Shown here: piece after piece, positions 1-64,000 of the stretch
How the letters are laid out: every line of letters starts with the position of its first letter
Numbering within the stretch: the first letter of the stretch is position 1
Source of the DNA: Myxococcaceae bacterium
GTDB lineage: Bacteria > Myxococcota > Myxococcia > Myxococcales > Myxococcaceae
Assembly: GCA_016793095.1 (NCBI GenBank)
Contig: JAEUJQ010000068.1
Span: 1 to 64,000 of the forward strand
Direction: 5' to 3'
Length of the DNA stretch: 64,000 nt
Notes under the pieces: model-generated
Seen by the model: only the letters and a program-made list of their open reading frames with translations
The model's database searches: none
What the model was told of the DNA's origin: nothing
Translations under genes and position numbers: made by a program

Positions 1-488
1 GGGTGCTCCTCGACGCCGACGTTGAACCAGACGGGCGAATTGAAGGCGACCTTCTGACGCAGGAGGAGGTGCGTCAGCTCGGCGTGGAACGCGGCCTTGT
101 CTTCCGCCGTCGCGAAGTAGCCACCCGTCTCACCCCACGCGGTGATGGTGTCTGCCACGCGACCGACGAGCCGGCGCACGCTGCTCTCGCGCTCGGGCGT
201 GCCCGGGCTGCCACGGAAGTACTTCGAGGCGACGACGTTGGTGGCCAGCATCGACCAGGACTTCGGGACCTCGACGTTCTTCTGCTCGAAGACGACCTTG
301 CCGTCTTCGCCTGCGATGGAGGCGGTGCGGTACTCCCAGGCGATCTCATCAGCCGGGTCGACCCCGGGCGTGGTGAAGAACCGCTTCACCGTCAGCCCCT
401 GGCGCTTGCCGTTGCGCGGCACGGCGCGGTTGTCGATCGCGAGCCCTTCGGACACCGCGGCGTTCATGGGAGCCAGCTCCTTCTCCAT
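1..488 (-). CDS. nrdJ: Adenosylcobalamin-dependent ribonucleotide reductase (class II), N-terminal part, truncated by window edge
   Basis: Class II RNR reduces ribonucleotides to deoxyribonucleotides using adenosylcobalamin and no oxygen-dependent radical subunit. Only the first 162 residues are in the window. The stretch around residues 60-95 (QKNVEVPKSWS, then TNVVASKYFRG) and the segment LLLRQKVAFNSPVWFNVG are characteristic of the N-terminal region of NrdJ. The ATG at 488 is preceded by GGAGGGG at 8-nt spacing, which fixes the start. The gene has about 180 nt of transcribed leader and a good sigma70-like promoter. Family assignment is firm; catalytic residues lie outside the window. Confidence 0.9.
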   Translation of the reverse strand, partial: MEKELAPMNAAVSEGLAIDNRAVPRNGKRQGLTVKRFFTTPGVDPADEIAWEYRTASIAGEDGKVVFEQKNVEVPKSWSMLATNVVASKYFRGSPGTPERESSVRRLVGRVADTITAWGETGGYFATAEDKAAFHAELTHLLLRQKVAFNSPVWFNVGVEEH

Positions 489-614
489 GTGTTTCCCCTC
501 CAGTGTTGCAGCGTGGTCTGACGTGTGACTGCCGGTCTGTGTGATGAGTGACGACTGATCAGCCCTCAGGTGGACGCCCCCTGGGGGTGCAAAGAATGAA
601 AGGTGGGAGATTTC

Positions 615-643
615 GCACCCGGGATCCCTCCCGGACCGGGTGC
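615..643 (-). promoter_or_regulatory. Leader hairpin in the nrdJ 5' UTR
   Basis: Perfect 8-bp arms GCACCCGG and CCGGGTGC enclose a loop that itself contains GGGATCCC. A second short hairpin (CCCCC-A-GGGGG, near 577-587) follows nearer the gene. Together they make the roughly 180-nt leader structured. I see no B12-box (GCCACTG-like) element, so I do not call a cobalamin riboswitch. Confidence 0.35.
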
Positions 644-676
644 TACAGGGTGCTTCGCCTCCGAATTGGGAGGCGC

Positions 677-705
677 GTTATGCGCTCGCCACATTTCGGT
701 GTCAA
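677..705 (-). promoter_or_regulatory. Sigma70-type promoter of nrdJ
   Basis: On the minus strand TTGACA (700-705), a 17-bp spacer and CATAAC (677-682) make a near-consensus promoter about 190 bp before the nrdJ start codon. A second TTGACA occurs just upstream (729-734) without an equally good -10. Confidence 0.6.
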
Positions 706-713
706 GCCTAGAG

Positions 714-729
714 CCCCAACATGTTGTGT
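714..729 (-). promoter_or_regulatory. Candidate NrdR box
   Basis: The minus-strand 16-mer ACACAACATGTTGGGG matches the NrdR box consensus (acaCwAtATaTwGtgt) at about 12 of 16 positions and contains the perfect palindrome CAACATGTTG (717-726). It sits 8 bp upstream of the -35 element. NrdR normally binds two boxes; a clear second box was not found, so the call is tentative. Confidence 0.45.
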
Positions 730-763
730 CAATTTTTCGTCCGATACCCAAGGCTTAGGGGGT

Positions 764-783
764 TTTTCCACCCCTGTGGAAAA
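764..783. promoter_or_regulatory. 20-bp inverted repeat of two DnaA-box-like 9-mers
   Basis: Perfect arms TTTTCCAC and GTGGAAAA separated by CCCT. Each arm extends to TTTTCCAC[C/A], one base away from the DnaA box TTATCCACA. It lies 58 bp upstream of the nrdJ -35. DnaA sites control nrdAB in E. coli; a similar role here is inference. It could equally be the operator of an unrelated dimeric repressor. Confidence 0.4.
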
Positions 784-1056
784 CTCCGTTCGCTCCCGGG
801 CCGGTAAATCGGGCTTTGCGCGAGCCTGGGGTGAAAGGTGGGAGTCGGACCGCATGAGCCTGTCTTCTGCATATCGTCACGGCCCTACATCACTATTCAT
901 CGCCCGTTGGTCCCGGGCGTGGCGGCTTTGCTGAAAGTATGTGCTGTGCGTTGATCGCGCTCCTCTCGGAGCCCCGTGTGGCCGAGGCGTTTTGCGTGCG
1001 CGCACCATCAGGCTCAACGGCTGACGAGAACGCGCGAAATCGATATCAGCGCGCTC

Positions 1057-1389
1057 ATGCCACCTCCGTATGCCCGACAGGTCTTCGTCTGCACCAACCG
1101 CCGCCCCGACGGAGCGCCCAAGGGGTGCTGCGCTTCGAAGGGGGGCGACGAGCTGCGACTCGCGCTCAAGAAAGAGCTCGACGCGCAGGACGTGAAGAAC
1201 ACCCGCATCAACGGCGCCGGCTGTCTCGACGCCTGTGAGCGCGGAATGGCGATGGTCGTCTACCCGGAGCAGGTCTGGTACGGCCCGGTCACGCAGGCAG
1301 ACGTGAAGGAGATCGTCTCCTCACACCTGAGGGACGGGCAGCTCGTCGAGCGGCTGGTGATGAAGCTGCCGATCGAGCGCAAGAAGTGA
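1057..1389 (+). CDS. (2Fe-2S) ferredoxin of thioredoxin-like fold
   Basis: A 110-residue electron-transfer protein. Cys12, Cys24 (or Cys25), Cys56 and Cys60 give the pattern C-x11-C-x31-C-x3-C typical of thioredoxin-like 2Fe-2S ferredoxins, with the hallmark GCLDAC around residues 55-60. The ATG at 1057 starts exactly at the conserved domain; upstream in-frame codons back to 976 look non-coding, and no strong Shine-Dalgarno was seen. It is convergent with the BAX-inhibitor-like gene, with 18 bp between them. The redox partner cannot be inferred. Confidence 0.8.
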   Translation: MPPPYARQVFVCTNRRPDGAPKGCCASKGGDELRLALKKELDAQDVKNTRINGAGCLDACERGMAMVVYPEQVWYGPVTQADVKEIVSSHLRDGQLVERLVMKLPIERKK

Positions 1390-1407
1390 CGCGCGAGGGG
1401 CCCCGTC

Positions 1408-2118
1408 TCAGCGCCGGCTGCCGAAGAGGCGCAGGATGCTGAGGAAGAGGTTGATGAAGTCGAGGTACAGCATCAGCGCGCCGTTGATGGCGAGGCTGCC
1501 GACGCTCGCGTAGCCGCTCGAGGCGTGGAACTGGCGCAGCTTCTGGGTGTCGTACGCGGTGAGCCCGGCGAAGACGACGACGGCGGCGCAGCTCTTCACG
1601 AAGCCGAGCAGGTCGCTCTGCAGGAAGATGTTCACCACGCCGGCGATCAACACGCCCACGAGACCCATGAAGAGGAAGGTGCCCCAGGCCGAGAGGTCCT
1701 TCTTCGTCACGGTGCCGTAGACGCTCATGGCCCCGAACATGGCCGCGGTGATGAAGAAGGCCGTCGAGATCGAGCCCAGGTTGTAGACGAAGAAGATGGC
1801 CGAGAGCGTCAGGCCCGAGAGGAACGAGTACCCGAGGAAGAGGGCGCCCGCGACGGTCGCGCTGATGCGGTGCGCGATGGCCGAGAAGGCGAACACCACC
1901 ACCAGCTCGGCGATGATCAGGGGCAGGTAGAGGCCGCGCACGATCGAGAAGGCCTCCTGGCTCGACGCGACGAACCAGGCGGTGCCCGCCGTGAGCACCA
2001 GCCCTGCCACCATCCACCGGTACACCTTCGCCATGAAGGCGGCCGCCGACTCCTCCGAGAGGAGGGCCGCGGCTGAGGGGAGTCCGAACTGCTGCTGCTG
2101 CTGGGGATCGAAGGCCAT
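1408..2118 (-). CDS. BAX inhibitor-1 / YccA family membrane protein
   Basis: A 236-residue integral inner-membrane protein with about seven hydrophobic helices following a short Gln-rich N-terminus (residues 5-10). Sequence such as RFSxFSAIAHR-like second helix boundaries, the AYDTQKLR segment (residues about 180-190) and the C-terminal LYLDFINLFLSILRLFG match Bax1-I proteins. Bacterial members include E. coli YccA, which modulates FtsH, and BsYetJ, a pH-dependent calcium leak channel; which role applies here is unknown. Length is normal for the family. Confidence 0.88.
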   Translation of the reverse strand: MAFDPQQQQQFGLPSAAALLSEESAAAFMAKVYRWMVAGLVLTAGTAWFVASSQEAFSIVRGLYLPLIIAELVVVFAFSAIAHRISATVAGALFLGYSFLSGLTLSAIFFVYNLGSISTAFFITAAMFGAMSVYGTVTKKDLSAWGTFLFMGLVGVLIAGVVNIFLQSDLLGFVKSCAAVVVFAGLTAYDTQKLRQFHASSGYASVGSLAINGALMLYLDFINLFLSILRLFGSRR

Positions 2119-2176
2119 GGTGTCTTCCGCTCCTGTGTGGCCGCCTGTGGAGACGGCGAGCCTGTCAAACGTGCGT

Positions 2177-3640
2177 CTACCTCACCCGGGCCGGCGCTGC
2201 CGAGTGCAACGACGACGCCACCTCGGCGGTGAGTAAGGGCAACACCCCGCCGCCGCCAACGATGTTGACGATGTGAGAGATCGAGCCGCGGCACACGCCG
2301 CCCCAGGCTGGCTGGTCGGGCAGGCCGACGGACGCATAGGACGAGAAGTCGACGTAGAGGTCGGCCCACGATTGCTGCTGGCCGGCGCAGAGCAGGTGCC
2401 GCTCGGGGCGGATGTCGATCACCTCCTGCACCACGAAGCCGCCACCTGACACGTCCTCCACCGCGCGCTGGCAGAGCGTCTCCCAGTCGAGCGCCTCGCC
2501 GTACGCCGCCTTCACGCGCTCGGCGAACGAGGGCTCGCCCCGGGTGCGGCCCACGAAGACCGCGCGGCCCCCGTAGTCCCACGAGCGCTTGAGAACGTAG
2601 CGATCGGGGTTGGCGCGCACCTGCTCGAGCCGCTGGTCGCCCTTGAACAGCCGCGTCCACGGCACCGAGGTGCGAATGGCCTCGAGCTCGTCGTCCGAGA
2701 GCCCGGCGGCCTTCGCGATGGCCCGGTCCTCCACCGCCTCGGACAGGAGGCCGAACACGGCCTTCACCTCGACCTGTGACGCCGGCGGATTGAGCACCAC
2801 CGCGCGGGTCCCGTTCGGCTCGGCGAGCAGGGCCTTCACGAAGTCCGCGCCGGCGAGGTCGGGCTCCTCGAGGCGGCGGACGAAGAGGTGCCGGTAGACG
2901 AGATCGACGGGCTTGCCGTTGGCGAGCAGCCGGTCGGTGCCCGAGAGCTGGTCTGGATGCACGACCTCGGCCTCGACGCCGAGCTCGTTGAACCGCGCGC
3001 ACAGGGCCCGCTGCTCGGTGAGCTGGGCGTCGTTGCGGCGGCAGAGCAGGATCATGCGGGCAGGCCGCTGCCCCGGCCGCACCTTCGCGTAGCCAGCCAT
3101 CAGCGCGTCGAACAGGGCCCGGGCGTTGCTGCCGTTCTGGCGCTGCCAGGCGGAGATCTGCGCCTCGGTGGCGCCCCAGTGCCGGCCCACCACCTCGAGG
3201 AAGGTGTCGGCGGCGATGTCGCTGTACGCCTGCATGGCGGGAATGGTGGCGTTGAGCTCGAGGGCCTGCACCGAGTCGCGCACGAAGAAGTCGACGCGCG
3301 TGGTGACGAGCGTGTCGACGCGTCGGAAGGTGGCGTCGGCGAGGGTCTGTTCGAGCGGAGAGAGCCCGTTGAAGACGATCTCCCGGCGCAGGCCGTCGAG
3401 GACCGCGCGAGACATCTTGAGGCCGGCGGAGGCGAGCAGGGCGGCCAGGCGCTGCCGGCGGGCAAGCTCCTTCGCGTCGACGATGACGGGGGTCGCGGTG
3501 ATGGGGATCGGACGGATCGAGCCGTCCTCCTTCTTCGTCACGGCGAGCCCGCGCTCGGCGGCCAGCTTCGCGAGGGTCGGTCCGAAGGCGCTCGCGTCAC
3601 GCTCCAGCGCCACGCGGAGCTCAGGCTCGATCGTCATCAT
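2177..3640 (-). CDS. ATP-grasp-like protein, possibly circularly permuted
   Basis: A 487-residue protein. Residues about 200-260 look like a Rossmann-type pre-ATP-grasp domain (ARMILLCRRND...LVYRHLFVRR). The C-terminal third carries ATP-grasp-like features: RYVLKRSWDYGGRAVFVGR with a candidate ATP-binding Lys, and GGFVVQEVIDIRPERH. Similar arrangements occur in glutathionylspermidine-synthase-like and circularly permuted ATP-grasp ligases, so it may join an amine to a carboxylate, but the substrate is unknown. The reading frame is open upstream to 4183, but only the part from the ATG at 3640 looks like protein. It diverges from the gene at 3719 with 78 bp between them. Confidence 0.55.
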   Translation of the reverse strand: MMTIEPELRVALERDASAFGPTLAKLAAERGLAVTKKEDGSIRPIPITATPVIVDAKELARRQRLAALLASAGLKMSRAVLDGLRREIVFNGLSPLEQTLADATFRRVDTLVTTRVDFFVRDSVQALELNATIPAMQAYSDIAADTFLEVVGRHWGATEAQISAWQRQNGSNARALFDALMAGYAKVRPGQRPARMILLCRRNDAQLTEQRALCARFNELGVEAEVVHPDQLSGTDRLLANGKPVDLVYRHLFVRRLEEPDLAGADFVKALLAEPNGTRAVVLNPPASQVEVKAVFGLLSEAVEDRAIAKAAGLSDDELEAIRTSVPWTRLFKGDQRLEQVRANPDRYVLKRSWDYGGRAVFVGRTRGEPSFAERVKAAYGEALDWETLCQRAVEDVSGGGFVVQEVIDIRPERHLLCAGQQQSWADLYVDFSSYASVGLPDQPAWGGVCRGSISHIVNIVGGGGVLPLLTAEVASSLHSAAPARVR

Positions 3641-3718
3641 GCCGAGGAACGTTGGCGAGAGCGGCTCGCACTTCAAGACGAAATCAACCTGCTCGAACTT
3701 CTGGCATGCTGCCGCGCG

Positions 3719-4249
3719 ATGCAGCCTCGAACACCCGTCAAAGCGCTCTTCGACGCCCACGGCATCGGCCCCAACGCGTCGCGCCTCCCCGACTTCGAGC
3801 AACGACGCGCCCAGTTGCTCTTCACGTTGCTCAAGGAGCGCGCGTTCCCCGACGGGTGGTGGCACGGGGACGACCTCGAATCGGCGGTGCGGGTCATGCA
3901 GGGGCGCTTCGCCGATCTCGGGCTGGTGGCGCCGCTCGATCTGAAGGATCTGCAGCGCTCGGCGCGTGGGCACGTGGTGCAGCTCGAGGGCGAGGACGTG
4001 CTGCGCCGGCACCTCATCGGCCACGTCGTGCGCGAGGCGAACGGGTTCCTCGCGGGCCTCGAGCGCGCCCACCGCTTCTACGCGTTCGCGAGCAACCTGC
4101 CGTCGTGGAACCCGGCGGAGCCGGTGTGGCTCCTGCTCACCGCCGACGAGCGCACGCAGCTCCTCGCGGCGGGGGTGCTGCACCTCGCGTCGGGGATCGA
4201 GCGCCGGTACGATCCCATCGCCACACCGAAGCTCGAAGAAGAGGACTGA
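3719..4249 (+). CDS. Hypothetical protein, 176 aa
   Basis: A soluble, mixed-charge protein with no signal peptide or membrane segment and no motif I recognise. The start ATG at 3719 was chosen because coding-like sequence begins there; the frame is open further upstream only opposite the ATP-grasp-like gene. Its stop codon overlaps the next start (TGATG at 4247-4251), so it is almost certainly co-transcribed with the DsbA-fold isomerase. A joint function cannot be stated. Confidence 0.65.
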   Translation: MQPRTPVKALFDAHGIGPNASRLPDFEQRRAQLLFTLLKERAFPDGWWHGDDLESAVRVMQGRFADLGLVAPLDLKDLQRSARGHVVQLEGEDVLRRHLIGHVVREANGFLAGLERAHRFYAFASNLPSWNPAEPVWLLLTADERTQLLAAGVLHLASGIERRYDPIATPKLEEED

Positions 4250-4839
4250 TGGCTCGCCTGGTGGAGTTCTTCTTCGACTTCATGAGCCCGTATTCGTACC
4301 TCGCGGCGACGCGGGTCGAGGCGATGGTGGGGCCGGCCGGCGGAGAGGTCGGCTGGCGCCCGTGCTTTCTGCCCGCCGTGCTCAAGGCGACGGGCAACCA
4401 GGGCCCCGGCGAGAACCCGGTGAAGCTGCCGTACGTGATGAAGGACGTGGTCGCCTGGGCCGAGCTCCTGGGGTTGCCACCACTCGTGATCCCCGAGGGC
4501 TTCCCGTTCCTCGCGACCCAGGCCGATCGCTGCGCGCTGGTCGCGCTCGACGAGGGCAAGGGCCCCGCGTTCTGCAAGGCGATGTTCAACACCATCTGGC
4601 GTGACGGCCGGACCCCCGACGAAGCCGCCATCTCCGACGTGCTGGGCGCAGTGGGCCTCGACGCCGCGAAGGTGCACGCCCTCGCCTCGAGTCAGCCCCT
4701 GAAGGACCGGCTGCGCGCGAACACCGACGAGGCGGTGCGCCGCGGCGCGTTCGGCGTGCCCGCCTTCTTCGTCGGTGACGAGCTGTTCATGGGTAACGAT
4801 CGGCTCGACTTCGTGGTGCGCGCGCTCGCCCGAAGCTGA
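4249..4839 (+). CDS. 2-hydroxychromene-2-carboxylate isomerase / DsbA-family (GST kappa-like) protein
   Basis: A 196-residue thioredoxin-superfamily protein. The N-terminus EFFFDFMSPYSYLAA places the catalytic-type Ser13 in the FDFxSPYSY motif of HCCA isomerases and kappa-class GSTs, in place of the CxxC of DsbA. The C-terminal GVFGVPAFFV-like segment (GAFGVPAFFVGDELF) contains the cis-Pro of the fold. HCCA isomerase uses glutathione to interconvert intermediates of naphthalene degradation, but most genomic homologues have unknown substrates; no aromatic-degradation genes are nearby. It overlaps the preceding gene by one base. Confidence 0.8.
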   Translation: MARLVEFFFDFMSPYSYLAATRVEAMVGPAGGEVGWRPCFLPAVLKATGNQGPGENPVKLPYVMKDVVAWAELLGLPPLVIPEGFPFLATQADRCALVALDEGKGPAFCKAMFNTIWRDGRTPDEAAISDVLGAVGLDAAKVHALASSQPLKDRLRANTDEAVRRGAFGVPAFFVGDELFMGNDRLDFVVRALARS

Positions 4840-5188
4840 GGCCGCGACCACCAGGCGTACGGGCCCAGCAGGGCCCCGAGCAGGCGAGCCCGACGCCCGC
4901 CCCAGCGCTCCACCGCCGAGCGCGGCATGAGGCCTCGGGCTGGTGCGCCGGCTGACCGCGAGCGCTTCGGGTGTCGGAGCGAGTGCGAGCACGGCCGGCC
5001 CGAGCATGGACCTCGCTGGTGGCGGGACACACGGCCGGCCGTCGCAGCCCTGGTGAGGCTCCAGCGCCGCGTCGGCGGTGGCAGGGAGACCGCGGGAGCC
5101 GTCAGCCAGGGTGCGTTTCTGCTGGCCTTGCGCATGGCGCGACCCTTGAATCCGCCGGGCTTTCGAACACCCGACGGGGGTCACGCAC
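4840..5188. other. 349-bp intergenic region before the yfa operon
   Basis: No gene that I can support. A GC-rich hairpin, GGGCCC-AGCA-GGGCCC at 4861-4876, may end transcription of the isomerase operon but has no T-run. The last 40 bp contain a GGGGG ribosome-binding stretch for the yfaP-like gene. A minus-strand frame here looks like GC-driven noise. Confidence 0.4.
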
Positions 5189-6082
5189 ATGCTGCACGTT
5201 CTGGTGGTGATGGCGCTGGCGCAGCCGAAGCTCGCGCCCCAGCGACACGACGGAGTGCCAGTCGGCCGGGGTACCACCCTGGCGACGGTGACGCTGACGA
5301 AGCCCACCGGCGGCTGGTCGGTGGGCCGCATGCTGAAGGTCGAAGGCCGCGTGAGCGACACCTCCATCGATCCGGTGACGGTCAGCATCAACGGTGACCG
5401 CTACCTGATGCGGACCCGCAGCGGCGCCTTCTCTCGCGAGTTCCCCGCGGCGTCGGGGAAGAACGTCGTCACGGTGCTCGCCACCAACATGGCTGGCACG
5501 GCGCGCGCGCAGGCCACCACGTACGCGCAGATCCCTCCGGTGCCCATGAAGGTGATCCTCACCAGCGACACCGACGGCGTGTACACCGACCTGCACGTCT
5601 ACGAGCCGACCGACTCGAGCGAGTCCGGGCGCACGCTCGACCCGACGAAGATGGCGCATGTCTACTGGGCGGACACCTCGAGCCCGTCGGGCGGCACGTT
5701 CTTCCTCAACGAGCAGCAGGGCGACTTCGATCAGCCCGGCTACGGCCCGTACCTCTACGTGCACCGCGCGCCCCCGAGGGGCACCTACCTGATCGCCGCG
5801 AACTACTGGCCGAGCGGCGACAAGGCGCACACCATCGCGACGCTGAACGTCTCGCTCTTCGAGGGCACGCCGAACGAGATCAAGAAGACGGTGAAGATCC
5901 CGCTGGCGACGCCGGGCTCGACGCGGGTGCTGGCCTGGGTGCTGAACCTCGGCGGCGGTCGCGCGCTCGTCTACGTGCCCACGTCGGATCCGAAGCCCAC
6001 CGACGAGCGCTGGCCGGTGAACCTCGACGACGCCGCGAAGCAGATGCAGACCGAAGGCGGCGGCGGTGAGGGCGGCTACTGA
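5189..6082 (+). CDS. yfaP: DUF2135 (YfaP-like) exported protein, first gene of the alpha-2-macroglobulin operon
   Basis: A 297-residue protein with a short hydrophobic start (MLHVLVVMALA) consistent with export. The middle (residues about 120-230: TSDTDGVYTDLHVYEP, VYWADTSSPSGGTFF, YLYVHRAPPRGTYLIAANYWP) matches DUF2135 proteins such as E. coli YfaP, in which the DxDLHVxEPxG-type segment is the hallmark. The N-terminal 100 residues look like an Ig-like beta domain. Function is unknown; in E. coli and in the P. aeruginosa mag locus such genes accompany an alpha-2-macroglobulin. The ATG at 5189 has GGGGG 7 nt upstream. The next gene follows after 2 bp. Confidence 0.8.
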   Translation: MLHVLVVMALAQPKLAPQRHDGVPVGRGTTLATVTLTKPTGGWSVGRMLKVEGRVSDTSIDPVTVSINGDRYLMRTRSGAFSREFPAASGKNVVTVLATNMAGTARAQATTYAQIPPVPMKVILTSDTDGVYTDLHVYEPTDSSESGRTLDPTKMAHVYWADTSSPSGGTFFLNEQQGDFDQPGYGPYLYVHRAPPRGTYLIAANYWPSGDKAHTIATLNVSLFEGTPNEIKKTVKIPLATPGSTRVLAWVLNLGGGRALVYVPTSDPKPTDERWPVNLDDAAKQMQTEGGGGEGGY

Positions 6083-6084
6083 TC

Positions 6085-6651
6085 ATGAGCGCGCTGATCC
6101 TCCTGCTGCTGGCGGCCGGGCCCGAGGCGGGCCCACCGGTCACGCTGCTCCGCCAGGCCGTCGCTGACGCCGCGATCGCCCAGGTGAAGAAGATCGACGC
6201 GCGCTGGAACCCCGAGCAGCGCGACTGCGCCGGACTCGTGCGCTTCTCCCTGCGGCAGGCGTACAAACGCGTCGACCCGAGGCGCCTCGAACGCCCGCTC
6301 TTCTCCACCGCGACCGGCCCGGCCGACTTCGCCGACGCCGAGACCATGCTGGGCTTCAACCTCACCGGCCTCGGCCGTGACGAGCGCGCGCTCACCGTGA
6401 AGACGGGCGACGTGCTCGCCTTCCGCCAGGCCCGCGACTCGGGCGACGTCTTTCACCTGATGCTCGTCGTCGCGCCGTCGGACAAGGCGCACGGCGAGAT
6501 CCACGTCGTGTACCACCCGGGCGAGAAGGACGCGCCCGTTCGCGTCGGCCGCTTGAGCGAGCTGATGCGGGAGGCTCCGGGCGAGTGGCGCCCGGTGCCG
6601 CAGAACCCGTCGTTCCTCGGCTTCTTCCGCTTCAAGGAGTGGACGTCATGA
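6085..6651 (+). CDS. yfaT: DUF1175 (YfaT-like) protein, papain-like Cys/His signature
   Basis: A 188-residue exported protein (hydrophobic MSALILLLLAAG start). RDCAGLVRFSL places Cys48 in a DCxGLVRF motif resembling the catalytic Cys of NlpC/P60 peptidases, and DVFHLMLVV about residues 120-128 offers a matching His; HVVYHPG follows. This is the DUF1175 family represented by E. coli YfaT. A cell-wall amidase or peptidase activity is an inference from the fold-like motif only. It is translationally coupled: its stop overlaps the next start (TCATGA). Confidence 0.8.
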   Translation: MSALILLLLAAGPEAGPPVTLLRQAVADAAIAQVKKIDARWNPEQRDCAGLVRFSLRQAYKRVDPRRLERPLFSTATGPADFADAETMLGFNLTGLGRDERALTVKTGDVLAFRQARDSGDVFHLMLVVAPSDKAHGEIHVVYHPGEKDAPVRVGRLSELMREAPGEWRPVPQNPSFLGFFRFKEWTS

Positions 6652-8288
6652 GCGAACCCCAGCCGCCGTCTCCGCCGCCGAACCCCTCGCCGCAGCCGCC
6701 CGCCCCGGGCGGAGGCGGGGGCAACCGCGGCGCCATCATCGCCATCATCGGCGTGGTGCTCGTGGTGGGCATCGTCGTGGCCGTCGTGGAGTCGCGCGGC
6801 AAGCAGCCCACCCCTCTGAAGGACGGCCCGATCCCCGGGCTGCCGCCGCCCGTGACGCAGCCCACCGGCGCCTTCGACACGCCGAACCGCCCGGAGCCCA
6901 CCTACGCAGCGCTCGAGGAGGCGCCCGCCCAGGACACGCCCGAGCTCTTCTGGCTCTCGGTGGCGAACCCCAGGCAGGTGCACCAGACGCTGCGCTCGAA
7001 CGCGTGGCTCGGCAAGGCGATGAAGGACCCCGTGGGGCAGGGCTTCGTGGCGGCCTGGGGCGGCTTCTTCGGCACCCGCGGCGAGGACATCGGCAAGGCC
7101 TTCTCGGGGGCGGTCGCCGATCTCGTGCTCGATCAGGTGCTCGGCACCCCGTACCGCATCGTCTGGTACGGCGGCGAAGGCGCGAAGGGCGCTCCGGCGG
7201 TGATCGTCCCGTCTCCGGGTGGCTCGGCGGTCACCGCGTTCGACACGCTCGTGCAGGTCGCGGCCTCGGGCGGCTTCGATCCGCCCTCGTGCGTGAAGTC
7301 GGCCGGGGCCGGCGCCGACGGCGGCGCCTCTGCGGAGTCGATCCACCGCATCGTGCTGGCCGACAAGATCGTCTTCGCCGCGAAGCTGGCGGATCGCATC
7401 GTGCTCGCGCCGCGTCCCCAGGCCGCGATGCTGGCCATGTGCCACGAGCTGTCGAAGGGAGAGCCGAAGGCGGGCGTCGCGGTGTCGCTGGGCTTCTCGC
7501 TCGGCGCCTCGGGGCGCGGCACCCAGAGCCTCGGCGCAGTGCTGGGCGTGGGCGACGTGGCCGAGCTGGACTTCGGCGTCGAGAGCGACGGCTTCGTGCC
7601 GAAGGGACTGGGCGCGACCCTCGACGGCCCGGGGCGGTTGGCAGCGGTCGAGCCCTCGCAGGACCTGCTCAAGGCGATCCCCGAGCGGAGCGGCGTGGTG
7701 CTCTTCCTCGCCGTGAAGCTCCCGAAGGAGCTGACCGCGACGGCCCTGCGCGACACGCTCGGCGCCGACGGAGAGGACTTCAAGAAGACCCGCAAGGAAT
7801 GGCCGGCCGGCGACCCGCGCCAGGTGGCGGTGGTGTGGAACCCGCGGGGCAATCGCAACACCGAGGTCGCGGTGCTCTGGGCCAACGTCGCGGACGAGCA
7901 GGCGCTCGCCGGGGCGATGACGAAGGGCAACGGGGCGCTCCAGGCGGGCAAGGCGTGCAGCGTGCTGGCCTACGCGTCGACGAAGGAGCTGATGGCCGAT
8001 CTGCAGGCCTCGTGCAGCGGCAAGAAGCCCTCGCTGATGCAGGCGGCGCAGCCGGTGGTGAAGGGCCTGACGCAGAACGCGTCGCTCGCGCTCACCGTCA
8101 ACCTGGGCCGCGTGCTCTCGCAGCTCACCATCGACGGCTGGCTGTCGGAGCACCCGACGCCGAACGCCACCACCGGGCCGCAGGAGATCGAGGCCGCCCG
8201 CAAGCTGCTCGAGGAGCTGCCCACGGTGGGCTTCCGCGCGACAGTGGGCGCCGACGGGAAGGTCGTCTCTGGAGGGTTCCGGTCATGA
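6648..8288 (+). CDS. yfaA: DUF2138 (YfaA-like) membrane-anchored periplasmic protein
   Basis: A 546-residue protein with a Pro-rich N-terminus (residues 1-22), one transmembrane segment (about 26-46, AIIAIIGVVLVVGIVVAVV) and a large extracytoplasmic part, so a type II anchored protein. The extracytoplasmic domain (PELFWLSVANPRQVHQTLRS onwards) corresponds to the DUF2138 family of E. coli YfaA. In P. aeruginosa the corresponding operon products form an inner-membrane complex with the macroglobulin MagD, so this protein is a plausible membrane scaffold. The ATG at 6648 overlaps the yfaT-like stop by 4 bp; the frame is open further upstream but inside yfaT. Confidence 0.8.
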   Translation: MSEPQPPSPPPNPSPQPPAPGGGGGNRGAIIAIIGVVLVVGIVVAVVESRGKQPTPLKDGPIPGLPPPVTQPTGAFDTPNRPEPTYAALEEAPAQDTPELFWLSVANPRQVHQTLRSNAWLGKAMKDPVGQGFVAAWGGFFGTRGEDIGKAFSGAVADLVLDQVLGTPYRIVWYGGEGAKGAPAVIVPSPGGSAVTAFDTLVQVAASGGFDPPSCVKSAGAGADGGASAESIHRIVLADKIVFAAKLADRIVLAPRPQAAMLAMCHELSKGEPKAGVAVSLGFSLGASGRGTQSLGAVLGVGDVAELDFGVESDGFVPKGLGATLDGPGRLAAVEPSQDLLKAIPERSGVVLFLAVKLPKELTATALRDTLGADGEDFKKTRKEWPAGDPRQVAVVWNPRGNRNTEVAVLWANVADEQALAGAMTKGNGALQAGKACSVLAYASTKELMADLQASCSGKKPSLMQAAQPVVKGLTQNASLALTVNLGRVLSQLTIDGWLSEHPTPNATTGPQEIEAARKLLEELPTVGFRATVGADGKVVSGGFRS

Positions 8289-11200
8289 AGACGCTGCGTC
8301 TGTTGATCGTGCTGCTGGTCGCCGCGCCCGCGTTCGCGAAGCCCATCTACGTGACGGTGCCGCGCAGCTTCGGCCCCAACGAGTCGCCCCGGCTCGAGGT
8401 GTCCTTCGCTGAGAAGGAGCCCGTCGAGCTGCGGGTGCTCAAGCCGAAGAACCTCGACGCGTTCTTGAAGGGGCAGCAGGCGCTGCGCCGCGCGTACGAT
8501 CCTCCGCCGACGCTGGCGAACCCCGGCCGCGCCCTGTCCCGTGGCATCAACGCGGTGGGGAGCCCCGTCGATCTGCTGCGCTTCTCGCTAGGCGGCGCGT
8601 TCCGCAAGACGGTGCTGCCGGCCCTCGCCGACGCGCCGGCGCCGATGACGGCGGACCCGGTGCAGCTCGATCAGGGCCCCGAGCGGCTCATCGGGGTGCC
8701 CGCGAACATGGAGCTCGTGCGCAGCCAGTGGCTCAACCTCGATCTCGGCGGCAACGATCGCGACTTCAACGTGCCCGGCTTCGAGCAGTGGAACTCGAGC
8801 TCGGGCTTCCAGGATCGCAGCGTGCTGCTCGATCCCCTCCCGGCCGGCGTCTACGTCGTGCAGATGGTGCAGGGCGCCATCGAGGGCCAGGTGGTGCTGG
8901 TCGTCACCGAGCTCACCGCCGTCGTGAAGCAGACCGACGCCGAGGTGCTGGTCCGCGTCGCCGGCCGCGATCAGCAGGCGAAGACGGGCGTCGCGGTGAA
9001 GGTGCTCGCCGGCAAGCAGGTCATCGAGGGCAAGACGAACGAGCACGGCGAGGTGCGCCTGTCGACCACGGAGCCGCGCCTGATCGTCACCGCGACGAAC
9101 GGCGCCGACACCGCGCTCATCGACACCGACTTCTTCTCGACGCTCGCGGTGGTGCCCGACGTCTTCCTCTACTCCGATCGCCCCATCTACAAGCCGGGCG
9201 ACACCGTGCGCTTCCGCGGCGTGCTGCGGCAGCCCGAGAGCGCGCTCGCGCGCCTCTTCAAGCCGAAGAAGCCCGAGGTCGAGGTCCAGTTGCTCTCGGA
9301 CGGCCCGGTGGTGAAGGGCAAGGCGAAGGTGGACGAGTTCGGCGCGTTCTCGGGGCAGCTGACGGTGCCCACCGGCCTGCCCACCGGCGTGCTGCGGCTC
9401 ACCGCGAAGGTGGACGGGCCCGATCACCAGTCCGAGGCGCGCGTGCAGGAGTACGTGAAGCCCACCTTCTTCATCGAGGTGCAGACGGACGAAGAGACCG
9501 TCACCCCGGGCGGCGCCATCAAGGCGAAGCTGCGCGCGCGGCGGTACGCGGGCGGCGCGCCGAAGGGCACGAAGTACCTCGTCTACCTGTACCGCACGCA
9601 GGTCGACTCGCCGGCCTGGGTCGACGACTCGGGCCTCGGCGGAAAGGGGTCGGCCGTCACCTACGGCACGCCGTCCACCACCGAGGGCACGCTCTCGGTG
9701 CCGCAGAAGCTCTATGCCTCGGCCGAGGGCTACGGCGACGTCTGGGAGTCGGCCGCCACCTTCGATGATCAGGGCGAGGCGCAGATCTCGGTGCCGGTGC
9801 CCGCGCTGCAGGCCGGCGACGAGCGCAAGCCCTGGCGCTACTCGGTGTCGGTGCGCGCGCGCGACGATCAGGGCACCTTCGCGAACGCCGCGAAGAGCTT
9901 GTTCCTCGCCGAGAGCGATCTGCTCGGGTCGGTGCTCGCCCGCCAGCGCGTCACCCGACCCGGCGACATCGCGCGCTTCTCGGTGCGCGCCACCACGCTG
10001 TCAGGCAAGCCCTACGGCGTGACGAAGGGCGAGGTGCAGTTCGTGCTGCTCGGCGCCGACGGCACCACCACCAACCTCACGAAGCAGGAGTTCTCGACCC
10101 AGGACGACGGCGTCGCGCGGCTCGAGGTGAAGGGCGACAAGCCGGGCGTCGTCGAGGCGCAGGTGACGCTGAAGGACAAGAAGGGCCTCTCGTGGACCGG
10201 CACCACCACCACCCTCGTGCTGGGCAGCGGCGGCGAGGCGGTGATGCAGGTGCCCACGCTGACGCTCGAGGCGCTCGGCGGCGTCATGGAGCCCGGCGAC
10301 ACCGCCGAGGTCGTCGGCCTGTTGCCCAACGGCTGGGGCGTGAAGGAGGCCAACGAGGGCAGCGTGTGGGTGACCCTCACCGGCGCCGGCATCTTCAAGA
10401 CCGAGCGCGTGCCGGTGAAGGGCCAGACGGTCGTCTACAAGTTCCCCATCGAGAAGCGCTTCGGCGGCGCCGTCTACGCCGCGCTCGCGTACCCCTCGGC
10501 GGCCGGCCGCTGGGAGGAGCGCATCGCCGGCTTCCGCATCGTGCCGAAGGAGCGCACGCTGTCGGTGCAGGTCAACGCAGAACGGCCCGAAGCGGCGCCG
10601 CTCACCGTCCAGACGCTCACGTTGCGCGTCACCGATCACCTCGGCCGGCCCGTGCAGGCGCAGGTCTCGGTGGGCGTCGTGGACAAGGCCGTCTACGCGC
10701 TGCAGAGCGAGTTCCGCCCCGGCATCGTCGAGTTCTTCTACCCGGTGGGCCGCGACAACGTGTCCACCTTCTCGTCGAGCGAGTTCCAGGGCTACGGCTA
10801 CGGCGAGCGCATCGCCCAGCTCCTCGCGAAGCTGCCGAAGCGCCAGTTCGCCGCGGTGAAGCCTCCCACGAAGCCCCAGAAGGAAGACGACACGGTCTAC
10901 TGGAACCCGGCGATCACCACCGACCGCGACGGGCGCGCGACGGTGACGTTCAAGCTGAACTCCATGCAGACGCTGTGGACGGTGACGGCGGTGGCGGTGG
11001 ATGCGTCGGGCCGCTTCGGCGAGGCGACGAGCGAGTTCGCGACCCGCGGCGCGCTCGTGGTGGCGGCGAACCTGCCCCAGTTCCTGCGGCAGGGTGACGT
11101 GGCGACGGGCTCCATCCGCGTGACGCCCGGGCAGAACGGGCCGGGGCAGGGCACGGTGACGCTCGACTACGCGGGCCAGGGCGCGGTGACGCTCGCCGCG

Positions 11201-12931
11201 AAGACCGAGACGCTGACGCTCGCGAAGGGCGGCGAGGCGATCGTCCCCCTCGAGCTCAAGGCCGACAAGTCGGGCGAGCTGAGCCTCGGCCTGCGCGCGA
11301 AGGGCCTCGGCGACCCGATCAGCGACGTGAAGCGCGTGGCGGTGCTGCCGGCCGCCATCGAGGAGGACATCGCGGTGTCGTCGGTGAACGGCGGTCAGCT
11401 CTCGCTGCCGGTGCCCGCAGGCGCCCAGGTGCTCACCAGCCGCCTCACGCTCGCGCCGTCGATGGTGGACGTGGCCCTGTCGAACGCGCGCGACATGCTC
11501 ACGTACCCGCACGGCTGCGTCGAGCAGCTCGTCTCCACCACCGTGCCGAACGTCGCGCTCTACCGCACGCTCGAGAGGCTCAAGGGCCTCGACGCGCTCG
11601 ACAAGGACAGCCTCACGCTCCTGTCCGAGGCGAAGAGCCGCTCGGTGCAGGGCACCGGCCGCATCCTCGACATGGCGGTGAAGGGCGGCGGCTTCACCTG
11701 GTTCTCTGGCTACAGCGAGCCGTCCCTCGAGATGACGCTGATCGCCCTCGACGGGCTCGCCTACGCCGCCGAGGCGGGGCTGGTCGACAAGAACGACGCG
11801 CGGCTCACCGAGAGCGCTGCCTGGCTCGACGGGCGCACCGATCTGCCGCCGGGCCTCGAGGCGACGCGCACGTACGTGCTGGCGCGGCTGCAGGGCAACC
11901 GGCAGGCCGCGAAGGTGCGACAGCTCGTGCAGGACGCGAAGCCCGACGATCTCTACTCGCTCGCCCTCGCGGTGCTGTCGGCCGAGCACGCCGGCGTGGC
12001 GAACGAGCCCGAGGTGAAGGATCGCATCGCCGCGCTCGCCGATGAGTCACGCAAGGGCGTCATCTCGAACGCCGTCTTCAAGCCCACCGAGACGTTCTTC
12101 CGCTACCCGCTGCGCAACGTCGGCTTCACGGCGATCCTCGCGCACGCGGCCAGCCTGAAGGACACCGACGTCGATCGCACCCGCGCGCGCGTGCTGCAGC
12201 TGCTCGCCGACCCGGGCCTGTCCACGTTCGAGCGCTCCACCGCGCTGCTGCACAGCCAGTGGCTGATCGAGCGCGACATCAAGGCGATGAAGAAGCTGTC
12301 GCCCCCGTCGGTCGAGGGCGCGCAGGTCGAGCTCGTGCCGGCGGGCCTGGGGCTCGTGGCCACCGTCGATCCCACCGCGGCGCAGCTCAAGGTCGGCGCG
12401 TTCGACGGCGTCGCCACCTGGAAGGCGCGCGTGCGCATTCCGCTCGAGAGCGTGCAGGCGAAGGGCGAGGGCATGTCGATCGCCCGCGGCTACTTCGTGC
12501 TGCGCGGCGATCAGAAGGTGGCGCTCACAGACGGCGAGAGCGTGAAGCAGGGCGAAGACGTGTACGTCGAGCTCACCCTCGACGCGCGCAACGAGGACCG
12601 GTGGCGCTCGATCCGCTCGGCCTACTACGTGATGGAAGACGCGATCCCCGCGGGGTTCACCGTGCTGCAGGAGGACAAGCAGTACCGCGGCGCGCCCCTC
12701 AACCTGCCGCTCACCCACGAGGCGCTCAAGAAGCGCGCGTACACGCCTGAGCGCATCACCTGGTACTTCGAGGAGAAGGCCTGGTGGTCGGCGAGCCCGC
12801 GCGTCGTCGGCTACGTGCTGCGCGCGCAGTTCCCCGGCACCTTCACCGCGCCCCCGGCCACGCTCGAGGACATGTACGCGAGCCAGGTCGCCGCCCGCAC
12901 GACCAGCGCGAAGCTGTCGATCGCGAAGTGA
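8285..12931 (+). CDS. yfaS: Bacterial alpha-2-macroglobulin (YfaS-like) with thioester motif
   Basis: A 1548-residue periplasmic protein that is expected to trap proteases by a bait-and-cage mechanism. A cleavable signal peptide (MKTLRLLIVLLVAAPAFA) has no lipobox, so it should be soluble in the periplasm. Macroglobulin-type beta domains fill the first part, including an MG-domain hallmark around residues 295-320 (FLYSDRPIYKPGDTVRFRG). The helical thioester domain contains HGCVEQ, with Cys1078 and Gln1081 able to form the internal thioester. The C-terminus resembles the receptor-binding-like MG domain. The start ATG overlaps the previous stop by 4 bp. As I recall, many YfaS-type proteins lack the thioester, so its presence is notable. 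Confidence 0.9.
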   Translation: MKTLRLLIVLLVAAPAFAKPIYVTVPRSFGPNESPRLEVSFAEKEPVELRVLKPKNLDAFLKGQQALRRAYDPPPTLANPGRALSRGINAVGSPVDLLRFSLGGAFRKTVLPALADAPAPMTADPVQLDQGPERLIGVPANMELVRSQWLNLDLGGNDRDFNVPGFEQWNSSSGFQDRSVLLDPLPAGVYVVQMVQGAIEGQVVLVVTELTAVVKQTDAEVLVRVAGRDQQAKTGVAVKVLAGKQVIEGKTNEHGEVRLSTTEPRLIVTATNGADTALIDTDFFSTLAVVPDVFLYSDRPIYKPGDTVRFRGVLRQPESALARLFKPKKPEVEVQLLSDGPVVKGKAKVDEFGAFSGQLTVPTGLPTGVLRLTAKVDGPDHQSEARVQEYVKPTFFIEVQTDEETVTPGGAIKAKLRARRYAGGAPKGTKYLVYLYRTQVDSPAWVDDSGLGGKGSAVTYGTPSTTEGTLSVPQKLYASAEGYGDVWESAATFDDQGEAQISVPVPALQAGDERKPWRYSVSVRARDDQGTFANAAKSLFLAESDLLGSVLARQRVTRPGDIARFSVRATTLSGKPYGVTKGEVQFVLLGADGTTTNLTKQEFSTQDDGVARLEVKGDKPGVVEAQVTLKDKKGLSWTGTTTTLVLGSGGEAVMQVPTLTLEALGGVMEPGDTAEVVGLLPNGWGVKEANEGSVWVTLTGAGIFKTERVPVKGQTVVYKFPIEKRFGGAVYAALAYPSAAGRWEERIAGFRIVPKERTLSVQVNAERPEAAPLTVQTLTLRVTDHLGRPVQAQVSVGVVDKAVYALQSEFRPGIVEFFYPVGRDNVSTFSSSEFQGYGYGERIAQLLAKLPKRQFAAVKPPTKPQKEDDTVYWNPAITTDRDGRATVTFKLNSMQTLWTVTAVAVDASGRFGEATSEFATRGALVVAANLPQFLRQGDVATGSIRVTPGQNGPGQGTVTLDYAGQGAVTLAAKTETLTLAKGGEAIVPLELKADKSGELSLGLRAKGLGDPISDVKRVAVLPAAIEEDIAVSSVNGGQLSLPVPAGAQVLTSRLTLAPSMVDVALSNARDMLTYPHGCVEQLVSTTVPNVALYRTLERLKGLDALDKDSLTLLSEAKSRSVQGTGRILDMAVKGGGFTWFSGYSEPSLEMTLIALDGLAYAAEAGLVDKNDARLTESAAWLDGRTDLPPGLEATRTYVLARLQGNRQAAKVRQLVQDAKPDDLYSLALAVLSAEHAGVANEPEVKDRIAALADESRKGVISNAVFKPTETFFRYPLRNVGFTAILAHAASLKDTDVDRTRARVLQLLADPGLSTFERSTALLHSQWLIERDIKAMKKLSPPSVEGAQVELVPAGLGLVATVDPTAAQLKVGAFDGVATWKARVRIPLESVQAKGEGMSIARGYFVLRGDQKVALTDGESVKQGEDVYVELTLDARNEDRWRSIRSAYYVMEDAIPAGFTVLQEDKQYRGAPLNLPLTHEALKKRAYTPERITWYFEEKAWWSASPRVVGYVLRAQFPGTFTAPPATLEDMYASQVAARTTSAKLSIAK

Positions 12932-12932
12932 C

Positions 12933-15137
12933 GTGACGGCGCTCGCGCTGCTGCTGCTCGCCGCGGTGCCACGCCTGTCGGTGGCGCCCGGTCTCGAGCC
13001 TGCCTTCGAGGTGCAGCGCGCCGCCGTCGCGAGCTGGGAGGCCCTCGACGGCCTCTTCCTGACGCACGCCTCGCGGCCGGCGCCGGCGCCGAAGGTGGCG
13101 ATCGTGATCGAGAAGAGCCGCCTCGAGCCGGGCCGGGCAGGGCAGAGCGAGCTGGGCCGGGTGTTTCTGCGGCAGCAGGCGCCGAACGCCTTCACGGCCA
13201 TCGAGAAGCAGTGGCTCGCGCACGAGCTCGCCCACCAGTTCCTGCTGCAGAGCTGCGCGCCCGCGACCGACGACGCGCTCTTCCACGAGGCGTTCGCGAT
13301 CACCACCGCCGGCGAGCTCGAGGCCTGGCGAGAGGGTGACTACCAGTCGATGTCCGACGCGGTGAAGGTGCTGAAGGGGGCCTCGTCGCTCGACACCCCG
13401 AAGGCCCGCCGCGCGCTCGCCCGCCTGCTCGTCGAGACCCTCGGGCCGAACGATCGGCTGCCGCGGGTCATCGCCCAGCGCCTGCCCGCCTGCGACGGCG
13501 CGACGAAGTGGACGAAGCTGAGCGTCGACGAGCTGACGGTGCTCGACAGCCCCGCGGGAGACACGGCCTTCGTGATCATGAGCCGGCACTCGGGCGAGGT
13601 GCTGGCGTCGGGCGGCGACGTGAGCCGCGCGCGCCCGTTCGGCTCGACGCTGAAGCCGTTCCTCTACGCGTCCTCGACGAGCCTGCCCGAGCTGCCGCCG
13701 CGCATCGGCGATCAGGAGTGGGCCTGCGGCGACGTGCTGCCGGCGAAGCTGCGCGGGGCCGAGGCGGTGCTGCTGTCGTGCAACGGCTGGTTCCTCGACT
13801 GGGCGGCCGCGCAGCCGGGCGTCGAGCGCTTCGGGGCGTGGGGCACCGTCTTCCTCGCGCTCGGCCTGGCGCGCCTGCCCGAGCACATGAGCGAGGCGAT
13901 CGGCCTGCGCTCGACGCTGTCCCTCTCTCCGCTCGCGATGGCCGCAGCGTACCGGCTGCTCGCGGAGGCGCGGCCCGACGTGATCGCGATGATGCGGCGC
14001 AACGGCAAAGAGGGAACGCTGGCGAAGCTGCCCGACTCCGAGCGGCTCGCGCAGCTGGGCACCAAGACCGGCACCGTGCGCGACGGCGCGTCCCGCCCGC
14101 TCGCAGGGTGGCTCGTCGGCGTGATGGACGACTTCGTGATCGTGCAGGTGATGCCGGGGCGCGCGCCGCGACAGTTCACCTCCGACTTCCTCGCCCTGGT
14201 GGACCGCGCGAAGGGCTTCAAGGCGCGAGACGCCGTCGAGGTGCAGGTCTTCTCGCTCTTGACGCCCGCGCAGCTCGACGTGCGGTGCGAGCGTGGCTTC
14301 GCGGTGACGCCGGCCGGCCCGGAGCCGCTGTCCGGCGACTGGAGCCGCCTCGCTGACGCGCTGCCGAAGGGCCGCCTCGTGTGCCTCACGACGCCGTTCG
14401 AGATCCGCATCCCGAAGACGACCGAGGGCCGGGCGTACGCCGGGACGTTCCGCCGCGATCCGCCCGCCCCCTACGTTCCTCCTCAGGGCATGACGGTGTC
14501 GGAGAAAGAGCGCCGCGCGCGGACCGGGAGCGAGGCGATCTTCCGCACCACGCGCCTGCTCTACGTCACCGGCGTGCTCGCGTCGGAGGACGCCACCATC
14601 GTCGGAGAGCCGCGCGCCGCCCTCGCGCGGGTCATCTCGCACAACGCTGGCACCCACGAGCGGCACGGCTCGAGGCCGGTCTGCGACACCACGCACTGCC
14701 AGGTCTTCCTCGGCACCACGCGCGCGGGCGAGTCCGACGCCGAGTCCCTGAGCCGGCCCATCGCGAAGAAGGGCTGGCTGCCGTTCTCGCGAGGCGGCGA
14801 CGAGCCGTGGACCCAGACCCGACCGCGCAAGGACGTCGAGAAGGCGCTCGGGCTCGGGCTGGCCTCGGTGTCCCGGCTCGAGGGGAAGGACGGGCTCCTG
14901 CGCATCGTGCGCACCGTCACCGAGGGCGCCGCGACGTACGAGGACGTCGAGCAGACGCTCTGTGAAGATCTGCGCGCGCCGCTCAAGCTGCCGTCGTGTC
15001 CCACCAGCGCGACGTGGACCGGGACGAGCGTCGAGTTCTCGGGTGTCGGCAAGGGCCATGGGCTCGGGCTCGACGTCGAGGCCGCCCGCAGGAGCGGCGA
15101 CGATCAGGACACCATCTTGAGGAAGGCCTACCCATGA
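12933..15137 (+). CDS. yfaQ: YfaQ-like (DUF2300) multidomain protein: gluzincin-like, PBP1C-like transpeptidase and SpoIID-like regions
   Basis: A 734-residue exported protein (signal-like TALALLLLAAVPRLSVA), longer than E. coli YfaQ (about 550). Three regions can be read. Residues about 60-130: HELAH (His97, Glu98, His101) followed by FHEAFA (Glu119), a gluzincin metalloprotease-like arrangement. Residues about 190-420: FGSTLKPFLY (Ser238-Lys241), SCN (282-284) and KTGT (378-381), the three motifs of a penicillin-binding transpeptidase, closest in wording to PBP1C. Residues about 530-734: CDTTHCQVF (584-592) and GKGHGLGLD near the end, as in SpoIID-type lytic transglycosylases. It starts with GTG two bases after the yfaS-like stop. 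Activities are inferred from motifs. Confidence 0.78.
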   Translation: MTALALLLLAAVPRLSVAPGLEPAFEVQRAAVASWEALDGLFLTHASRPAPAPKVAIVIEKSRLEPGRAGQSELGRVFLRQQAPNAFTAIEKQWLAHELAHQFLLQSCAPATDDALFHEAFAITTAGELEAWREGDYQSMSDAVKVLKGASSLDTPKARRALARLLVETLGPNDRLPRVIAQRLPACDGATKWTKLSVDELTVLDSPAGDTAFVIMSRHSGEVLASGGDVSRARPFGSTLKPFLYASSTSLPELPPRIGDQEWACGDVLPAKLRGAEAVLLSCNGWFLDWAAAQPGVERFGAWGTVFLALGLARLPEHMSEAIGLRSTLSLSPLAMAAAYRLLAEARPDVIAMMRRNGKEGTLAKLPDSERLAQLGTKTGTVRDGASRPLAGWLVGVMDDFVIVQVMPGRAPRQFTSDFLALVDRAKGFKARDAVEVQVFSLLTPAQLDVRCERGFAVTPAGPEPLSGDWSRLADALPKGRLVCLTTPFEIRIPKTTEGRAYAGTFRRDPPAPYVPPQGMTVSEKERRARTGSEAIFRTTRLLYVTGVLASEDATIVGEPRAALARVISHNAGTHERHGSRPVCDTTHCQVFLGTTRAGESDAESLSRPIAKKGWLPFSRGGDEPWTQTRPRKDVEKALGLGLASVSRLEGKDGLLRIVRTVTEGAATYEDVEQTLCEDLRAPLKLPSCPTSATWTGTSVEFSGVGKGHGLGLDVEAARRSGDDQDTILRKAYP

Positions 15138-15298
15138 GCCGGGTGAAGCGGTCGATCCGGGGAGGCCTTGTGCTGGTCGGCGCTCGGCCCCGCGCCACGC
15201 CAACGGCGCGGTCCCGGTCTGCCCCGCGGCCGAGGAGAAGGCCCGACGCGCGAGCTGGTGCACCGGGGTGTTCGGGTGGATCAGGCGCTCAGCACCTT

Positions 15299-16186
15299 GT
15301 GAACGCCACCTCGGCGCGCCACCGCGAACCGCCCTCGACGCGCACCTCGGGGGCTCCGGCGCGCGGAGAGAGGAGGAGAGCCACTGCGCTCGTGCTGGTG
15401 TTCGCGTCGCTCTTCGCCGGGGTGGCGAGCGCCGGGCCGTACGGGTGGGGTGTGGACGGCGGGGTGACGTTGGAGCAGCGCTTCCCTCCGCCCGAGGGCT
15501 TCACCCGGGTGAGCGCCGAGCAGGGCAGCTTCGGCGCGTGGCTGCGCGGGTTGCCGCTCGCGCCCGAGGGCACGCCGGTGTTGCTGCACTCCGGAGCCGA
15601 GAAGGCCCGGCAGGACGTGCACGCGGCGGTGATCGACCTCGACGTCGGCACGAAGGATCTGCAGCAGTGCGCCGATGCGGTGATGCGGCTGCGCGCGGAG
15701 TGGCTCTACGGCACGGGCAAGGCGAAGGCCGTGAGCTTCAACGACACCGGCAAGGGCGCGCCGATGCCGTTCTCCCGGTGGGCGAAGGGCGAGCGGCCGA
15801 AAGCGAAGGGCAACGCGCTGGTGTGGAGCGCGACGGCGAAGCCGGACGAGAGCCGCGCGAGCTTCCGGGCGTACCTCGACACGGTCTTCATGTGGGCGGG
15901 CACCAGCTCGCTCGAGAAGCAGCTGGTGAAGCGCCCGCTCGACGCCATCGCCCCCGGAGACGTCTTCATCAAGGGCGGCTTCCCGGGCCACGCGGTGATC
16001 GTGCTCGACGTGGCGAAGAGGGGCGACGAGGCGCGGCTGCTCCTGGGGCAGAGCTACATGCCCGCCCAGAACCTGCACGTGCTCAAGCAGGCCGACGGCG
16101 ACCCCTGGTTTTCCGCGCCGACGGCCGATGCGAAGTACGAGACACCGGAGTGGACGTTTCCTCCCGGCAGCCTGCGCACCTGGTAA
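15299..16186 (+). CDS. DUF4846 family exported protein
   Basis: Hallmarks of DUF4846 are present: QCADAVMRLRAEWLYG, FSRWAKGERP, YLDTVFMWAGTSSLEKQL, GDVFIKGGFPGHAVIVLD and LLLGQSYMPAQNLHVLK. The family is exported and of unknown function. The GTG at 15299 gives 295 residues and keeps an RRR-containing n-region before the hydrophobic core LVLVFASLFAGVASA; the GTG at 15392 has a better Shine-Dalgarno (GGAGAG, 11 nt) but would leave a signal peptide without positive charge. The 161-bp gap from yfaQ makes operon membership likely but not certain. Its 3' end is partly duplicated just downstream. Confidence 0.72.
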   Translation: MNATSARHREPPSTRTSGAPARGERRRATALVLVFASLFAGVASAGPYGWGVDGGVTLEQRFPPPEGFTRVSAEQGSFGAWLRGLPLAPEGTPVLLHSGAEKARQDVHAAVIDLDVGTKDLQQCADAVMRLRAEWLYGTGKAKAVSFNDTGKGAPMPFSRWAKGERPKAKGNALVWSATAKPDESRASFRAYLDTVFMWAGTSSLEKQLVKRPLDAIAPGDVFIKGGFPGHAVIVLDVAKRGDEARLLLGQSYMPAQNLHVLKQADGDPWFSAPTADAKYETPEWTFPPGSLRTW

Positions 16187-16525
16187 CGCACGGCTTCCGC
16201 CGACGCGGGGACGTGACACCGGAGTGGGGGCTTCCTCCCGACCGCTTGCGCACCTGGTGACGGACCGCTTGCGCGGCGCGCTCATTTCGCCATCGTTCGC
16301 GAAGCTCGAAGCCGCCGACCTGTCCCAGCGGGGCGTGGGCTTCGCTGACATCCCGGGCGCGTGTGAGCGCAACGTGGTCGCGCAGATCGTCCGGGTGACG
16401 GCTGGGCGCGTCGTGCGGGCGTGGGACTCGAAGCACGCCCCGTGAGCCGCAGGGGGGTGGCTCCCGGCACCGGCGGGGCCTCGTGGCGCTTGTGAGCGCT
16501 CCCGCTCAACGGTAACTCCGCGCCC
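16187..16525. other. 339-bp intergenic region before asnS
   Basis: It contains a 48-bp imperfect copy of the 3' end of the DUF4846 gene (listed separately). Plus-strand sequence 16263-16445 reads as an open frame ending AQIVRVTAGRVVRAWDSKHAP, but lacks a supported start or family. No clear promoter for asnS was found. Confidence 0.4.
16215..16262 (+). repeat. Tandem remnant of the DUF4846 gene 3' end
   Basis: Bases 16215-16262 repeat 16141-16188 with 41 of 48 identical at a period of 74 bp. Both copies translate to TPEWxxPPxxLRTW followed by a stop (TAA in the gene, TGA in the copy). The codon frame and stop are kept, so this looks like the last 14 codons of a former second gene copy or a local duplication. 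Confidence 0.65.
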
Positions 16526-17926
<1,401 letters not shown>

Positions 17927-17934
17927 GGGGCCCC

Positions 17935-19308
17935 GTGAGTGACGAACTCGAAGACGCGCTGACCGATCTCGACGCAGGCAACGAGTCGCCTGTCTACCTG
18001 CTGGTGGGCGAGGAGTTCCTCGTGCGCAAGGCGGCCGAGCGGCTGCTCACGAAGCTGGTGCCGGGCGGCGCCGCGGATCTCAACTGCGTCACCCTCGACA
18101 CCGCGTCGCCGCGCGAGATCGCCGCCGAGCTGGCCACCTTCCCCATGTTCGGCGGGCGCAAGGTCGTCTTCCTGCGCGACCCCGAGTTCCTCGCGCCGAA
18201 GAAGGGCAGGGCCGACGCGCTGGGCCGCGCCCGCGAGGCGTGGAAGGCCAACCGCAAGAAGGACGCCGCCCGCCGCGTGCTCGCCATCGCCGCGCGCGCC
18301 GGCTGGAGCGTCACCGAGCTCGATCCCTCGGCCTCGGGCACCCCGAAGCCCGACGACTGGGAGCGCGAGCTCGGCGTGATCCTCGCCGACGTCGACGTGC
18401 AGTTCCTCAAAGACGTGCAGGCCTTCTGCGTCGCCGAGAACATCACCGCGCCCTCGAGCGACGACACGGTGCTCAACGACTGGCTCGAGAAGAAGCCCGG
18501 CAAGGGCCAGGTGCTCGTGATCGCCGCCAGCGAGCTCGAGGCGAAGAGCGCCTTCGTCAAGCTCGCGAAGAGCCGCGGCACGGTGCTCGAGTTCAAGGTC
18601 GCCTCGAAGCTGAAGGACCTCGATCTCTCCGAGTTCGTCGCCGAGGCGCTCGGCCCGCACAAGAAGAAGCTCGAGCCGAAGGCGCTCGAGGCCCTGAAGG
18701 ACCGGGTGGGCGCGAACTTCCGTCTGCTGGCCAGCGAGCTCGAGAAGCTGGCGCTGCACTCGGCGAACGCCACCATCACCGTGAAGGACGTCGAGCTGCT
18801 CGTCGGCCACGCGCGCGAGGAGGAGTGGCTCGAGCTGTCCGACGCCATTCAGAAGCGGTCGCTCGAGGCGGCCATGAAGTACCTCGACGAGGCGCTCGCG
18901 AACGGCTCGGCGCCGCTCGCCATTCACGGCGCGGTCACCAGCATCGTGCGCAAGCTGGTCGCTGCGTACGAGAACATGAACCAGCTCTCGGGCGGAAAGC
19001 CGCCGCGCAACTACAACGACTTCCAGGCGCGGCTGTGGCCGAAGATCGAGGCCGAGGCGAAGGCCAACAAGACGAAGGCGCCGCACCCGTACGCGGCGTT
19101 CATGGGCATGCAGTCGGCGGTGCAGTGGGGCCGTCAGGACCTGCTGCGCGCGCTCGTCGCCTGTGCCGAGGCCGATCTCGCGCTGAAGCTGGGCGGATCG
19201 CGGGGCGAAGGCAACCTCGTGCTCGAGCGCCTCTTCTGGACCCTCTGCGGCAAGGCGGCTGCGTGGGACTCGCAGATGCACGTCATCCGCCGTGAGCAGG
19301 AGCGCTAG
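17935..19308 (+). CDS. holA: DNA polymerase III delta subunit, with a long insertion
   Basis: HolA opens the beta clamp within the clamp loader. The N-terminus (SPVYLLVGEEFLVRKAAERLL) and C-terminal two-thirds (VEFKVASKLKDLDLSEFV, LKDRVGANFRLLASELEKLALHS, LVGHAREEEWLELSDAIQKRS) match the family. At 457 residues it is about 110-120 longer than usual; the excess lies around residues 85-165, where a Lys/Arg/Ala-rich segment (WKANRKKDAARRVLAIAAR and on) interrupts the AAA-like domain. The GTG at 17935 follows GGGGCCCC, not a strong ribosome site. metG begins 2 bp after the stop. Confidence 0.88.
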   Translation: MSDELEDALTDLDAGNESPVYLLVGEEFLVRKAAERLLTKLVPGGAADLNCVTLDTASPREIAAELATFPMFGGRKVVFLRDPEFLAPKKGRADALGRAREAWKANRKKDAARRVLAIAARAGWSVTELDPSASGTPKPDDWERELGVILADVDVQFLKDVQAFCVAENITAPSSDDTVLNDWLEKKPGKGQVLVIAASELEAKSAFVKLAKSRGTVLEFKVASKLKDLDLSEFVAEALGPHKKKLEPKALEALKDRVGANFRLLASELEKLALHSANATITVKDVELLVGHAREEEWLELSDAIQKRSLEAAMKYLDEALANGSAPLAIHGAVTSIVRKLVAAYENMNQLSGGKPPRNYNDFQARLWPKIEAEAKANKTKAPHPYAAFMGMQSAVQWGRQDLLRALVACAEADLALKLGGSRGEGNLVLERLFWTLCGKAAAWDSQMHVIRREQER

Positions 19309-19310
19309 CC

Positions 19311-21380
19311 ATGGCCACCCCCGCCTCGACTCCCATCCTCGTCACCTGCGCGCTCCCGTACGCGAACGGCCCGGTGCACCTCGGCCACCTCGTCGAGCAC
19401 ATTCAGACCGACCTCTACGTGCGCGCGCTGCGCAGCCTCGGCGAAGACGTCGTCTTCCTCTGCGCCGACGACACCCACGGCGCGCCCATCGAGCTGAACG
19501 CGCTCAAGCAGGGCCTGTCGCCCGAGCAGTTCATCGCGAAGTGGTTCGACGAGCACACCTCGGTCTTCCGCGACTTTCAGGTGAGCCACGATCACTACGG
19601 CTCGACCAACTCCGCCGAGAACCAGCACTACGCCAACCTCATCTACGGCCGCGCGAAGGAGGCGGGCGCCATCGGCAAGAAGGACGTCGAGCAGCCGTTC
19701 GACGCGAAGGCGGGGCGCTGGCTGTCCGACCGGTTCATTCGCGGCACCTGCCCCAACTGCAAGTCCCCCGATCAGTACGGCGACGCCTGCGAGGTCTGCA
19801 ACGCCACCTACACGCCGCGCGAGCTGATCGACGCCCGCAGCGCGATCTCGGGTGAGGCGCTCGAGTGGAAGAAGTCGTCGCACGCGTTCTTCCTGCTCTC
19901 GAAGCACGGCGAGTTCCTGAAGCAGACGCTGGCCGACGCGAGCTTCATCAACCCGGGCCCCGCCGCGCAGCTCGGGCAGTTCTTCGCCAAGGGCCTCGCC
20001 GACTGGGACATCACCCGCGACGGGCCGTACTTCGGCTTCCCCATTCCCGGCGAGACGAACCAGTTCTTCTACGTCTGGCTCGACGCTCCCATCGGCTACA
20101 TCGCGTCCACCGAGCAGTGGGTGAAGAAGACGGGCCGCGGCAAGAGCGCGCTCGACTACTGGAGCGAGGACTCCAACGCGACGATCGTCCACACCATCGG
20201 GAAAGACATCGTCTACTTCCACTGCCTCTTCTGGCCCGCGGTGCTGAAGGTCGCGAAGCTCAAGCGGCCCGCGAAGGTGCACATCCACGGGCACCTCACG
20301 GTGAACGGCGAGAAGATGTCGAAGTCGCGCGGCACGTTCATCAACGCCCGGCCGTACCTCGACGTGCTCGACCCGAACTACCTGCGCTTCTACTACGCGT
20401 CGCTCCTCGGGAGCGGGCCCGAGGACATCGATCTGTCCTTGAAGGAGTTCCGCGAGCGCACCAACGCCGAGCTCGTCAACAACCTGGGCAACCTCGCGAA
20501 CCGCACGCTGACGCTGCTCGCGAAGGAGTTCGGGGGGCAGCTCGCGCCGGCGAACCCGGCCGTGGGCAAGCCGCTGGTCGAGGGCGCGCTGGCGAAGGTG
20601 AAGGCCATCGTCGACGCGTTCCGCGGCTTCGAGTCGCGCGCGGCGGTGAAGGCCATCCTCGAGATCGGCTACTCGGCCAACCAGTTCCTCACCGCGCACG
20701 AGCCCTGGAAGAAGCTGAAGGACCCTGGCACGCGCGAGGCCGCGCACCAGGCGCTCTCCGAGGCGGCCGAGATCGTCTTCCTGCTCACCGCGCTGCTCGA
20801 GCCGATCGTGCCCGAGCTCGCGCAGAAGCTCGCGAAGCAGCTGGCGCGGCCGTCGTTCACGCTGAAGCAGGCGAGCGCGGCGGCGTACCCGATCCTCGAT
20901 CGCCAGGCGCGCATCGGCGAGCCGTCGCCGCTCATCAACCGGCTCGAGCCCGAGCAGGTGGACAAGCTGATCGCCGCGGCCCCGCCACCGCCCGACAAGC
21001 CGAAGAAGAAGGACGAGAAGAAGCCCGAGAAGAAGGCCGACGCGCCGCCGCCCGCCGAGATCGAGTTCGGCGACTTCACGAGGGTGGCGCTCAAGGCGGG
21101 CAGGGTGCTCGCCTGCGAGAAGGTGCCGAACGCCGACAAGCTGCTGAAGCTCTCCGTCGATCTCGGCGAGGGCACGCCGCGCACCATCGTCTCGGGCATC
21201 GCCGAGGCGTACGCGCCCGAGCAGCTGCCCGGTCGCGGCGTCGTGGTGGTCGCGAACCTGAAGCCCCGGCCGCTCAAGGGCATCGAGTCGCGCGGGATGA
21301 TCCTCACCGCGGGCAAGGGCGGGAAGGACTTGATCCTGCTCGACCCCGGTGACGTGGCGCCCGGCACGGAGGTGAAGTGA
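19311..21380 (+). CDS. metG: Methionyl-tRNA synthetase with C-terminal tRNA-binding (EMAP-like) domain
   Basis: A 689-residue class I synthetase. HLGH (residues 23-26) and KMSKS (335-339) are the ATP-binding signatures. A zinc knuckle with CPNC and CEVC lies around residues 146-166, as in the MetG1 type. After the anticodon-binding helices a charged Lys/Pro/Glu linker (about 565-585) leads to an EMAP/Trbp111-like domain (about 590-689, FGDFTRVALKAGRVLACEKVPNADKLLKLSVDLG), which dimerises the enzyme and helps bind tRNA. The start follows the holA stop by 2 bp, and its stop overlaps the next GTG. Confidence 0.96.
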   Translation: MATPASTPILVTCALPYANGPVHLGHLVEHIQTDLYVRALRSLGEDVVFLCADDTHGAPIELNALKQGLSPEQFIAKWFDEHTSVFRDFQVSHDHYGSTNSAENQHYANLIYGRAKEAGAIGKKDVEQPFDAKAGRWLSDRFIRGTCPNCKSPDQYGDACEVCNATYTPRELIDARSAISGEALEWKKSSHAFFLLSKHGEFLKQTLADASFINPGPAAQLGQFFAKGLADWDITRDGPYFGFPIPGETNQFFYVWLDAPIGYIASTEQWVKKTGRGKSALDYWSEDSNATIVHTIGKDIVYFHCLFWPAVLKVAKLKRPAKVHIHGHLTVNGEKMSKSRGTFINARPYLDVLDPNYLRFYYASLLGSGPEDIDLSLKEFRERTNAELVNNLGNLANRTLTLLAKEFGGQLAPANPAVGKPLVEGALAKVKAIVDAFRGFESRAAVKAILEIGYSANQFLTAHEPWKKLKDPGTREAAHQALSEAAEIVFLLTALLEPIVPELAQKLAKQLARPSFTLKQASAAAYPILDRQARIGEPSPLINRLEPEQVDKLIAAAPPPPDKPKKKDEKKPEKKADAPPPAEIEFGDFTRVALKAGRVLACEKVPNADKLLKLSVDLGEGTPRTIVSGIAEAYAPEQLPGRGVVVVANLKPRPLKGIESRGMILTAGKGGKDLILLDPGDVAPGTEVK

Positions 21381-22363
21381 CCCAGCCCGCGGTGAGCTGG
21401 CAGGCCGTGCGCGAACGGGCGTTGCTGACGCTCGAGCGCGAGAAGTCCGCCGCCCTTCGCGCGGAAGCGGCCGAGTCCATCTGCGACGCCGCGGCCGAGG
21501 CGCCCGTCGAGGCCCGGCCCGACTTCGCGGCTGACGTGGTGCGCCTCCTCAACGACTCCCAGGAAGAGGTGCGCTGCGCCGGCCTCGCGCTCGCCGCCGA
21601 GGTGCTGCCGCCGGCCGAGGCGAGAGATCTGCTCGTGCGCAACATCGCGGACAAGGCCCACCGCGTGCGCGTCGAGGCCGTCGGCCGGCTCGCCGATCTG
21701 GCGCTCCCTGACGCGCGGGGCGCCCTCGCCGCGGCCCTCGAAGACGATCTCTTCCCGGTGCGGTTCGAGGCCGCGCGCGGCATGGTGGCGTTGAAGCACT
21801 CTGCTGGCCTCGAGACGTTGCTCACCGCGCTCGAAGATCCCGATCTGCGCTTCCGGGCTGCGGCGGCGCTCGCCCAGCTGGGCAACAAGGACGCGCTGCC
21901 GAAGCTCAAGAAGGCCTTTCACGGCTGGTTCCTGCCGGCGTTCGACAAGACCCAGCTCGCCGGCGCGCTGGCGAGGCTCGGCGACCCCGAAGGCGTCGAG
22001 CACCTCTTCAAGCGCGCGGCGAAGGGCTGGTCGATGGATCGCGCGATGGCCATCGAGCTGCTCGGCGAGGTGAAGGCGCCCGGCGCGAAGGAGCGCCTGC
22101 TGGCCATCGCCCAGAGCGCCGCGGACGACTGCCGGGGCGCCGCGGCGCGAGGTCTCGGCCGGCTCGCTGACGCGTCGGTGTTCGAGGCGCTGGCGGCGGT
22201 GCTCGACGACGCGACCGCGGCCGACGACGTGAAGCTCGACGTCGCCGAGGGCCTGCTCCGGCTCGACGCGGCGCGCGCGAAGGGGCGGCTCGGGCGCGTG
22301 AGCCTCACCGACGACGAGGCGAAGGCCGAGCTGGTGGCGATGCTGAAGGAGTTCTCCTCGTGA
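21377..22363 (+). CDS. HEAT-repeat protein
   Basis: A 328-residue all-helical protein made of repeated units of roughly 30 residues with the HEAT/PBS-lyase pattern (VRCAGLALAAEVLPP, VRVEAVGRLADLALPD, VRFEAARGMVALKHS, LRFRAAAALAQLGN). It is cytoplasmic and Ala/Leu/Asp-rich. Such proteins are scaffolds; no catalytic motif is seen. The GTG start overlaps the metG stop (GTGA) and its own stop overlaps the tatD start, so it is translationally coupled on both sides. Homologues are common in myxobacteria but their role here is unknown. Confidence 0.8.
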   Translation: MTQPAVSWQAVRERALLTLEREKSAALRAEAAESICDAAAEAPVEARPDFAADVVRLLNDSQEEVRCAGLALAAEVLPPAEARDLLVRNIADKAHRVRVEAVGRLADLALPDARGALAAALEDDLFPVRFEAARGMVALKHSAGLETLLTALEDPDLRFRAAAALAQLGNKDALPKLKKAFHGWFLPAFDKTQLAGALARLGDPEGVEHLFKRAAKGWSMDRAMAIELLGEVKAPGAKERLLAIAQSAADDCRGAAARGLGRLADASVFEALAAVLDDATAADDVKLDVAEGLLRLDAARAKGRLGRVSLTDDEAKAELVAMLKEFSS

Positions 22364-23145
22364 AGTTGATCGACGCCCACTGCCACCTCGAGCCGAAGGA
22401 CTTCCCTGCGGCCGGCGAGGTGATCGCGCGCGCCAGGGCGCAGGGCGTCGTGCACGCGATCGTGGTGGGCCAGCTCCAGAGGCCGGGAGACTTCGGCGCC
22501 GCCCTCGACTGCGCCCGCGCCCACCGTGACTTCCTCACCCCGACGATGGGAATCCACCCGCACGACGCGGCCGCTGCCCTGCCGGCCGACTGGGCCACGC
22601 TCGAGACGCTCTGCGCGCTGCCCGAGGTCTGTGCGGTCGGCGAGACGGGGCTCGACTACTTCTACGACCACAGCCCGAGGCGCGAGCAGCTCGAGGCCTT
22701 TCACCGGCAGTGCGGGCTCGCGAAGCAGCTCAAGAAGCCCCTCGTCGTCCACGTGCGCGACGCCCACGACGACTGCGTCGAGGTGCTGAAGAGCGAGGGG
22801 GTGCACGACGGCATGATCCACTGCTTCACCGGCGACACCGACGCCGCGCGCCGCTACCTCGACCAGGGCTTCTTCATCAGCGTGTCGGGCGTGGTGACGT
22901 ACAAGAAGTCCGAGGCGCTGCAGGCGGCGGTCGCCTTCACGCCGCTCGAGCGGCTGATGGTCGAGACCGACAGCCCGTACCTGGCGCCCATTCCCTTCCG
23001 CGGGAAGAAGAACGAGCCCGGCTACGTGGGCGAGACGGCGAAGAAGGTGGGCGAGCTGAAGGGCGTCGACGCCGAGACCGCCGCGCTCACCTGCGCGAAG
23101 AACACCGCGGGCCTGCTCCACCTCACCGTCAGGCTGGACGGGTAG
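22360..23145 (+). CDS. tatD: TatD-family metal-dependent DNase
   Basis: A 261-residue amidohydrolase-fold nuclease. Metal ligands can be read in order: DAHCHLE (His7, His9), VGETGLDYFYD (Glu near 90), VVHVRDAHDD, MIHCFTG and VETDSPYL (Asp). TatD enzymes act as 3'-5' exonucleases in DNA repair; some family members instead act as D-aminoacyl-tRNA deacylases or tRNA-handling enzymes. The GTG start overlaps the preceding stop by 4 bp. As in many genomes, it sits near metG. Confidence 0.9.
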   Translation: MKLIDAHCHLEPKDFPAAGEVIARARAQGVVHAIVVGQLQRPGDFGAALDCARAHRDFLTPTMGIHPHDAAAALPADWATLETLCALPEVCAVGETGLDYFYDHSPRREQLEAFHRQCGLAKQLKKPLVVHVRDAHDDCVEVLKSEGVHDGMIHCFTGDTDAARRYLDQGFFISVSGVVTYKKSEALQAAVAFTPLERLMVETDSPYLAPIPFRGKKNEPGYVGETAKKVGELKGVDAETAALTCAKNTAGLLHLTVRLDG

Positions 23146-23156
23146 GGGCGCACGCC

Positions 23157-24011
23157 GTGGCGGGTTCTGCTAGGCAGCGGGTCGTGATCGGCCGCCTCCT
23201 TGTCCTCGTCCTCGTCTTCGCCACCGGCTGCGCGAGCGTCAGCACCTTCTTCTCGGGCAACGATGATCCGCTCTACTCGACGGAGGGCGAGGAGAACCTC
23301 AAGAAGGGCAACGAGGCGCTCGAGTCGAAGAACTACCTCGAGGCCTCGAAGTACTTCGAGTTCACCCGCACGAAGTTCCCCTACCTCGAGGTGTCGAAAG
23401 AGGCCGAGCTCAAGCTGGCCGACTGTTCCTTCGAGCAGGAGAAGTACGTCGAGGCGCGCGACCGGTACCACAACTTCGTGCGGCTGCACCCCACGCACCC
23501 GAAGGTGGACTACGCCGCCTTCCGCGCCGCGCAGACGCACTTCCGCGACATCCCCTCCGACTTCTTCCTGCTGCCCCCGGCCATCGAGAAGGACCAGGTC
23601 GAGCTCAAGGGCGCGCTCATCGCCCTCAACGAGTTCGTGCGCCTGTACCCGCGGTCCGAGCACCAGGAGGCGGCGAAGAAGATCATCGCCGACGTGCGCC
23701 GCCGGCTCGCGAGACACGAGCTCTACGTCGCCGAGTTCTACCGCAAGCGCGAGAAGTGGCCCGCGGTCGTCAACCGCCTCACGGTCGTGCAGAAGAACTT
23801 CACCGGGATCGGCTTCGACGCCGACGTGGCCTTCGGGCTCCATGACGCGCACCTCGCCCTGAAGCAGCCTGACAAGGCGCGCACCGCGCTCGCGCTCTTC
23901 GTCGAGCAGTTCCCGTCGGACGAGCAGGCCGGCAAGGCGAAGTCGCTCCTGGCGAGGTTGCCCGCTCCAGAAGCGCCCGCGCCCGCCCCCGAGGCCCCCG
24001 CGACGCCGTGA
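23157..24011 (+). CDS. bamD: Outer-membrane assembly lipoprotein BamD-like
   Basis: A 284-residue lipoprotein with lipobox FATGC (Cys25) followed by a TPR-type region (YSTEGEENLKKGNEALESKNYLEASKYFEFTRTKFP style repeats). The segment YHNFVRLHPTHPKVDYAAFRAA and the Tyr-rich pattern match BamD, an essential part of the BAM complex that inserts outer-membrane beta-barrels. The C-terminus ends in a Pro/Ala-rich tail. GTG at 23157 is chosen; GTG at 23184 would give a 15-residue signal peptide and is also possible. It overlaps the next gene by 4 bp. Confidence 0.85.
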   Translation: MAGSARQRVVIGRLLVLVLVFATGCASVSTFFSGNDDPLYSTEGEENLKKGNEALESKNYLEASKYFEFTRTKFPYLEVSKEAELKLADCSFEQEKYVEARDRYHNFVRLHPTHPKVDYAAFRAAQTHFRDIPSDFFLLPPAIEKDQVELKGALIALNEFVRLYPRSEHQEAAKKIIADVRRRLARHELYVAEFYRKREKWPAVVNRLTVVQKNFTGIGFDADVAFGLHDAHLALKQPDKARTALALFVEQFPSDEQAGKAKSLLARLPAPEAPAPAPEAPATP

Positions 24012-24670
24012 CCGACGAGCGCACGAAGCTGCTGGGGTTCATGATCGCGCTCGTCGCCCTGGCCCTCGTCGTCGCCGTGTTCGGAGAGCGGCTGCTCACC
24101 TCGGCGTCCGGGCCGGAGAACGAGCTCATCACCTGGCTCAAGAAGAAGGAGCAGCCGGGCGAGCCCTTCGACGGAGCGCTCGTGGGCCAGCGGGTCAGCT
24201 ACCAGCGTCTCTCGGTCGTGCTGGGCCCCGATGGGCAGAGCGCCACCGTCTCTGGCACCCTGGACTTCACGGGGAGGAAGGAGGGGGTCACGGTCAGCTC
24301 CCTGGGCTTCGAGCGGGTGAAGTTCGCGAAGAAGGACGGCGAGTGGCGCGCTGTCGACGGGCCCGCGCCGCGCCTGGCGGCCGTCGTTCGCGCCCTCGAG
24401 CGCCGCCGCCGCGCCCTCGAAGCCGGAGACATCCCCGACGCCGAGGGCCTCGATCGGGAGGAGGCTGAGCGCTACCGCCGGCTCGAGGCGCGCCGCTTCA
24501 CCGTCGAGGCCTGGTTCATCCGCTCGGAGAAGGAAGGCGTCGAGGTGTCCGAGGACTTCCGCCTGCAGGGCAACCTCCCCGACAGGCCCGTGGACGAGAA
24601 GGGCAGCCGCCGGCTGTCACTTTCGGAGGACGCGCGCGGAGAGTTCTCCTTTCCGCGTGGGCTCTTGTAG
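24008..24670 (+). CDS. Hypothetical membrane-anchored protein, 220 aa
   Basis: One N-terminal transmembrane helix (residues about 8-26, LGFMIALVALALVVAVFG) anchors a periplasmic part rich in Arg and Glu. That part has a beta-strand-like first half (VSYQRLSVVLGPDGQSATVSGTLDF) and a helical Arg-rich stretch (residues about 125-165). No family recognised. The GTG start overlaps the bamD-like stop, so it belongs to the same operon; a link to envelope assembly is possible but unproven. Confidence 0.65.
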   Translation: MTDERTKLLGFMIALVALALVVAVFGERLLTSASGPENELITWLKKKEQPGEPFDGALVGQRVSYQRLSVVLGPDGQSATVSGTLDFTGRKEGVTVSSLGFERVKFAKKDGEWRAVDGPAPRLAAVVRALERRRRALEAGDIPDAEGLDREEAERYRRLEARRFTVEAWFIRSEKEGVEVSEDFRLQGNLPDRPVDEKGSRRLSLSEDARGEFSFPRGLL

Positions 24671-24699
24671 GGTACGCACCACGTCTCGCGAGGGGCCCG

Positions 24700-25434
24700 A
24701 TGGACGACGCGCTCAAACAAACGCTCACGCTGGGTCGCGGCTACTTCGAGCAGAAGCAGTACGCGCAAGCCGAGAAGTACCTCACGCAGGTCGTCGAGCA
24801 GAACCAGTCGTTCGCCGACGTCTACAACATGCTCGGCATCATCTATCACGACCACGGCCAGTTCGCCCGGGCGCAGCGGGCCTTCGAGGCGGCCCTGCGC
24901 CTCAACCCGGCGTACACCGACGCAGCCCTGAACCTGGCGGTCATCTACAACGACATGGGGAAGTACCGGGAGGCCAGGGAGGTCTACCAGGCCGCCATCA
25001 GCCGCCAGCGCGCCAGCCCCAACAAGATGGATCCGTACGTGAAGGGCAAGATCGCCAACATGTACGCCGAGATCGCCGACGTCTTCTCGTCCGCCGGCAT
25101 GCTCGAAGAGGCCGTCGCCGAGTACCGCCGCGCGCTCGCCCTCGGGCCCACGTTCGTGGACATCAAGCTCAAGCTCGCCGACGCGCTGCGCGATCTGGGA
25201 GAGCTGCCCGCCGCCATCGCCGAGTTCGAAGAGCTGCTCACCATCAACCCCAACTACCTGCCTGGCCGCGTGCACTACGGCATCGCGCTCTACTCGGCCG
25301 GCCGCCGCTCCGACGCGATCCAGGTGTGGGAAGACGTGCTGGCGCGCAGCCCGGGCAACAAGAGCGCCGAGATGTACCTCGGCCTCGTTCGCGACATCGG
25401 CAAAGACGCTGTGAATGACGGGCAGGTTGGGTGA
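24700..25434 (+). CDS. TPR-repeat protein
   Basis: A 244-residue cytoplasmic protein of about six tetratricopeptide repeats (for example GRGYFEQKQYAQAEKYLTQV, LGIIYHDHGQFARAQRAFEA, LNLAVIYNDMGKYREAREVY, LADALRDLGELPAAIAEFEE). TPRs mediate protein-protein contacts. It lies 29 bp after the preceding gene and 40 bp before an FHA protein, so it may serve the same signalling module. No signal peptide is seen. Confidence 0.85.
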   Translation: MDDALKQTLTLGRGYFEQKQYAQAEKYLTQVVEQNQSFADVYNMLGIIYHDHGQFARAQRAFEAALRLNPAYTDAALNLAVIYNDMGKYREAREVYQAAISRQRASPNKMDPYVKGKIANMYAEIADVFSSAGMLEEAVAEYRRALALGPTFVDIKLKLADALRDLGELPAAIAEFEELLTINPNYLPGRVHYGIALYSAGRRSDAIQVWEDVLARSPGNKSAEMYLGLVRDIGKDAVNDGQVG

Positions 25435-25474
25435 TGCTGAACCCTTGCGCGGTGCCAGTCGGCAGGAGCCACTC

Positions 25475-26398
25475 GTGAGTGATCAGTACGCACTCAAGTT
25501 CATCTCGGGGAAGTACCAGGGCGGCGAGTTTCCGCTGAAGTCCGACAAGCCGTGCGTCATCGGACGCTCGAGCGAGCTCGACATGGTGCTCGTCGAGGAC
25601 ATGGTGTCGCGCAAGCACGCCAAGATCACCTGGCAGGCGGGCAAGCTGAACATCGAAGATCTCGGCTCGACGAACGGCACCTTCGTCAACGGCGAGAAGA
25701 TCTTGAAGCCCTCGCGCATCAAGGAGGGCGATCGCATTCTCATCGGCACCTCGATCCTCAAGCTCGTCAAGGCGGGCCAGAGCATCGAGATGACCGACGC
25801 CCAGGTGAAGCAGAACCTCGAGCAGGTCGCGGCGCAGCAGTCGGCCAAGCAGACGAAGACGGCGATGACCGGCAAGCTCGAAGAGGTGCCGCTGCCCGAC
25901 CTCCTGCAGCTCTTCTACACCTCGAAGAAGAACGGAGTGCTGGTCGTCAGGGGCGATCGCGAGGCCAGGATCTACCTGCGCCAGGGGAAGGTCTACTACG
26001 CGGTCATCGACGACAACCACGACCTCGGGCCCCAGAAGAGCTTCAACCGCGTCGTCACCTGGGAGACGGGTGAGTTCGAGCTTCGACCGCCCGATCCGCA
26101 GGAGTTCATGGTCGAGCTCGACTCCTCGACCGAAGGCCTGCTGATGGACGCGCTCCGTCAGCTCGACGAGATGCGCCGCATTCAGGGCAGCCTGCCCGCG
26201 CCGGACGCGACCCTGACGCTCGCCGTGCCGATGACGCCTCCGCTGCGTGAGCTCACCCCGGAAGAGCTCGACGTGCTGCAGCTCATCATCAACTGGGGCA
26301 CCCTGCAGGGGGCGCTCGATCACTCACCGGTGGATGATCTGGTCGTCTGCACCGCCGTCGTGAACCTGATGCAGCGCGACTACGTGCGCATGGTCTGA
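25475..26398 (+). CDS. FHA domain protein with C-terminal DUF4388 (PATAN-like) domain
   Basis: A 307-residue cytoplasmic protein. Residues about 20-95 form an FHA domain with the phosphothreonine-binding signatures GRSSELDMVL, SRKHA and GSTNGTFVNG. Residues about 115-230 match DUF4388 (GKLEEVPLPDLLQLFYTSKKNGVLVV, IYLRQGKVYYAV), a domain common in delta-proteobacterial signalling proteins. The GTG at 25475 has AGGAG 8 nt upstream. It is convergent with a Ser/Thr kinase 8 bp away; FHA domains read Thr phosphorylation, so the kinase may be its partner. Confidence 0.88.
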   Translation: MSDQYALKFISGKYQGGEFPLKSDKPCVIGRSSELDMVLVEDMVSRKHAKITWQAGKLNIEDLGSTNGTFVNGEKILKPSRIKEGDRILIGTSILKLVKAGQSIEMTDAQVKQNLEQVAAQQSAKQTKTAMTGKLEEVPLPDLLQLFYTSKKNGVLVVRGDREARIYLRQGKVYYAVIDDNHDLGPQKSFNRVVTWETGEFELRPPDPQEFMVELDSSTEGLLMDALRQLDEMRRIQGSLPAPDATLTLAVPMTPPLRELTPEELDVLQLIINWGTLQGALDHSPVDDLVVCTAVVNLMQRDYVRMV

Positions 26399-26406
26399 CC
26401 GCGGCC

Positions 26407-28233
26407 TCACTTCAGGCGGAGCTTCTTCACGGTGGTCTCGTTCGAGGCGATCTCGATCTCGACCGTCTGATCGATGCCCTGCTCGGCATTCACCAGCTTG
26501 AGCTGGTGCCGGCCGGGCGGCAGCGAGGCGCCGAGGATCGGCGTGTCGCCCAGCCTCTTTCCGCCCAGGAAGACGGTGGTCCACGGAACGGTGTCGAGGC
26601 GCAGGGTGCCCCTCTTCGCCGGCCCGCCGACGGTGGGCCGCTGGGGCTTCGCCACGCCTGCGTCGATGACGGGCACGACGAGCGCCTCGGGGACCGGCAC
26701 GCGCTCGAGCGCGATGAAGAGGCTCTGCCGCTCGCTCGCTCCGAGCTGAAGGGTGCGCCGCTGTGGCAGGTAGCCGTTGGCTTCGACCTCGACGGTGTGT
26801 TCGCCTGGCGGCAGGTGCGTCACGCCTGGGGGCCCCGCGACGCCATCGACGCGAAGGGTAGCGTCCGTCGGCATCACCTCGAGCGACAAGGTGCCCATGG
26901 CCGGCCCCGCATCGGGCTCGGCCGCAACCGTGGTCGCTGCGTCCGGCCGGGTCGCGACCCAGACGCCACCACCCACGAGCAGGGTGGCGATCAGCGCGGC
27001 CAACGCGAGCGGGGCCTTTGAGCGGGCAGGGGGCGAGCTGACGCCCGACACGGTGTTGGTGCGGGTCGGGTCGAACGTCATCGAGACATCCACCGACGGC
27101 CCCAGGTCACCAGCCAGGTGCTTGCGGAACGAGCCGGTCGACTGCGCGCGCGCCTCGACGCCTTTCCCGCTCGAAGGATTGCTCCCTGAGCCGGGGTCTC
27201 CGCCCGGCGCGAGGCCGAAGCCGTCGCCTGGCAGCTGGCTCGGAGTGAGCTCGCCTCTGCGGGCCTGATCGATGAGCGCCTTGCGTGTCGCGATGCGGTC
27301 GGCGAACAGCCCGTGCATGAACTCGGCGACGTCGCCGGCCGTCACCCGGCGCGAGTTCGAGACGAGGTAGTCCTCGAGCGCCAGTTGCAGCTCGCGCGCG
27401 CTCTCAAAGCGCCGCGCCGGGTCCGACTCCATCGCGCGGGCGACGATCACGTCGAGCTGAGGGGGGACGTCAGGCCGTCGCTCGATCACCCTCGGGAACT
27501 GCTCGAGGGTCGTCAGCTCGCGGAGGATCTGCAACTCGTCGCTGCCGGGGAAGAGGCGGGACCCTGTCAGCAGCTCGAAGAGGCAGACCCCGAGCGCGAA
27601 GACGTCCGTGCGGGCGTCGACGGCCTCGGCGCGGCCCTGCTCGGGCGCCATGTAGGCGAGCTTGCCCTTCAGCTTGCCGCTGCTCGTCGCATGGCTGGCC
27701 ACCTTGGCGATGCCGAAGTCCACCACCTTCAGCGAGCCGTCCATCGTCACCAGCAGGTTCTGCGGGCTGACGTCGCGGTGCACGATGCACTGGAGTTGTC
27801 CGTCGTCATCCCTGCGGGTGTGCGCGTAGTGCAGCCCCTCTGCGGCCCACGCCATCAGTCGGCAGGCCAACGCGTCGTCGAGCCGCTCCCCGCGCTTGCG
27901 GACAGTCTTGAAGATGGTGGAGAGGCTCTCGCCATCGACGAACTCCATCACGATGAAGAACGAGCCGGCCTCTTCGCCGAGCTCGTAGATCTGCACGATG
28001 TGTGGGTGCGTCAGCTTTGCCGCCAGCCGTGCCTCGGCGAGGAACATCTCGACGTGCTCGGGATCCTCCTCCAGGGCGCCCACCATGCGCTTGATGACGA
28101 CCAGCTTCTCGAAGCCTCGGACACCGGGCTGCCGCGCCAGCCAGATCTCGGCCATGCCTCCTGCCGCCAGCGGGGTGAGCAGCTGGTACCGCCCGACGGT
28201 GGTGAGGGGAAGCCAGGGGCCGGGGCGAGCCAC
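26407..28233 (-). CDS. Ser/Thr protein kinase with transmembrane segment and two PEGA domains
   Basis: A 608-residue PKN-type kinase. The catalytic domain covers residues about 14-275: glycine loop LAAGGMAEI, catalytic loop HRDVSPQN, and DFG (VVDFGIAK), with APEQ. A Ser/Pro/Gly-rich linker follows, then one membrane helix (about 405-425). Outside are two PEGA beta-domains (about 446-513 and 541-608), which in other proteins bind surface structures. The predicted topology is a cytoplasmic kinase reporting envelope status. The GTG start is 67 bp from the divergent gene at 28301. All kinase motifs are intact. Confidence 0.92.
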   Translation of the reverse strand: MARPGPWLPLTTVGRYQLLTPLAAGGMAEIWLARQPGVRGFEKLVVIKRMVGALEEDPEHVEMFLAEARLAAKLTHPHIVQIYELGEEAGSFFIVMEFVDGESLSTIFKTVRKRGERLDDALACRLMAWAAEGLHYAHTRRDDDGQLQCIVHRDVSPQNLLVTMDGSLKVVDFGIAKVASHATSSGKLKGKLAYMAPEQGRAEAVDARTDVFALGVCLFELLTGSRLFPGSDELQILRELTTLEQFPRVIERRPDVPPQLDVIVARAMESDPARRFESARELQLALEDYLVSNSRRVTAGDVAEFMHGLFADRIATRKALIDQARRGELTPSQLPGDGFGLAPGGDPGSGSNPSSGKGVEARAQSTGSFRKHLAGDLGPSVDVSMTFDPTRTNTVSGVSSPPARSKAPLALAALIATLLVGGGVWVATRPDAATTVAAEPDAGPAMGTLSLEVMPTDATLRVDGVAGPPGVTHLPPGEHTVEVEANGYLPQRRTLQLGASERQSLFIALERVPVPEALVVPVIDAGVAKPQRPTVGGPAKRGTLRLDTVPWTTVFLGGKRLGDTPILGASLPPGRHQLKLVNAEQGIDQTVEIEIASNETTVKKLRLK

Positions 28234-28300
28234 GTGGGCAGTCTCGCCGTCCTCGATGACAAGTCAACCGGCGCGGCCAGGTGGGTGTACGCTGTGGCCC

Positions 28301-29302
28301 ATGTTCGGTGCGTTGGTCGTGACCCTGGTGCTCCACGCGTCGGCCGCGCCCCAGAAGCTCGCTGAGGCGAAGAAGCTCGCCGACGAGCTGCAGTACGATC
28401 GCGCGGTGAAGGTGATCGACGCGGGGCTCGCGCAGCCGGAGATCGATCGCGACACGCTGCTGGGCCTCTACGAGCTCGCGGCGCTCTCGTGGGCGAACCT
28501 CGACAAGCCGGCGAAGGCGCGCGAGGCGTTCCAGCTGCTCCTGTCGCTGAAGCCCGACTACGAGCTGTCGAAAGATCTGCCGCCGCGCACGCGCACGCCC
28601 TTCTTCGAGGCGAAGACGTGGCTCGCCGGCACCACCCCGGTCTCGGTCGACGTGCAGTCGATCGTCGAGGCGGGGAAGCTGACGGGGCTGTCGATCGTCG
28701 TGATGGACAACGTGCTGGTGAAGGTGAAGGCGGTGCGGGTGACGATCACTCCGCCCGGCGGCGCCGCGCAGACGCTGACGCCGCCGCTCCAGGTCGGGCG
28801 CGCCACCGTCGCGCTCGGGGAAGACGGCGGGGCGTGGCGGGTGGACCTGCAGGGCGAGCGCGGCGTGCTCCTGTCTTCCATGGGCGAGACGAAGCGGTAC
28901 CTGCCGCCCGTCGTCGCGCCTCCGGTCGAGGTGGTGAAGGCGCCCCAGCCTCCCCCGACGAAGTGGCAGCAGACGGCCGGCTTCGTGGTGGGCGCGGTCG
29001 GGCTCGTGGGCACCATCGGCGGCGTGGCCGCCGGCCTCGTCTCGTCGCAGGCCCGCGCGCGCATCGCGACCTCCGAGCGGAACCCGATGGGCGTGGTGAC
29101 GGGCCTCACCCAGCGCGAGGCGGCGCAGCTCGACGCCACGGCGCGCACCACGGGGCTGGTGGCGAACGTGCTCCTGATCGCGGGCGGCGCGCTGCTCGCC
29201 GGTGGCGTGGTGCTGTTCATCCTCGGTCTGCCGGCCGACGCGCCCGCGTCGGCCTCGCTTTCGGTCACGCCGGGCGGGCTGGTCTTCTCAGGCGCGTTCT
29301 AA
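28301..29302 (+). CDS. Exported protein with TPR-like N-terminus and two C-terminal membrane helices
   Basis: A 333-residue protein. A short signal-like start (MFGALVVTLVLHASAAP) leads into a helical TPR-like region (KLAEAKKLADELQYDRAVKVIDAGL). An extracytoplasmic beta-rich part follows, then a Pro linker and two hydrophobic helices (GFVVGAVGLVGTIGGVAAGLV and LLIAGGALLAGGVVLFILGL). This layout is frequent in myxobacterial proteins next to PEGA kinases. No enzymatic motif. It is divergent from the kinase and may share its promoter region. Confidence 0.7.
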   Translation: MFGALVVTLVLHASAAPQKLAEAKKLADELQYDRAVKVIDAGLAQPEIDRDTLLGLYELAALSWANLDKPAKAREAFQLLLSLKPDYELSKDLPPRTRTPFFEAKTWLAGTTPVSVDVQSIVEAGKLTGLSIVVMDNVLVKVKAVRVTITPPGGAAQTLTPPLQVGRATVALGEDGGAWRVDLQGERGVLLSSMGETKRYLPPVVAPPVEVVKAPQPPPTKWQQTAGFVVGAVGLVGTIGGVAAGLVSSQARARIATSERNPMGVVTGLTQREAAQLDATARTTGLVANVLLIAGGALLAGGVVLFILGLPADAPASASLSVTPGGLVFSGAF

Positions 29303-29426
29303 CGAGCCTGTGCAGGCACGGCCGGTTGGTGAACGTACCCGACGAGATGGACATCGCGCAGCTGGTACCGCCCCGTCGTCGCCGGCCGCGGCGGCGACGC
29401 GCGTGAGCTCGGCCCTTCGGCGTGGC

Positions 29427-31580
29427 TCACTGGTAGTGGCAGTAGTCGACGCTCGCGCCGATGCACCGGGAAGCCTGCCCCGAGGCCGCGTCTCCGCACC
29501 GGTCGTCGTTACCGCTGCACGTGCACTGGTTGCTCACGCAGGTCTGCGCGGCGAAGCCGGCAGGGCGAGGACACTGGCTGTTCATCCCGGTAGGGCATGA
29601 GCAGAAGCCCGACCGGTGCGCTCCGGTGCCGATCGGCATGCAGGTCGAGCCAGAGAGGCACGCGAGCCCGCATTGGCCACAGCTCGTCTGAGTGACGAGA
29701 GAGGTGCAGGTCGTGCCGCAGCAGACGTTCGACGAGTCGGTCGCGCTGCAGACCTTGTGGAAGCACTGCGGGTCGGCGCAGTCGGCGAGGGTGTCGCCGT
29801 CGTTGTCGGCGCCGTCGGTGCAGTTCTCGACGCCCGTCATGCAGTTGGTCGCCGTCGAGCAGTTGCTGTCCATGCAATCGGTGGTGCCGTCACAGTCGTT
29901 GTCGAGCCCGTCGTTGCAGGTCGCCTCCGAGGCCTGGCCCACGCCCCCGTCCGGGAGCTGGCATTGACACGCTCCGCCGTTGCAGCGCCGGCCGTTGGCG
30001 CCACACGACGCGCCGGCGCACGCCGCCTCGGCGCAGTCGATCTGTCCGTCGCAGTCGTTGTCGAGGCCGTCGTTGCAGGTCGCCTCGCTCATCTGGAACA
30101 CGCCCCCGTCGACGACGCAGGTGCACGTGGTGCCGACGCACCGGCGCCCGAAGGTGCCGCACGCCTGGCTCGCACAGGCGGTCTCGGCGCAGTCCACCAG
30201 GCCGTCGCAGTCGTTGTCGTACGCGTCATTGCAGATCGTCTCGGCCGCCGGGCCGACGCCGCCGTCGCGATCGATGCAGCTGCAGGCGTTGTTGAGGCAC
30301 GCGCGGCCGTTGGCGCCACACGCTCGCCCGGTGCAGTCGGTGTCGACGCAGTCGGCGCGGCCGTCGCAGTCGTTGTCGAGCGTGTCGCTGCAGGACTCGA
30401 TCGACGCAGGGGTCTGGCCCCCGCAGGTGCCATAGCCGGTGCCGCCGTCGCTCAGGTTGGCGCAGGACTGGGTGCCACGTCGGCACACACCAAGGCACGC
30501 GCCGCCGTCGGTTGGGCAGGCCGAGGTTGAACCGGTCCAGCAAGAGATCATGGCTCCAACCGTGCAGGTGCAGCCGTCGTCGGCCTGGCCGTCGCACTCG
30601 TTGTCGAGCCCGTCGCCGCAGATCTCGCTGGCTGAGTAGTTGGGCGGCGGGTTCGACGAGTAGAGACAGACCTGCTCCAGACCGCCGGCGCACACCCTGT
30701 CGCGCGACATGCAGACGCCGGGGCCGCACGGCGACGTCTGCGCCGCCTCGTCCGTCATGCCGTTGCAGTCGTCGTCGAGGCCGTTGCACGTCTCGGCGAT
30801 CGCCGGGAGCACCTGGCCCACGCACTGCTGGCCGGCGGGCATCGAGCAGTTCCACGTGCCCTGACGGCAGGCGCCGACCCCGGCGAGGAAGGGCGTGCCC
30901 TGGAAGCACGGGCGCCCGGGCTGGCAGGGGCAGGTGGGTGGGTCGGGCAGGCCGTCGCAGTCGGTGTCCTGGCCGTCGCAGAACTCGAGCTGCGGCACGT
31001 GCTCGTTCTCGCAGACGGCGCCGTAGACGCTCCCCACACAGGCCTGGGTGCCGGCCGCGCAGCCGCTCCCGCCGTCCCACGGGTAGCGCAGGGTGGGAGA
31101 CGTCAGCCCGTCGCGGTAGCAGGGACGGGGCGCCGCGCAGGGGCAGCCGTCGTCGAAGACGCCATTGCCGTTCTCGTCGATCTGGTTGCCGCAGACCTCT
31201 GCGATGCCGCCGCCGCCGGCACCACCCGCGAGGCCGCCAGCCACGCCACCGCCCGGGCTGCCGCCAGCCGTGCCCCCTGCGTCACCGCCCGCCGAACCCC
31301 CGGCAGCGCCACCTCCTGCTGTCCCGCCGCCCGATGTACCACCCGAGACGGCTCCACCTGCGGCCCCGCCTCCCGACGAGCCCGCGGTTCCGCCAGCAGC
31401 GCCCGAGGTGCGGCAGAGGCCCTGCACGCACGTCGACCCGTCGGCGCAGTCGGCGTCCTTCGAGCACGCGAACTGAAGCGACTCATAGCCCGTGGGGTCG
31501 CAGCTGCACCCCACCGCGACGCCGGCGCAGAACGACAGGACCAGGGCTCCCCGAACGGTGTTGCTCACGCGCCGCAACAT
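29427..31580 (-). CDS. MopE-like lipoprotein with repeated DNDCDG metal-binding motifs
   Basis: A 717-residue surface lipoprotein: lipobox AVGC (Cys25), a Cys-rich patch (FACSKDADCADGSTCVQGLC), a Gly/Ala/Ser linker (about residues 60-125) and then many Cys-rich repeats. At least eight repeats carry E-x2-C-x-D-x2-DNDCDG or close variants (NDGLDNDCDGQIDC, NDAYDNDCDGLVDC), like the putative metal-binding motif named after MopE of Methylococcus. These may bind calcium or copper. High Cys content suggests disulphides and an exposed location. It lies upstream of a related Cys-rich lipoprotein on the same strand (77 bp apart), convergent with the gene at 28301. Confidence 0.82.
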   Translation of the reverse strand: MLRRVSNTVRGALVLSFCAGVAVGCSCDPTGYESLQFACSKDADCADGSTCVQGLCRTSGAAGGTAGSSGGGAAGGAVSGGTSGGGTAGGGAAGGSAGGDAGGTAGGSPGGGVAGGLAGGAGGGGIAEVCGNQIDENGNGVFDDGCPCAAPRPCYRDGLTSPTLRYPWDGGSGCAAGTQACVGSVYGAVCENEHVPQLEFCDGQDTDCDGLPDPPTCPCQPGRPCFQGTPFLAGVGACRQGTWNCSMPAGQQCVGQVLPAIAETCNGLDDDCNGMTDEAAQTSPCGPGVCMSRDRVCAGGLEQVCLYSSNPPPNYSASEICGDGLDNECDGQADDGCTCTVGAMISCWTGSTSACPTDGGACLGVCRRGTQSCANLSDGGTGYGTCGGQTPASIESCSDTLDNDCDGRADCVDTDCTGRACGANGRACLNNACSCIDRDGGVGPAAETICNDAYDNDCDGLVDCAETACASQACGTFGRRCVGTTCTCVVDGGVFQMSEATCNDGLDNDCDGQIDCAEAACAGASCGANGRRCNGGACQCQLPDGGVGQASEATCNDGLDNDCDGTTDCMDSNCSTATNCMTGVENCTDGADNDGDTLADCADPQCFHKVCSATDSSNVCCGTTCTSLVTQTSCGQCGLACLSGSTCMPIGTGAHRSGFCSCPTGMNSQCPRPAGFAAQTCVSNQCTCSGNDDRCGDAASGQASRCIGASVDYCHYQ

Positions 31581-31657
31581 AGCGGGGTCGGTCCAGCGTG
31601 GGGAGCGCTTCGCCCTCGGTACGTGGTTCGGTCAGACTCTGTCGGTGGACATGATCG

Positions 31658-32647
31658 TCAGATGCAGGAGCCGAGCGGCGAGCAGGTCCGACCGGGTCCA
31701 CAACCGGCGTAGCCCGGGTTGCGACAGTCGGGCACGCAAAGGGCGAAGGTCCCGCCGTCGACCGTGAGATCGTCCGAGCAGACATAGCCGGGCCGGCAGT
31801 TGCCTTGACCGAGGTTGGCGGGGAAGCAGGTGTTGTAGCAGTAGCCGTCGATGCCGCAGGAGCCGGTGGTGCCCGGGCAGTCGAGGAAGGAGTCGCAGCC
31901 CGAGTTGCTGCAGTAGCCGCCGGGCCAGCCTGAGGGCCCACCGTCAGGGCGATAGGGCGGAACGCACTCTCGGGTCGCGCCTCCGAGCAGCGCTTCCTTG
32001 CAGTCGGCGTTGAAGGTGCAGGTCGCGCCCGTGTCGCCGGTGTTCGCGCCGGTGCAGGCGCCTGCCGAGCAGAACTGGTTCGTCGAACACGCGAAACACG
32101 CCACGCCCCGCGTTCCGCACGCACCGCTGTTCGTGCCGGGTTGGCACACCCCGTTGAGGCAGCAGCCCATGCACGTGCTCGCGCAGGACGCACTTCCGCC
32201 GCCCGCGGAGCCACCTGCGACGCTCCCGCCCGCGGAGCCCCCTGCGACGCTGCCGCCCGCGGAGCCACCTGCGACGCTGCCGCCCGCGGAGCCCCCTGCG
32301 ACGCTGCCGCCCGCGGAGCCACCTGCGACGCTCCCGCCCGCGGAGCCACCTGCGACGCTCCCGCCCGCCGTTCCACCGCCCGAAGGCGAGAAGCCACCGC
32401 CGACGCCGGTGTTCGACGCCACACACGCGCCAGCAAGACACTGGAAGCCGAGGCCGCAGCCCACACACGCTGCTCCACGGGCTCCACAGGCCGACTGGGA
32501 GTTCCCCGACACGCACAGGCCCGCCGAGTCGCAGCACCCGACCGTGCAGGTCGACACCGAGCACCGCTGTGGCCCAGGACCGCAGCCCTGCGAAGCGAGA
32601 GCGACGGTGAACGCGAAGAGGGCAGCACCCAGCGTGCGGAGATCCAT
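31658..32647 (-). CDS. Cys-rich lipoprotein with (GGSVAGGSA)n linker
   Basis: A 329-residue lipoprotein, lipobox SQGC (Cys22). Layout: Cys-rich module 1 (residues about 27-80), a nine-residue repeat linker GGSVAGGSA encoded by six 27-bp tandem copies, then module 2 (CASTCMGCCLNGVC onward) and further Cys-rich sequence to the C-terminus. Modules 1 and 2 share the pattern GCC-x4-C, ACGxRGxAC, C-x2-GAC. The same module occurs in the lipoprotein at 34626. Function unknown; cell-surface display is likely. The start ATG at 32647 fits the signal peptide; the frame is open upstream but non-coding there. Confidence 0.75.
   Translation of the reverse strand: MDLRTLGAALFAFTVALASQGCGPGPQRCSVSTCTVGCCDSAGLCVSGNSQSACGARGAACVGCGLGFQCLAGACVASNTGVGGGFSPSGGGTAGGSVAGGSAGGSVAGGSAGGSVAGGSAGGSVAGGSAGGSVAGGSAGGSVAGGSAGGGSASCASTCMGCCLNGVCQPGTNSGACGTRGVACFACSTNQFCSAGACTGANTGDTGATCTFNADCKEALLGGATRECVPPYRPDGGPSGWPGGYCSNSGCDSFLDCPGTTGSCGIDGYCYNTCFPANLGQGNCRPGYVCSDDLTVDGGTFALCVPDCRNPGYAGCGPGRTCSPLGSCI
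32201..32362. repeat. Six 27-bp tandem repeats coding for the linker of the Cys-rich lipoprotein
   Basis: The 10-mer GCCCGCGGAG recurs at 32201, 32228, 32255, 32282, 32309 and 32336, exactly 27 bp apart. Copies differ mainly at two positions (GCCACC or GCCCCC, CTCCC or CTGCC). The near identity suggests recent expansion, and nine codons per unit keep the frame whatever the copy number. Confidence 0.9.
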
Positions 32648-32693
32648 GACCGGGGTGACCCTGCAGGGGCCGATGGAGTGCACGGTCCTCCGC

Positions 32694-32721
32694 TTGACTC
32701 GTCGGGCCGGAACCGTGTAGG
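32694..32721 (+). promoter_or_regulatory. Probable promoter of rpsP-khpA-rimM-trmD
   Basis: TTGACT (32694-32699), a 16-bp spacer and TGTAGG (32716-32721) precede rpsP by 35 bp. The -35 is good and the -10 is weak. It is the only plausible promoter between the divergent lipoprotein gene and rpsP. Confidence 0.45.
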
Positions 32722-32756
32722 GCCCACAGCCCAACGTCTTTTCAGGAGTTTGTCCG

Positions 32757-33014
32757 ATGGCCGTCGTTCTCCGTCTCGCCCGCGCTGGTGCCAAGAAGCG
32801 CCCGTACTACCACGTCGTCGCTGCTGACTCGCGCATGCCCCGCGATGGTCGCTTCATCGAGAGCATCGGCATGTACGATCCCAACGAGTCCCCTGCGAAG
32901 TTCGCGGTGAACGAGGACCGCTGGACGCACTGGACGAAGCTCGGCGCCAAGCCGTCCGAGACGCTCGGCACGCTGTACAAGAAGGCGAAGAAGGCGCCCG
33001 CCGCCAAGGCCTGA
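32757..33014 (+). CDS. rpsP: 30S ribosomal protein S16
   Basis: An 85-residue ribosomal protein that binds 16S rRNA and is needed for 30S assembly. The sequence VVLRLARAGAKKRPYYHVV, then DGRFIESIGMYDPN, is the S16 signature. The ATG at 32757 has AGGAG at 8 nt. It heads the operon with khpA, rimM and trmD, the usual bacterial arrangement. Confidence 0.97.
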   Translation: MAVVLRLARAGAKKRPYYHVVAADSRMPRDGRFIESIGMYDPNESPAKFAVNEDRWTHWTKLGAKPSETLGTLYKKAKKAPAAKA

Positions 33015-33019
33015 GCCTC

Positions 33020-33295
33020 GTGAAGGACCTGATCGTCTTTCTCGCGAAGGCGCTGGTGGACAAGCCCGAGGTGGTCGAGCTGACGGTGACGCCGGCGGCC
33101 GACCACTCGCTCTACGAGCTCAAGGTCGCGCCCGACGACATCGGGAAGGTGATCGGCCGTGACGGACGGACCATCAACGCCCTGCGGACCGTCGTCACCC
33201 ACGCTGCGCAGAAGAAGGGCGAGAAGGTGCGGCTCGAGCTGATCGACGATCGCCGGCCGCCCCAGCCGAACGGAAACTCCGCGCCCCAGCCGTGA
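33020..33295 (+). CDS. khpA: KH-domain RNA-binding protein KhpA
   Basis: A 91-residue single KH domain protein: the GxxG loop is in VIGRDGRTINALRTVV (residues about 47-62). KhpA binds small RNAs and mRNAs, partnering with KhpB in Gram-positives, and is regularly encoded between rpsP and rimM. The GTG start lies 5 bp after the rpsP stop. The C-terminus has a short Pro/Asn-rich tail. Normal length. Confidence 0.93.
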   Translation: MKDLIVFLAKALVDKPEVVELTVTPAADHSLYELKVAPDDIGKVIGRDGRTINALRTVVTHAAQKKGEKVRLELIDDRRPPQPNGNSAPQP

Positions 33296-33302
33296 GGCGC
33301 CC

Positions 33303-33839
33303 GTGAGCCCGCCGCCGAACTCCTCCTCCTCCGACTGGCTGCAGGTGGGCTACATCGCCCGCGCGCATGGGCTTCGCGGTGAGCTGGGGGTCAGGACGTT
33401 CGATTCCGCCTCGACTGCGCTCGGCGAGGTGGACCGCGTGCAGCTCACGACGAAGACCGGCGTGGTGTCGCTCTTCGCGCTCGAGACCCTCCGCGACGGG
33501 CCCAAAGGCGATCTGCTGATGACGCTCGCTGGCGTGCGCTCGCGCGAAGCCGCTGACGCGCTGGTGGGCTCGACGGTGGCCGTACACCGCGCCGAGCTGG
33601 AGCCGCCCGACGACGGCGAGGTCTTCCAGGGCGATCTCATCGGGCTCGAGGCGAAGACCCCGGACGGCCGGCGCCTCGGCGTCGTGAGCGAGGTCTGGAG
33701 CTCGGGGCCGGTGCCCAACCTGGTGGTGAAGGACGGCGACGCCGAGCAGATGATCCCCTTCGCCGACGACTTCGTCGTGAAGATCGATCTCGAGGCGCGA
33801 ACCATCTTGCTGCGCCCGCTCGAGTTCGAGGAGGCGTGA
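33303..33839 (+). CDS. rimM: 16S rRNA processing protein RimM
   Basis: A 178-residue ribosome maturation factor that works on the 30S head together with S19. The N-terminal RimM beta-barrel starts with [19 protein letters not shown]; the C-terminal PRC barrel has [29 protein letters not shown]. Normal length. The GTG start is 7 bp after khpA, and trmD starts 1 bp after its stop. Confidence 0.95.
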
Positions 33840-33840
33840 C

Positions 33841-34569
33841 GTGCGCTTCGAGGTGCTCACGCTCTTCCCTCAGATGATCTCCGGCTACACGTCCGGGTCG
33901 ATCCTCGGCAAGGCGCGCGAGAAGGGCCTGCTGGCCGTCGACGTCACCGACATTCGCGACTTCGCGACCAACAAGCACCGCAACACCGACGACACGCCCT
34001 ACGGCGGCGGCGCGGGCATGGTGATGAAGGTGGAGTCGCTGGTGGGCGCCATCGAGGCCGCGAAGGCGCGGCTGCCCGAGGCGAAGGTGATCCTCATGAG
34101 CCCGCGAGGGCCGACCTTCACGCAGGCGAAGGCGCGGGCGCTGGCGCAGGCAGGCTCCGCGATCCTCGTCTGCGGCCGGTACGAGGGCGTGGACGAGCGC
34201 GCGCTGGCGTGGGTGGACGAGGAGCTGTCACTCGGAGACTTCGTGTTGACCGGCGGCGAGCTCGCCGCGTTGTGCGTGGTGGACGCGGTCGCGCGGCTGG
34301 TGCCCGGCGTGCTGGGGAACGCGGCGAGCGCGACCACCGAGAGCTTCGAAGCGAGCCTGCTCGAGCACCCTCACTACACCCGGCCCGTGGAGTTCCGCGG
34401 CATGGCCGTGCCCGAGGTGCTGCAGGGTGGCGATCACGCCCGCATCGCCCGATGGAGGCGCTGGCACGCGCTGCAGCTCACGAGAGTCCGCCGGCCTGAC
34501 CTCTTCGCCCAGGTCGCGCTCACGAAGGAAGACCGGAAGCTGCTCGACACACCGCTCGACGCGCTCTGA
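33841..34569 (+). CDS. trmD: tRNA (guanine-37-N1) methyltransferase TrmD
   Basis: A 242-residue SPOUT-class enzyme that methylates G37 next to the anticodon using S-adenosylmethionine and prevents frameshifting. [12 protein letters not shown], the knot sequences [48 protein letters not shown] and the C-terminal [17 protein letters not shown] are all present. It is the last gene of this operon; the usual rplS neighbour is absent and a lipoprotein gene follows after 56 bp. Confidence 0.97.
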
Positions 34570-34625
34570 CGGCTTCCGCGGCGGGGTCGTGACGTGGAAC
34601 CGGCACCGGTGCTACGCCGCGCCTC

Positions 34626-35969
34626 ATGAAAACCGCGCTCGTTCTCCTCGCCGCGGCGGGCCTCGGCGGGCTGCTCGCCTCCTGCGGAACACCCTCACGC
34701 TGCAGTCCCTCGACCTGTGCGACCGGGTGCTGCGACCTCTCGGGCATCTGCCAGAGCGGCTCGTCCAGTGGCGCGTGCGGCCGGAGCGGAGCGGCGTGCA
34801 GCACCTGCTCCCTGGGCGCGACCTGCAGCTTCGGCACCTGCGTGTCGGGTTCCGGCGCTGGCGCGAGCGGAGGGGGCTCCGCTGCCGGCGGTTCGACGGG
34901 CGGCGGTTTGACGGGTGGCGGTTTGACGGGCGGCGGTTCGACGGGCGGCGGCTCGACGGGCGGCGGTTCGACGGGCGGCGGCTCCACGACGGGGGGCGGT
35001 TCCACGGCGGGCGGCGGCTCCACGGCGGGCGGGTCCGGAGGCGGGGCGGCCTGCTCCGACGGGTGCATCGATGGGTTCGGGTCCTGCCGACGGGCCGGAA
35101 CATCGGCTCAGAACGCGAACCTGTGTGGCCAGGGCGCAGCGCCGTGTGAACCCTGTCTCAGCCCGACGCCCGTGTGCAGTCTTGGCAGGTGCGTGAGCGG
35201 TTCGGCGGGTGGCGCTGGCGGAGGTGCGACCGGAGGAGGTGCCACTGGAGGAGGTGCCACTGGAGGCGGTGCCACCGGAGGCGGCTCGGGTGGACCGTGC
35301 GACGTGCAGACCGCGCCGAACTGCCCCAGCGGATCCGAGTGCGTACTGAACGGTACGGCGAGCACGGCGGGGACCTGCATTCCCGGCGACTGCAGTCTGG
35401 TCGCGCAGAACTGCCCGACGGGGAAGTGCGTGCTGGCAGGGCTCAGCGACGGCGGGGTGCGCCGGATCTGCGGGCCGGCTGGAGGCTCACTGACCCAGGG
35501 CGCGATCTGTACCGCAGCCGCGACCGACCCGTGCGTCACCGGCGCGCAGTGCATCGGCCCCTCCTCGTCCATGACGACCTGTCGCCAGTACTGCACCGCG
35601 ATGACTCCGTGTCCCTCGGGCTCGCTCTGCAGCACGCTCATTCAGTTCGGGCAGGCGCCCGCCGGAGAGCGCCACCTCGTGTGCACGGCGGTGACACAGT
35701 GCAACCCCTTCACTCAGGCGCCATGCGCCGGCAACGAGGCGTGCGTGCTCTACGCCGCCAGCTCGCCGCCAGGGTGCCTGCCTGCGGGAACTGGGACCAG
35801 CGGAGGTTCGTGCACGAGCGTTGCCGGCTGTGCGCGTGGGCTCCAGTGCGTCGGCTCGTCGCCCCCGGGCACCTGCAGGCCGTTCTGCAACCCGACAGGG
35901 TCTCCTGCCTGCACCTCGGGCACCTGCACGGCGCTGCCCGGCCAGACGATGTACGGCACGTGCAACTGA
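34626..35969 (+). CDS. Cys-rich lipoprotein with GGGST and GGATG repeat linkers
   Basis: A 447-residue lipoprotein, lipobox LASC (Cys20). A Cys-rich module (CSPSTCATGCCDLSGIC, ACGRSGAAC, FGTCV) is clearly related to module 1 of the lipoprotein at 31658. Then comes a GGGST-type linker (about residues 78-138), a second Cys patch, a GGATG linker (about 196-220) and a long Cys-rich C-terminal region with SGSECVLNG and GxCTxxAGCARGLQCVG-like segments. The two linkers are encoded by 15-bp repeats. Function unknown; probably surface exposed. Confidence 0.78.
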   Translation: MKTALVLLAAAGLGGLLASCGTPSRCSPSTCATGCCDLSGICQSGSSSGACGRSGAACSTCSLGATCSFGTCVSGSGAGASGGGSAAGGSTGGGLTGGGLTGGGSTGGGSTGGGSTGGGSTTGGGSTAGGGSTAGGSGGGAACSDGCIDGFGSCRRAGTSAQNANLCGQGAAPCEPCLSPTPVCSLGRCVSGSAGGAGGGATGGGATGGGATGGGATGGGSGGPCDVQTAPNCPSGSECVLNGTASTAGTCIPGDCSLVAQNCPTGKCVLAGLSDGGVRRICGPAGGSLTQGAICTAAATDPCVTGAQCIGPSSSMTTCRQYCTAMTPCPSGSLCSTLIQFGQAPAGERHLVCTAVTQCNPFTQAPCAGNEACVLYAASSPPGCLPAGTGTSGGSCTSVAGCARGLQCVGSSPPGTCRPFCNPTGSPACTSGTCTALPGQTMYGTCN

Positions 35970-36015
35970 TGCCGGCCGGCGCTCCGGGCGTTCGGGCTGC
36001 GGCTCGGCGACGCGG

Positions 36016-37539
36016 CTACTGCACAGGGTACTGCTGCTTGACCGCGGCCGGGATGTCGACCGCCTTCGTGATCTGCCGGTAGATGCCCACGGCCGAGCGC
36101 GCCGTCCTTGTCTTCTGCGCGTCGTTCGCCACCGCGTAGAGCCCGAACCTCATCGCCATGCCGTGGTTCCACTCGTAGTTGTCGATGAGCGACCAGTAGA
36201 AGAAGCCGCGCACGTCGGCCCCGTCGTGGATCGCCTTCTGGGTCATCGTCAGGTACCGGACGAGCCAGCTCGCGATGCGCTCGGAGTCGGGCGCTCCGTC
36301 GGTGCCGGTCTCGGTGATGTAGATCGGCTTGCCGTACCTCGTCTTTGCCCAGGTGATCGCGTCGTAGATCCCCTGCGGAGCGTCCTCCCACAGCTCGAGC
36401 GAGAACGGGTCGAACGTCGAGATCGGTGAGAACTGCGGAAAGCTGGCGGCCTCGGTGCCCACCACCGTCGCGCGCGAGTAGTAGTTGATGCCCAGCCAGT
36501 CGCAGCGATCGACGAGATCGTCGCGGGGCGGCCCGTCGGCCTTGCCGTCGATGTTCTCGTCCATCAGGCCCTTGAGCACGCCGTCGAGGAACAGCTGGTT
36601 GTAGAGGTAGAAGACGTTGTCGGCCCCCTTCTTGTCGAGCGCGCGCTGCGGGTCCTTCGGACGCGTCGGCGCGATCGGGTAGACGATGCCGATCTCCGAG
36701 GCCTTGCCGTTCCCATCGGCGTCGGCCGTGTCGTTGGCCTTCACGGCGTCGTACATGCGCGCGTGGCCCTCGATCATCGCGATCGCCACCTGCCGCGCCT
36801 CCTCGAAGCGCAGGGAGACGGCGGGCGGGTTCACGCGGTCCTTCCCCGGCTGGAGGAAGCCGGGGATCACGACGGCGAAGGGCTCGTTCAGGGTCGCCCA
36901 GAGATCGACCTCCGCCCCGAACTCCTTCGCGACGAAGCCCGAGAACTTCGCGATCTCCTTGTGCAGCCGCGCCTTGTCGAGCCAGCCGCGGTTCGTGCAG
37001 GTGGCGAGGTTCTGGTGGCACGCCATGCCGTCGTGGATCCACAGCGGCAGGGTGTAGTGGTTCAGCGTCACCAGCGGCTTGATGCCCTTCGCCTTCAGCG
37101 ACGCGAACATGGCGTGGTAGCGCGCGATCGCGTCGGCGTTGGCGACCGCGGCGAGCTGCGCGCCCTCGAGGTTGTCGGTCGCGCTGGGGAAGATGCGGCT
37201 CCACTCGATCGACACCCGCATGCCCGACAGGCCCAGCTCGTCCTTCGCCCGCGTGTAGTCCTGCTCGAAGAGCTCCCAGTGGCCCGGGCCCGAGCTCGGT
37301 GGATCCCACGTGAAGTGGGCGGCGACGGCGGGGTTCACCTGCGCGCGGCTGGTGATGAGCTGGTACCAGTCGTTCGCGCGATCCTCGCACTGCGCGGCGG
37401 GCATCGTCGGGCACCCCATGTCCACCTGGAAGCCGGCGATCGACGCGCCGAAGAGGAACCCGTCGGGGAAGGGCTTCGGGGCGGCAGGGCCACACGAGAG
37501 GACACCGCACGCAGAGAGGGCCAGCAGGGTGGTACGCAT
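36016..37539 (-). CDS. Glycoside hydrolase family 1 (beta-glucosidase-like) lipoprotein
   Basis: A 507-residue exported glycosidase. The N-terminus has a lipoprotein-like signal (LLALSACGVLSCG). The GH1 barrel begins with FPDGFLFGASIAGFQVDMG. The acid/base Glu219 is in WATLNEPF and the nucleophile Glu410 in YITETGTDG (a variant of the usual ITENG). SLIDNYEWNHGMAMRFGLYAV closes the barrel as in GH1 enzymes. It hydrolyses beta-linked sugars, substrate unknown. A DADGNGKASEIG stretch around residue 275 looks like a calcium-binding insertion. The gene ends 46 bp from the convergent lipoprotein gene. Confidence 0.9.
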   Translation of the reverse strand: MRTTLLALSACGVLSCGPAAPKPFPDGFLFGASIAGFQVDMGCPTMPAAQCEDRANDWYQLITSRAQVNPAVAAHFTWDPPSSGPGHWELFEQDYTRAKDELGLSGMRVSIEWSRIFPSATDNLEGAQLAAVANADAIARYHAMFASLKAKGIKPLVTLNHYTLPLWIHDGMACHQNLATCTNRGWLDKARLHKEIAKFSGFVAKEFGAEVDLWATLNEPFAVVIPGFLQPGKDRVNPPAVSLRFEEARQVAIAMIEGHARMYDAVKANDTADADGNGKASEIGIVYPIAPTRPKDPQRALDKKGADNVFYLYNQLFLDGVLKGLMDENIDGKADGPPRDDLVDRCDWLGINYYSRATVVGTEAASFPQFSPISTFDPFSLELWEDAPQGIYDAITWAKTRYGKPIYITETGTDGAPDSERIASWLVRYLTMTQKAIHDGADVRGFFYWSLIDNYEWNHGMAMRFGLYAVANDAQKTRTARSAVGIYRQITKAVDIPAAVKQQYPVQ

Positions 37540-37820
37540 GGGGCCGCCTATGCCACAGCTGCTGGCCTTCGTGCCCGGACCAGACGAGTCCATTCCATGG
37601 CCTCGGTTCGTGAGCCGGCGGTGACCGGGAGCGCGTCCGGGCGTCGGCGCGGCGACCGTGGCCGCGGTCGTTCTCCCGGGCACCCCGCGTCACGATCAGC
37701 CGCGTTGCGCCAGCAGCCCACGCCGTCGGCCTCGTACCGGTGCTTCAGCTCGACGAGCCGGTGTGCCGCGCGAGCACCGGTTGGGCCTACCGCTCGAGCG
37801 ACGCCGTCAACCGCGCACGG
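37540..37820. other. 281-bp intergenic region with a 9-bp inverted repeat
   Basis: ACCGGTGCT (37736-37744) and AGCACCGGT (37773-37781) form perfect arms around a 28-bp loop, 40 bp beyond the prs stop. It could be a prs transcription terminator without a T-run or a binding site. I see no gene here. Confidence 0.35.
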
Positions 37821-38774
37821 TCAGACGAAGAGGCTCGACAGCGACTCAGCGCGGTAGATGCGCGCGATGGCTTCACCGAACAGTCGCTCGGAGCCCACCG
37901 CGCGGATCTTCGGGCACGCCTGCGCCGACTTCGAGAGCGGCACGGTGTCGGCCACGATCAGCTCCTCGAGCGCCGACTCGGTCACGCGCGAGATCGCCGG
38001 CCCCGAGAGGATCGGGTGCACGATGTACGCGAACACCTTGCGGGCGCCCTTGTCGCGGAGGGCTGCAGCGCCCTGGGTCAGCGTGCCGCCGGTGTCGATG
38101 ATGTCGTCGATGATCACCGCGTCGCGCCCCTTCACGTCGCCGATCAGGTTCATCACCTCGGACGCGTTGGGCCGCGGGCGCCGCTTGTCGATGATCGCCA
38201 GCGGGCAGTTGAGCCGCTTCGAATAGGCGCGCGCGCGCTCGACTCCGCCAGCGTCGGGCGAGACGATGACGAGATCGTCGGCGTTCTCGTACTTCTTGCG
38301 CAGGTCGTCGAGGAAGACGGGGGACGCGTAGAGGTGATCGGTGGGGATGTTGAAGAAGCCCTGGATCTGCCCGGCGTGCATGTCCATGGACACGACGCGG
38401 GTGACGCCGGCGGTCTCGAGCAGGTCGGCCACGAGCTTCGCCGTGATCGGGGTGCGGGCGGCGACCTTCCGGTCCTGGCGCGCGTACCCGTAGTACGGCA
38501 TCACCGCCGTGATCGAGGCCGCGCTCGCCCGCTTGAGCGCGTCGCACATGATGAGCATCTCCATCAGGTGATCGTTCACCGGGGGGCAGGTGGACTGGAT
38601 CACGAAGACGTCGAAGCCGCGCACGTTCTCGCCGATCTCGACCTGAATCTCTCCGTCGCTGAAGCGCCCGACGTCGCACTTCGACAGCGGCCGCTTCAGG
38701 TATTCGCAGATCCGCTCCGCCAGCCCACGGTTCGAGTTCCCAGCGAAGACCTTGAAGTCGTGACTGACGGGCAT
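37821..38774 (-). CDS. prs: Ribose-phosphate pyrophosphokinase (PRPP synthetase)
   Basis: A 317-residue enzyme making PRPP from ribose 5-phosphate and ATP for purine, pyrimidine, His and Trp synthesis. It has FAGNSNRGLAERICEYL and GRFSDGEIQVEIGENVRG, the flexible-loop ARQDRK, the MDMHAGQIQGFF segment, and the PRPP loop VIIDDIIDTGGTL. Class I type, normal length. It diverges from infC with 161 bp between the start codons. Confidence 0.97.
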   Translation of the reverse strand: MPVSHDFKVFAGNSNRGLAERICEYLKRPLSKCDVGRFSDGEIQVEIGENVRGFDVFVIQSTCPPVNDHLMEMLIMCDALKRASAASITAVMPYYGYARQDRKVAARTPITAKLVADLLETAGVTRVVSMDMHAGQIQGFFNIPTDHLYASPVFLDDLRKKYENADDLVIVSPDAGGVERARAYSKRLNCPLAIIDKRRPRPNASEVMNLIGDVKGRDAVIIDDIIDTGGTLTQGAAALRDKGARKVFAYIVHPILSGPAISRVTESALEELIVADTVPLSKSAQACPKIRAVGSERLFGEAIARIYRAESLSSLFV

Positions 38775-38935
38775 GAGGGCGGGTTACCTGATCAGTTTCC
38801 TGGCTTCAATGTGCGCAGCGCCCGTGGGTGTCGGCGCGCCGGAGCGTCGGCCCGGCGTGAACGCAGCCCCGCCTTGACTTGCAGGGCCTGCTGGAGAAGA
38901 AGCGCGGCCTCTTTCACTTCTTCGGAGACAGCCCC

Positions 38936-39655
38936 ATCGCTACCGCACGCGACCAGAGAACCGACCGCCGCATCAAAGCCCGTGAAGTCCGTGTCGTCGG
39001 ATCGCAGGGTGAACAGCTTGGCGTGATGCCCACCGACCAGGCGCTCGCGCGGGCGCAGGCCGAAGGCTTGAACCTCGTCGAAGTCAACCCCATGGCCCGT
39101 CCACCGGTCTGCAAGATCATGGACTACGGCCGCTTCAAGTACGAAGAGAAGAAGAAGGCCAACGAGGCGAAGAAGAAGCAGGTCGTGGTGAAGGTGAAGG
39201 AAGTGAAGCTCCGCCCGAAGACGGAGGAGCACGACTACGAGACCAAGCTCCGCCACGTCCGCGAGTTCATCGAGGAAGGCAACAAGGCGAAAATCACGAT
39301 CATGTTCCGCGGTCGCGAGATCACCCACCGCGAGCTCGGCACGCAGATCCTCGACGACGTGGTCGCCGACACGAAGGACATCGCCGTCGTCGATCAGCAG
39401 GTGCGCCTCGAGGGCAAGACGATGTTCATCGTGCTCGGCCCGAACCCGAAGGTGGCCCAGAGGGCCCGCGATCAGCACCGGCAGGCGCTCATCGAGGCCG
39501 AGAAGGAGAAGGCCGAGCGCAAGGGCGCGGCGCCGTCGTCGCCCCGCCCGGGTCAGACCGAGCCGGCCGATGCGCCTGCTCCAGAGGCCCCTCCGCCGCT
39601 GGCCGCCGCCGTCAACGCCGTCAGCGCCCCGCCCCCTTCGGCCCCCAAAGCCTGA
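38936..39655 (+). CDS. infC: Translation initiation factor IF-3, apparently starting at ATC, with C-terminal tail
   Basis: IF-3 (239 residues) keeps the 30S subunit free and proofreads the start codon. The N-domain (RDQRTDRRIKAREVRVVG) and C-domain (LRPKTEEHDYETKLRHVREFIEEGNKAKITIMFRGRE) are complete. No ATG, GTG or TTG lies near the expected start; the ATC at 38936 has GGAG at 8 nt and begins the conserved sequence. Rare start codons (AUU, AUC) allow IF-3 autoregulation in E. coli and are reported for M. xanthus Dsg. A roughly 45-residue Ala/Pro-rich tail also resembles Dsg. The alternative TTG at 38879 lacks support. Confidence 0.92.
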   Translation: MATARDQRTDRRIKAREVRVVGSQGEQLGVMPTDQALARAQAEGLNLVEVNPMARPPVCKIMDYGRFKYEEKKKANEAKKKQVVVKVKEVKLRPKTEEHDYETKLRHVREFIEEGNKAKITIMFRGREITHRELGTQILDDVVADTKDIAVVDQQVRLEGKTMFIVLGPNPKVAQRARDQHRQALIEAEKEKAERKGAAPSSPRPGQTEPADAPAPEAPPPLAAAVNAVSAPPPSAPKA

Positions 39656-39680
39656 GCTGGCCTTCGGCTCCAGTTGACAG

Positions 39681-39720
39681 CTTCGGAGGGAGGCGGTAGT
39701 GCCGCCGTCCTTTTCCGAAG
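39681..39720 (+). promoter_or_regulatory. Leader hairpin before rpmI-rplT (candidate L20 or attenuation control)
   Basis: Outer arms CTTCGG (39681-39686) and CCGAAG (39715-39720) enclose an inner stem GGCGG-TAGTG-CCGCC (39692-39706) followed by CCTTTT. The structure ends 18 bp before the rpmI ATG. Ribosomal protein L20 represses infC-rpmI-rplT through leader structures in several bacteria; a role of this kind is inferred from position and shape only. It may also act as a weak terminator. Confidence 0.45.
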
Positions 39721-39738
39721 TTCTCGAAGGATGACGTC

Positions 39739-39948
39739 ATGCCCAAGTTGAAGACCCGCAGTGGGGCGAAGAAGCGTTTTCAGGTGAAGAAGACCGGCAA
39801 GGTGAAGCACGCCAAGGCCTTCGGTAAGCACCTGTTCACGCACGCCAAGTCGATGGATCAGCGCCGCCGGAACCGCGGCACCGGACTGCTTCGTGACATG
39901 GACGCGAAGAAGACCGTGAAGGAACTCTTCCCGTACGGAGCGAACTAA
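39739..39948 (+). CDS. rpmI: 50S ribosomal protein L35
   Basis: A 69-residue basic ribosomal protein, MPKLKTRSGAKKRFQVKKTG at its start and RRRNRGT in the middle, matching L35. It sits between infC and rplT as in most bacteria, 83 bp after infC and 3 bp before rplT. Confidence 0.97.
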   Translation: MPKLKTRSGAKKRFQVKKTGKVKHAKAFGKHLFTHAKSMDQRRRNRGTGLLRDMDAKKTVKELFPYGAN

Positions 39949-39951
39949 GCC

Positions 39952-40296
39952 ATGCGCGTCAAGAAAGGCGTCAAGGCGCGTCGTCGCCGCAACTCAATCC
40001 TGAAGCTCGCCAAGGGCTACAGGGGCCGTCGCAAGAACTGCTACAAGCGCGCGAACCAGGCCGTCGAGCGCGCGCTCGACTACGCCTCCCGTGATCGTGC
40101 GCGCAAGAAGCGCGACTTCCGCAGCCTGTGGATCGTGCGCATCAACGCCGCGGCCCGCCTGGCTGGCCTGTCGTACTCGCGGCTGATCGCCGGCCTCAAC
40201 AAGGCGAAGGTGGCCATCGACCGCAAGATCCTGGCGGACCTCGCGGTTCACGATCCCGCAGGCTTCAACGCCGTCGCGCAGCTCGCGAAGGCCTGA
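39952..40296 (+). CDS. rplT: 50S ribosomal protein L20
   Basis: A 114-residue protein that binds 23S rRNA early in 50S assembly and often represses its own operon. [41 protein letters not shown] and [20 protein letters not shown] are the L20 signatures. It is followed by a terminator-like hairpin. Confidence 0.97.
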
Positions 40297-40323
40297 GCGG
40301 TCCAGCGCGGTAGGTAGCAACCG

Positions 40324-40360
40324 GGGCTGCTTCTCCTGCGTGGAGGGGCAGCCCTGTTTC
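40324..40360 (+). terminator. Rho-independent-like terminator after rplT
   Basis: A 13-bp stem (GGGCTGCTTCTCC paired with GGAGGGGCAGCCC, using G-U pairs) with a TGCGT loop is followed by TGTTTC. It begins 28 bp after the rplT stop and separates the ribosomal genes from pheST. Confidence 0.65.
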
Positions 40361-40521
40361 ATGGGTGCGCATGCCCGGCCGACAGCCGGGAAGTCGGGCC
40401 GTGTTGCCTCCTCGGCGGACGACGAGCCGGTTGCGGTCGGACCTGCTGGTGAGGCCCACGTGGCCGGACGCGCGCCGACACGCCAGTCAGCAGTCGTTTC
40501 AGCGGCTCGTCATTTCGGGTA

Positions 40522-41574
<1,053 letters not shown>

Positions 41575-41583
41575 AAGCACCCC

Positions 41584-43995
41584 ATGCGCATCTCTCTGAA
41601 GTGGCTCAAGGACTACGTCGCGCTCCCGGCCTCGGTCGACGAGCTGGCCAGCCGGCTCACCATGGCGGGCCTCGAGATCGAGGCGATCGATCAGCCGGCC
41701 AGGGCGCTCGAGGGCGTCGTCGTCGCGCAGATCGCCGCGTCCGACAAGCACCCCAACGCCGACAAGCTCTCGGTGACGAAGATCGACTGGGGTGGCGGGG
41801 CGGCGCTGCAGGTCGTCTGCGGCGCGAAGAACTACAAGGTCGGTGACAAGGTGCCGCTCGCCACCGTCGGCACGAAGCTGCCCAACGGCGTCGAGATCAA
41901 GCAGGCGGCGCTCCGCGGCGTCGAGAGCGCGGGCATGCTCTGCAGCTCGAAGGAGCTCGGCCTGTCCGACGAGAGCTCGGGCCTGCTGATCCTTCCGGCC
42001 GACGCGAAGGTGGGCCAGCCGATCGCCCAGGCGCTGGGCCTCGATGACGTCATCTTCACCGTCAACGTCACTCCGAACCGCGCCGACGCGCTCTCGCACC
42101 TGGGCATCGCCCGCGAGATCTCGACGCTGTTCGACGTGCCGCTCACGAAGCCCACGCCCAGGCTCGCGGAGTCGTCCACCCGCGCCTCCACGAAGATCGC
42201 CATTCGCATCGAGGACGCCGAGCGCTGCTGGCGCTACGCCGCGCGGGTCATCGAGGGCGTGACGGTGAAGCCCTCTCCCCAGTGGATGCAGGATCGCCTG
42301 AAGGCGGCGGGCATGCGCGGCATCAACAACCTCGTCGACATCACGAACTACGTGCTCCTCGAGTACGGCCAGCCGCTGCACGCGTTCGATCTCGATCGCA
42401 TCGGCGGCGCGCAGATCGTGGTGCGCACCGCGAAGGGAGGCGAGACGCTGACGACGCTCGACGGCAAGGAGCGCCAGCTCCAGGCCGACGATCTGCTCAT
42501 CTGCGACAAGGACACGCCGTTGGTGCTCGCAGGGGTGATGGGTGGCGCGTCGAGCGAGGTGACCGAGAAGACGACCCGCGTCCTGCTCGAGTGCGCGTGC
42601 TTCCAGCCCACCACGGTGCGGCGCTCGGCGAAGCGCCACGCCCTGCACACCGAATCGTCCCACCGCTTCGAGCGTGGCACCGACATCAACGTGATCCCCG
42701 AGGTGCTCGATCGCACGGCCGCCCTCATCGTCGAGCTGGCCGGCGGCACGGTGCTCGAGGGCCGCGTCGATGCGTACCCGGCGCCGAAGCCGCCCAGGCA
42801 GGTGACGCTGCGCACCCAGAAGGTCGCTGACGTGCTGGGCGTGACGGTGCCCGGCGCCGAGTGCCACCGCATCCTCACGCGCCTGGGCTTCACGAAGGTG
42901 TCAGGCGACGAGCAGGTCGCGACGTTCGCGGTGCCGACGGTGCGCGTCGACGTGAGCATCGAGGAGGATCTCGTCGAGGAGATCGCGCGCGTGCGGGGCT
43001 TCGACGCGATCCCCGAGGCGCTGCCGCGCGGTCTGTCCGAGCTCGAGCCCGAGCGGCCGGCGATGCGGGTCGAGCGCCTGTTGCGGGCGGCGATGGCAGG
43101 GCAGGGCGTCGACGAGGTGGTGAACTACTCGTTCGTCTCACCGGCCGAGCTGGCGGCCTTCAGCGCAGGGAAAGACGCGATCGCCGTCTCGAACCCGCTG
43201 TCGGTCGAGCAGTCGGTGATGCGCACCACGCTGTTCCCCTCGCTCGTGCAGAACGTGCTCCGCGCGTCGCGGCACCAGACGCAGGGCGTGCGCTTCTACG
43301 AGTGGGCGCGCTCCTACCGGCCTGACGAGTCGGGCGGGCAGGGCACCGTGCCCGTCGCGAAGGAGACGCTCGAGCTCGCCGGCGTGCTCTGGGGCATGCG
43401 GCACGGCACGCGCACGTGGACCTCGAAGGACGCCGAGGCCGACTACTTCGACGCCCGCGCGGTGGTGGAGTCCGCGCTCGAGGCGCTGCACATCGACGGC
43501 GTCACCGCCGAGACGTTCGAGTCGCCCTGGTACCACCCGCGCTCCGCCACCGTGCTGCGCAAGGGCCAGAAGGTGCTCGGCACGCTCGGCGAGCTGCACC
43601 CGCGGGTGATGAAGAAGCTCGACGCGCCGCCGGGCATCGTGCTGTTCCAGCTCGACGTCGAGGCGCTCCAGTCGGTCGCGGTGCTGGTGCCGCAGGCGAG
43701 GCCCCTGTCGAAGTTCCCCGCCGTGCTGCGCGATCTCGCCGTCGTCGTCGCCGCCGAGATGCAGAGCGAAGCCGTGCGCCAGGTGATCCTCGAGGTGGGC
43801 CAGCCGCTGGTCGAGGACGCCCAGGTCTTCGACGTCTACGCCGGCCATCAGGTCGGCACCGGCCGGAAGAACCTCGCCTTTGCGCTGCGCTACCGGTCAC
43901 CCGAGCGCACCCTCACCGATGCCGAAGTGACGGAGGCGCACACGAAGATCGTCGCCGAAGTCACCCGCCGCCTCGGAGGCGCGCTGCGCACCTGA
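41584..43995 (+). CDS. pheT: Phenylalanyl-tRNA synthetase beta subunit
   Basis: An 803-residue subunit that carries tRNA recognition and editing. In order: N-terminal B1 and EMAP-like B2 (EAIDQPARALEGVVVAQI), B3/B4 editing (SHRFERGTDINVIP nearby), B5 DNA-binding-like fold, and a C-terminal ferredoxin-fold anticodon-binding domain (LSKFPAVLRDLAVVV, RTLTDAEVTEAHTKIV). Normal length for bacterial PheT. It is encoded directly after pheS and before ihfA, as in E. coli. Confidence 0.96.
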   Translation: MRISLKWLKDYVALPASVDELASRLTMAGLEIEAIDQPARALEGVVVAQIAASDKHPNADKLSVTKIDWGGGAALQVVCGAKNYKVGDKVPLATVGTKLPNGVEIKQAALRGVESAGMLCSSKELGLSDESSGLLILPADAKVGQPIAQALGLDDVIFTVNVTPNRADALSHLGIAREISTLFDVPLTKPTPRLAESSTRASTKIAIRIEDAERCWRYAARVIEGVTVKPSPQWMQDRLKAAGMRGINNLVDITNYVLLEYGQPLHAFDLDRIGGAQIVVRTAKGGETLTTLDGKERQLQADDLLICDKDTPLVLAGVMGGASSEVTEKTTRVLLECACFQPTTVRRSAKRHALHTESSHRFERGTDINVIPEVLDRTAALIVELAGGTVLEGRVDAYPAPKPPRQVTLRTQKVADVLGVTVPGAECHRILTRLGFTKVSGDEQVATFAVPTVRVDVSIEEDLVEEIARVRGFDAIPEALPRGLSELEPERPAMRVERLLRAAMAGQGVDEVVNYSFVSPAELAAFSAGKDAIAVSNPLSVEQSVMRTTLFPSLVQNVLRASRHQTQGVRFYEWARSYRPDESGGQGTVPVAKETLELAGVLWGMRHGTRTWTSKDAEADYFDARAVVESALEALHIDGVTAETFESPWYHPRSATVLRKGQKVLGTLGELHPRVMKKLDAPPGIVLFQLDVEALQSVAVLVPQARPLSKFPAVLRDLAVVVAAEMQSEAVRQVILEVGQPLVEDAQVFDVYAGHQVGTGRKNLAFALRYRSPERTLTDAEVTEAHTKIVAEVTRRLGGALRT

Positions 43996-44085
43996 CCCCT
44001 CCGCCAACCCGATGAAAGCAGGCGCTTTTCCTGCGTTCGCACGAGGTTGGCGGCGTTCGTCGAAAAGCCCAGCAATGTCCGTATG

Positions 44086-44113
44086 TTGACACCCCCTCCT
44101 CGGGGAGTACGAT
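44086..44113 (+). promoter_or_regulatory. Promoter of ihfA, possibly giving a leaderless transcript
   Basis: TTGACA (44086-44091), 16-bp spacer and TACGAT (44108-44113) form a strong sigma70-type promoter. The -10 ends 7 bp before the ihfA ATG, so transcription would begin at or next to the start codon. Confidence 0.55.
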
Positions 44114-44120
44114 TTGCGAC

Positions 44121-44477
44121 ATGACCAAGGCTGACATCATCGAGGGCGTCTACGACAAGGTGGGCTTCTCGAAGAAGGACTCGGCGGAGCTGGTCGAGCT
44201 GGTCTTCGACACCGTGAAGGAGACGCTCGAGCGCGGTGACAAGGTGAAGATCGTGGGGTTCGGGATCTTCCAGCCCCGCTTCAAGCGCTCGCGTCCCGGG
44301 CGAAACCCGCAGTCGGGGCAGCCCATCGAGATCACTGCGCGGCGCGTGGTGGTGTTCGTTCCCTCGACGGGCCTCAAGGCCGATCTCAACGACGGCTTCG
44401 TGCCTGAGGGGGAGATCTCGGCAGAAGACCTCGACGACAACCCGGACGCGGCGGTGGACGAGGACGACGACGATTGA
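44121..44477 (+). CDS. ihfA: Integration host factor alpha subunit (HU/IHF family)
   Basis: A 118-residue DNA-bending protein. [26 protein letters not shown] and [28 protein letters not shown] match IhfA, including the GRNPxTG-type beta-arm with the intercalating Pro. An acidic tail of about 20 residues (rich in Asp and Glu) extends beyond the usual end. It follows pheT as in E. coli, consistent with the alpha subunit. IHF assists site-specific recombination, which is notable because an integrative element starts 80 bp downstream. Confidence 0.92.
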
Positions 44478-44556
44478 GCCGTGGCTGCGATGCTCGCTTG
44501 ACGCTCTCGAGTCAGGCTGGCAGAAGGCCCGCGTCTCACTGAAGCACCCTGTCGTC

Positions 44557-44635
<79 letters not shown>

Positions 44636-44638
44636 TTG

Positions 44639-44682
44639 AAGGGCCTGATCTCCGAGGGGAAACCCAAGGCGGTCAGGCCCTT
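44639..44682 (+). terminator. Terminator downstream of tRNA-Pro, carried by the element's left end
   Basis: Arms AAGGGCCTGA (44639-44648) and TCAGGCCCTT (44673-44682) are followed by CGTCTTTCC. A similar hairpin with different bases follows the right repeat, so the element appears to supply a replacement tRNA terminator at its left end. Confidence 0.6.
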
Positions 44683-44745
44683 CGTCTTTCCGGCCTCCCC
44701 CTGCCCGCACAATGGGCGCACAAAGCGGTTGGGCTCGCGCTGAAC

Positions 44746-44913
44746 TTGCTGACTGTGAAGGCGGTCGCCGAGCGCCTCTCGGTGTGCACAGCGACCGTCT
44801 ACAAACTCTGCGACCAGGGGCGGTTGGCCTACGTCCGCGTGTCGAACGCGATCCGCATCGAGGCTGACGAACTGGAGCGCTTCATCGCGGGTCAGGGGAG
44901 GGCGGTTCCGTGA
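44746..44913 (+). CDS. Excisionase-family helix-turn-helix protein, at the left end of the element
   Basis: A 55-residue MerR/Xis-type winged helix: [20 protein letters not shown] then [26 protein letters not shown] at 44746 or GTG at 44755 could start it; neither has a clear ribosome site. The reading frame is open leftwards through the terminator and tRNA 3' half with no stop, which matters because in the circular element it would be continuous with the integrase gene. It is a paralogue of the protein at 52552. Its stop overlaps the rep start (GTGA). Confidence 0.6.
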
Positions 44914-45704
44914 TCGCCGGCTCCCATAGTTCCGTGAGGAGAGAAGAAGGATTCAAGCAGATCACTGGGGAACCAGACGGGTGGGGGTCGGAGATGAAGC
45001 TCTCTCTTCAGCTCCAGGATCCCCAGGACGCACGCGCGTGGGAGTTCAGCTACCTGAACCAGTTCGACCGGGCGCACTGGGTGACCCGCTGCTCCAACAG
45101 TATGGATACCCTCGGCGGGCGCACCTGCAAGATGCGGCAGTGCCCCGCCTGCTCGTTGCGGGCCTCGCGGGACCTTGCACACCGCATTCAGACGGTTGCA
45201 CGTCGCATGGAGCACAGGCTGTCGCTGATCATCTCCCTCCGCTCGACTGGTCTTTGGGACCTGCGGGAGACGCTTCGTTCCCTGAGGTCGTTCGTCACCG
45301 TCGTGCACCGCTGGAAGGGGCTGGCCGGGCTCACCGCAGTTGGCGCCATCGAACCGAAGCTCACAGCCGCCAAGCGGGCGTGGGTGCCACACGCCCACGT
45401 GGTCGTTGACGCCAAGGCGTTGGTGGTTGGCCCTCTCGCCGACCGCTATCACGACCTCACGAACGGTCTCGGTACGTTGATGCTCGCGGCTCCGCGACCA
45501 GACCTGTTCGAGTCCATCCCGATGATCGCCACCTACTTCTCGAAGCCCGAAAGTTGGTGCCCGTTTCCCGGCTCAATGCACCCGCAAATGTTCGGGATCT
45601 TCGCCGACGCGGTGAAGGGCGTTCAGCGGCTTGTCGAGTGGAACGGGGGCCGCCGCGGGCGCCGCAAGCGCCGGCACTCGGAGGTTGAGGCCCATGCAGC
45701 TTGA
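44910..45704 (+). CDS. Candidate HUH rolling-circle replication initiator
   Basis: A 264-residue protein. PHAHVVV gives an HUH motif (His161, His163), and ATYFSKP supplies a candidate catalytic Tyr209 in a YxxK context, as in Rep_1-type plasmid initiators. Upstream, CKMRQCPAC with further residues RASRDLAHRI (Cys73, Cys78, Cys81) resembles the zinc-binding patch preceding the HUH motif in such proteins. The C-terminus is very basic (GGRRGRRKRRH). It would nick one strand to begin replication of the excised circle. The GTG at 44910 has GGGGAGG upstream and overlaps the HTH stop. Family is inferred from motifs; overall similarity was not tested. Confidence 0.62.
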   Translation: MIAGSHSSVRREEGFKQITGEPDGWGSEMKLSLQLQDPQDARAWEFSYLNQFDRAHWVTRCSNSMDTLGGRTCKMRQCPACSLRASRDLAHRIQTVARRMEHRLSLIISLRSTGLWDLRETLRSLRSFVTVVHRWKGLAGLTAVGAIEPKLTAAKRAWVPHAHVVVDAKALVVGPLADRYHDLTNGLGTLMLAAPRPDLFESIPMIATYFSKPESWCPFPGSMHPQMFGIFADAVKGVQRLVEWNGGRRGRRKRRHSEVEAHAA

Positions 45705-46086
45705 CCTACTGACGACGCCGCGGGCCCGCCGCCGGCGTGAGGGCGTCGAGCAGCTCCACGTGCTCCGAGTCCCGCTGTACGACGCCGACGAGCCCGGAAC
45801 GCAGTTCAAGGTGGTTCACGAGGCCGTGGCGCTGGCGAAGGAGATGGCTCGCACGTCGCACCTCGGGCACGCCCTCAGCCTCGTCTGCACCCACTTCATC
45901 GCGATGATGGGGGGGCGGTCGGAGGCGGTGCGTCTGCTCGTGCCGTTCGAGAAGCTGTTGGGCGTGAGGTTGATCATCGTCGACCGGCAGTCGCCGACCA
46001 TCCTCTACGGTATGAACACAATCCAGGGACTCGCGGACGCTGGCGACGAACCGGCCGGAACCCGTGGCGACGATGCGCTACCTTGA
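45694..46086 (+). CDS. Hypothetical element protein, 130 aa
   Basis: It begins inside the end of rep (11-bp overlap) with GGAGG upstream of the ATG, so it is translationally coupled to rep. The sequence is Arg-rich at the start (TPRARRRREGVEQL) and then helical with a small hydrophobic core (ALSLVCTHFIAMM). No family recognised. Position suggests an accessory role in replication or its control, but this is only positional. Confidence 0.55.
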   Translation: MQLDLLTTPRARRRREGVEQLHVLRVPLYDADEPGTQFKVVHEAVALAKEMARTSHLGHALSLVCTHFIAMMGGRSEAVRLLVPFEKLLGVRLIIVDRQSPTILYGMNTIQGLADAGDEPAGTRGDDALP

Positions 46087-46109
46087 CTTCGCTGGAGGTC
46101 CGGGCGAAC

Positions 46110-46128
46110 TTAATCCGATGCGGACTAA
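46110..46128. promoter_or_regulatory. Operator copy 1 (TTAATCC-N5-GGACTAA)
   Basis: Arms TTAATCC and GGACTAA with a 5-bp spacer, one mismatch from the perfect palindrome at 46457. It covers the likely start codon (46118) of the following regulator gene, consistent with autoregulation. Confidence 0.55.
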
Positions 46129-46453
46129 ACGCGAAGTGTTGCGCCCAACGGCTCGTCGGAAGGCATCGGTCAAGCAGGAAGCCAAGAAGCTGGGGCGCCC
46201 TGTTACGCCCGGCTCGAAGGCCGTCGAGACCGAACTCTCCCATTGGCTTGCCCGGTCCGGCGTGAACCGAGGCGAGTTCGCGACGAAGCTCGGCATGGAG
46301 CGAACGAGCTTCGACCGCTACGCGCGCGGCGAGCGGGTTCCTGACGTTCGGCTGGCGTTCAGGATCGAAGACCTGACAGATGGCGCCGTGCCCGCTCGCA
46401 GTTGGGTGGCCGTCCTTGAGTTGCGTGAGACGCAATCGAGTGCTCGGGCTTGA
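46118..46453 (+). CDS. HTH regulator of the element, XRE-like
   Basis: A 111-residue basic protein. Residues about 35-75 (LSHWLARSGVNRGEFATKLGMERTSFDRYARGER) read as a lambda-repressor-type helix-turn-helix. The N-terminus is Lys/Arg-rich. ATG at 46118 was chosen; GTG at 46064 is an in-frame alternative. An operator-like palindrome covers this start, and a second copy lies immediately after the gene in the promoter of the serine recombinase, so the protein is the natural candidate for the repressor that binds both. Confidence 0.6.
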   Translation: MRTKREVLRPTARRKASVKQEAKKLGRPVTPGSKAVETELSHWLARSGVNRGEFATKLGMERTSFDRYARGERVPDVRLAFRIEDLTDGAVPARSWVAVLELRETQSSARA

Positions 46454-46478
46454 GGTTTAATCCGGTATGGATTAATAT
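46450..46478 (+). promoter_or_regulatory. Promoter of the serine recombinase with embedded operator copy 2
   Basis: TTGAGG (46450-46455), 17-bp spacer, TAATAT (46473-46478). The perfect inverted repeat TTAATCC-GGTAT-GGATTAA (46457-46475) fills the spacer and overlaps the -10, the typical position for repression by occlusion. Confidence 0.65.
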
Positions 46479-46506
46479 TGCTGCATCCAACGACAGAGGC
46501 GGCACC

Positions 46507-47157
46507 ATGATGGCGACCGGGTATCTCAGGGTTTCGAGCAGGGCCCAGGATCACGCGACCCAGCGCTCCGCGATTGAACGTGCCGCCGCCGCCCGTGGCG
46601 ACACGATCACCAACTGGTACGCGGAGAAGAAGTCAGGCAAGACCCTCGCCCGCCCCGAACTCGATCGCCTTCGCACCGACGTTCGCGGCGGTCGGCTCCA
46701 GGGCAGGCTCTATGTGTTCAAGCTGGATCGTCTGACCCGCTCGGGCATCCGCGACACGTTCGAGGTGATTGAGGAACTGAAGGATCACGGCGTCGAGCTG
46801 GTCTCGGCCGCTGATGGCTTTGACCTCAGTGGGCCAGTTGCCGAAGTGATTCTTGCCGTCATGGCGTGGGCCGCGAAGATGGAACTGGTGACCCGAGGGG
46901 AACGCGTTGCCGCTGCACGCGATCGAATTGAGGCAGCGGGCGGCCAGTGGGGAAGACCCAGCCGCCTGACCCGTGATGACCGCTCGAAGATCGTGGCGCT
47001 GCACACCGAGGGGCGCAGCATCCGAGCGATCGCGGTGGCACTGAAGATTCCACGGGCCACCGTCGGCAGGGCGCTGGCGGCGTCTCGAAAAGGTGGGTCG
47101 CCAACTGGCCCGCTGGCTCCTCTTGACGAACGCTGTCAGCAGGGGGCGGCCGGGTAG
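46507..47157 (+). CDS. Serine recombinase (resolvase/invertase family)
   Basis: A 216-residue resolvase-type enzyme. ATGYLRVSSRAQDHATQ places the nucleophilic Ser10 in the RVS motif; KLDRLTRSGIRDTFEVIEEL and GERVAAARDRIEAAGG follow as in the family, ending with an HTH_7-like DNA-binding region (GRSIRAIAVALKIPRATVGRAL). It could resolve multimers of the circle or invert DNA. ATG at 46507 (or 46510) has GAGG upstream. Its promoter carries the element's operator. Confidence 0.88.
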   Translation: MMATGYLRVSSRAQDHATQRSAIERAAAARGDTITNWYAEKKSGKTLARPELDRLRTDVRGGRLQGRLYVFKLDRLTRSGIRDTFEVIEELKDHGVELVSAADGFDLSGPVAEVILAVMAWAAKMELVTRGERVAAARDRIEAAGGQWGRPSRLTRDDRSKIVALHTEGRSIRAIAVALKIPRATVGRALAASRKGGSPTGPLAPLDERCQQGAAG

Positions 47158-47175
47158 TCTACTTCTGGGACAGCC

Positions 47176-47460
47176 TCACCCGGTCGGTTTGGGATTGCGC
47201 GGCGGCCTGCCAGCGCGTGGGGGCCGACGAATCGATGGCAGGAACAGCGACTCCAGCGGGACCTCAAGCGCCTCGGCGACAGCGACCAGCGAACGCACGC
47301 TGGGGTTCACCGAGCCACGTTCGAGCTTCCGCAGGTAGGTCACGTGCATGTCAGCCCGCTCGGCGAGCTGCTCCTGCGCGAGGCCGCGCTCGTCACGGAG
47401 CTTCTGCACGTTGCCGGCGATGTACCGGATGAGGAGGTTCGCGGCCCTCGCACCCACCAT
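47176..47460 (-). CDS. XRE-family transcriptional regulator
   Basis: A 94-residue repressor-like protein: NVQKLRDERGLAQEQLAERADMHVTYLRKLERGSVNPSVRSLVAVAEALEV is a canonical HTH_3 domain, followed by a short Pro/Arg-rich tail. It is the only minus-strand gene in the left half of the element and diverges from the Sel1-like gene at 47550. It may be the lysogeny-type regulator of the element or of cargo; not determined. Confidence 0.8.
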   Translation of the reverse strand: MVGARAANLLIRYIAGNVQKLRDERGLAQEQLAERADMHVTYLRKLERGSVNPSVRSLVAVAEALEVPLESLFLPSIRRPPRAGRPPRNPKPTG

Positions 47461-47549
47461 GGGGTAACCGAGTAGTTCTCGCTGGCTCCAGCAAACAGAG
47501 ACGATAGGCTCGGTTGAGTTCCTCGCATTCCTGCATGGAGGTCAACTTG

Positions 47550-48254
47550 GTGACCAGTAGCCCAATGTCGTTGCTGATCGTCGCGGTCGCGCTCGTCTGT
47601 TCGCTGGCCAATGCTGAGGGCGCAGGCGACGCAGCGCAGAAGCGGGCCTTCCAGACGAACAACGCAGCCTGCAAGATCAAGGCGGACAAGAACGCGTGCG
47701 CGAAGGTTGCCCGTGCATGGCTGCTTGGTGAGGGGGTCGAGGTGAATTTTGCCTTCGCGAGCGAGCTTGCGACCGACGCCTGCGCGAACAACGTTGGGGA
47801 AGGCTGCTACGTCCTTGGTCGCGTCGCCCTCTCGAAGGAGAAGTGGGCGGAGGTAGCAAAGCTGTTCGAGAAGTCCTGTGATCTCAGTTTCGCTGAGGGC
47901 TGCGTCGACCTCGGACTCTGGGTCTACCGGAACGGCAACGGTGGCGCTCCGAAGGACCCGAATCGCGAGGTCGCCTTGTACAAGCGAGGGTGTGAGCTGA
48001 AGCTGGCTGGAGCGTGCTTGGAGGCGGGCGACATGTACAACAGCGTGCGCGGCTCCGGTTCGCTGCCGGCGGACGACACCGCAGCGGCGGGGTACTACCG
48101 CCAGGGTTGCGAACTGAATGAGGCCCAGTGCTGCTTCCAGCTGGCTCGGGCTCACAAGTTCGGCGAGGGCGTCGAGAAGGACTCGAAGCTGAAGGCGCAG
48201 TTCGCTGCCAAGGCATGCAAGTTGGGCGAGAAGAACGCGTGCGGCAAGTGGTGA
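47550..48254 (+). CDS. Exported Sel1-like repeat protein (cargo)
   Basis: A 234-residue exported protein. GTG at 47550 has GGAGG at 8 nt and starts a clean signal peptide (SPMSLLIVAVALVCSLANA). The mature part consists of Sel1-type units with regularly spaced Cys (ACAKVARAWLLGEGV, GCYVLGRVAL, GCVDLGLWVYRNGNGG, ACLEAGDMYNS, CCFQLARAHKFGEGVEKD), i.e. helical repeats probably braced by disulphides. Secreted Sel1 proteins are common in myxobacteria. No link to phage biology is evident. Confidence 0.75.
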   Translation: MTSSPMSLLIVAVALVCSLANAEGAGDAAQKRAFQTNNAACKIKADKNACAKVARAWLLGEGVEVNFAFASELATDACANNVGEGCYVLGRVALSKEKWAEVAKLFEKSCDLSFAEGCVDLGLWVYRNGNGGAPKDPNREVALYKRGCELKLAGACLEAGDMYNSVRGSGSLPADDTAAAGYYRQGCELNEAQCCFQLARAHKFGEGVEKDSKLKAQFAAKACKLGEKNACGKW

Positions 48255-48310
48255 CCGGCTGACCGCGCGGGCGTTGGCCCGCCAGCGGTCGACGGCGATA
48301 GAATGCTCGG

Positions 48311-48760
48311 GTGGCGAACCGCCTTTCATCAGCGCAGGTCGAGCAGGCATGGACGGCGTTCCAGGAGCGCCAGAGTGCTGACTACGTGTCGAGGAAGTGC
48401 GGGCTTCACTGGCGCACCGTCGAGCGCTACCGGCGGCTGGAGCGATGGGACGAGCGGCTCGCCGAGATCAGCGCCAAGGCGCAGGCGGCGGCCGACTACG
48501 ACCTGGCGGCGGCCCGTGGGCACTCCCTCCGGCTCCTGCGCGCCTACAAGAGCAAGGTTGAGCAGGCCCTGTTGAAGAAGGCGGTGTCGCCCGACGAGGT
48601 GAACGCGGCGGAGCTGGATCGGATCGTTCGGACGGAGATGCTGCTGCTCGGCGGGCCCGACAGCAGGACTGAGGTCGTGGCCAACGTGTCGGGGCGGTTC
48701 TCGTCGATGACCGACGAGGAGCTTGAGAGGTTCGCACGCGATGGAACCATCCCTGGCTGA
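48311..48760 (+). CDS. Probable terminase small subunit
   Basis: A 149-residue protein with an N-terminal helix-turn-helix (SADYVSRKCGLHWRTVERYRRLERW) and a long helical middle, the usual layout of TerS proteins that recognise the packaging site. Its stop lies within the first codons of the TerL-like gene (20-bp overlap), the standard terS-terL arrangement. Identification rests on context and layout more than on sequence motif. The GTG at 48311 is used. Confidence 0.58.
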   Translation: MANRLSSAQVEQAWTAFQERQSADYVSRKCGLHWRTVERYRRLERWDERLAEISAKAQAAADYDLAAARGHSLRLLRAYKSKVEQALLKKAVSPDEVNAAELDRIVRTEMLLLGGPDSRTEVVANVSGRFSSMTDEELERFARDGTIPG

Positions 48761-50258
48761 GCGCGCAGCCGCGCGACACGAGCTGATCCTGAGGCGCGCA
48801 CGGTCGGACTTCCTCTCGTTCGCCGAGTACGTGTTCGCGTTCAAGCCTGCCCCTCATCATCGGGAATGGGCGGCGGTCGTCGAACGGCCGCGTGTGGCGG
48901 TCGTGTGCGGCCCGGAGATGGGCAAGACCTCGCTCCTCGCGATAGCCCTTCCGCTGTGGCGCCTCGGGAGAAATCCGAACCTTCGGATCGCGATCATCAG
49001 CGAGACCGCGACCCAGGGCGCTCGGCCGCTCGCCGCCATCCGCCAGGCGATCGCGCAGAACCAGCGGCTCCAAGAGGTCTTCCCTCATCTTCGCCCCGCT
49101 GGTGGCGCTCGCGAGAAGTGGAGCGACACGGAGATCCTGGTCGAGCGCACCGACACCCTGAAGGAGCCGAGCATCATTGCGCTCGGCGTTGGAGGTCCGC
49201 TCCTTGGCGTTCGCCTGGAGTTGGCCATCCTCGACGACTGCGTGAGCTTTGAGTCCGCGTGGACCGCGGCGCAGCGAGCAAAGACGCTCGCCTGGTTTCG
49301 GTCGACCTTGATCGGCCGCATCGTCTCGACGGGCCAAGTCGTTGCTCTCGGCAATCCGTGGCACCGAGAGGACCTGCTCGGGCACCTCCAGCAGTCGGGC
49401 GAGTATCACGTCATTCGCACAGCGGCCGAGCTGCCCGACGGGTCGCCCACCTGGCCCGAGGTGTGGCCGCGCGAGCGCCTCGAACAGCGGCGGCGCGAAC
49501 TTGGCCTGGTCGAGTACCGGCGTCAGATGCTGCTGGAGCCCCCGGCCGACGAGGGCTCGCGCTTTTCTGCCGAATGGTTCGAGGCGGCGTTCCGAGTCGC
49601 CTCGGCAGAAGGGCTCGCGCTCGTCGACAGCTTCACCGGCCCCGGAGTGGCGTTCAGCGGCGTCGATCTTGGCGTCGGCCAGGAGGCGCGGCACGACGAA
49701 TCCGTGATCTTCACATTGGCGAAGCTCCCCGGTGGCCGACGACGGGTTCTCAACATCGAGCGTGGTCGGTGGCAGGCACCGGAGCTGATCTCGCGGTTGA
49801 TGTCGACGCAGCAGCGCTTTCGATCTCGCCTGCGCGTTGAGTCGAACGGCGCACAGGCGTTCATCACCCAGCTGCTCCGGTCGAAGGGTGTGAGCGTCGA
49901 GGGCCACGTGACCACCGCGACCGCAAAGAGCGACCCTCACTTCGGGATCGAGTCGCTGGCCGCCGAGCTTGAGCAGGGTCGTTGGTTGATTCCCGATGCC
50001 CCTGCGACACGTCGTTGGGCTCAAGAGTGCTTGAGCTACTCGCCCAGCGAGCACACGCCCGACGGCCTCATGGCTTCGTGGATGGCGCGGGAGGCGGCAC
50101 GTGAAGGCGAGTCGTTCGTGCCGCTGCTTCCGCTGCCGAGCGACGGGCGGTCGACGCTCGACCGGTACCGGCGGGAGGGCATTTTCGTGGCAAGGCCGGG
50201 GGCGTTTCCCGATAGCTCCGACGAGGAGCTGATGCGTGCTCAGCCCCGCCGGTTGTAG
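48741..50258 (+). CDS. Phage terminase large subunit
   Basis: A 505-residue DNA-packaging motor and nuclease. ATPase part: deviant Walker A CGPEMGKT (Gly57-Thr63) and Walker B LAILDD (Asp165, Asp166), with SETATQG-like and TGQVVALGNPWH coupling motifs. Nuclease part: FSGVDLGVG (Asp309) with DESVI, then RVESNGAQAF and HTPDGLMASWMAREA as the later acidic motifs of the RNase H-like fold. Both halves look intact, so this is not a remnant. GAGAGG precedes the ATG. No portal or capsid gene follows; the next gene is convergent. Confidence 0.85.
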   Translation: MEPSLAERAAARHELILRRARSDFLSFAEYVFAFKPAPHHREWAAVVERPRVAVVCGPEMGKTSLLAIALPLWRLGRNPNLRIAIISETATQGARPLAAIRQAIAQNQRLQEVFPHLRPAGGAREKWSDTEILVERTDTLKEPSIIALGVGGPLLGVRLELAILDDCVSFESAWTAAQRAKTLAWFRSTLIGRIVSTGQVVALGNPWHREDLLGHLQQSGEYHVIRTAAELPDGSPTWPEVWPRERLEQRRRELGLVEYRRQMLLEPPADEGSRFSAEWFEAAFRVASAEGLALVDSFTGPGVAFSGVDLGVGQEARHDESVIFTLAKLPGGRRRVLNIERGRWQAPELISRLMSTQQRFRSRLRVESNGAQAFITQLLRSKGVSVEGHVTTATAKSDPHFGIESLAAELEQGRWLIPDAPATRRWAQECLSYSPSEHTPDGLMASWMAREAAREGESFVPLLPLPSDGRSTLDRYRREGIFVARPGAFPDSSDEELMRAQPRRL

Positions 50259-50260
50259 GT

Positions 50261-50812
50261 CTACCGCTTCGGAGGTGCCGCCTTTGCCGCAAGCTGAGAG
50301 AGGAGGTTCGTTCCCACGGCCCCGCTGGCCGGGGCAGCGCGGTACTCCTCTTCGGAGAACTCTGGGGGCTTGGTGCCGATCTGCCAGAGGGCGAAGATCC
50401 CGGAGAGGTACGCCGTTGCACGTGCATCCTCACCCTGGATGATGCCGCCGACCGATTGCGGGAAGAACGTGACATCAGCGGGGAAGGAATCGCTCGGGAC
50501 GCCCTCGGTGATTGCTTGCACCTGCTGCACGTACTTCGGACTCGCCTGGTGCGAAGTCAGCACGGTGACGGCCCCCTTACGCTCTCCGAGCGCGAGAACC
50601 GGCGTGAGAAGCCCCTGCGCCAAGAGTTGTTCGGCGATCCAGATGATTCGGGTGTCGTGGTCCTCGTCCCAGACGATCACGAAGTCGTGGAACGCGAGCT
50701 TGGGTTGCCAGACGACGGCTCTGAGCACCGAGTAGTGACTTCCGCGTCCAATGGCGCCGATCGGCGCGGCTTCGTCATGGATCGTGGAAAAGAAATGGGA
50801 GTAGCGACGCAT
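50261..50812 (-). CDS. Hypothetical cargo protein, 183 aa
   Basis: A soluble protein with an acidic strand-turn segment (FHDFVIVWDEDHDTRIIWIAEQLL) and the stretch VLALGERKGAVTVLTSHQ. No signal peptide or recognised family. A good ribosome site (AGGAG, 6 nt) precedes the ATG at 50812. It is on the strand opposite to its neighbours, ends 2 bp after terL, and has its own upstream region, as expected of an independently expressed accessory gene such as a defence or immunity factor; this function is speculation. Confidence 0.6.
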   Translation of the reverse strand: MRRYSHFFSTIHDEAAPIGAIGRGSHYSVLRAVVWQPKLAFHDFVIVWDEDHDTRIIWIAEQLLAQGLLTPVLALGERKGAVTVLTSHQASPKYVQQVQAITEGVPSDSFPADVTFFPQSVGGIIQGEDARATAYLSGIFALWQIGTKPPEFSEEEYRAAPASGAVGTNLLSQLAAKAAPPKR

Positions 50813-50854
50813 GAGGACTCCTTCCGAGAGTCAGTGGGTTTCGACCACGCCAAG

Positions 50855-50869
50855 CGGTCTTTCGGACCG
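50855..50869. promoter_or_regulatory. CGGTC-N5-GACCG inverted repeat, related to the 52255 site
   Basis: It contains TCTTTCGGACCG, a 12-mer repeated at 52250-52261. It lies between the divergent genes at 50812 and 51035. Possibly a second binding site for an element regulator. Confidence 0.35.
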
Positions 50870-51034
50870 ACTGGGTACGACCGCCACCACTCTCGCAGAA
50901 GCGCGCAGCACGTTCAACCGCGCGCCAGCGGGTGAACTGATGGCTCGACTCGCCAAGGTGAAGGTCGTCGCAGTGAGCACGCACTCGGACGGCGCTGCGC
51001 TACGGTGAGGCACGTTGCTACTCAGGGAGGGCCC

Positions 51035-51451
51035 ATGGACGAGGTTGAACGAATCCAACTGGCGATGGAGTTCTTCGAGGCTGAAGACCTTCGGAAAGCG
51101 CAGCACGCGTTCTGCGAGGCCGGCTTGGCGCTCGCGAACCAGCAGAACCCGATTCCACAGCACGTGCAGGATCGAATCGCGGCAACGTTCAAGGAGGCCA
51201 CCAGCGGCCGGCTTCAAGACCTTGTGGTCGGGTGCGCGCAGGAGATCGCGAAGCACTTCTCAGACGAGGAGCTGCGCGCGGTGTCGGACTTCTACAAGAC
51301 GCCCGCCGGGAAGACGCTCAAGCTCAAGGCGCCTGCGTACGCGAAGGCGATCGCCGAGTTTCAGACGAAGTGGAGTCAGACCTTGCTGGCTGAGGTCACG
51401 AGACAGTTGACGACTGGGGCGCTCAAGCAAGGCGAGCCCCCGCGCAATTGA
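51035..51451 (+). CDS. DUF2059-like protein without signal peptide
   Basis: A 138-residue helical protein. ELRAVSDFYKTPAGKTLKLKAP is the hallmark of DUF2059, a domain usually found in exported proteins of unknown function; here no signal peptide is seen with the ATG at 51035, which has GGGAGG upstream. An earlier start does not add one. The absence of export may mean a different role in the element, or a start I have missed. Confidence 0.65.
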   Translation: MDEVERIQLAMEFFEAEDLRKAQHAFCEAGLALANQQNPIPQHVQDRIAATFKEATSGRLQDLVVGCAQEIAKHFSDEELRAVSDFYKTPAGKTLKLKAPAYAKAIAEFQTKWSQTLLAEVTRQLTTGALKQGEPPRN

Positions 51452-51463
51452 GGCAGGCGGACA

Positions 51464-51844
51464 ATGCACACGATCGAGTCTGCGTTTGAATCAGAGGCCA
51501 TCGCCGAGGCCCACCAGGTGCTCGGGCTCTACCGGTTCCACCTTAGGGACTTGTCGACGCCGATCTTCATTCGGACCCTCAGGCCGATCGGCGGGAACGG
51601 CGTTGCCTTCGAGCAGAGTCACTTCATCAAGACCCCGACCCAATCTGGGCCGTACCGACCTGGCGCCCAAGGTGGAGACGACGAGCCCAGGGCCCTGCGT
51701 CGAGCCGTCAAGTCGATTGCCGACTACTTCGAGGAAGCGATTGCCGCTGGCCACCAGCCGAGGGAAGACTGGCTGGTCGTGAACGAGTCGTTCAGTTGGA
51801 ACGGTTCGGAGGCTGTTCCCCATCACTCCCAGGAGAAGCCATGA
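51464..51844 (+). CDS. Hypothetical element protein, 126 aa
   Basis: A soluble protein of mixed composition (FRFHL-like core YRFHLRDLSTPIFIRTLRP, then ALRRAVKSIADYFEEAI). No recognised family. It starts 12 bp after the DUF2059-like gene and its stop overlaps the next ATG (ATGA), so the three genes form one operon. Confidence 0.55.
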   Translation: MHTIESAFESEAIAEAHQVLGLYRFHLRDLSTPIFIRTLRPIGGNGVAFEQSHFIKTPTQSGPYRPGAQGGDDEPRALRRAVKSIADYFEEAIAAGHQPREDWLVVNESFSWNGSEAVPHHSQEKP

Positions 51845-52170
51845 CCCTTCGCTATCGCGAAGCCGCACCCCCCGCCCCGCACCTACTGGTCGGCTCGGCA
51901 ACGATCTCGATCGACGCGAGGCTGCCGTCACCAATGACCGAGTTCCTCCTCAGGATGGGCGACAGCAGCACGGCAGTCACTGGGGCATGGGCTGAGGTCG
52001 TTGCTCGACTCCATGAACAGGGGGAAGCGGTTCGCCGACGACTGGCGGAGGTTCCTGCCCGCGCGACACCGAGGTTCTCTACACGGTCAAGTTGTCGCCG
52101 AAGATGCCCGAGGCGACCTTGCAGTTCTTCGTGTAGGCGGTCGGCCACCTGGGCGACGCGCCGAACCTGA
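51841..52170 (+). pseudogene. Probably frameshifted hypothetical gene
   Basis: The first 75 codons look like protein (TGAWAEVVARLHEQGEAVRRRLAEVPAR). After about 52064 the frame turns into an Arg/Ser-rich sequence typical of a wrong frame. A shift to the frame starting GAC at 52065 restores natural-looking sequence (DTEVLYTVKLSPKMPEATLQFFV) up to a TAG at 52134-52136, after which AVGHLGDAPNLTHGLMRDG continues. So one frameshift, and perhaps one nonsense change, appear to break the gene. Sequencing error is the alternative. Confidence 0.45.
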
Positions 52171-52208
52171 CGCACGGGCTGATGCGTGATGGTTCGCGAC
52201 GATTCCGC

Positions 52209-52237
52209 TTGACAGGGTGAGTCATCCATACACTTTA
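52209..52237 (+). promoter_or_regulatory. Possible promoter of the HTH-xis-int operon
   Basis: TTGACA (52209-52214) with a 17-bp spacer to ACTTTA (52232-52237). The -35 is perfect, the -10 is poor. It is the best candidate in front of the three coupled genes ending with the integrase. Confidence 0.35.
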
Positions 52238-52254
52238 GCGACGTGCGGTTCTTT

Positions 52255-52276
52255 CGGACCGTCGGACTTCGGTCCG
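52255..52276. promoter_or_regulatory. Operator-like palindrome CGGACCG-N8-CGGTCCG
   Basis: Perfect 7-bp arms, 18 bp downstream of the candidate -10 and 18 bp before the start of the HTH gene at 52295. The left arm lies in a 12-mer shared with 50858-50869. A likely binding site for a regulator of the integrase operon. Confidence 0.45.
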
Positions 52277-52294
52277 CTCAATGAGGAACGCACG

Positions 52295-52555
52295 ATGCCC
52301 CGCACTCAGCAAGACAGGCTCCAGGTGCCTGCCGCCACCCGATTCTCGGACGCTGCCATCACGTATTGGGTGGCTGTCTCCGACGTTGCGCGCGCACTTG
52401 GTTGTGGTCGAACCACTGCCTACGCACATCTTCGGCGCGCAGCCGGCCGACGCCCCGGTGACCGCGGCCTCCTTCGTGTCCCCGCGCCGATCTGGGAACG
52501 ATACGCAGCCGAGCACCTCGGGCCTCGTCCTGCCAGCAGCGCGGAGGGCGCATGA
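52295..52555 (+). CDS. Small HTH DNA-binding protein
   Basis: An 86-residue protein; VAVSDVARALGCGRTTAYAHLRRAAGRR is a helix-turn-helix, followed by a wing-like GLLRVPAPIWERYAAEHL. GAGGA precedes the ATG at 8 nt. It is translationally coupled to the excisionase-like gene (ATGA overlap at 52552) and so to the integrase. It may bind the palindrome just upstream of its start. Confidence 0.65.
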   Translation: MPRTQQDRLQVPAATRFSDAAITYWVAVSDVARALGCGRTTAYAHLRRAAGRRPGDRGLLRVPAPIWERYAAEHLGPRPASSAEGA

Positions 52556-52800
52556 AGCCAGAACTTCCGAAGAACGACGAGCCGCGCTGGACCGTGAAGA
52601 TCGTCGCGGCCTTCCTGAACTGCTCCCCGTCGAAGGTCTACAAGGCGTCCGAAGCAGGGACGTTGCCCTGTGTTCGCCTCGACGGCATGCTTCGATTCAA
52701 CCCCGATGAGATTCGCGCATACGCACGTGGCGAGCTGAAGCCGCGTCCGCGCGTGCGTTTAGTGCACCTCGACGTTGAGAAGCCGGTGGACCGTGGCTGA
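52552..52800 (+). CDS. Excisionase-like HTH protein
   Basis: An 82-residue protein of the excisionase DNA-binding family: WTVKIVAAFLNCSPSKVYKA and GTLPCVRLDGMLRFNPDEIRAYARG. It is a paralogue of the left-end HTH protein (shared pattern TVK-VA-L-VYK-G-L-VR-R-DE). Its place directly before int, with overlapping stop and start, suits a recombination directionality factor, though such proteins can also be transcriptional regulators. Confidence 0.72.
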   Translation: MKPELPKNDEPRWTVKIVAAFLNCSPSKVYKASEAGTLPCVRLDGMLRFNPDEIRAYARGELKPRPRVRLVHLDVEKPVDRG

Positions 52801-54253
52801 GCCCTTCAAGCGAGACGGAGTGTGGATGCTCGCGTTCAAGGACGGCGCCGGGCAGTGGCGCCAGCAGCGCACGAAGGCTGCGACGAAGGCCGAAGCTCGG
52901 GTGATGCTGCGGGACATCGAGCGGCGGATGGAGCGCATTCGGAATGGTCTGGAGCAACTCCCGGACCCCGAGTTGATGACCTTCGGCCAGCTTCTCGATT
53001 GGTGGAAGAGCGAGTACGGCGAACGGCTGAAGTCGCCAACCGTCCTGCTGATGGCAGAGAAGCACCTGCGCGGTGACCTGGGGGGCCTCACACTCCAGCA
53101 AGTGACTCCGAGCGCGATTGAGGGCCTGCTGAAGGCTCGTGAATCGACGCTGAAGCCCTCGACCCTCAACCACCTGCGAGCGCTGCTACACCGAATCTTC
53201 CGCACCGCGCTGCTCCGTGGTCGATGGCATGGAGCGAACCCCGCGTCGACCGTCGTCCGACGAAAGGTACCCAAGCGCCTGCCGACGTTCCTGAAGTACG
53301 ACGAGGTGATCGCCGTTCTGCCGGCGCTCCCCGAGAAGTGGGTCGCGTTCTTCGCGACGGCTGTCTATCTGGGCCTGCGCCGCGGCGAGCTGATTGCGCT
53401 CCGCAAGGGCGACGTGGATCTCCCAAGCCGAACGATCGCGGTTCTCCGAAGCGGAGAAGGCGACACGACGAAGGGTGGCCACGCGGACCTGCTTCCGATC
53501 CCCGACGCGCTCATGCCGTACTTGTCGAGTGCGTTCCGCTCGTCGCCGAGTGAGTTCGTCTTCCCACGGGAAGATGGATCGATGCTTCCCCTCGACGTGG
53601 CAGTAGACAAGATCTTGCGGCGCACGCTGGGAAGGGTGGGCATCGTCGACGGCTATGAACGTCGTTGTCGTCGCCGCGGTTGCGGGTTCACCGAGCCACG
53701 TGCAGACACCGCCGAGGGCCGGTGCCCTCGCTGCGACATGAAGCTGTGGTTGAAGTCGACCCCCCGACATGTTCGGTTCCATGACCTCCGACACACGACC
53801 GCGACGCTCCTTCTGAAGCAGGGCGTGCCGCTGCCGTTCGTGCAACGCATCCTTCGGCACCGAGACCCGGCGCTCACGACCGAGATCTACGGGCACCTTG
53901 AACTGACCGACCTACGCGCCGCACTCAACGTGCTCGATTTCAGGACCGAGGAGGAGCGCATCAATGCCGCGGAGGCGATCGGTGACGAACACCGTCGCGT
54001 GGCGGGGGACGATCGCACTTCGGTTGTCGCTGCGGCCGACGAGGAGCGCGCACAACCGGCGCACAAGAATTTCTGCCAGCCGATGGGGCACGGGCGAGCG
54101 CATCCAACCGCGAGGATGACTCAGACTGGCGGATCTCCAAGGGTTGCGAATCGGAGCTACGCCCTGCCAACGCGTGGGGAACATGGTTCGACCGTTGGGG
54201 TGCAAGTGGTCGCTGGTTCAAATCCAGTCGCCCCGACCATTGGAAGGCCCTGA
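52793..54253 (+). CDS. int: Tyrosine integrase with inserted zinc ribbon; reading frame crosses the attachment site
   Basis: A 486-residue site-specific recombinase. The N-terminal arm-binding and SAM-like core-binding domains (TFGQLLDWWKSEYGERLKSP) precede the catalytic domain with Arg196 (GLRRGEL), His330 and Arg333 (HDLRHTTAT), RHRDP and the nucleophile Tyr366 (TTEIYGHL). Between the first Arg and the HxxR box lies CRRRGC and CPRC (Cys292, 297, 311, 314), a four-Cys zinc ribbon. The last 23 codons run through the right tRNA repeat ([14 protein letters not shown]) and stop in chromosomal DNA at 54251, so the C-terminus depends on whether the element is integrated. GTG at 52793. Confidence 0.92.
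   Translation: MAEPFKRDGVWMLAFKDGAGQWRQQRTKAATKAEARVMLRDIERRMERIRNGLEQLPDPELMTFGQLLDWWKSEYGERLKSPTVLLMAEKHLRGDLGGLTLQQVTPSAIEGLLKARESTLKPSTLNHLRALLHRIFRTALLRGRWHGANPASTVVRRKVPKRLPTFLKYDEVIAVLPALPEKWVAFFATAVYLGLRRGELIALRKGDVDLPSRTIAVLRSGEGDTTKGGHADLLPIPDALMPYLSSAFRSSPSEFVFPREDGSMLPLDVAVDKILRRTLGRVGIVDGYERRCRRRGCGFTEPRADTAEGRCPRCDMKLWLKSTPRHVRFHDLRHTTATLLLKQGVPLPFVQRILRHRDPALTTEIYGHLELTDLRAALNVLDFRTEEERINAAEAIGDEHRRVAGDDRTSVVAAADEERAQPAHKNFCQPMGHGRAHPTARMTQTGGSPRVANRSYALPTRGEHGSTVGVQVVAGSNPVAPTIGRP
54195..54241 (+). repeat. Right attachment site (tRNA-Pro 3' half copy)
   Basis: Matches 44591-44637 at 45 of 47 positions, starting at the anticodon loop. The two differences are the two partners of one T-stem base pair. 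There is no 5' half, so this is not a second tRNA gene. It lies inside the end of the integrase reading frame. Confidence 0.9.
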
Positions 54254-54277
54254 TTCCCGCAACGGAGTCAGGGCCTT
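54244..54277 (+). terminator. Chromosomal terminator originally serving tRNA-Pro
   Basis: Arms AAGGCCCTGA (54244-54253) and TCAGGGCCTT (54268-54277) followed by CGTCTTTCC. In the integrated state it would end transcription of int; before integration it followed tRNA-Pro. Confidence 0.65.
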
Positions 54278-54384
54278 CGTCTTTCCGGCCCTGGGGCGAA
54301 GAGACCGGCGTGACGCCCGCGGGTCGTTCACCACCTGCACCGTGACGACGACCTGCCCCGGGCGTTGAGATACGGTGCCCGCCC

Positions 54385-55470
54385 ATGACGACGAAGCTCA
54401 AGGTGGGAGTCCTCGGCGCGACCGGCATGGTGGGCCAGCGGTTCGTGTCCCTGCTCGCGCAGCACCCGTGGTTCGACCTCGTGACGGTGGCGGCGAGCCC
54501 CTCGTCGGCTGGCAAGCCGTATGCTGACGCCGTGGCTGGCCGGTGGACGTTGCCCGGCGGTGTTCCGGCGAACGTGGCGAAGCTGACGGTGGTGGACGCG
54601 TCGGAGGTGCAGCGGGTCGCGCAGTCGGTGGACTTCGTCTTCTGCGCCGTCGATCTGCCGAAGGACGTCACCGCGAAGCTCGAGGAGGACTACGCGAAGG
54701 CCGAGACGCCGGTGGTGTCGAACAACTCGGCGCACCGGTGGACGCCCGACGTGCCGATGTTCATCCCCGAGATCAACGACGCGCACGTGGCCGTCATCGA
54801 CGCCCAGCGCCGCCGGCTCGGCACGAAGCGTGGGTTCATCACGGTGAAGCCGAACTGCTCCATCCAGAGCTACGTGCCGGCGATTCACCCGCTCAAGCAC
54901 TTCGGGCCGACGAAGCTCGCGGTGTGCACGTACCAGGCGATCTCCGGCGCCGGGAAGACGTTCGAGTCCTGGCCCGAGATGGTCGACAACGTGATCCCCT
55001 TCATCAAGGGCGAGGAAGAGAAGAGCGAGCAGGAGCCGCTCAAGATCTGGGGCCAGGTCTCTGACGGCCGCGTCGTCACCGCCACGGGCCCCGCGATCAC
55101 CGCCCAGTGCATCCGCGTGCCGGTGAGCGACGGGCACCTGGCCGCCGTCTTCGTCGCGTTCGAGAAGAAGCCGTCGAAGGAGCAGATCCTCGCCGCGTGG
55201 AAGGACGCTGGCGGCAAGCCGCAGCAGCTCTCGTTGCCCAGCGCTCCGAAGCCGTTCCTGACGTACTTCGAGGACGAGGCGCGGCCGCAGACGAAGCTCG
55301 ATCGGGATCAGGGCAACGGCCAGGGCATCACCATCGGCCGGCTGCGCCCAGACGCGGTCTTCGACTGGCGGTTCGTGGCGCTGTCGCACAACACCGTTCG
55401 CGGCGCCGCGGGCGGAGCCGTGCTGACCGCCGAGCTGCTCAAGGCCGAGGGCTTCCTCACCGCGAAGTGA
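54385..55470 (+). CDS. asd: Aspartate-semialdehyde dehydrogenase
   Basis: A 361-residue enzyme that reduces aspartyl phosphate to the semialdehyde with NADPH, feeding Lys/DAP, Thr and Met synthesis. VGVLGATGMVGQRFVSLL is the nucleotide-binding fold and Cys158 in KPNCSIQ is the catalytic thiol; the later His is in the RVPV-SDGHLAAVF region. The wording is of the archaeal/fungal-type subfamily (KVGVLGATGMVGQRF, SNNSAHR) rather than the E. coli type. Length normal. It lies 107 bp beyond the right end of the element. Confidence 0.93.
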   Translation: MTTKLKVGVLGATGMVGQRFVSLLAQHPWFDLVTVAASPSSAGKPYADAVAGRWTLPGGVPANVAKLTVVDASEVQRVAQSVDFVFCAVDLPKDVTAKLEEDYAKAETPVVSNNSAHRWTPDVPMFIPEINDAHVAVIDAQRRRLGTKRGFITVKPNCSIQSYVPAIHPLKHFGPTKLAVCTYQAISGAGKTFESWPEMVDNVIPFIKGEEEKSEQEPLKIWGQVSDGRVVTATGPAITAQCIRVPVSDGHLAAVFVAFEKKPSKEQILAAWKDAGGKPQQLSLPSAPKPFLTYFEDEARPQTKLDRDQGNGQGITIGRLRPDAVFDWRFVALSHNTVRGAAGGAVLTAELLKAEGFLTAK

Positions 55471-55473
55471 CTC

Positions 55474-56064
55474 TCACCGCGCCGCGGGCCGCTTGAGCAC
55501 CACCCGCAGCTCGCGCAGCTTCAGCGTGGCGGTGTACGCCGCCATGGTGACGTCGGTGGACTCCCACCCGGGCCCGACGAAGGACCGCCGCAGCACCGCC
55601 GGCGCTGGCGTCGGGCCGCGCAGCTCGGGCTTGAACACGAGGAACAAGGTCGTGCCGAGGCCGGGCAGGGCGCCGGTCGGCTTCTCCACCCCGCCCCCGC
55701 CTTCGATCCGCAGCGGCCGGCCGTGCAGCCTCGCGACGTCGTCGACCGACACGCCGTGCGTGAGCCCCTGCGCCGTGCGCCACTGGAAGCGCCCCGAGCG
55801 GATACCCACTTCGCAGACGCCCGCCTTCCTCGCGCGGTCGCACCAGGTGAGGTGCAACGCCGAGCCGGGATCCTGATGGGGAATGAGGATCGCGCCGCCT
55901 GGCAGGTCGTCGTCGAGCACCAGGCTGTCCGGGCCGTAGAGGCGTCGCAGGTCGGCGTCGGTGGTGGCCGCGGTGATGGGCCCGACGCGCTCCCCGGGCA
56001 CGAGCTCCCAATCGACGCCGCCGTCGGCTGACGCGAGCACCAGCGCGAGGACCACCCCCGTCAT
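55474..56064 (-). CDS. Hypothetical exported protein, 196 aa
   Basis: A short hydrophobic N-terminus (MTGVVLALVLASADG) suggests export. The rest is beta-rich with GPITAATTDADLRRLYGPDSL and ALHLTWCDRARKAGVCEVGI, similar in feel to small periplasmic binding or lipocalin-like proteins, but no family is assigned. Its ATG overlaps the stop of the Crp-like gene (ATGA), so the two are co-transcribed. Confidence 0.6.
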   Translation of the reverse strand: MTGVVLALVLASADGGVDWELVPGERVGPITAATTDADLRRLYGPDSLVLDDDLPGGAILIPHQDPGSALHLTWCDRARKAGVCEVGIRSGRFQWRTAQGLTHGVSVDDVARLHGRPLRIEGGGGVEKPTGALPGLGTTLFLVFKPELRGPTPAPAVLRRSFVGPGWESTDVTMAAYTATLKLRELRVVLKRPAAR

Positions 56065-56666
56065 CGGCCGCCTCGAACGGCCCGCCGGCGAATGCGGCTG
56101 AGCGCGACCGGAGTGATCCCGATGTACGAGGCGATCTGATGCTGGGGGATGTGCTGCACGAGCTGCGGCAGGCTCGCGCAGAACTGCCGGTACCGCTGCT
56201 CCGCCGACAGCATGAGGAACTCGTACTCCCGCTGCTCCTTGTTGACGAACTGCACCTCGACGAAGCGGCGCACCAGCCGCTGCAGCTCGAGCGAGTCTTC
56301 GGCGGCGGCGTCCACGTCGGCCACCTCGAAGATGAACAGCTCGGACGCCGTGAGCGCTTCGATGAACGTGCGGGAGGCCCGGCGTTGCAGGATCTCTGCG
56401 TACGGCGCGCTGAGCTCCATGGGACCGCGGAAGGCCTTGACCGATTCACGGCCGCGCGAGTCGACGTAGTAGTGGCGAAGCAGCCCCTTGAGCACGACCG
56501 CGAACCGCGTCGCGGGCTGGCCCGGCTGGCTGAAGAAGCTGCCCTTGCCCAGCGACTCCCGGCTGCCCAGCGAGAGCACCGTGCGCCAGGTCCGTGGTGA
56601 GAGCGGAGCGAGCGCCGTCAGCCGCTCCTTCAGCGCGCGCTCCTCTGGCTCGGACAGGGCAGTCAT
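56061..56666 (-). CDS. Crp/Fnr-type transcriptional regulator
   Basis: A 201-residue regulator. An N-terminal cyclic-nucleotide-binding fold (residues about 30-125, KGSFFSQPGQPATRFAVVLKGLLRHYYVD) is followed by the dimer helix and a short C-terminal helix-turn-helix (IPQHQIASYIGITPVALSRIRRR). There is no Fnr-type Cys cluster, and the canonical cAMP-binding RxS box is not evident, so the signal is unknown. It diverges from a sterol-desaturase-family gene around a perfect palindrome that is its natural candidate operator. Confidence 0.82.
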   Translation of the reverse strand: MTALSEPEERALKERLTALAPLSPRTWRTVLSLGSRESLGKGSFFSQPGQPATRFAVVLKGLLRHYYVDSRGRESVKAFRGPMELSAPYAEILQRRASRTFIEALTASELFIFEVADVDAAAEDSLELQRLVRRFVEVQFVNKEQREYEFLMLSAEQRYRQFCASLPQLVQHIPQHQIASYIGITPVALSRIRRRAVRGGR

Positions 56667-56680
56667 CGGGGAGTCACTTC

Positions 56681-56694
56681 TTAACCCGGGTTAA
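56681..56694. promoter_or_regulatory. Perfect 14-bp palindrome TTAACCCGGGTTAA between divergent genes
   Basis: It lies 14 bp upstream of the Crp-like start and 36 bp upstream of the hydroxylase start, the position expected for an operator controlling both. The sequence differs from the E. coli CRP site (TGTGA-N6-TCACA). Confidence 0.55.
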
Positions 56695-56730
56695 CGCGCC
56701 GGGGAGGGGACCGACGGTACGAACCCACCC

Positions 56731-57972
56731 ATGCCGATCAACATCTACGCCATCGCCACGCCGTTCGTGATCGTCCTCATCGCGCTCGAGGTGCTGTTCT
56801 GCCTCAAGCGCAAGAACGGGTACTACGAGTTCCAGGACTCGGTCGCGAGCCTGGGCACCGCCATCATCAACCAGTGCGTCAACGTGGCCGTGGCCGTCAT
56901 CTGGTACCCGGTGCTCGGCTGGCTGTCGGCGAACGGGCTGTTCAAGATCGAGGCGAACGTGTGGACGGGCCTCGCGCTCTTCCTCGGCGTCGACTTCCTG
57001 TTCTACTGGTTCCACCGGTTCGGGCACCGCACGAACATCGGCTGGGCGGCGCACATGCCGCACCACTCGACCGAGGAGCTCAACTACGCCGTCGCCCTGC
57101 GCGCCTCGGTGACGCAGCGGTTCTTCTCCTTCTTCTTCTACGCGCCGCTCGCCTTCGTGGGCTTCGACGCCGAGTGGGTGATCGCGGTGGTGGCGTTCCA
57201 CCTCGTGCTGCAGTTGCTGCCCCACACCCGCGTGGTGCCGAAGCTGCCGTCGTGGATCGACTCGTGGATGAACACGCCCAGCCACCACCGCGTGCACCAC
57301 GCGCGCAACGAGCGGTACCTCGACAAGAACTACGGCGGCTTCCTGATCATCTGGGACAAGCTCTTCGGCACGTTCGAGCCAGAGACCGAGGAGTGCTCCT
57401 ACGGCGTCACCAGCCCGCCCAACACGTGGGATCCGACGTTCATCAACTTCCAGGTGTGGCGCGAGGTGGTGCGTGACGCGTGGGACGCTCCCCGGTTCCT
57501 CGACAAGCTGCGCATCTGGTTCATGCCGACGGGCTGGCGTCCGGCGGGGCTGCCGGAGCGCGCGAAGGGCCGGTGGCGTGACGAGAGCGGTCACGAGATC
57601 AAGTTCCAGTCCACGCAGATTCCGGGGAGCAGGGCGTACCTGATCGCCCAGGTGCTGCTCGGCTTCGGCCTGATGGTGCTGGTCAGCAGCGACAAGTCGC
57701 CGCTCAACGCGTGGCTCAAGGTGGTCCTCGCGGTGCTGCTCTGGGCGGCGGCCACCGCGTGGAGCGCGATGCTCGAGTCGAAGCGCTGGGCGATCCCGCT
57801 CGAGCTGGCGCGGCTGGTGGCGACCGCGGGCTTCATGACGATGCTGGGCGGGCTGGCGGTGCTGCCCACGCTGTGGGTCGTCGGCGCTGACGTGCTGCTG
57901 GTGGGCTCGGCGATCTGGGCGCTGACGCTGCGCCGGACCCAGGGCCCCCTTCAGGTGCCCGAGCTGGCGTGA
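56731..57972 (+). CDS. Sterol desaturase / fatty acid hydroxylase family membrane protein
   Basis: A 413-residue integral membrane di-iron oxygenase. The His clusters are HRFGH (His95, His99), HMPHH (His108, 111, 112) and HHRVHH (His185-190), the eight-histidine pattern of the family. The N-terminal half has about four helices; the C-terminal 120 residues add further hydrophobic helices (VLLGFGLMVLVSS, LALLWAAATAW-like), longer than the minimal family. It hydroxylates or desaturates a lipid; the substrate could be a fatty acid, carotenoid or sterol, the last of interest because some myxobacteria make sterols. Expression is probably linked to the divergent Crp-like regulator. Confidence 0.88.
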   Translation: MPINIYAIATPFVIVLIALEVLFCLKRKNGYYEFQDSVASLGTAIINQCVNVAVAVIWYPVLGWLSANGLFKIEANVWTGLALFLGVDFLFYWFHRFGHRTNIGWAAHMPHHSTEELNYAVALRASVTQRFFSFFFYAPLAFVGFDAEWVIAVVAFHLVLQLLPHTRVVPKLPSWIDSWMNTPSHHRVHHARNERYLDKNYGGFLIIWDKLFGTFEPETEECSYGVTSPPNTWDPTFINFQVWREVVRDAWDAPRFLDKLRIWFMPTGWRPAGLPERAKGRWRDESGHEIKFQSTQIPGSRAYLIAQVLLGFGLMVLVSSDKSPLNAWLKVVLAVLLWAAATAWSAMLESKRWAIPLELARLVATAGFMTMLGGLAVLPTLWVVGADVLLVGSAIWALTLRRTQGPLQVPELA

Positions 57973-57981
57973 GCCCGGCCT

Positions 57982-59007
57982 TCAGAACAGCGACAGCTGC
58001 GGCGCGAGGCGAGGTGGACGACGGAAGGTGTCGGCGCGTCGCCACTCGTCTTCCTGGTTGAAGCCCAGCCGGCGCGTCGTCACCTCGAAGACCTGCGCGA
58101 TGGCCTCGGCGTATTGACCCTCGCCCCGGCCACGCACCCCGAACCGGGCGTCGTAGAGCTTACCGTTCCGCGTCTCCCGCACGCGGTGGAGGATCTTCTC
58201 GGCCCTCAGCGGCAGCGCCTCGCGAATGCGCGCCTCGAACACCTCCTTCACGTGGCCGGGCAGGCGCAGCAGCACGTAGCCGGCGGTGCGCGCGCCAGCG
58301 TTCCACGCCGCCTCGAGCACCTCGCCCAGCTTCTCATCCGACACCCCGGGGATGATCGGCGCCACCATCACCCCCACGGGGATGCCCGCCTTCGCGAGCG
58401 TCTCGATCGTCTGGAGCCGCCGGCGCGGGGTCGCCACACCCGGCTCGATCGCGCGCGCGAGGTCCTGATCGAAGATCGGGATCGAGATCGCCACCCGCAC
58501 GGACGCGTCGCGATGCAGCTGCTGGAGCACGTCGAGGTCACGCTCGACCAGCGGCGCCTTCGTCACGATCGAGACGGGGTTCTTGTACTCGGCGCAGACC
58601 TCGAGGCAGCCGCGGGTCAGCTTCAGCGACGCCTCGAGTGGCTGGAAACAGTCGGTCACGCCGCTGAACATCACGAGCTCGCCCTTCCACGACGGGCGCT
58701 CGAAGGCGGCGCGCAACAGCTCCGCGGCGCGCCGCTTCACGACGATCTTCGTGTCGAAGTCGGTTCCCGCTCCAAACGACAGGTACTCGTGCGAAGGCCG
58801 CGCGTAGCAGTACGCGCAGGCGTGGTTGCAGCCGCGGTACGGGTTGACGCTCCAGCGGAAGCCGAGATCGGGACTGTCGTTACTGGAGAGGATCGACGCG
58901 CTCGCGTCTTCGAAGACCTCCACCTTCGCGAGTGGAACCTCGTCGAGGTACTCGAGCGCGCTCGAGGCCCAGGGGTTGGGCGGGTTGGCGACGGGGGTGG
59001 GCTTCAC
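57982..59007 (-). CDS. Radical SAM protein, SPL / Rv2578c-like family
   Basis: A 341-residue enzyme. The cluster-binding motif is C60-x3-C64-x2-C67 in RGCNHACAYCYARPSHEY. The downstream wording (FDTKIVVKRRAAELLRAAF, MFSGVTDCFQPLEASLKLTRGCLEV, IVTKAPLVERDLDVLQQL) is that of the family related to spore photoproduct lyase, often annotated as PA0069/Rv2578c-like. A DNA photoproduct role is not established. The GTG start lacks a strong ribosome site. Convergent with the hydroxylase gene, 9 bp apart. Confidence 0.88.
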   Translation of the reverse strand: MKPTPVANPPNPWASSALEYLDEVPLAKVEVFEDASASILSSNDSPDLGFRWSVNPYRGCNHACAYCYARPSHEYLSFGAGTDFDTKIVVKRRAAELLRAAFERPSWKGELVMFSGVTDCFQPLEASLKLTRGCLEVCAEYKNPVSIVTKAPLVERDLDVLQQLHRDASVRVAISIPIFDQDLARAIEPGVATPRRRLQTIETLAKAGIPVGVMVAPIIPGVSDEKLGEVLEAAWNAGARTAGYVLLRLPGHVKEVFEARIREALPLRAEKILHRVRETRNGKLYDARFGVRGRGEGQYAEAIAQVFEVTTRRLGFNQEDEWRRADTFRRPPRLAPQLSLF

Positions 59008-59040
59008 GCCGCCAGAGTCGAGACTGAACCGAAGTTCAGG

Positions 59041-59364
59041 TCAAGCAGCCAGGATGCGCATGAGCGAGCCGACCGCCGCGTCGTCCCGCACGGGCGCTCC
59101 CATCGAAGTGAGGCAGAGGATCACGTCGTTCACCTCGAAGCGGCTCACGTGCAGGGTCTGATCGCGGAACGAGGCCTGGGCCTTCTTCGCCGCTGCGCCG
59201 AGCGCCCCGAGCTCCTCGAGGTCCACCTGGCCTTTGCCAGCGATGAGCAGCCCGTCGTGAGTGGTGAGCGCGACCGCGTCCAGGCTCCGCTTCAGGCACA
59301 GGGCGTCGAAGAAGTGGGTGAGCGCCTCGTGGATGCGGGTCGAGCGGCGGGTGCGGCGTTCCAT
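59041..59364 (-). CDS. Roadblock/LC7-like small protein
   Basis: A 107-residue protein with an Arg-rich start and the alternating pattern DAVALTTHDGLLIAGKG and LHVSRFEVNDVILCLTSMG that resembles a roadblock/LC7 fold. Such proteins often regulate small GTPases (MglB in myxobacteria is an example), but here no GTPase gene is adjacent, so the role is open. GGAGG precedes the ATG at 7 nt. Assignment is by pattern only. Confidence 0.5.
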   Translation of the reverse strand: MERRTRRSTRIHEALTHFFDALCLKRSLDAVALTTHDGLLIAGKGQVDLEELGALGAAAKKAQASFRDQTLHVSRFEVNDVILCLTSMGAPVRDDAAVGSLMRILAA

Positions 59365-59436
59365 TCGGTATCCTCCGGTTGCCTACAGGGGCCTACAAGC
59401 ATGAGGCCAGCTGGAGCGACGGCAAGAAAACGGTCG

Positions 59437-59655
59437 TCAGAGGGCGAGCAGCGCCGAGACCGCGAGGTGATCCGAGCCCGAGCGTCCGATCACCCTGGCG
59501 TCGGTCGGCCGCACCGCGCCGCGGGTGAAGACGTAGTCGATGCGGGCGAAGGGCACGCGGCCGTCGACGCGGTTGGGCCAGGTCGCGCCCCAGTCGAAGT
59601 GGCGCTGCCGGAACGCGTCGACCCACCGGCCGCGGATCGAGCGGTAGAGGGCCGC
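59437..59655 (-). pseudogene. C-terminal fragment of an endonuclease/exonuclease/phosphatase (EEP) protein
   Basis: 72 codons without a start encode RGRWVDAFRQRHFDWGATWP, RVPFARIDYVFTRG and GSDHLAVSALLAL, the C-terminal part of an EEP-fold hydrolase including the conserved IDYVF and SDH(L/Y) motifs. The rest of the domain (about 180 residues) is absent; the fragment abuts the stop codon of the AI-2E-family gene. It therefore looks like the remnant of a deleted gene. Confidence 0.7.
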
Positions 59656-60720
59656 TCAAGACGCCTGAGCGGGCGCTTGATTCACGGGCGCGGGCTCGGC
59701 GGGAGGCGTCACGGGCGCGTCCTCTTCCTTGAACTCGGTGATCAGCTTCCCCGCGACGTAGAGGAACGGGAACGAGACGAAGAGGCCGACGAAGCCGAGC
59801 AGGTGCTCCCAGGCGATGAGCGAGAGGATCAGCACGAAGCCCGGCAGCGGCACGTGGCGCGCGGCGAGGCGCGGGTTGAGGAAGTAGGACTCGAGCTTGT
59901 GCAGCACGAAGGTAAGGCCGATGAAGAGGCCGACGCCGACGAAGCCCTTCGTCTGGTACGCGACCACCGACAGCACCGCGCCGGAGATCAGGTTGCCCAC
60001 CACCGGGATCAGGCCGGACACGAAGATCAGCAACATCAACATCGGCACGTGCGGCACGCCGATCAGCAGCAGCACCGGCAGGGTGAGCAGCGCGTTGGCG
60101 GCGGCGACGATGAACTGGAGCTGCACCGTGAGGCTGACCGCGTCGGCGACGAACTCACCCCAGCGCGTCAGCGTGCCGAACAACGAGTCGGGCGCGAGCG
60201 ACTGGCGGAAGCTGCGCAGGCGCTCCTCGTCGAGGAAGTACACGACGGCGAGGATGAACCCGACGAGGGCGTAGATGACGAGGTGGCCGAGATCCGCCGC
60301 CGACTTCGCGACGTTCGCCGCGTAGTGCTGCGCCGACTCCACCAGCCGCTCGGTGTCGGGCAGGTGCGGCTCGAGCTCGAGGAAGAGCGGGTTCTCGCGC
60401 ACCGCGGCGATGCGCTCGGGCAGCGTCTGGCGGGTCTCCTTCACCAGCTGCGCGACCCGCCCCGCGCTCAGCCACCCGCCCAGGCCCGCGGCGACGCTCA
60501 CCAGCACCAGCACGAGCCCCAGCGACACCACCCGCGACAGCTTGAAGCGCCTCGAGACGAGGCCCGCCGACCAGAACAGCAGGCGCTCGAAGGCGACGAA
60601 GAACGCCAGCAGCACCAGCAGCTTTCGAAACACCAGCAGCAGCGCGAGGAAGGCGACCAACGCCAGCGCCCGCTTCGGCGTCTTCTCCCGGAAGAAGTCA
60701 GCCAGCCGGTCCCGTCGCAT
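59656..60720 (-). CDS. AI-2E family transporter (PerM/YdiK-type permease)
   Basis: A 354-residue membrane protein with about seven to eight helices: a paired N-terminal set (LALVAFLALLLVFRKLLVLLAFFVAF), a long periplasmic helical segment (VAQLVKETRQTLPERIAAV), and a C-terminal bundle including VLLLIGVPHVPMLMLLIFVSGLIPVVGNLISG with the family-typical PxVG motif. Despite the name, most members do not export autoinducer-2; some are Na+/H+ antiporters. The tail is Pro/Ala-rich. The tRNA-Gln gene lies 54 bp upstream on the same strand. Confidence 0.85.
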   Translation of the reverse strand: MRRDRLADFFREKTPKRALALVAFLALLLVFRKLLVLLAFFVAFERLLFWSAGLVSRRFKLSRVVSLGLVLVLVSVAAGLGGWLSAGRVAQLVKETRQTLPERIAAVRENPLFLELEPHLPDTERLVESAQHYAANVAKSAADLGHLVIYALVGFILAVVYFLDEERLRSFRQSLAPDSLFGTLTRWGEFVADAVSLTVQLQFIVAAANALLTLPVLLLIGVPHVPMLMLLIFVSGLIPVVGNLISGAVLSVVAYQTKGFVGVGLFIGLTFVLHKLESYFLNPRLAARHVPLPGFVLILSLIAWEHLLGFVGLFVSFPFLYVAGKLITEFKEEDAPVTPPAEPAPVNQAPAQAS

Positions 60721-60741
60721 GCGCCCTCCGGAAACACGAAA

Positions 60742-60765
60742 GCCGCCGGAGTCTCCTCCGGCGGC
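60742..60765 (-). terminator. Terminator of tRNA-Gln
   Basis: Perfect 10-bp arms GCCGCCGGAG and CTCCGGCGGC with a 4-base loop; on the minus strand the stem is followed by TTTCGTGTTT. It begins 10 bp past the tRNA 3' end. Confidence 0.85.
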
Positions 60766-60774
60766 CTCGGTCAG

Positions 60775-60846
60775 CTGGGGAACTAGGATTCGAACCTAGA
60801 TAGGCAGAGTCAGAGTCTGCAGTCCTAGCCGTTAGACGATTCCCCA
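60775..60846 (-). tRNA. tRNA-Gln (anticodon CTG)
   Basis: Cloverleaf on the minus strand: acceptor TGGGGAA/TTCCCCA, anticodon stem GCAGA/TCTGC with loop CTCTGAC (anticodon CTG), T-arm CTAGG-TTCGAAT-CCTAG, discriminator G. The U1-A72 pair and G73 are identity features of tRNA-Gln. CCA is not encoded, unlike in tRNA-Pro. Confidence 0.95.
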
Positions 60847-60863
60847 AGATGCTGCAGTGCTGC

Positions 60864-61220
60864 TCACTTCTTCGGCCTGGATGGCTTTCCTTTACCAGAA
60901 GTCGGCTCGTTTGGAACCACGTAGATGCGAACCTCCTCGTTCGCCTCGTAGATGTTCAGACCCAGCCACTGGCCCTTTCCTGACGGGTTGGGGATGTGGA
61001 TGGCCTTCACCCCGGGCTGGTTGATGACGTTGCGCCAGGTGCTGGGGGAGTAGACCTTCCTGTAGAACTTCATGGTCCCCTCCCAGTCCGACGGGGACTT
61101 GTAGCGGTGCTCGCCCACCTGCCGGGCCGCGTCGGGCAGTACCGCCCCCAGGTCCGTCTCTCCGGCCAGGGCAGGGGCCGCGAGGAGGGCCGTCGTCATC
61201 ACCAGGGCTCTCAGCACCAT
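60864..61220 (-). CDS. Hypothetical exported protein, 118 aa
   Basis: A cleavable signal peptide (VLRALVMTTALLAAPALA) precedes a small domain containing SDWEGTMKFYRKVY, HIPNPSGKGQWLGLNIYE and EVRIYVVP, ending in a Lys/Pro-rich tail. I recognise no named family. It is co-directional with the CPBP protease gene, 10 bp downstream of it, so probably in one operon with gltX. Confidence 0.65.
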   Translation of the reverse strand: MVLRALVMTTALLAAPALAGETDLGAVLPDAARQVGEHRYKSPSDWEGTMKFYRKVYSPSTWRNVINQPGVKAIHIPNPSGKGQWLGLNIYEANEEVRIYVVPNEPTSGKGKPSRPKK

Positions 61221-61230
61221 CGAACCTCCC

Positions 61231-62067
61231 TCACAGCCACTTCCAGGCCGAGATCACGTCCATGAAGACCGCCACCAGCCCGTGGAGGAGGGCTCCATAC
61301 CAGAAGCTGCGGGTCCTCAACGCCAGAATGCCCAGCGCGATGCCCGCGACGATGCTGCCCAGCGCCTCCAGCTCGGCCTTGCCCAGGTGCATGATCGCGA
61401 ACGGCGCCATCTGGAGCAGCACCGCCGCCGTCCTGCCCAGCTTCGGCAACAGCCCGTTCAGCATCCACCCGCGGAAGAGGAACTCCCAGCCGACGAAGTA
61501 GGCGAAGTAACAGAGCTCGTAGAGCACGAAGAGCTTCACGCTCGTCACGCTCTGGCCGTCCACGTTCAGCATGAACGCCGAATTCCCGGCGAGCGGGTAG
61601 ATGCCCTTGAAGGCGTCGAGCTTCGAGGCGACGAAGGCCGCCGGCAGCATGACCGCGAGGAAGACGGCGGTGATCAGCAACCCCTGCCGCCAGTTGCCCA
61701 GGCCGAAGCCATACCTGCGGTGGAAGCTGCCCTTCGTCGCCACCGAGAGGACGAGCGGCACCACGAGGTAGAGGAGCAGCGACGAGCCGAACCACCAGAA
61801 GTGGCCGAGCACGTTCGCCGCCGGGTGCTTGTCGAACCGGTCGCCGACGAGCGTGCGGAAGTAGCCGGTGTTGCCCTGGTAGTGGCTGATGATCAGCAGC
61901 GCGCAGGCGCCGCAGGCGACGACGGTGGGCTCCGAGGCGAAGCCCGCGAGGTACCGGCGGAAGAGCGTGACGAGCTGGCGGATCCGCCCGGTCCGGCGTG
62001 GGAGCGCAGGCGGAGGAGGTGGCGCGTCGGGCTGCGGCGCCGGCTGGGGAGCGGCCTCCGGCGTCAC
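61231..62067 (-). CDS. CPBP family intramembrane metalloprotease
   Basis: A 278-residue membrane protein with a Pro-rich cytoplasmic start and about eight helices. WEFLFRGWMLNGL corresponds to motif 1 (EExxxR-like, here WEFLFR), FAIMHLGKAE to the second His motif and WYGALLHGLVAVFMD to the third, as in CPBP/Rce1-type glutamic or zinc-dependent intramembrane proteases. The first Glu of the usual EE pair is replaced by Trp, a variant also seen in other CPBP proteins. The GTG overlaps the gltX stop by 4 bp. Confidence 0.8.
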   Translation of the reverse strand: MTPEAAPQPAPQPDAPPPPPALPRRTGRIRQLVTLFRRYLAGFASEPTVVACGACALLIISHYQGNTGYFRTLVGDRFDKHPAANVLGHFWWFGSSLLLYLVVPLVLSVATKGSFHRRYGFGLGNWRQGLLITAVFLAVMLPAAFVASKLDAFKGIYPLAGNSAFMLNVDGQSVTSVKLFVLYELCYFAYFVGWEFLFRGWMLNGLLPKLGRTAAVLLQMAPFAIMHLGKAELEALGSIVAGIALGILALRTRSFWYGALLHGLVAVFMDVISAWKWL

Positions 62068-63509
62068 CGCAGGGCCGCGTCGAGGCGGTGGAAGGTCTCG
62101 TCACGACCGAGCAGCTCGAGCGTCACTCCGATGCCCGGGCTCACCGTGTTGCCGGTAGCGGCGACGCGGATCGGCTGCGCCACCGCGCCCACCTTCGCGC
62201 CGTTGGCGTCGGCCACCGTCTTGACGATCGGGTCGAGGGCCGCGGTCGTCCAGTCGGTCAGCTTCGCGAGCTCCTCGCGCGCCTTCTGCAGGAGCGCCTT
62301 GCCCTCGGGCGTCAGGTGCTTCGCCGCCGCCGCGCCGTCGATGGTGACGCCCTTCACGTAGTAGGGCTTCAATTTCTCGGCCATCTCCACCAGCGTCGTG
62401 GAGCGCTCGGCGAACGCGCGCACTCCCAGCTCGAGCTTCGCGTCCACCGCGGCCTCGGGCACGCCCGTCGCCTGCAGGTACGGGAGCAGCTGCATCGCCA
62501 CCTCGAGCGGCTCGGTGTTCTTGATCCAGTGCTGGTTCAACGCGACCAGCTTCCCCGGGTTCCACACGCCGTTGGCCTTGCCAACGTGCTCGAAGTCGAA
62601 CTTCTCGATCAGCTGCTCGCGCGTGAAGGTCTCGTCGTTGCCGTGGCTCCAGCCGAGGCGCGCGATGAAGTTGAGGAGCGCGTGGGGGAGAATGCCGTTC
62701 TCCTTGTGCTTCATGACGTCGGCCTCGGGGTGCCGGCGCTTGCTCAGCTTCTCCTTGTCCTGTCCGAGGATGAGCGGGATGTGGGCGAAGCGCGGCGGCT
62801 CCCAGCCGAAGGCCTCGTAGATCATCAGCTGCGGGAAGGTGCTGTTGATGTGCTCCTGGCCGCGCCCGACGTGGGTGATGGCCATGTCGTGATCGTCCAC
62901 CACGCAGCCGAAGTTGTAGAGCGGCACGCCGTCGCTCCGCAGCAGCACGAAGTCGTCGAAGTCGTCGTAGGGCTTCTCGATGCGGCCCAGCACGAGATCG
63001 TCGAAGCCGAACCGGCCCTCGCGGCGAGGCATCTTGAAGCGGATCAGCGCGGGCTTCTCGAGGGTCTGGTTCTTGTCGCGCCAGGGGCTGGTGAACTTGA
63101 AGCCGGCCGAGCGCAGGTCGTCGCCCTCCTTGAGGCCCTTCTCGGCGGCGAAGGCCTTGCGGGCCGCGCTCAGCTCGTCCTCCGTCGAGTAGTCGCGGTA
63201 GGCCCAGCCGGCGTCGATCAGCTGCTGCGCGAGCTGCCCGTAGCGGTCGAGCTTCTTCATCTGGAAGTAGGGGCCGTGGCGGCCGTCCTTGCCGGGGCCT
63301 TCGTCCCAGTCGATGCCCAGCCAGGTGAGCCCATCGAGGATCGCCTGGAGCGACTGCGGCGTGCTGCGCTCTTGATCGGTGTCCTCGATGCGCAGCACGA
63401 AGGTGCCGCCGTGCCGACGGGCGAAGAGCCAGTTGAAGAGCGCCGTGCGGGCGCCTCCGATGTGCAGGTAGCCGGTGGGCGAGGGCGCAAAGCGCAGACG
63501 TGGCTTCAT
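62064..63509 (-). CDS. gltX: Glutamyl-tRNA synthetase
   Basis: A 481-residue class I synthetase charging tRNA-Glu (and possibly tRNA-Gln, if it is non-discriminating). RFAPSPTGYLHIGGARTALFNWL contains the HIGH-type signature and KLSKRRHPEADV the KMSKS equivalent; the C-terminal helical anticodon domain has ALLQKAREELAKL. No Cys4 zinc motif is seen. Length typical. Whether a separate GlnRS exists cannot be told from this window. Confidence 0.95.
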   Translation of the reverse strand: MKPRLRFAPSPTGYLHIGGARTALFNWLFARRHGGTFVLRIEDTDQERSTPQSLQAILDGLTWLGIDWDEGPGKDGRHGPYFQMKKLDRYGQLAQQLIDAGWAYRDYSTEDELSAARKAFAAEKGLKEGDDLRSAGFKFTSPWRDKNQTLEKPALIRFKMPRREGRFGFDDLVLGRIEKPYDDFDDFVLLRSDGVPLYNFGCVVDDHDMAITHVGRGQEHINSTFPQLMIYEAFGWEPPRFAHIPLILGQDKEKLSKRRHPEADVMKHKENGILPHALLNFIARLGWSHGNDETFTREQLIEKFDFEHVGKANGVWNPGKLVALNQHWIKNTEPLEVAMQLLPYLQATGVPEAAVDAKLELGVRAFAERSTTLVEMAEKLKPYYVKGVTIDGAAAAKHLTPEGKALLQKAREELAKLTDWTTAALDPIVKTVADANGAKVGAVAQPIRVAATGNTVSPGIGVTLELLGRDETFHRLDAALR

Positions 63510-63629
63510 GGTCGGCGCCCCTAGCAGACGGCGCGGCCCATGGGGATCAGTCTCGAAGGGAGGTCGGAAACGGGCAGCGGGGAGGACGAATACGCTAGGC
63601 TGCTTCGTCTGGCCGGTCAGGAGTCCAAC

Positions 63630-64000
63630 ATGCGTCGTGCCCTCGTTGCGCTGGTCCTCGCCGGGTCGTGGACTGCTTGCTTCGAGCCGCCCGTCGAGCA
63701 GTGCGGGGAGCCGGGCTACACCTGCCCGGGCGACGGAGGCCTCGCCGGTGGTCGCGCAGGTGGAACTGCTGGCGGCTCGGGCGCCGGCGGCCGTGCAGGC
63801 GGCGTGGGTGGCGGGGTCAGCGGCGGTCGTGCGGGTGGGACTGGCGGGGGCTCGTTCGGCGGAGGCGGGGCCATCGGCGGCGGTCGCGCGGGCGGAGCTG
63901 GTGGCGGTGGCGGATCGATCGGCGGGGGCCGTGCCGGAGGAGCGGGTGGAGGCGTCAGCGGCGGTCGCGCAGGTGGTACCGCAGGCGGCGGGGGAGCGTT
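63630..64000 (+). CDS. Gly-rich lipoprotein, N-terminal part, truncated by window edge
   Basis: ATG at 63630 with GGAG 7 nt upstream. The signal peptide ends in lipobox WTAC (Cys17), followed by a short Cys-containing patch (EQCGEPGYTCPGDGG) and then a continuous Gly/Ala/Arg-rich linker built on GGRAGG units to the window edge (about 90 residues). The layout is the same as in the three Cys-rich lipoproteins at 29-36 kb, so a Cys-rich domain probably follows outside the window. Confidence 0.8.
   Translation, partial: MRRALVALVLAGSWTACFEPPVEQCGEPGYTCPGDGGLAGGRAGGTAGGSGAGGRAGGVGGGVSGGRAGGTGGGSFGGGGAIGGGRAGGAGGGGGSIGGGRAGGAGGGVSGGRAGGTAGGGGA

What the first reader, a model, noticed from the sequence alone, without database searches (positions are those of the whole stretch)
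46110..46478. Paired operators of one repressor at its own start and in the serine recombinase promoter
TTAATCC-N5-GGACTAA (46110) covers the likely start codon of the HTH gene; the perfect version TTAATCC-N5-GGATTAA (46457) sits between -35 and -10 of the recombinase promoter. AT-rich palindromes stand out in this GC-rich DNA. This looks like an autoregulated repressor that also silences recombination.
Basis: partly seen in the sequence, partly recalled or inferred. Interest (0 to 1): 0.5.

Follow-up and report, generated by a model that had tools for sequence, protein, structure and literature searches.

The report
Twin operators of a Cro-like regulator
A small integrated, phage-like DNA element in a myxobacterium carries the same AT-rich palindrome twice, once over the start of a small phage-type regulator gene and once in front of a DNA recombinase gene, which most likely lets a regulator switch both genes; this is an ordinary kind of genetic switch.

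Summary
TTAATCC-N5-GGACTAA (46110-46128) and TTAATCC-N5-GGATTAA (46457-46475) are there, and are the only matches within 2 mismatches in the 8.81 Mb genome. At up to one mismatch, 141 other genomes of the order hold two sites in all. No AT-rich palindrome pair like this arose in 300 shuffles. The gene between them encodes a 111-aa Cro-like XRE protein; the second site precedes a resolvase/invertase-type serine recombinase. Both lie in a 9.6-kb element at tRNA-Pro(ggg) with its own tyrosine integrase. Best reading: paired operators of that regulator. But binding is unshown, conservation could not be tested (no close relative of the regulator found), the promoter hexamers are weak, the start codon is uncertain, and the element has at least three other HTH proteins. 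'Silences recombination' should mean the serine recombinase, not integration. The sites are probably not the recombinase's own: 0 of 9 recombinase relatives carry them, while 5 of 9 share a different site at the gene's 3' end (window 47154-47173; one of the five helped define it). Ordinary regulation; the 3' site is the better lead.

The parts
46110..46128 (.). Palindrome 1, TTAATCC-N5-GGACTAA; ATG 46118 of the regulator gene is its exact centre (TTAATCCG-ATG-CGGACTAA)
46457..46475 (.). Palindrome 2, TTAATCC-N5-GGATTAA, perfect; candidate operator in the recombinase promoter
46450..46478 (+). Candidate promoter: TTGAGG (46450-46455), 17-base spacer, TAATAT (46473-46478); weak, each hexamer 4 of 6
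   Evidence: read; not reported by the scan at 9 of 12
46118..46453 (+). 111-aa Cro-like XRE/HTH regulator (P0001); start codon uncertain
   Evidence: phrog_2328 transcriptional repressor 1.2e-5; HTH_31 1.6e-3, below cut-off; Cro-like protein of Paracoccus phage Pthi1, 34% over residues 38-111, 2e-7
46507..47157 (+). 216-aa resolvase/invertase-type serine recombinase (P0002)
   Evidence: PF00239 4.4e-30 and HTH_7 3.2e-6; phrog_125 DNA invertase 9.3e-40
47154..47173 (+). GTAGTCTACTTCTGGGACAG at the recombinase stop codon, shared with 5 of 9 recombinase relatives: candidate recombinase site (a different sequence from the palindromes)
44591..44645 (+). Left att-like repeat, beginning inside tRNA-Pro(ggg) 44559-44635
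54195..54249 (+). Right att-like repeat, 93% identical to the left one
52775..54253 (+). Tyrosine integrase, the likely integration enzyme; overlaps the right repeat
   Evidence: PF00589 3.1e-18; phrog_1 3e-60
44587..44913 (+). HTH_17 (excisionase-like) protein at the left end; rival candidate binder
   Evidence: PF12728 1.5e-12; phrog_66 5.7e-7
44910..45704 (+). Replication-initiator-like protein (weak Rep_1 match; PHAHVVVD resembles an HUH motif)
   Evidence: PF01446 2.3e-4, below cut-off; motif recalled
45694..46086 (+). 130-aa protein of unknown function between the Rep-like gene and the regulator
   Evidence: no Pfam, PHROG or NCBIfam match
47176..47460 (-). Second XRE/HTH_3 regulator, rival candidate binder
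   Evidence: PF01381 2.3e-15
48738..50258 (+). Terminase large subunit (start codon not settled; read from 48738)
   Evidence: phrog_38 6.2e-81
52552..52800 (+). AlpA/excisionase-like HTH_17 protein next to the integrase; rival candidate binder
   Evidence: PF12728 2.4e-8

Best explanation
The two palindromes are operators for one dimeric regulator, most likely the Cro-like XRE protein encoded between them. Bound at 46457-46475, in the spacer of the recombinase's presumed promoter, it would block RNA polymerase and keep the serine recombinase off. Bound at 46110-46128, over the start of its own gene, it would limit its own expression. Shown: the two sites, their rarity, the gene order and the protein families. 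Inferred: who binds, that binding represses, that the promoter is real, and that the effect is autoregulation. The dyad centres are 347 bp apart, about 33 turns at 10.5 bp, so looping between the sites is possible but untested.
For: Two near-identical 19-bp dyads 347 bp apart, the only ones in the genome within 2 mismatches and almost absent from 141 other genomes of the order at 1 mismatch. 0 of 300 shuffles gave an AT-rich pair. The gene between them encodes a small HTH protein; of its 13 phage matches 7 are annotated Cro-like or repressor, and its best PHROG is a transcriptional repressor. Site 2 lies in a 17-base spacer between promoter-like hexamers. The pair lies inside an element with phage-type genes.
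Against: No relative of the regulator in genome or viral contigs (these scans reach close relatives only) or plasmids, and one weak match in 59 other genomes, so conservation is untested. Promoter hexamers are weak. The regulator's start codon and ribosome site are unclear. In five phage relatives of the regulator, palindromes at the start codon were not above chance. No consistent palindrome excess in the 90 bases before 9 recombinase relatives. At least three other HTH proteins of the element could be the binder. The single-sequence structure model was poor (mean pLDDT 53.4).
Confidence: 0.5

Rival explanations
1. The sites are operators, but of another HTH protein of the element (HTH_3 regulator 47176-47460, or the HTH_17 proteins 44587-44913 and 52552-52800), which controls the Cro-like gene and the recombinase from outside.
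For: These proteins are present and their domain matches are far stronger than that of P0001.
Against: None of these genes has a copy of the motif at its own start: the window has only the two sites, so none would be autoregulated through it; the sites flank the Cro-like gene.
Confidence: 0.25
2. The palindromes are binding or crossover sites of the serine recombinase itself, so that the 366-bp stretch with the regulator gene could be deleted, or the recombinase represses its own gene as resolvases do.
For: Two copies flank a gene directly upstream of a recombinase gene; resolvases are known to bind sites near their own promoter (recalled).
Against: 0 of 9 recombinase relatives (45-70% identical) carry even a half-site in the locus held, and the best upstream match to the full motif was at chance in each, whereas 5 of 9 share a different site at the gene's 3' end (0 of 200 shuffles each). 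The dyad is 19 bp with an odd centre; crossover sites of this enzyme class are about 26-28 bp with a 2-bp centre (recalled).
Confidence: 0.08
3. The inverted repeats act in RNA: site 1 would form a hairpin with the start codon in the loop and control translation.
For: ATG 46118 is the centre of the dyad. In the 29-base piece at site 1 the centroid fold pairs the inner four bases around AUG (-2.8 kcal/mol), and the 29-base piece at site 2 folds as its palindrome (-6.0 kcal/mol).
Against: The minimum-energy folds at site 1 (29 and 59 bases; z -0.72 and -1.06) do not use the palindrome, and in 81 bases of context the minimum-energy fold of site 2 does not either, though the centroid does (z 0.51). 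Site 2 would lie upstream of the transcript of its own presumed promoter.
Confidence: 0.05
4. The resemblance is chance or leftover duplication without function.
Against: 0 of 300 shuffles with an AT-rich pair; no other site within 2 mismatches in 8.81 Mb.
Confidence: 0.1

Closest known systems
Lambda-type CI/Cro operators (recalled), and the small Cro-like proteins of cyanophages and Paracoccus phage Pthi1
   Same: Small XRE protein; for lambda, dyad operators that control its own gene and a neighbouring gene
   Different: Only two sites, 347 bp apart on either side of the regulator gene; no divergent CI gene next to it; the controlled gene is a serine recombinase; the motif is its own
LfsT, an XRE regulator of Pseudomonas aeruginosa acting on phage PP9W2 (PMC9769523; abstract and passages seen)
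   Same: XRE protein binding partial palindromes in promoters, including a phage repressor gene
   Different: Host-encoded, motif NAACN(5,8)GTTN, many targets; no recombinase target in the passages seen
Resolvase autoregulation at res sites (Tn3/gamma-delta TnpR; recalled)
   Same: Recombinase gene with palindromic sites at its promoter
   Different: Here the sites flank another HTH gene and are absent from 9 recombinase relatives, 5 of which share another site at the 3' end
Phage satellites (PICI, P4 type; recalled)
   Same: Integrase at a tRNA gene, AlpA-like gene, replication-like gene, terminase gene, small size
   Different: Among 16 proteins of the element scanned no capsid or tail protein matched; the only structural hit beside the terminase is a weak portal-profile match (1.5e-3) of the 149-aa protein at 48311; helper dependence not testable

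Membership tests
Operator pair of a phage-type Cro/CI (XRE) repressor | Dyad-symmetric site present in more than one copy near the regulator gene | tested here: met
Operator pair of a phage-type Cro/CI (XRE) repressor | Regulator has an XRE-type HTH domain | tested here: met
   phrog_2328 1.2e-5 and Cro-like phage proteins, best 2e-7; the Pfam HTH_31 match is below cut-off
Operator pair of a phage-type Cro/CI (XRE) repressor | Site overlaps a promoter of the controlled gene | tested here: inconclusive
   Hexamers 4 of 6 each with a 17-base spacer; the scan reports none; no promoter evident at site 1
Operator pair of a phage-type Cro/CI (XRE) repressor | Sites conserved with the regulator in related elements | tested here: inconclusive
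   No related element with the regulator found
Operator pair of a phage-type Cro/CI (XRE) repressor | The protein binds the site and represses | not testable with these tools
   needs gel shift or reporter
Recombination or res site of the serine recombinase | Site accompanies the recombinase in relatives | tested here: not met
   0 of 9 relatives
Recombination or res site of the serine recombinase | About 26-28 bp with half-sites around a 2-bp centre | tested here: not met
   19-bp dyad with an odd centre; yardstick recalled
Integrated satellite-like element at a tRNA gene | Direct repeats of the tRNA 3' end at both ends plus a tyrosine integrase | tested here: met
Integrated satellite-like element at a tRNA gene | Depends on a helper phage for packaging | not testable with these tools
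   terminase large subunit present, helper unknown

The most novel reading that the evidence does not exclude
A single Cro-like protein holds a two-operator loop (347 bp, about 33 turns) over its own gene and a serine recombinase of a so far undescribed small-recombinase family that carries its own conserved crossover site at its 3' end (GTAG-N-CTACTTC-N-GGGACAG); the pair forms a switch deciding when the replicated element's multimers are resolved or its module exchanged.
Probability: 0.15. Interest if true: 0.5.

Novelty: new member of a known kind. Interest (0 to 1): 0.27.

Why it matters
If true, it adds one clean, easily tested regulator-operator pair from a myxobacterial phage-like element, with a motif found nowhere else in its genome within two mismatches. 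The more useful by-product is a candidate DNA site for a family of small serine recombinases, which could make the recombination reaction directly testable.

Tried and rejected
Relatives of the regulator: a weak match in 1 of 59 other genomes (same order, not same genus; E 5.5e-4, 30%, a stop inside); none in genome contigs or viral contigs, scans that reach close relatives only; none in plasmids; 13 phage records at 26-42% identity. Relatives of the Rep-like protein: none in 146 other genomes at E <= 1e-8, viral contigs, phages or plasmids. The 130-aa protein: 1 weak match in 141 other genomes. Terminase at E <= 1e-40: none in 141 other genomes. So no sister element was found and conservation of the palindrome could not be tested.

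Start-codon palindromes in five phage relatives of the regulator: no excess over shuffles; a sixth, from the Synechococcus phage (fetched), was left out because no gene is annotated there on that strand. Palindrome excess before nine recombinase relatives: none consistent (lowest 21 of 200 shuffles, L015; window 15 of 200). RNA hairpin: not favoured. Structure of the regulator alone: too poor to use, so no fold search was made. Solved structures: one chance-level match, 8tac, E 0.19.

Recombinase: 14 plasmid and 2 phage records at 32-38% identity were not examined for the sites; none in viral contigs. The 3' site: no exact match in viral contigs. In six relatives' genomes a slightly looser pattern at 3 mismatches gave about as many hits as its backward control (for example 26 against 25 in G117), so second copies cannot be told from chance there.

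L020-L022 (30-35% identical) were left out as too distant.

Paper searches: of which I saw listings; no listed title concerns this element or motif, which is no proof of absence from print. Of PMC9769523 I saw the abstract and passages only.

One more HTH protein appeared, so I lowered the best explanation from 0.55 to 0.5 and raised its first rival from 0.2 to 0.25.

Full report
What is there. The two palindromes exist as written: TTAATCCGATGCGGACTAA at 46110-46128 and TTAATCCGGTATGGATTAA at 46457-46475. In the window they are the only matches within three mismatches (0.07 expected), and every TTAATCC in 64 kb lies in them. In the whole genome (8,810,604 bases, 93 contigs) they are the only matches within two mismatches. 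Of 142 genomes of the order searched at one mismatch, own included, two others had a site, one each. Because the pair was picked by eye, I also counted all pairs of gapped palindromes (arms of 7, at most one mismatch each, same spacer) within 500 bp sharing their arms: 2 in the window against 0.91 on average in shuffles, so such pairs are common in general; but pairs at least 60% AT occurred once in the window and in none of 300 shuffles (window G+C 69%). The other pair in the window, at 29378 and 29793, is GC-rich.

Surroundings. The sites lie in an element bounded by 55-bp direct repeats, 93% identical, at 44591-44645 and 54195-54249, the left one beginning inside tRNA-Pro(ggg) 44559-44635. 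A tyrosine integrase (52775-54253) overlaps the right repeat. Other members: an HTH_17 protein at the left end, a Rep-like protein (weak Rep_1 match), a 130-aa protein without matches, the 111-aa HTH protein, the serine recombinase, an HTH_3 regulator on the other strand, a Sel1-repeat protein, a 149-aa protein before the terminase (a small subunit by position only; its one structural match is a weak portal profile), a terminase large subunit, a DUF2059 protein and a second HTH_17 protein by the integrase. Sixteen proteins were scanned in Pfam and PHROGs; no capsid or tail protein matched. This resembles a phage satellite or a remnant. The genome is a myxobacterium by kinship: G117 of the same family has the contig length of the Pyxidicoccus caerfyrddinensis record of L013.

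The regulator. P0001 matches phage repressor profiles (phrog_2328, 1.2e-5) and, over its C-terminal two thirds, Cro-like proteins of Paracoccus, cyanobacterial and other phages (best 34%, 2e-7; 7 of the 13 records are annotated Cro-like or repressor). The translations of the Paracoccus, Nostoc and Microcystis proteins share a GAVPxxxW segment with it after the HTH. The annotated Paracoccus and Nostoc proteins begin near residue 39 of P0001, so P0001 has an extra basic N-terminal stretch if ATG 46118 is the start. That ATG is the exact centre of palindrome 1. GTG 46064 and ATG 46073 are in frame too, and the nearest good ribosome-site sequence ends 18 bases before 46118, so the start is unsettled. 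The stop codon of the regulator (46451-46453) lies inside the presumed -35 of the recombinase.

The promoter. TTGAGG, 17 bases, TAATAT fits the spacing of a sigma-70 promoter but only 4 of 6 in each hexamer; the scan, which needs 9 of 12, reports none in the element. Palindrome 2 fills the spacer and the first bases of the -10. At palindrome 1 I see no convincing promoter.

Could the recombinase own the sites? I gathered nine distinct relatives of the recombinase, 45-70% identical. None has TTAATCC or GGATTAA anywhere in the locus held, and the best upstream match to the full motif was at chance level in all nine (31 to 100 of 100 shuffles did as well). Instead a different sequence (GTAGNCTACTTCNGGGACAG, window 47154-47173, overlapping the recombinase stop codon) recurs at or just after the 3' end of the gene in 5 of 9: L013, L009, L014, L016 and L018 with 0, 2, 3, 4 and 5 mismatches, 0 of 200 shuffles each; in the other four it is not significant (45, 50, 112 and 198 of 200). 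I first saw it by comparing the window with L013, whose differences set the N positions, and had seen the other loci before the test; so L013 is not independent, and 4 of the 8 others carry it. In L014 and L016 it lies after the stop codon and in L013, L009 and L018, as in the window, it includes the stop codon, so coding conservation alone does not explain it. The two most distant relatives (L010, L019) have GGAAGTGTACTTGTTGACC before the gene instead. The own genome has one copy within three mismatches, and the backward control had six. In six relatives' genomes, hits at three mismatches were about as many as in the control. A single copy per element next to the gene would suit a site for resolving multimers or an attachment site; this is inference.

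Other readings. RNA folding does not favour the palindrome at site 1: the minimum-energy folds do not use it, though the centroid of the 29-base piece pairs its inner four bases. A host regulator with its own regulon is unlikely since the genome holds no other site within two mismatches. Another HTH protein of the element remains possible.

Verdict. It is an ordinary kind of regulation. The recombinase's 3' site is the more promising lead.

Noticed in passing
47154-47173; L013, L014, L016, L018, L009: GTAGNCTACTTCNGGGACAG at the 3' end of the serine recombinase gene recurs in 5 of 9 recombinase relatives (0 of 200 shuffles each; L013 helped define it), in two of them beyond the stop codon: candidate site of the recombinase.
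   Followed up: partly
L010 and L019, about 50-75 bases before the recombinase match: Both carry AGGAAGTGTACTTGTTGACC upstream, possibly the same half-site in another position.
   Followed up: partly
44591-54249: A 9.6-kb element at tRNA-Pro(ggg) with terminase large subunit, Rep-like gene, two HTH_17 genes and integrase; no sister element found in 141 other genomes by its terminase (E <= 1e-40) or in 146 others by its Rep-like protein (E <= 1e-8).
   Followed up: partly
L014:383-1864: A terminase large subunit gene also lies upstream of the recombinase relative in L014, as one lies downstream in the window.
   Followed up: partly
47514-48254: A Sel1-repeat protein (PF08238, 1.2e-8; phrog_8741, 1e-14, unknown function) between the HTH_3 regulator and the terminase genes.
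   Followed up: no
29378 and 29793: A GC-rich pair of similar palindromes (GTCGCCG-N7-CGGCGAC and one with a mismatch), of the kind expected by chance.
   Followed up: no

Follow-up and report, generated by a model that had tools for sequence, protein, structure and literature searches.

The tyrosine recombinase gene (int) of a 9.6-kb element inserted in a tRNA-Pro(GGG) gene spans the element's own attachment site. Joining the two tRNA-Pro repeats, as in the circle, yields a frame of 574 codons, versus 486 in the chromosome. We consider it likely that the circle encodes a long integrase (Int) carrying an Xis-like HTH domain, that integration removes the codons of this domain, and that the two forms differ in role. 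This proposal draws on the common frame, the exchange of C-termini, the putative arm sites, the family-wide conservation of this arrangement and the purifying selection acting on the HTH, all read from sequence.

The int gene and the attachment site

The following features were located in the 64-kb stretch of DNA analyzed here (the window).

44559..44635, + strand: intact tRNA-Pro(GGG), called by ARAGORN; 5' part from the host, 3' half from the anticodon loop onward carried by the element
44591..44645, + strand: left att copy (HTH side), a direct repeat 93% identical to the right copy
44638..44683, + strand: element-borne tRNA terminator hairpin (fold −37.1 kcal/mol, z −4.9), unlike the terminators of six sister genomes
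44638..44913, + strand: open frame predicted to encode the C-terminal tail of the long, circle-borne Int; excisionase-type HTH_17 at 44743-44910
44705..44723, + strand: putative P'-arm site GCACAA n5 GCACAA (GCACAA at 44707 and 44718), inside the fused frame
44910..45704, + strand: rep, candidate HUH-like rolling-circle initiator (Rep_1 2.3e-4, below the Pfam cut-off; HAHVVVD and YFSK motifs)
52552..52800, + strand: separate HTH_17 gene overlapping the int start (Pfam HTH_17 2.4e-8), in the position of Mx8 uoi
52793..54253, + strand: int, tyrosine recombinase (Phage_integrase 3.1e-18); GTG start at 52793, TGA at 54251-54253, 486 codons when integrated
54048..54066, + strand: putative P-arm site GCACAA n5 GCACAA (GCACAA at 54050 and 54061), inside int
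54195..54249, + strand: right att copy (int side), direct repeat; 3' tRNA half from the host
54243..54278, + strand: host tRNA-Pro terminator (fold −31.1 kcal/mol, z −4.6), matching sister genomes

The element has the makeup of a tRNA island: the intact tRNA lies at one end and a cognate 3' fragment (54195-54237) at the other, int is inside, and relatives have an empty site, gene order being the same up to tRNA-Pro and its terminator in six sister genomes, at loci in which asd is not reached. Identity of the att copies begins exactly at the anticodon loop TTGGGGT (44591-44597; right copy, 54195-54201), the probable region of strand exchange, and the T-stems of the two tRNA copies show a compensatory difference between the left and right repeats. 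Because the right-end type of terminator sits behind the same tRNA-Pro in the six sister genomes, the left 3' tRNA half and the terminator at 44638-44683 came in with the element, and their right-hand counterparts belong to the host.

The last 18 codons of int derive from the host tRNA and the host terminator, with the stop codon in the 5' arm of the latter, and the catalytic residues of Int are all encoded upstream of att. The first-pass annotation of this DNA had described int as reading through the right repeat and stopping in chromosomal DNA, with the two frame lengths given above, and its numbers proved exact to the base. It had also placed an excisionase-type HTH in the left frame, with a stop codon overlapping the start of rep. 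Both points are borne out: the domain matches HTH_17 (Pfam 1.5e-12), PHROG excisionase families and the family tail profile, and the TGA at 44911-44913 overlaps the GTG of rep at 44910. The tail HTH shows the HTH_17/Xis-type fold near int that marks the excisionase (RDF) family. The best solved structure for the tail-HTH profile is Gp37 (4j2n, E 1.8e-6), which we take to be a mycobacteriophage Xis, and an AlphaFold model of the HTH alone is of low confidence (pLDDT 69). The hairpin terminator within the junction, raised earlier as a caveat, is real and element-owned; circularization would place it between int and the HTH, within the open frame.

The tandem motif GCACAA-n5-GCACAA occurs just twice in the window, once on each flank of the core, and the complete predicted attP (core plus both putative arm sites) is wholly within the fused int-HTH frame. 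Many relatives carry pairs of short direct repeats, with a spacing of ~11 bp, on both arms, ~90 bp ahead of the core and ~160 bp beyond it. Their sequence differs by subgroup (e.g., TTGCTGCTAG, TTTGGTGCCA and CTTGGTATCC), and they are likely arm-type Int sites encoded as protein. The int gene of the window reads tRNA-Pro in the sense direction, whereas the relatives in which a tRNA was found use the anticodon-loop core in the opposite orientation, among them its sister L116 and further elements in the same tRNA-Pro(GGG). Apart from the window, sense reading was seen only in the degenerate L063.

In most relatives an HTH_17 ORF lies in or shortly upstream of the int start. The corresponding gene in the window, at 52552..52800, is likely a stand-alone excisionase, and we think it a better candidate for the working excisionase than the fused HTH. 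Besides the tyrosine integrase, the element encodes a serine resolvase (46450-47157; Resolvase 5.7e-30) and a terminase large subunit (48311-50258; PHROG 38, 4.5e-81) preceded by a small-subunit-like ORF. No capsid or tail gene was recognized within the element, a possible phage satellite equipped with its own packaging enzyme.

Phase conservation and selection among relatives

The earlier caution that stop-free frames are common at high GC is fair for the window alone, where a random 43-codon stretch of the element is stop-free ~50% of the time, which with the factor of 1/3 for phase gives a chance of ~1/6. The int-HTH frame gains its significance from relatives, because they conserve the phase. 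Relatives of Int were collected with their surroundings, tail HTHs were located with a profile that ignores phase, and att copies were matched by DNA identity and then joined. The int and HTH frames proved to be in phase in 31 of the 33 Myxococcota elements with both ends and a reconstructed circle (binomial 4e-13). Clustering of int at 70% identity left 19 of 20 clusters in phase (1e-8), and clustering at 60% left 14 of 15 (2e-6). Where the int gene is intact, the phase is always kept (26/26), and both out-of-phase integrated elements have a truncated int. The stretch from core to HTH is open in the int frame in 29/33 cases, versus 22/66 for the other two frames. The targets comprise tRNA-Pro, Met, Arg, Gly, Asp and Val; different targets have the tRNA strand read in different frames, all three being used, and the linkers differ in length among relatives, yet the int-HTH phase is kept. 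Among 147 remote integrases examined as a control, four int frames overlap a tRNA and none has a tail HTH. On these counts, an open frame arising by chance at 65% GC is rejected, and we give it a negligible probability.

A contig search with a single Int query returned no matches; with an alignment query, close Int relatives were found only in Myxococcota and related MAGs. Plasmid records contained no match to the fused tail, and phage records gave weak matches, to stand-alone excisionases only. Viral sequences contained no match to Mx9 Int or to the L240 fusion, and the alignment query detected one clear Int-HTH contig among them, L165. The fusion is present as one ORF in this contig, in contig L240 (without a tRNA) and at the end of contig L126. 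It is likewise annotated as a single 548-residue protein in phage Mx9, where HTH_17 occupies residues 489-537 (3.5e-11), beyond an exact 44-bp piece of tRNA-Gly. L240, L126, L099 and L063 were called unintegrated from the absence of an intact tRNA and are not proven circles; a check for circularity found no terminal overlap in these four contigs. The status of L099 is less secure, as ARAGORN calls one sense tRNA in it (3411-3486). The phase in intact int genes, together with the single ORF in Mx9 and in unintegrated contigs, supports the first-pass proposal of a state switch that makes a different recombinase.

A frame broken across attP in related elements had been named in advance as evidence against such a switch. 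Broken frames were found only in elements with a truncated int (among them L062, with one stop) and in a few exceptions. These are a stop at the junction behind a full-length int (X046), a frameshift inside the HTH behind a full-length int (X038), three contigs of unclear history in which int, att and HTH are adjacent but out of phase (L099, L140 and L063), and one clade, adjoining the int of the window, in which int ends just after the catalytic tyrosine, before att (L039-L042). The L140 int equals that of L141 up to the core and diverges beyond it, as at the junction of neighboring elements. In L039-L042, judging from the gene structure, the tail fusion was lost or never gained and is dispensable.

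HTH_17 proteins are usually stand-alone excisionases, and the HTH might be a small gene in its own right, encoding another excisionase or a regulator and translated from its own start or by translational coupling, whose shared frame with int is incidental. An ATG does stand at the HTH start in the subgroup L043-L048, L062 (L043, L044, L045, L047, L048 and L062), where separate translation of the HTH is possible. Across the relatives, however, no conserved start codon or Shine-Dalgarno sequence was found at the HTH: most lack a Shine-Dalgarno sequence, and the interval −14 to +5 around the HTH is devoid of in-frame start codons in L106 and L115. Given the conserved phase and the annotation of the Mx9 fusion as one ORF as well, we regard an independent gene as improbable. 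The fusion could also be a by-product of compaction, with attP lying within the tail of int because of demands on the DNA and the HTH tail contributing nothing to Int. The linker accords with this idea, encoding the arm sites and being under little amino-acid constraint (dN/dS ~0.25-1.3 between close relatives, in which linker indels are whole codons only). The HTH does not: with a dN/dS of ~0.05-0.2 in the same comparisons, it is by this measure under strong purifying selection as a protein, much more constrained than the attP-coding linker, and it stays in phase with int despite the varied linker lengths. Compaction without a role for the tail is thus, in our judgment, distinctly improbable.

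Proposed roles of the fused domain and the downstream gene

We return to the proposal that the element encodes two forms of Int. In the free circle, the long form would begin with the tyrosine recombinase, continue through a linker encoded by attP (core and both arm sites) and end in an Xis-like winged HTH. When strands are exchanged in the anticodon loop of the tRNA gene, int would lose its HTH codons and receive a short end encoded by the host, and the lost codons, which lack a conserved start, would come to lie at the opposite end of the element. Both forms of Int are presumably made and would differ in activity. The long form would most likely serve the circle, binding attP and either favoring integration or repressing int, and the short form, with the separate Xis encoded just before int, would most likely serve excision. 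The most likely role of the fused HTH is in recombination direction or autoregulation, and we think that it would act only in the circle. Against fusion in the window, the element's own terminator should lower the fused transcript. The switch as such can do without the domain, since Mx8 Int shows no match to an HTH. A more specific version, in which the HTH is a detachable directionality factor that recombination removes on integration and returns on excision, and which here also controls the replication gene, is offered tentatively, as a possibility about which we are somewhat doubtful. If the detachable-domain reading is true, the form of the enzyme is tied strictly to the state of the DNA.

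The first-pass annotation had proposed in addition that excision puts rep under the int promoter, so that replication occurs only in the circle. The overlap of the HTH stop with the rep start points in this direction, as do similar overlaps of a Replic_Relax gene in L057 and of orf2 in Mx9. Tn916 provides a precedent, as its replication genes sit behind an insulating terminator and are transcribed in a circle-dependent manner (PMC11658703). Because the frame is open through the hairpin, ribosomes translating it in the circle could also keep the terminator from acting. Against this, int and rep are separated by a terminator of −37 kcal/mol, and rep is unique to the window element, being absent from the 95 other genomes of the family searched. 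In most relatives the gene after the HTH is unrelated or absent (Replic_Relax in L057, AbiEii in L121, an antitoxin in L101, DUF433 in L116, HNH in Mx9, or none). We consider this full model unlikely, and the claim that excision turns on replication is unsupported as a general principle. A scan of 44500-45100 for a sigma-70-like promoter gave no match, a result that says little about myxobacterial promoters.

The cargo right behind the HTH in L121, L123, L101 and L116 consists of AbiEii, Fic-like, addiction-module antitoxin and DUF433 genes, some of which overlap the HTH stop, and these elements are possible defense islands. In L121, the int frame (6951-8654) continues across tRNA-Asp and into the HTH belonging to a neighboring element, the second in the same tRNA; tandem insertion thus produces an Int-HTH frame in the chromosome too.

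Relation to known systems

Separate proteins usually determine the direction of recombination. In the family described here, a DNA rearrangement would rewrite the recombinase itself by adding or removing a DNA-binding domain, in a pattern kept over many Myxococcota elements with different tRNA targets. The family lends itself to testing, by comparison and by genetics, how recombination direction is encoded, and its integrated copies are annotated without a domain that the free form would have.

The closest phage Int (35%) is that of Mx9 (AY247757; Julien 2003), which carries a tRNA-Gly piece between the catalytic domain and the tail and a C-terminal HTH_17 in one ORF. It differs from the window in belonging to a 53-kb phage, in having the 5' half of the tRNA rather than the 3' half on the HTH side, and in being followed by an HNH endonuclease gene. 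IntP of Mx8 resembles the window in that attP lies inside int, the C-terminus is replaced on integration and an HTH_17 gene, uoi, overlaps the int start, but its tail has no HTH_17 match. Integration of Mx8 alters the specificity of the enzyme, and the prophage form is still active (PMC6070905); the case is also noted in Islander (PMC4383910). At the sequence level, the window has the features of the Mx8/Mx9 kind, namely an attP core in the int frame and two C-termini (486 versus 574 codons) on an intact catalytic domain, and shares with Mx9 the C-terminal HTH_17 of the free form.

The mycobacteriophage BPs shows an integration-dependent repressor with attP in the gene and two state-specific C-termini, as here (PMC4557955), but the gene is a repressor and the tail that is lost is a degradation tag. 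In Tn916, similarly to the window, a terminator at the element end shields rolling-circle replication genes when integrated (PMC11658703); the element differs in having an RNA antiterminator and conjugation genes and no protein fusion. Archaeal suicidal (SSV-type) integrases also have att inside int, so that integration alters the gene (PMC8371274). In these, integration separates the catalytic part from the rest and leaves the enzyme inactive, whereas the catalytic domain in the window stays whole; membership in the SSV type was rejected because all catalytic residues lie upstream of att.

Exchange of the C-terminus on integration is a principle already known for phages Mx8 and Mx9. A family-wide, phase-conserved and detachable excisionase-like domain in small tRNA islands appears to be undescribed, the original 2003 account of Mx9 aside. 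Integrases that disrupt their own gene have been reviewed as exclusively archaeal (PMC8371274), and the bacterial family described here stands beside them as a related, non-destructive case.
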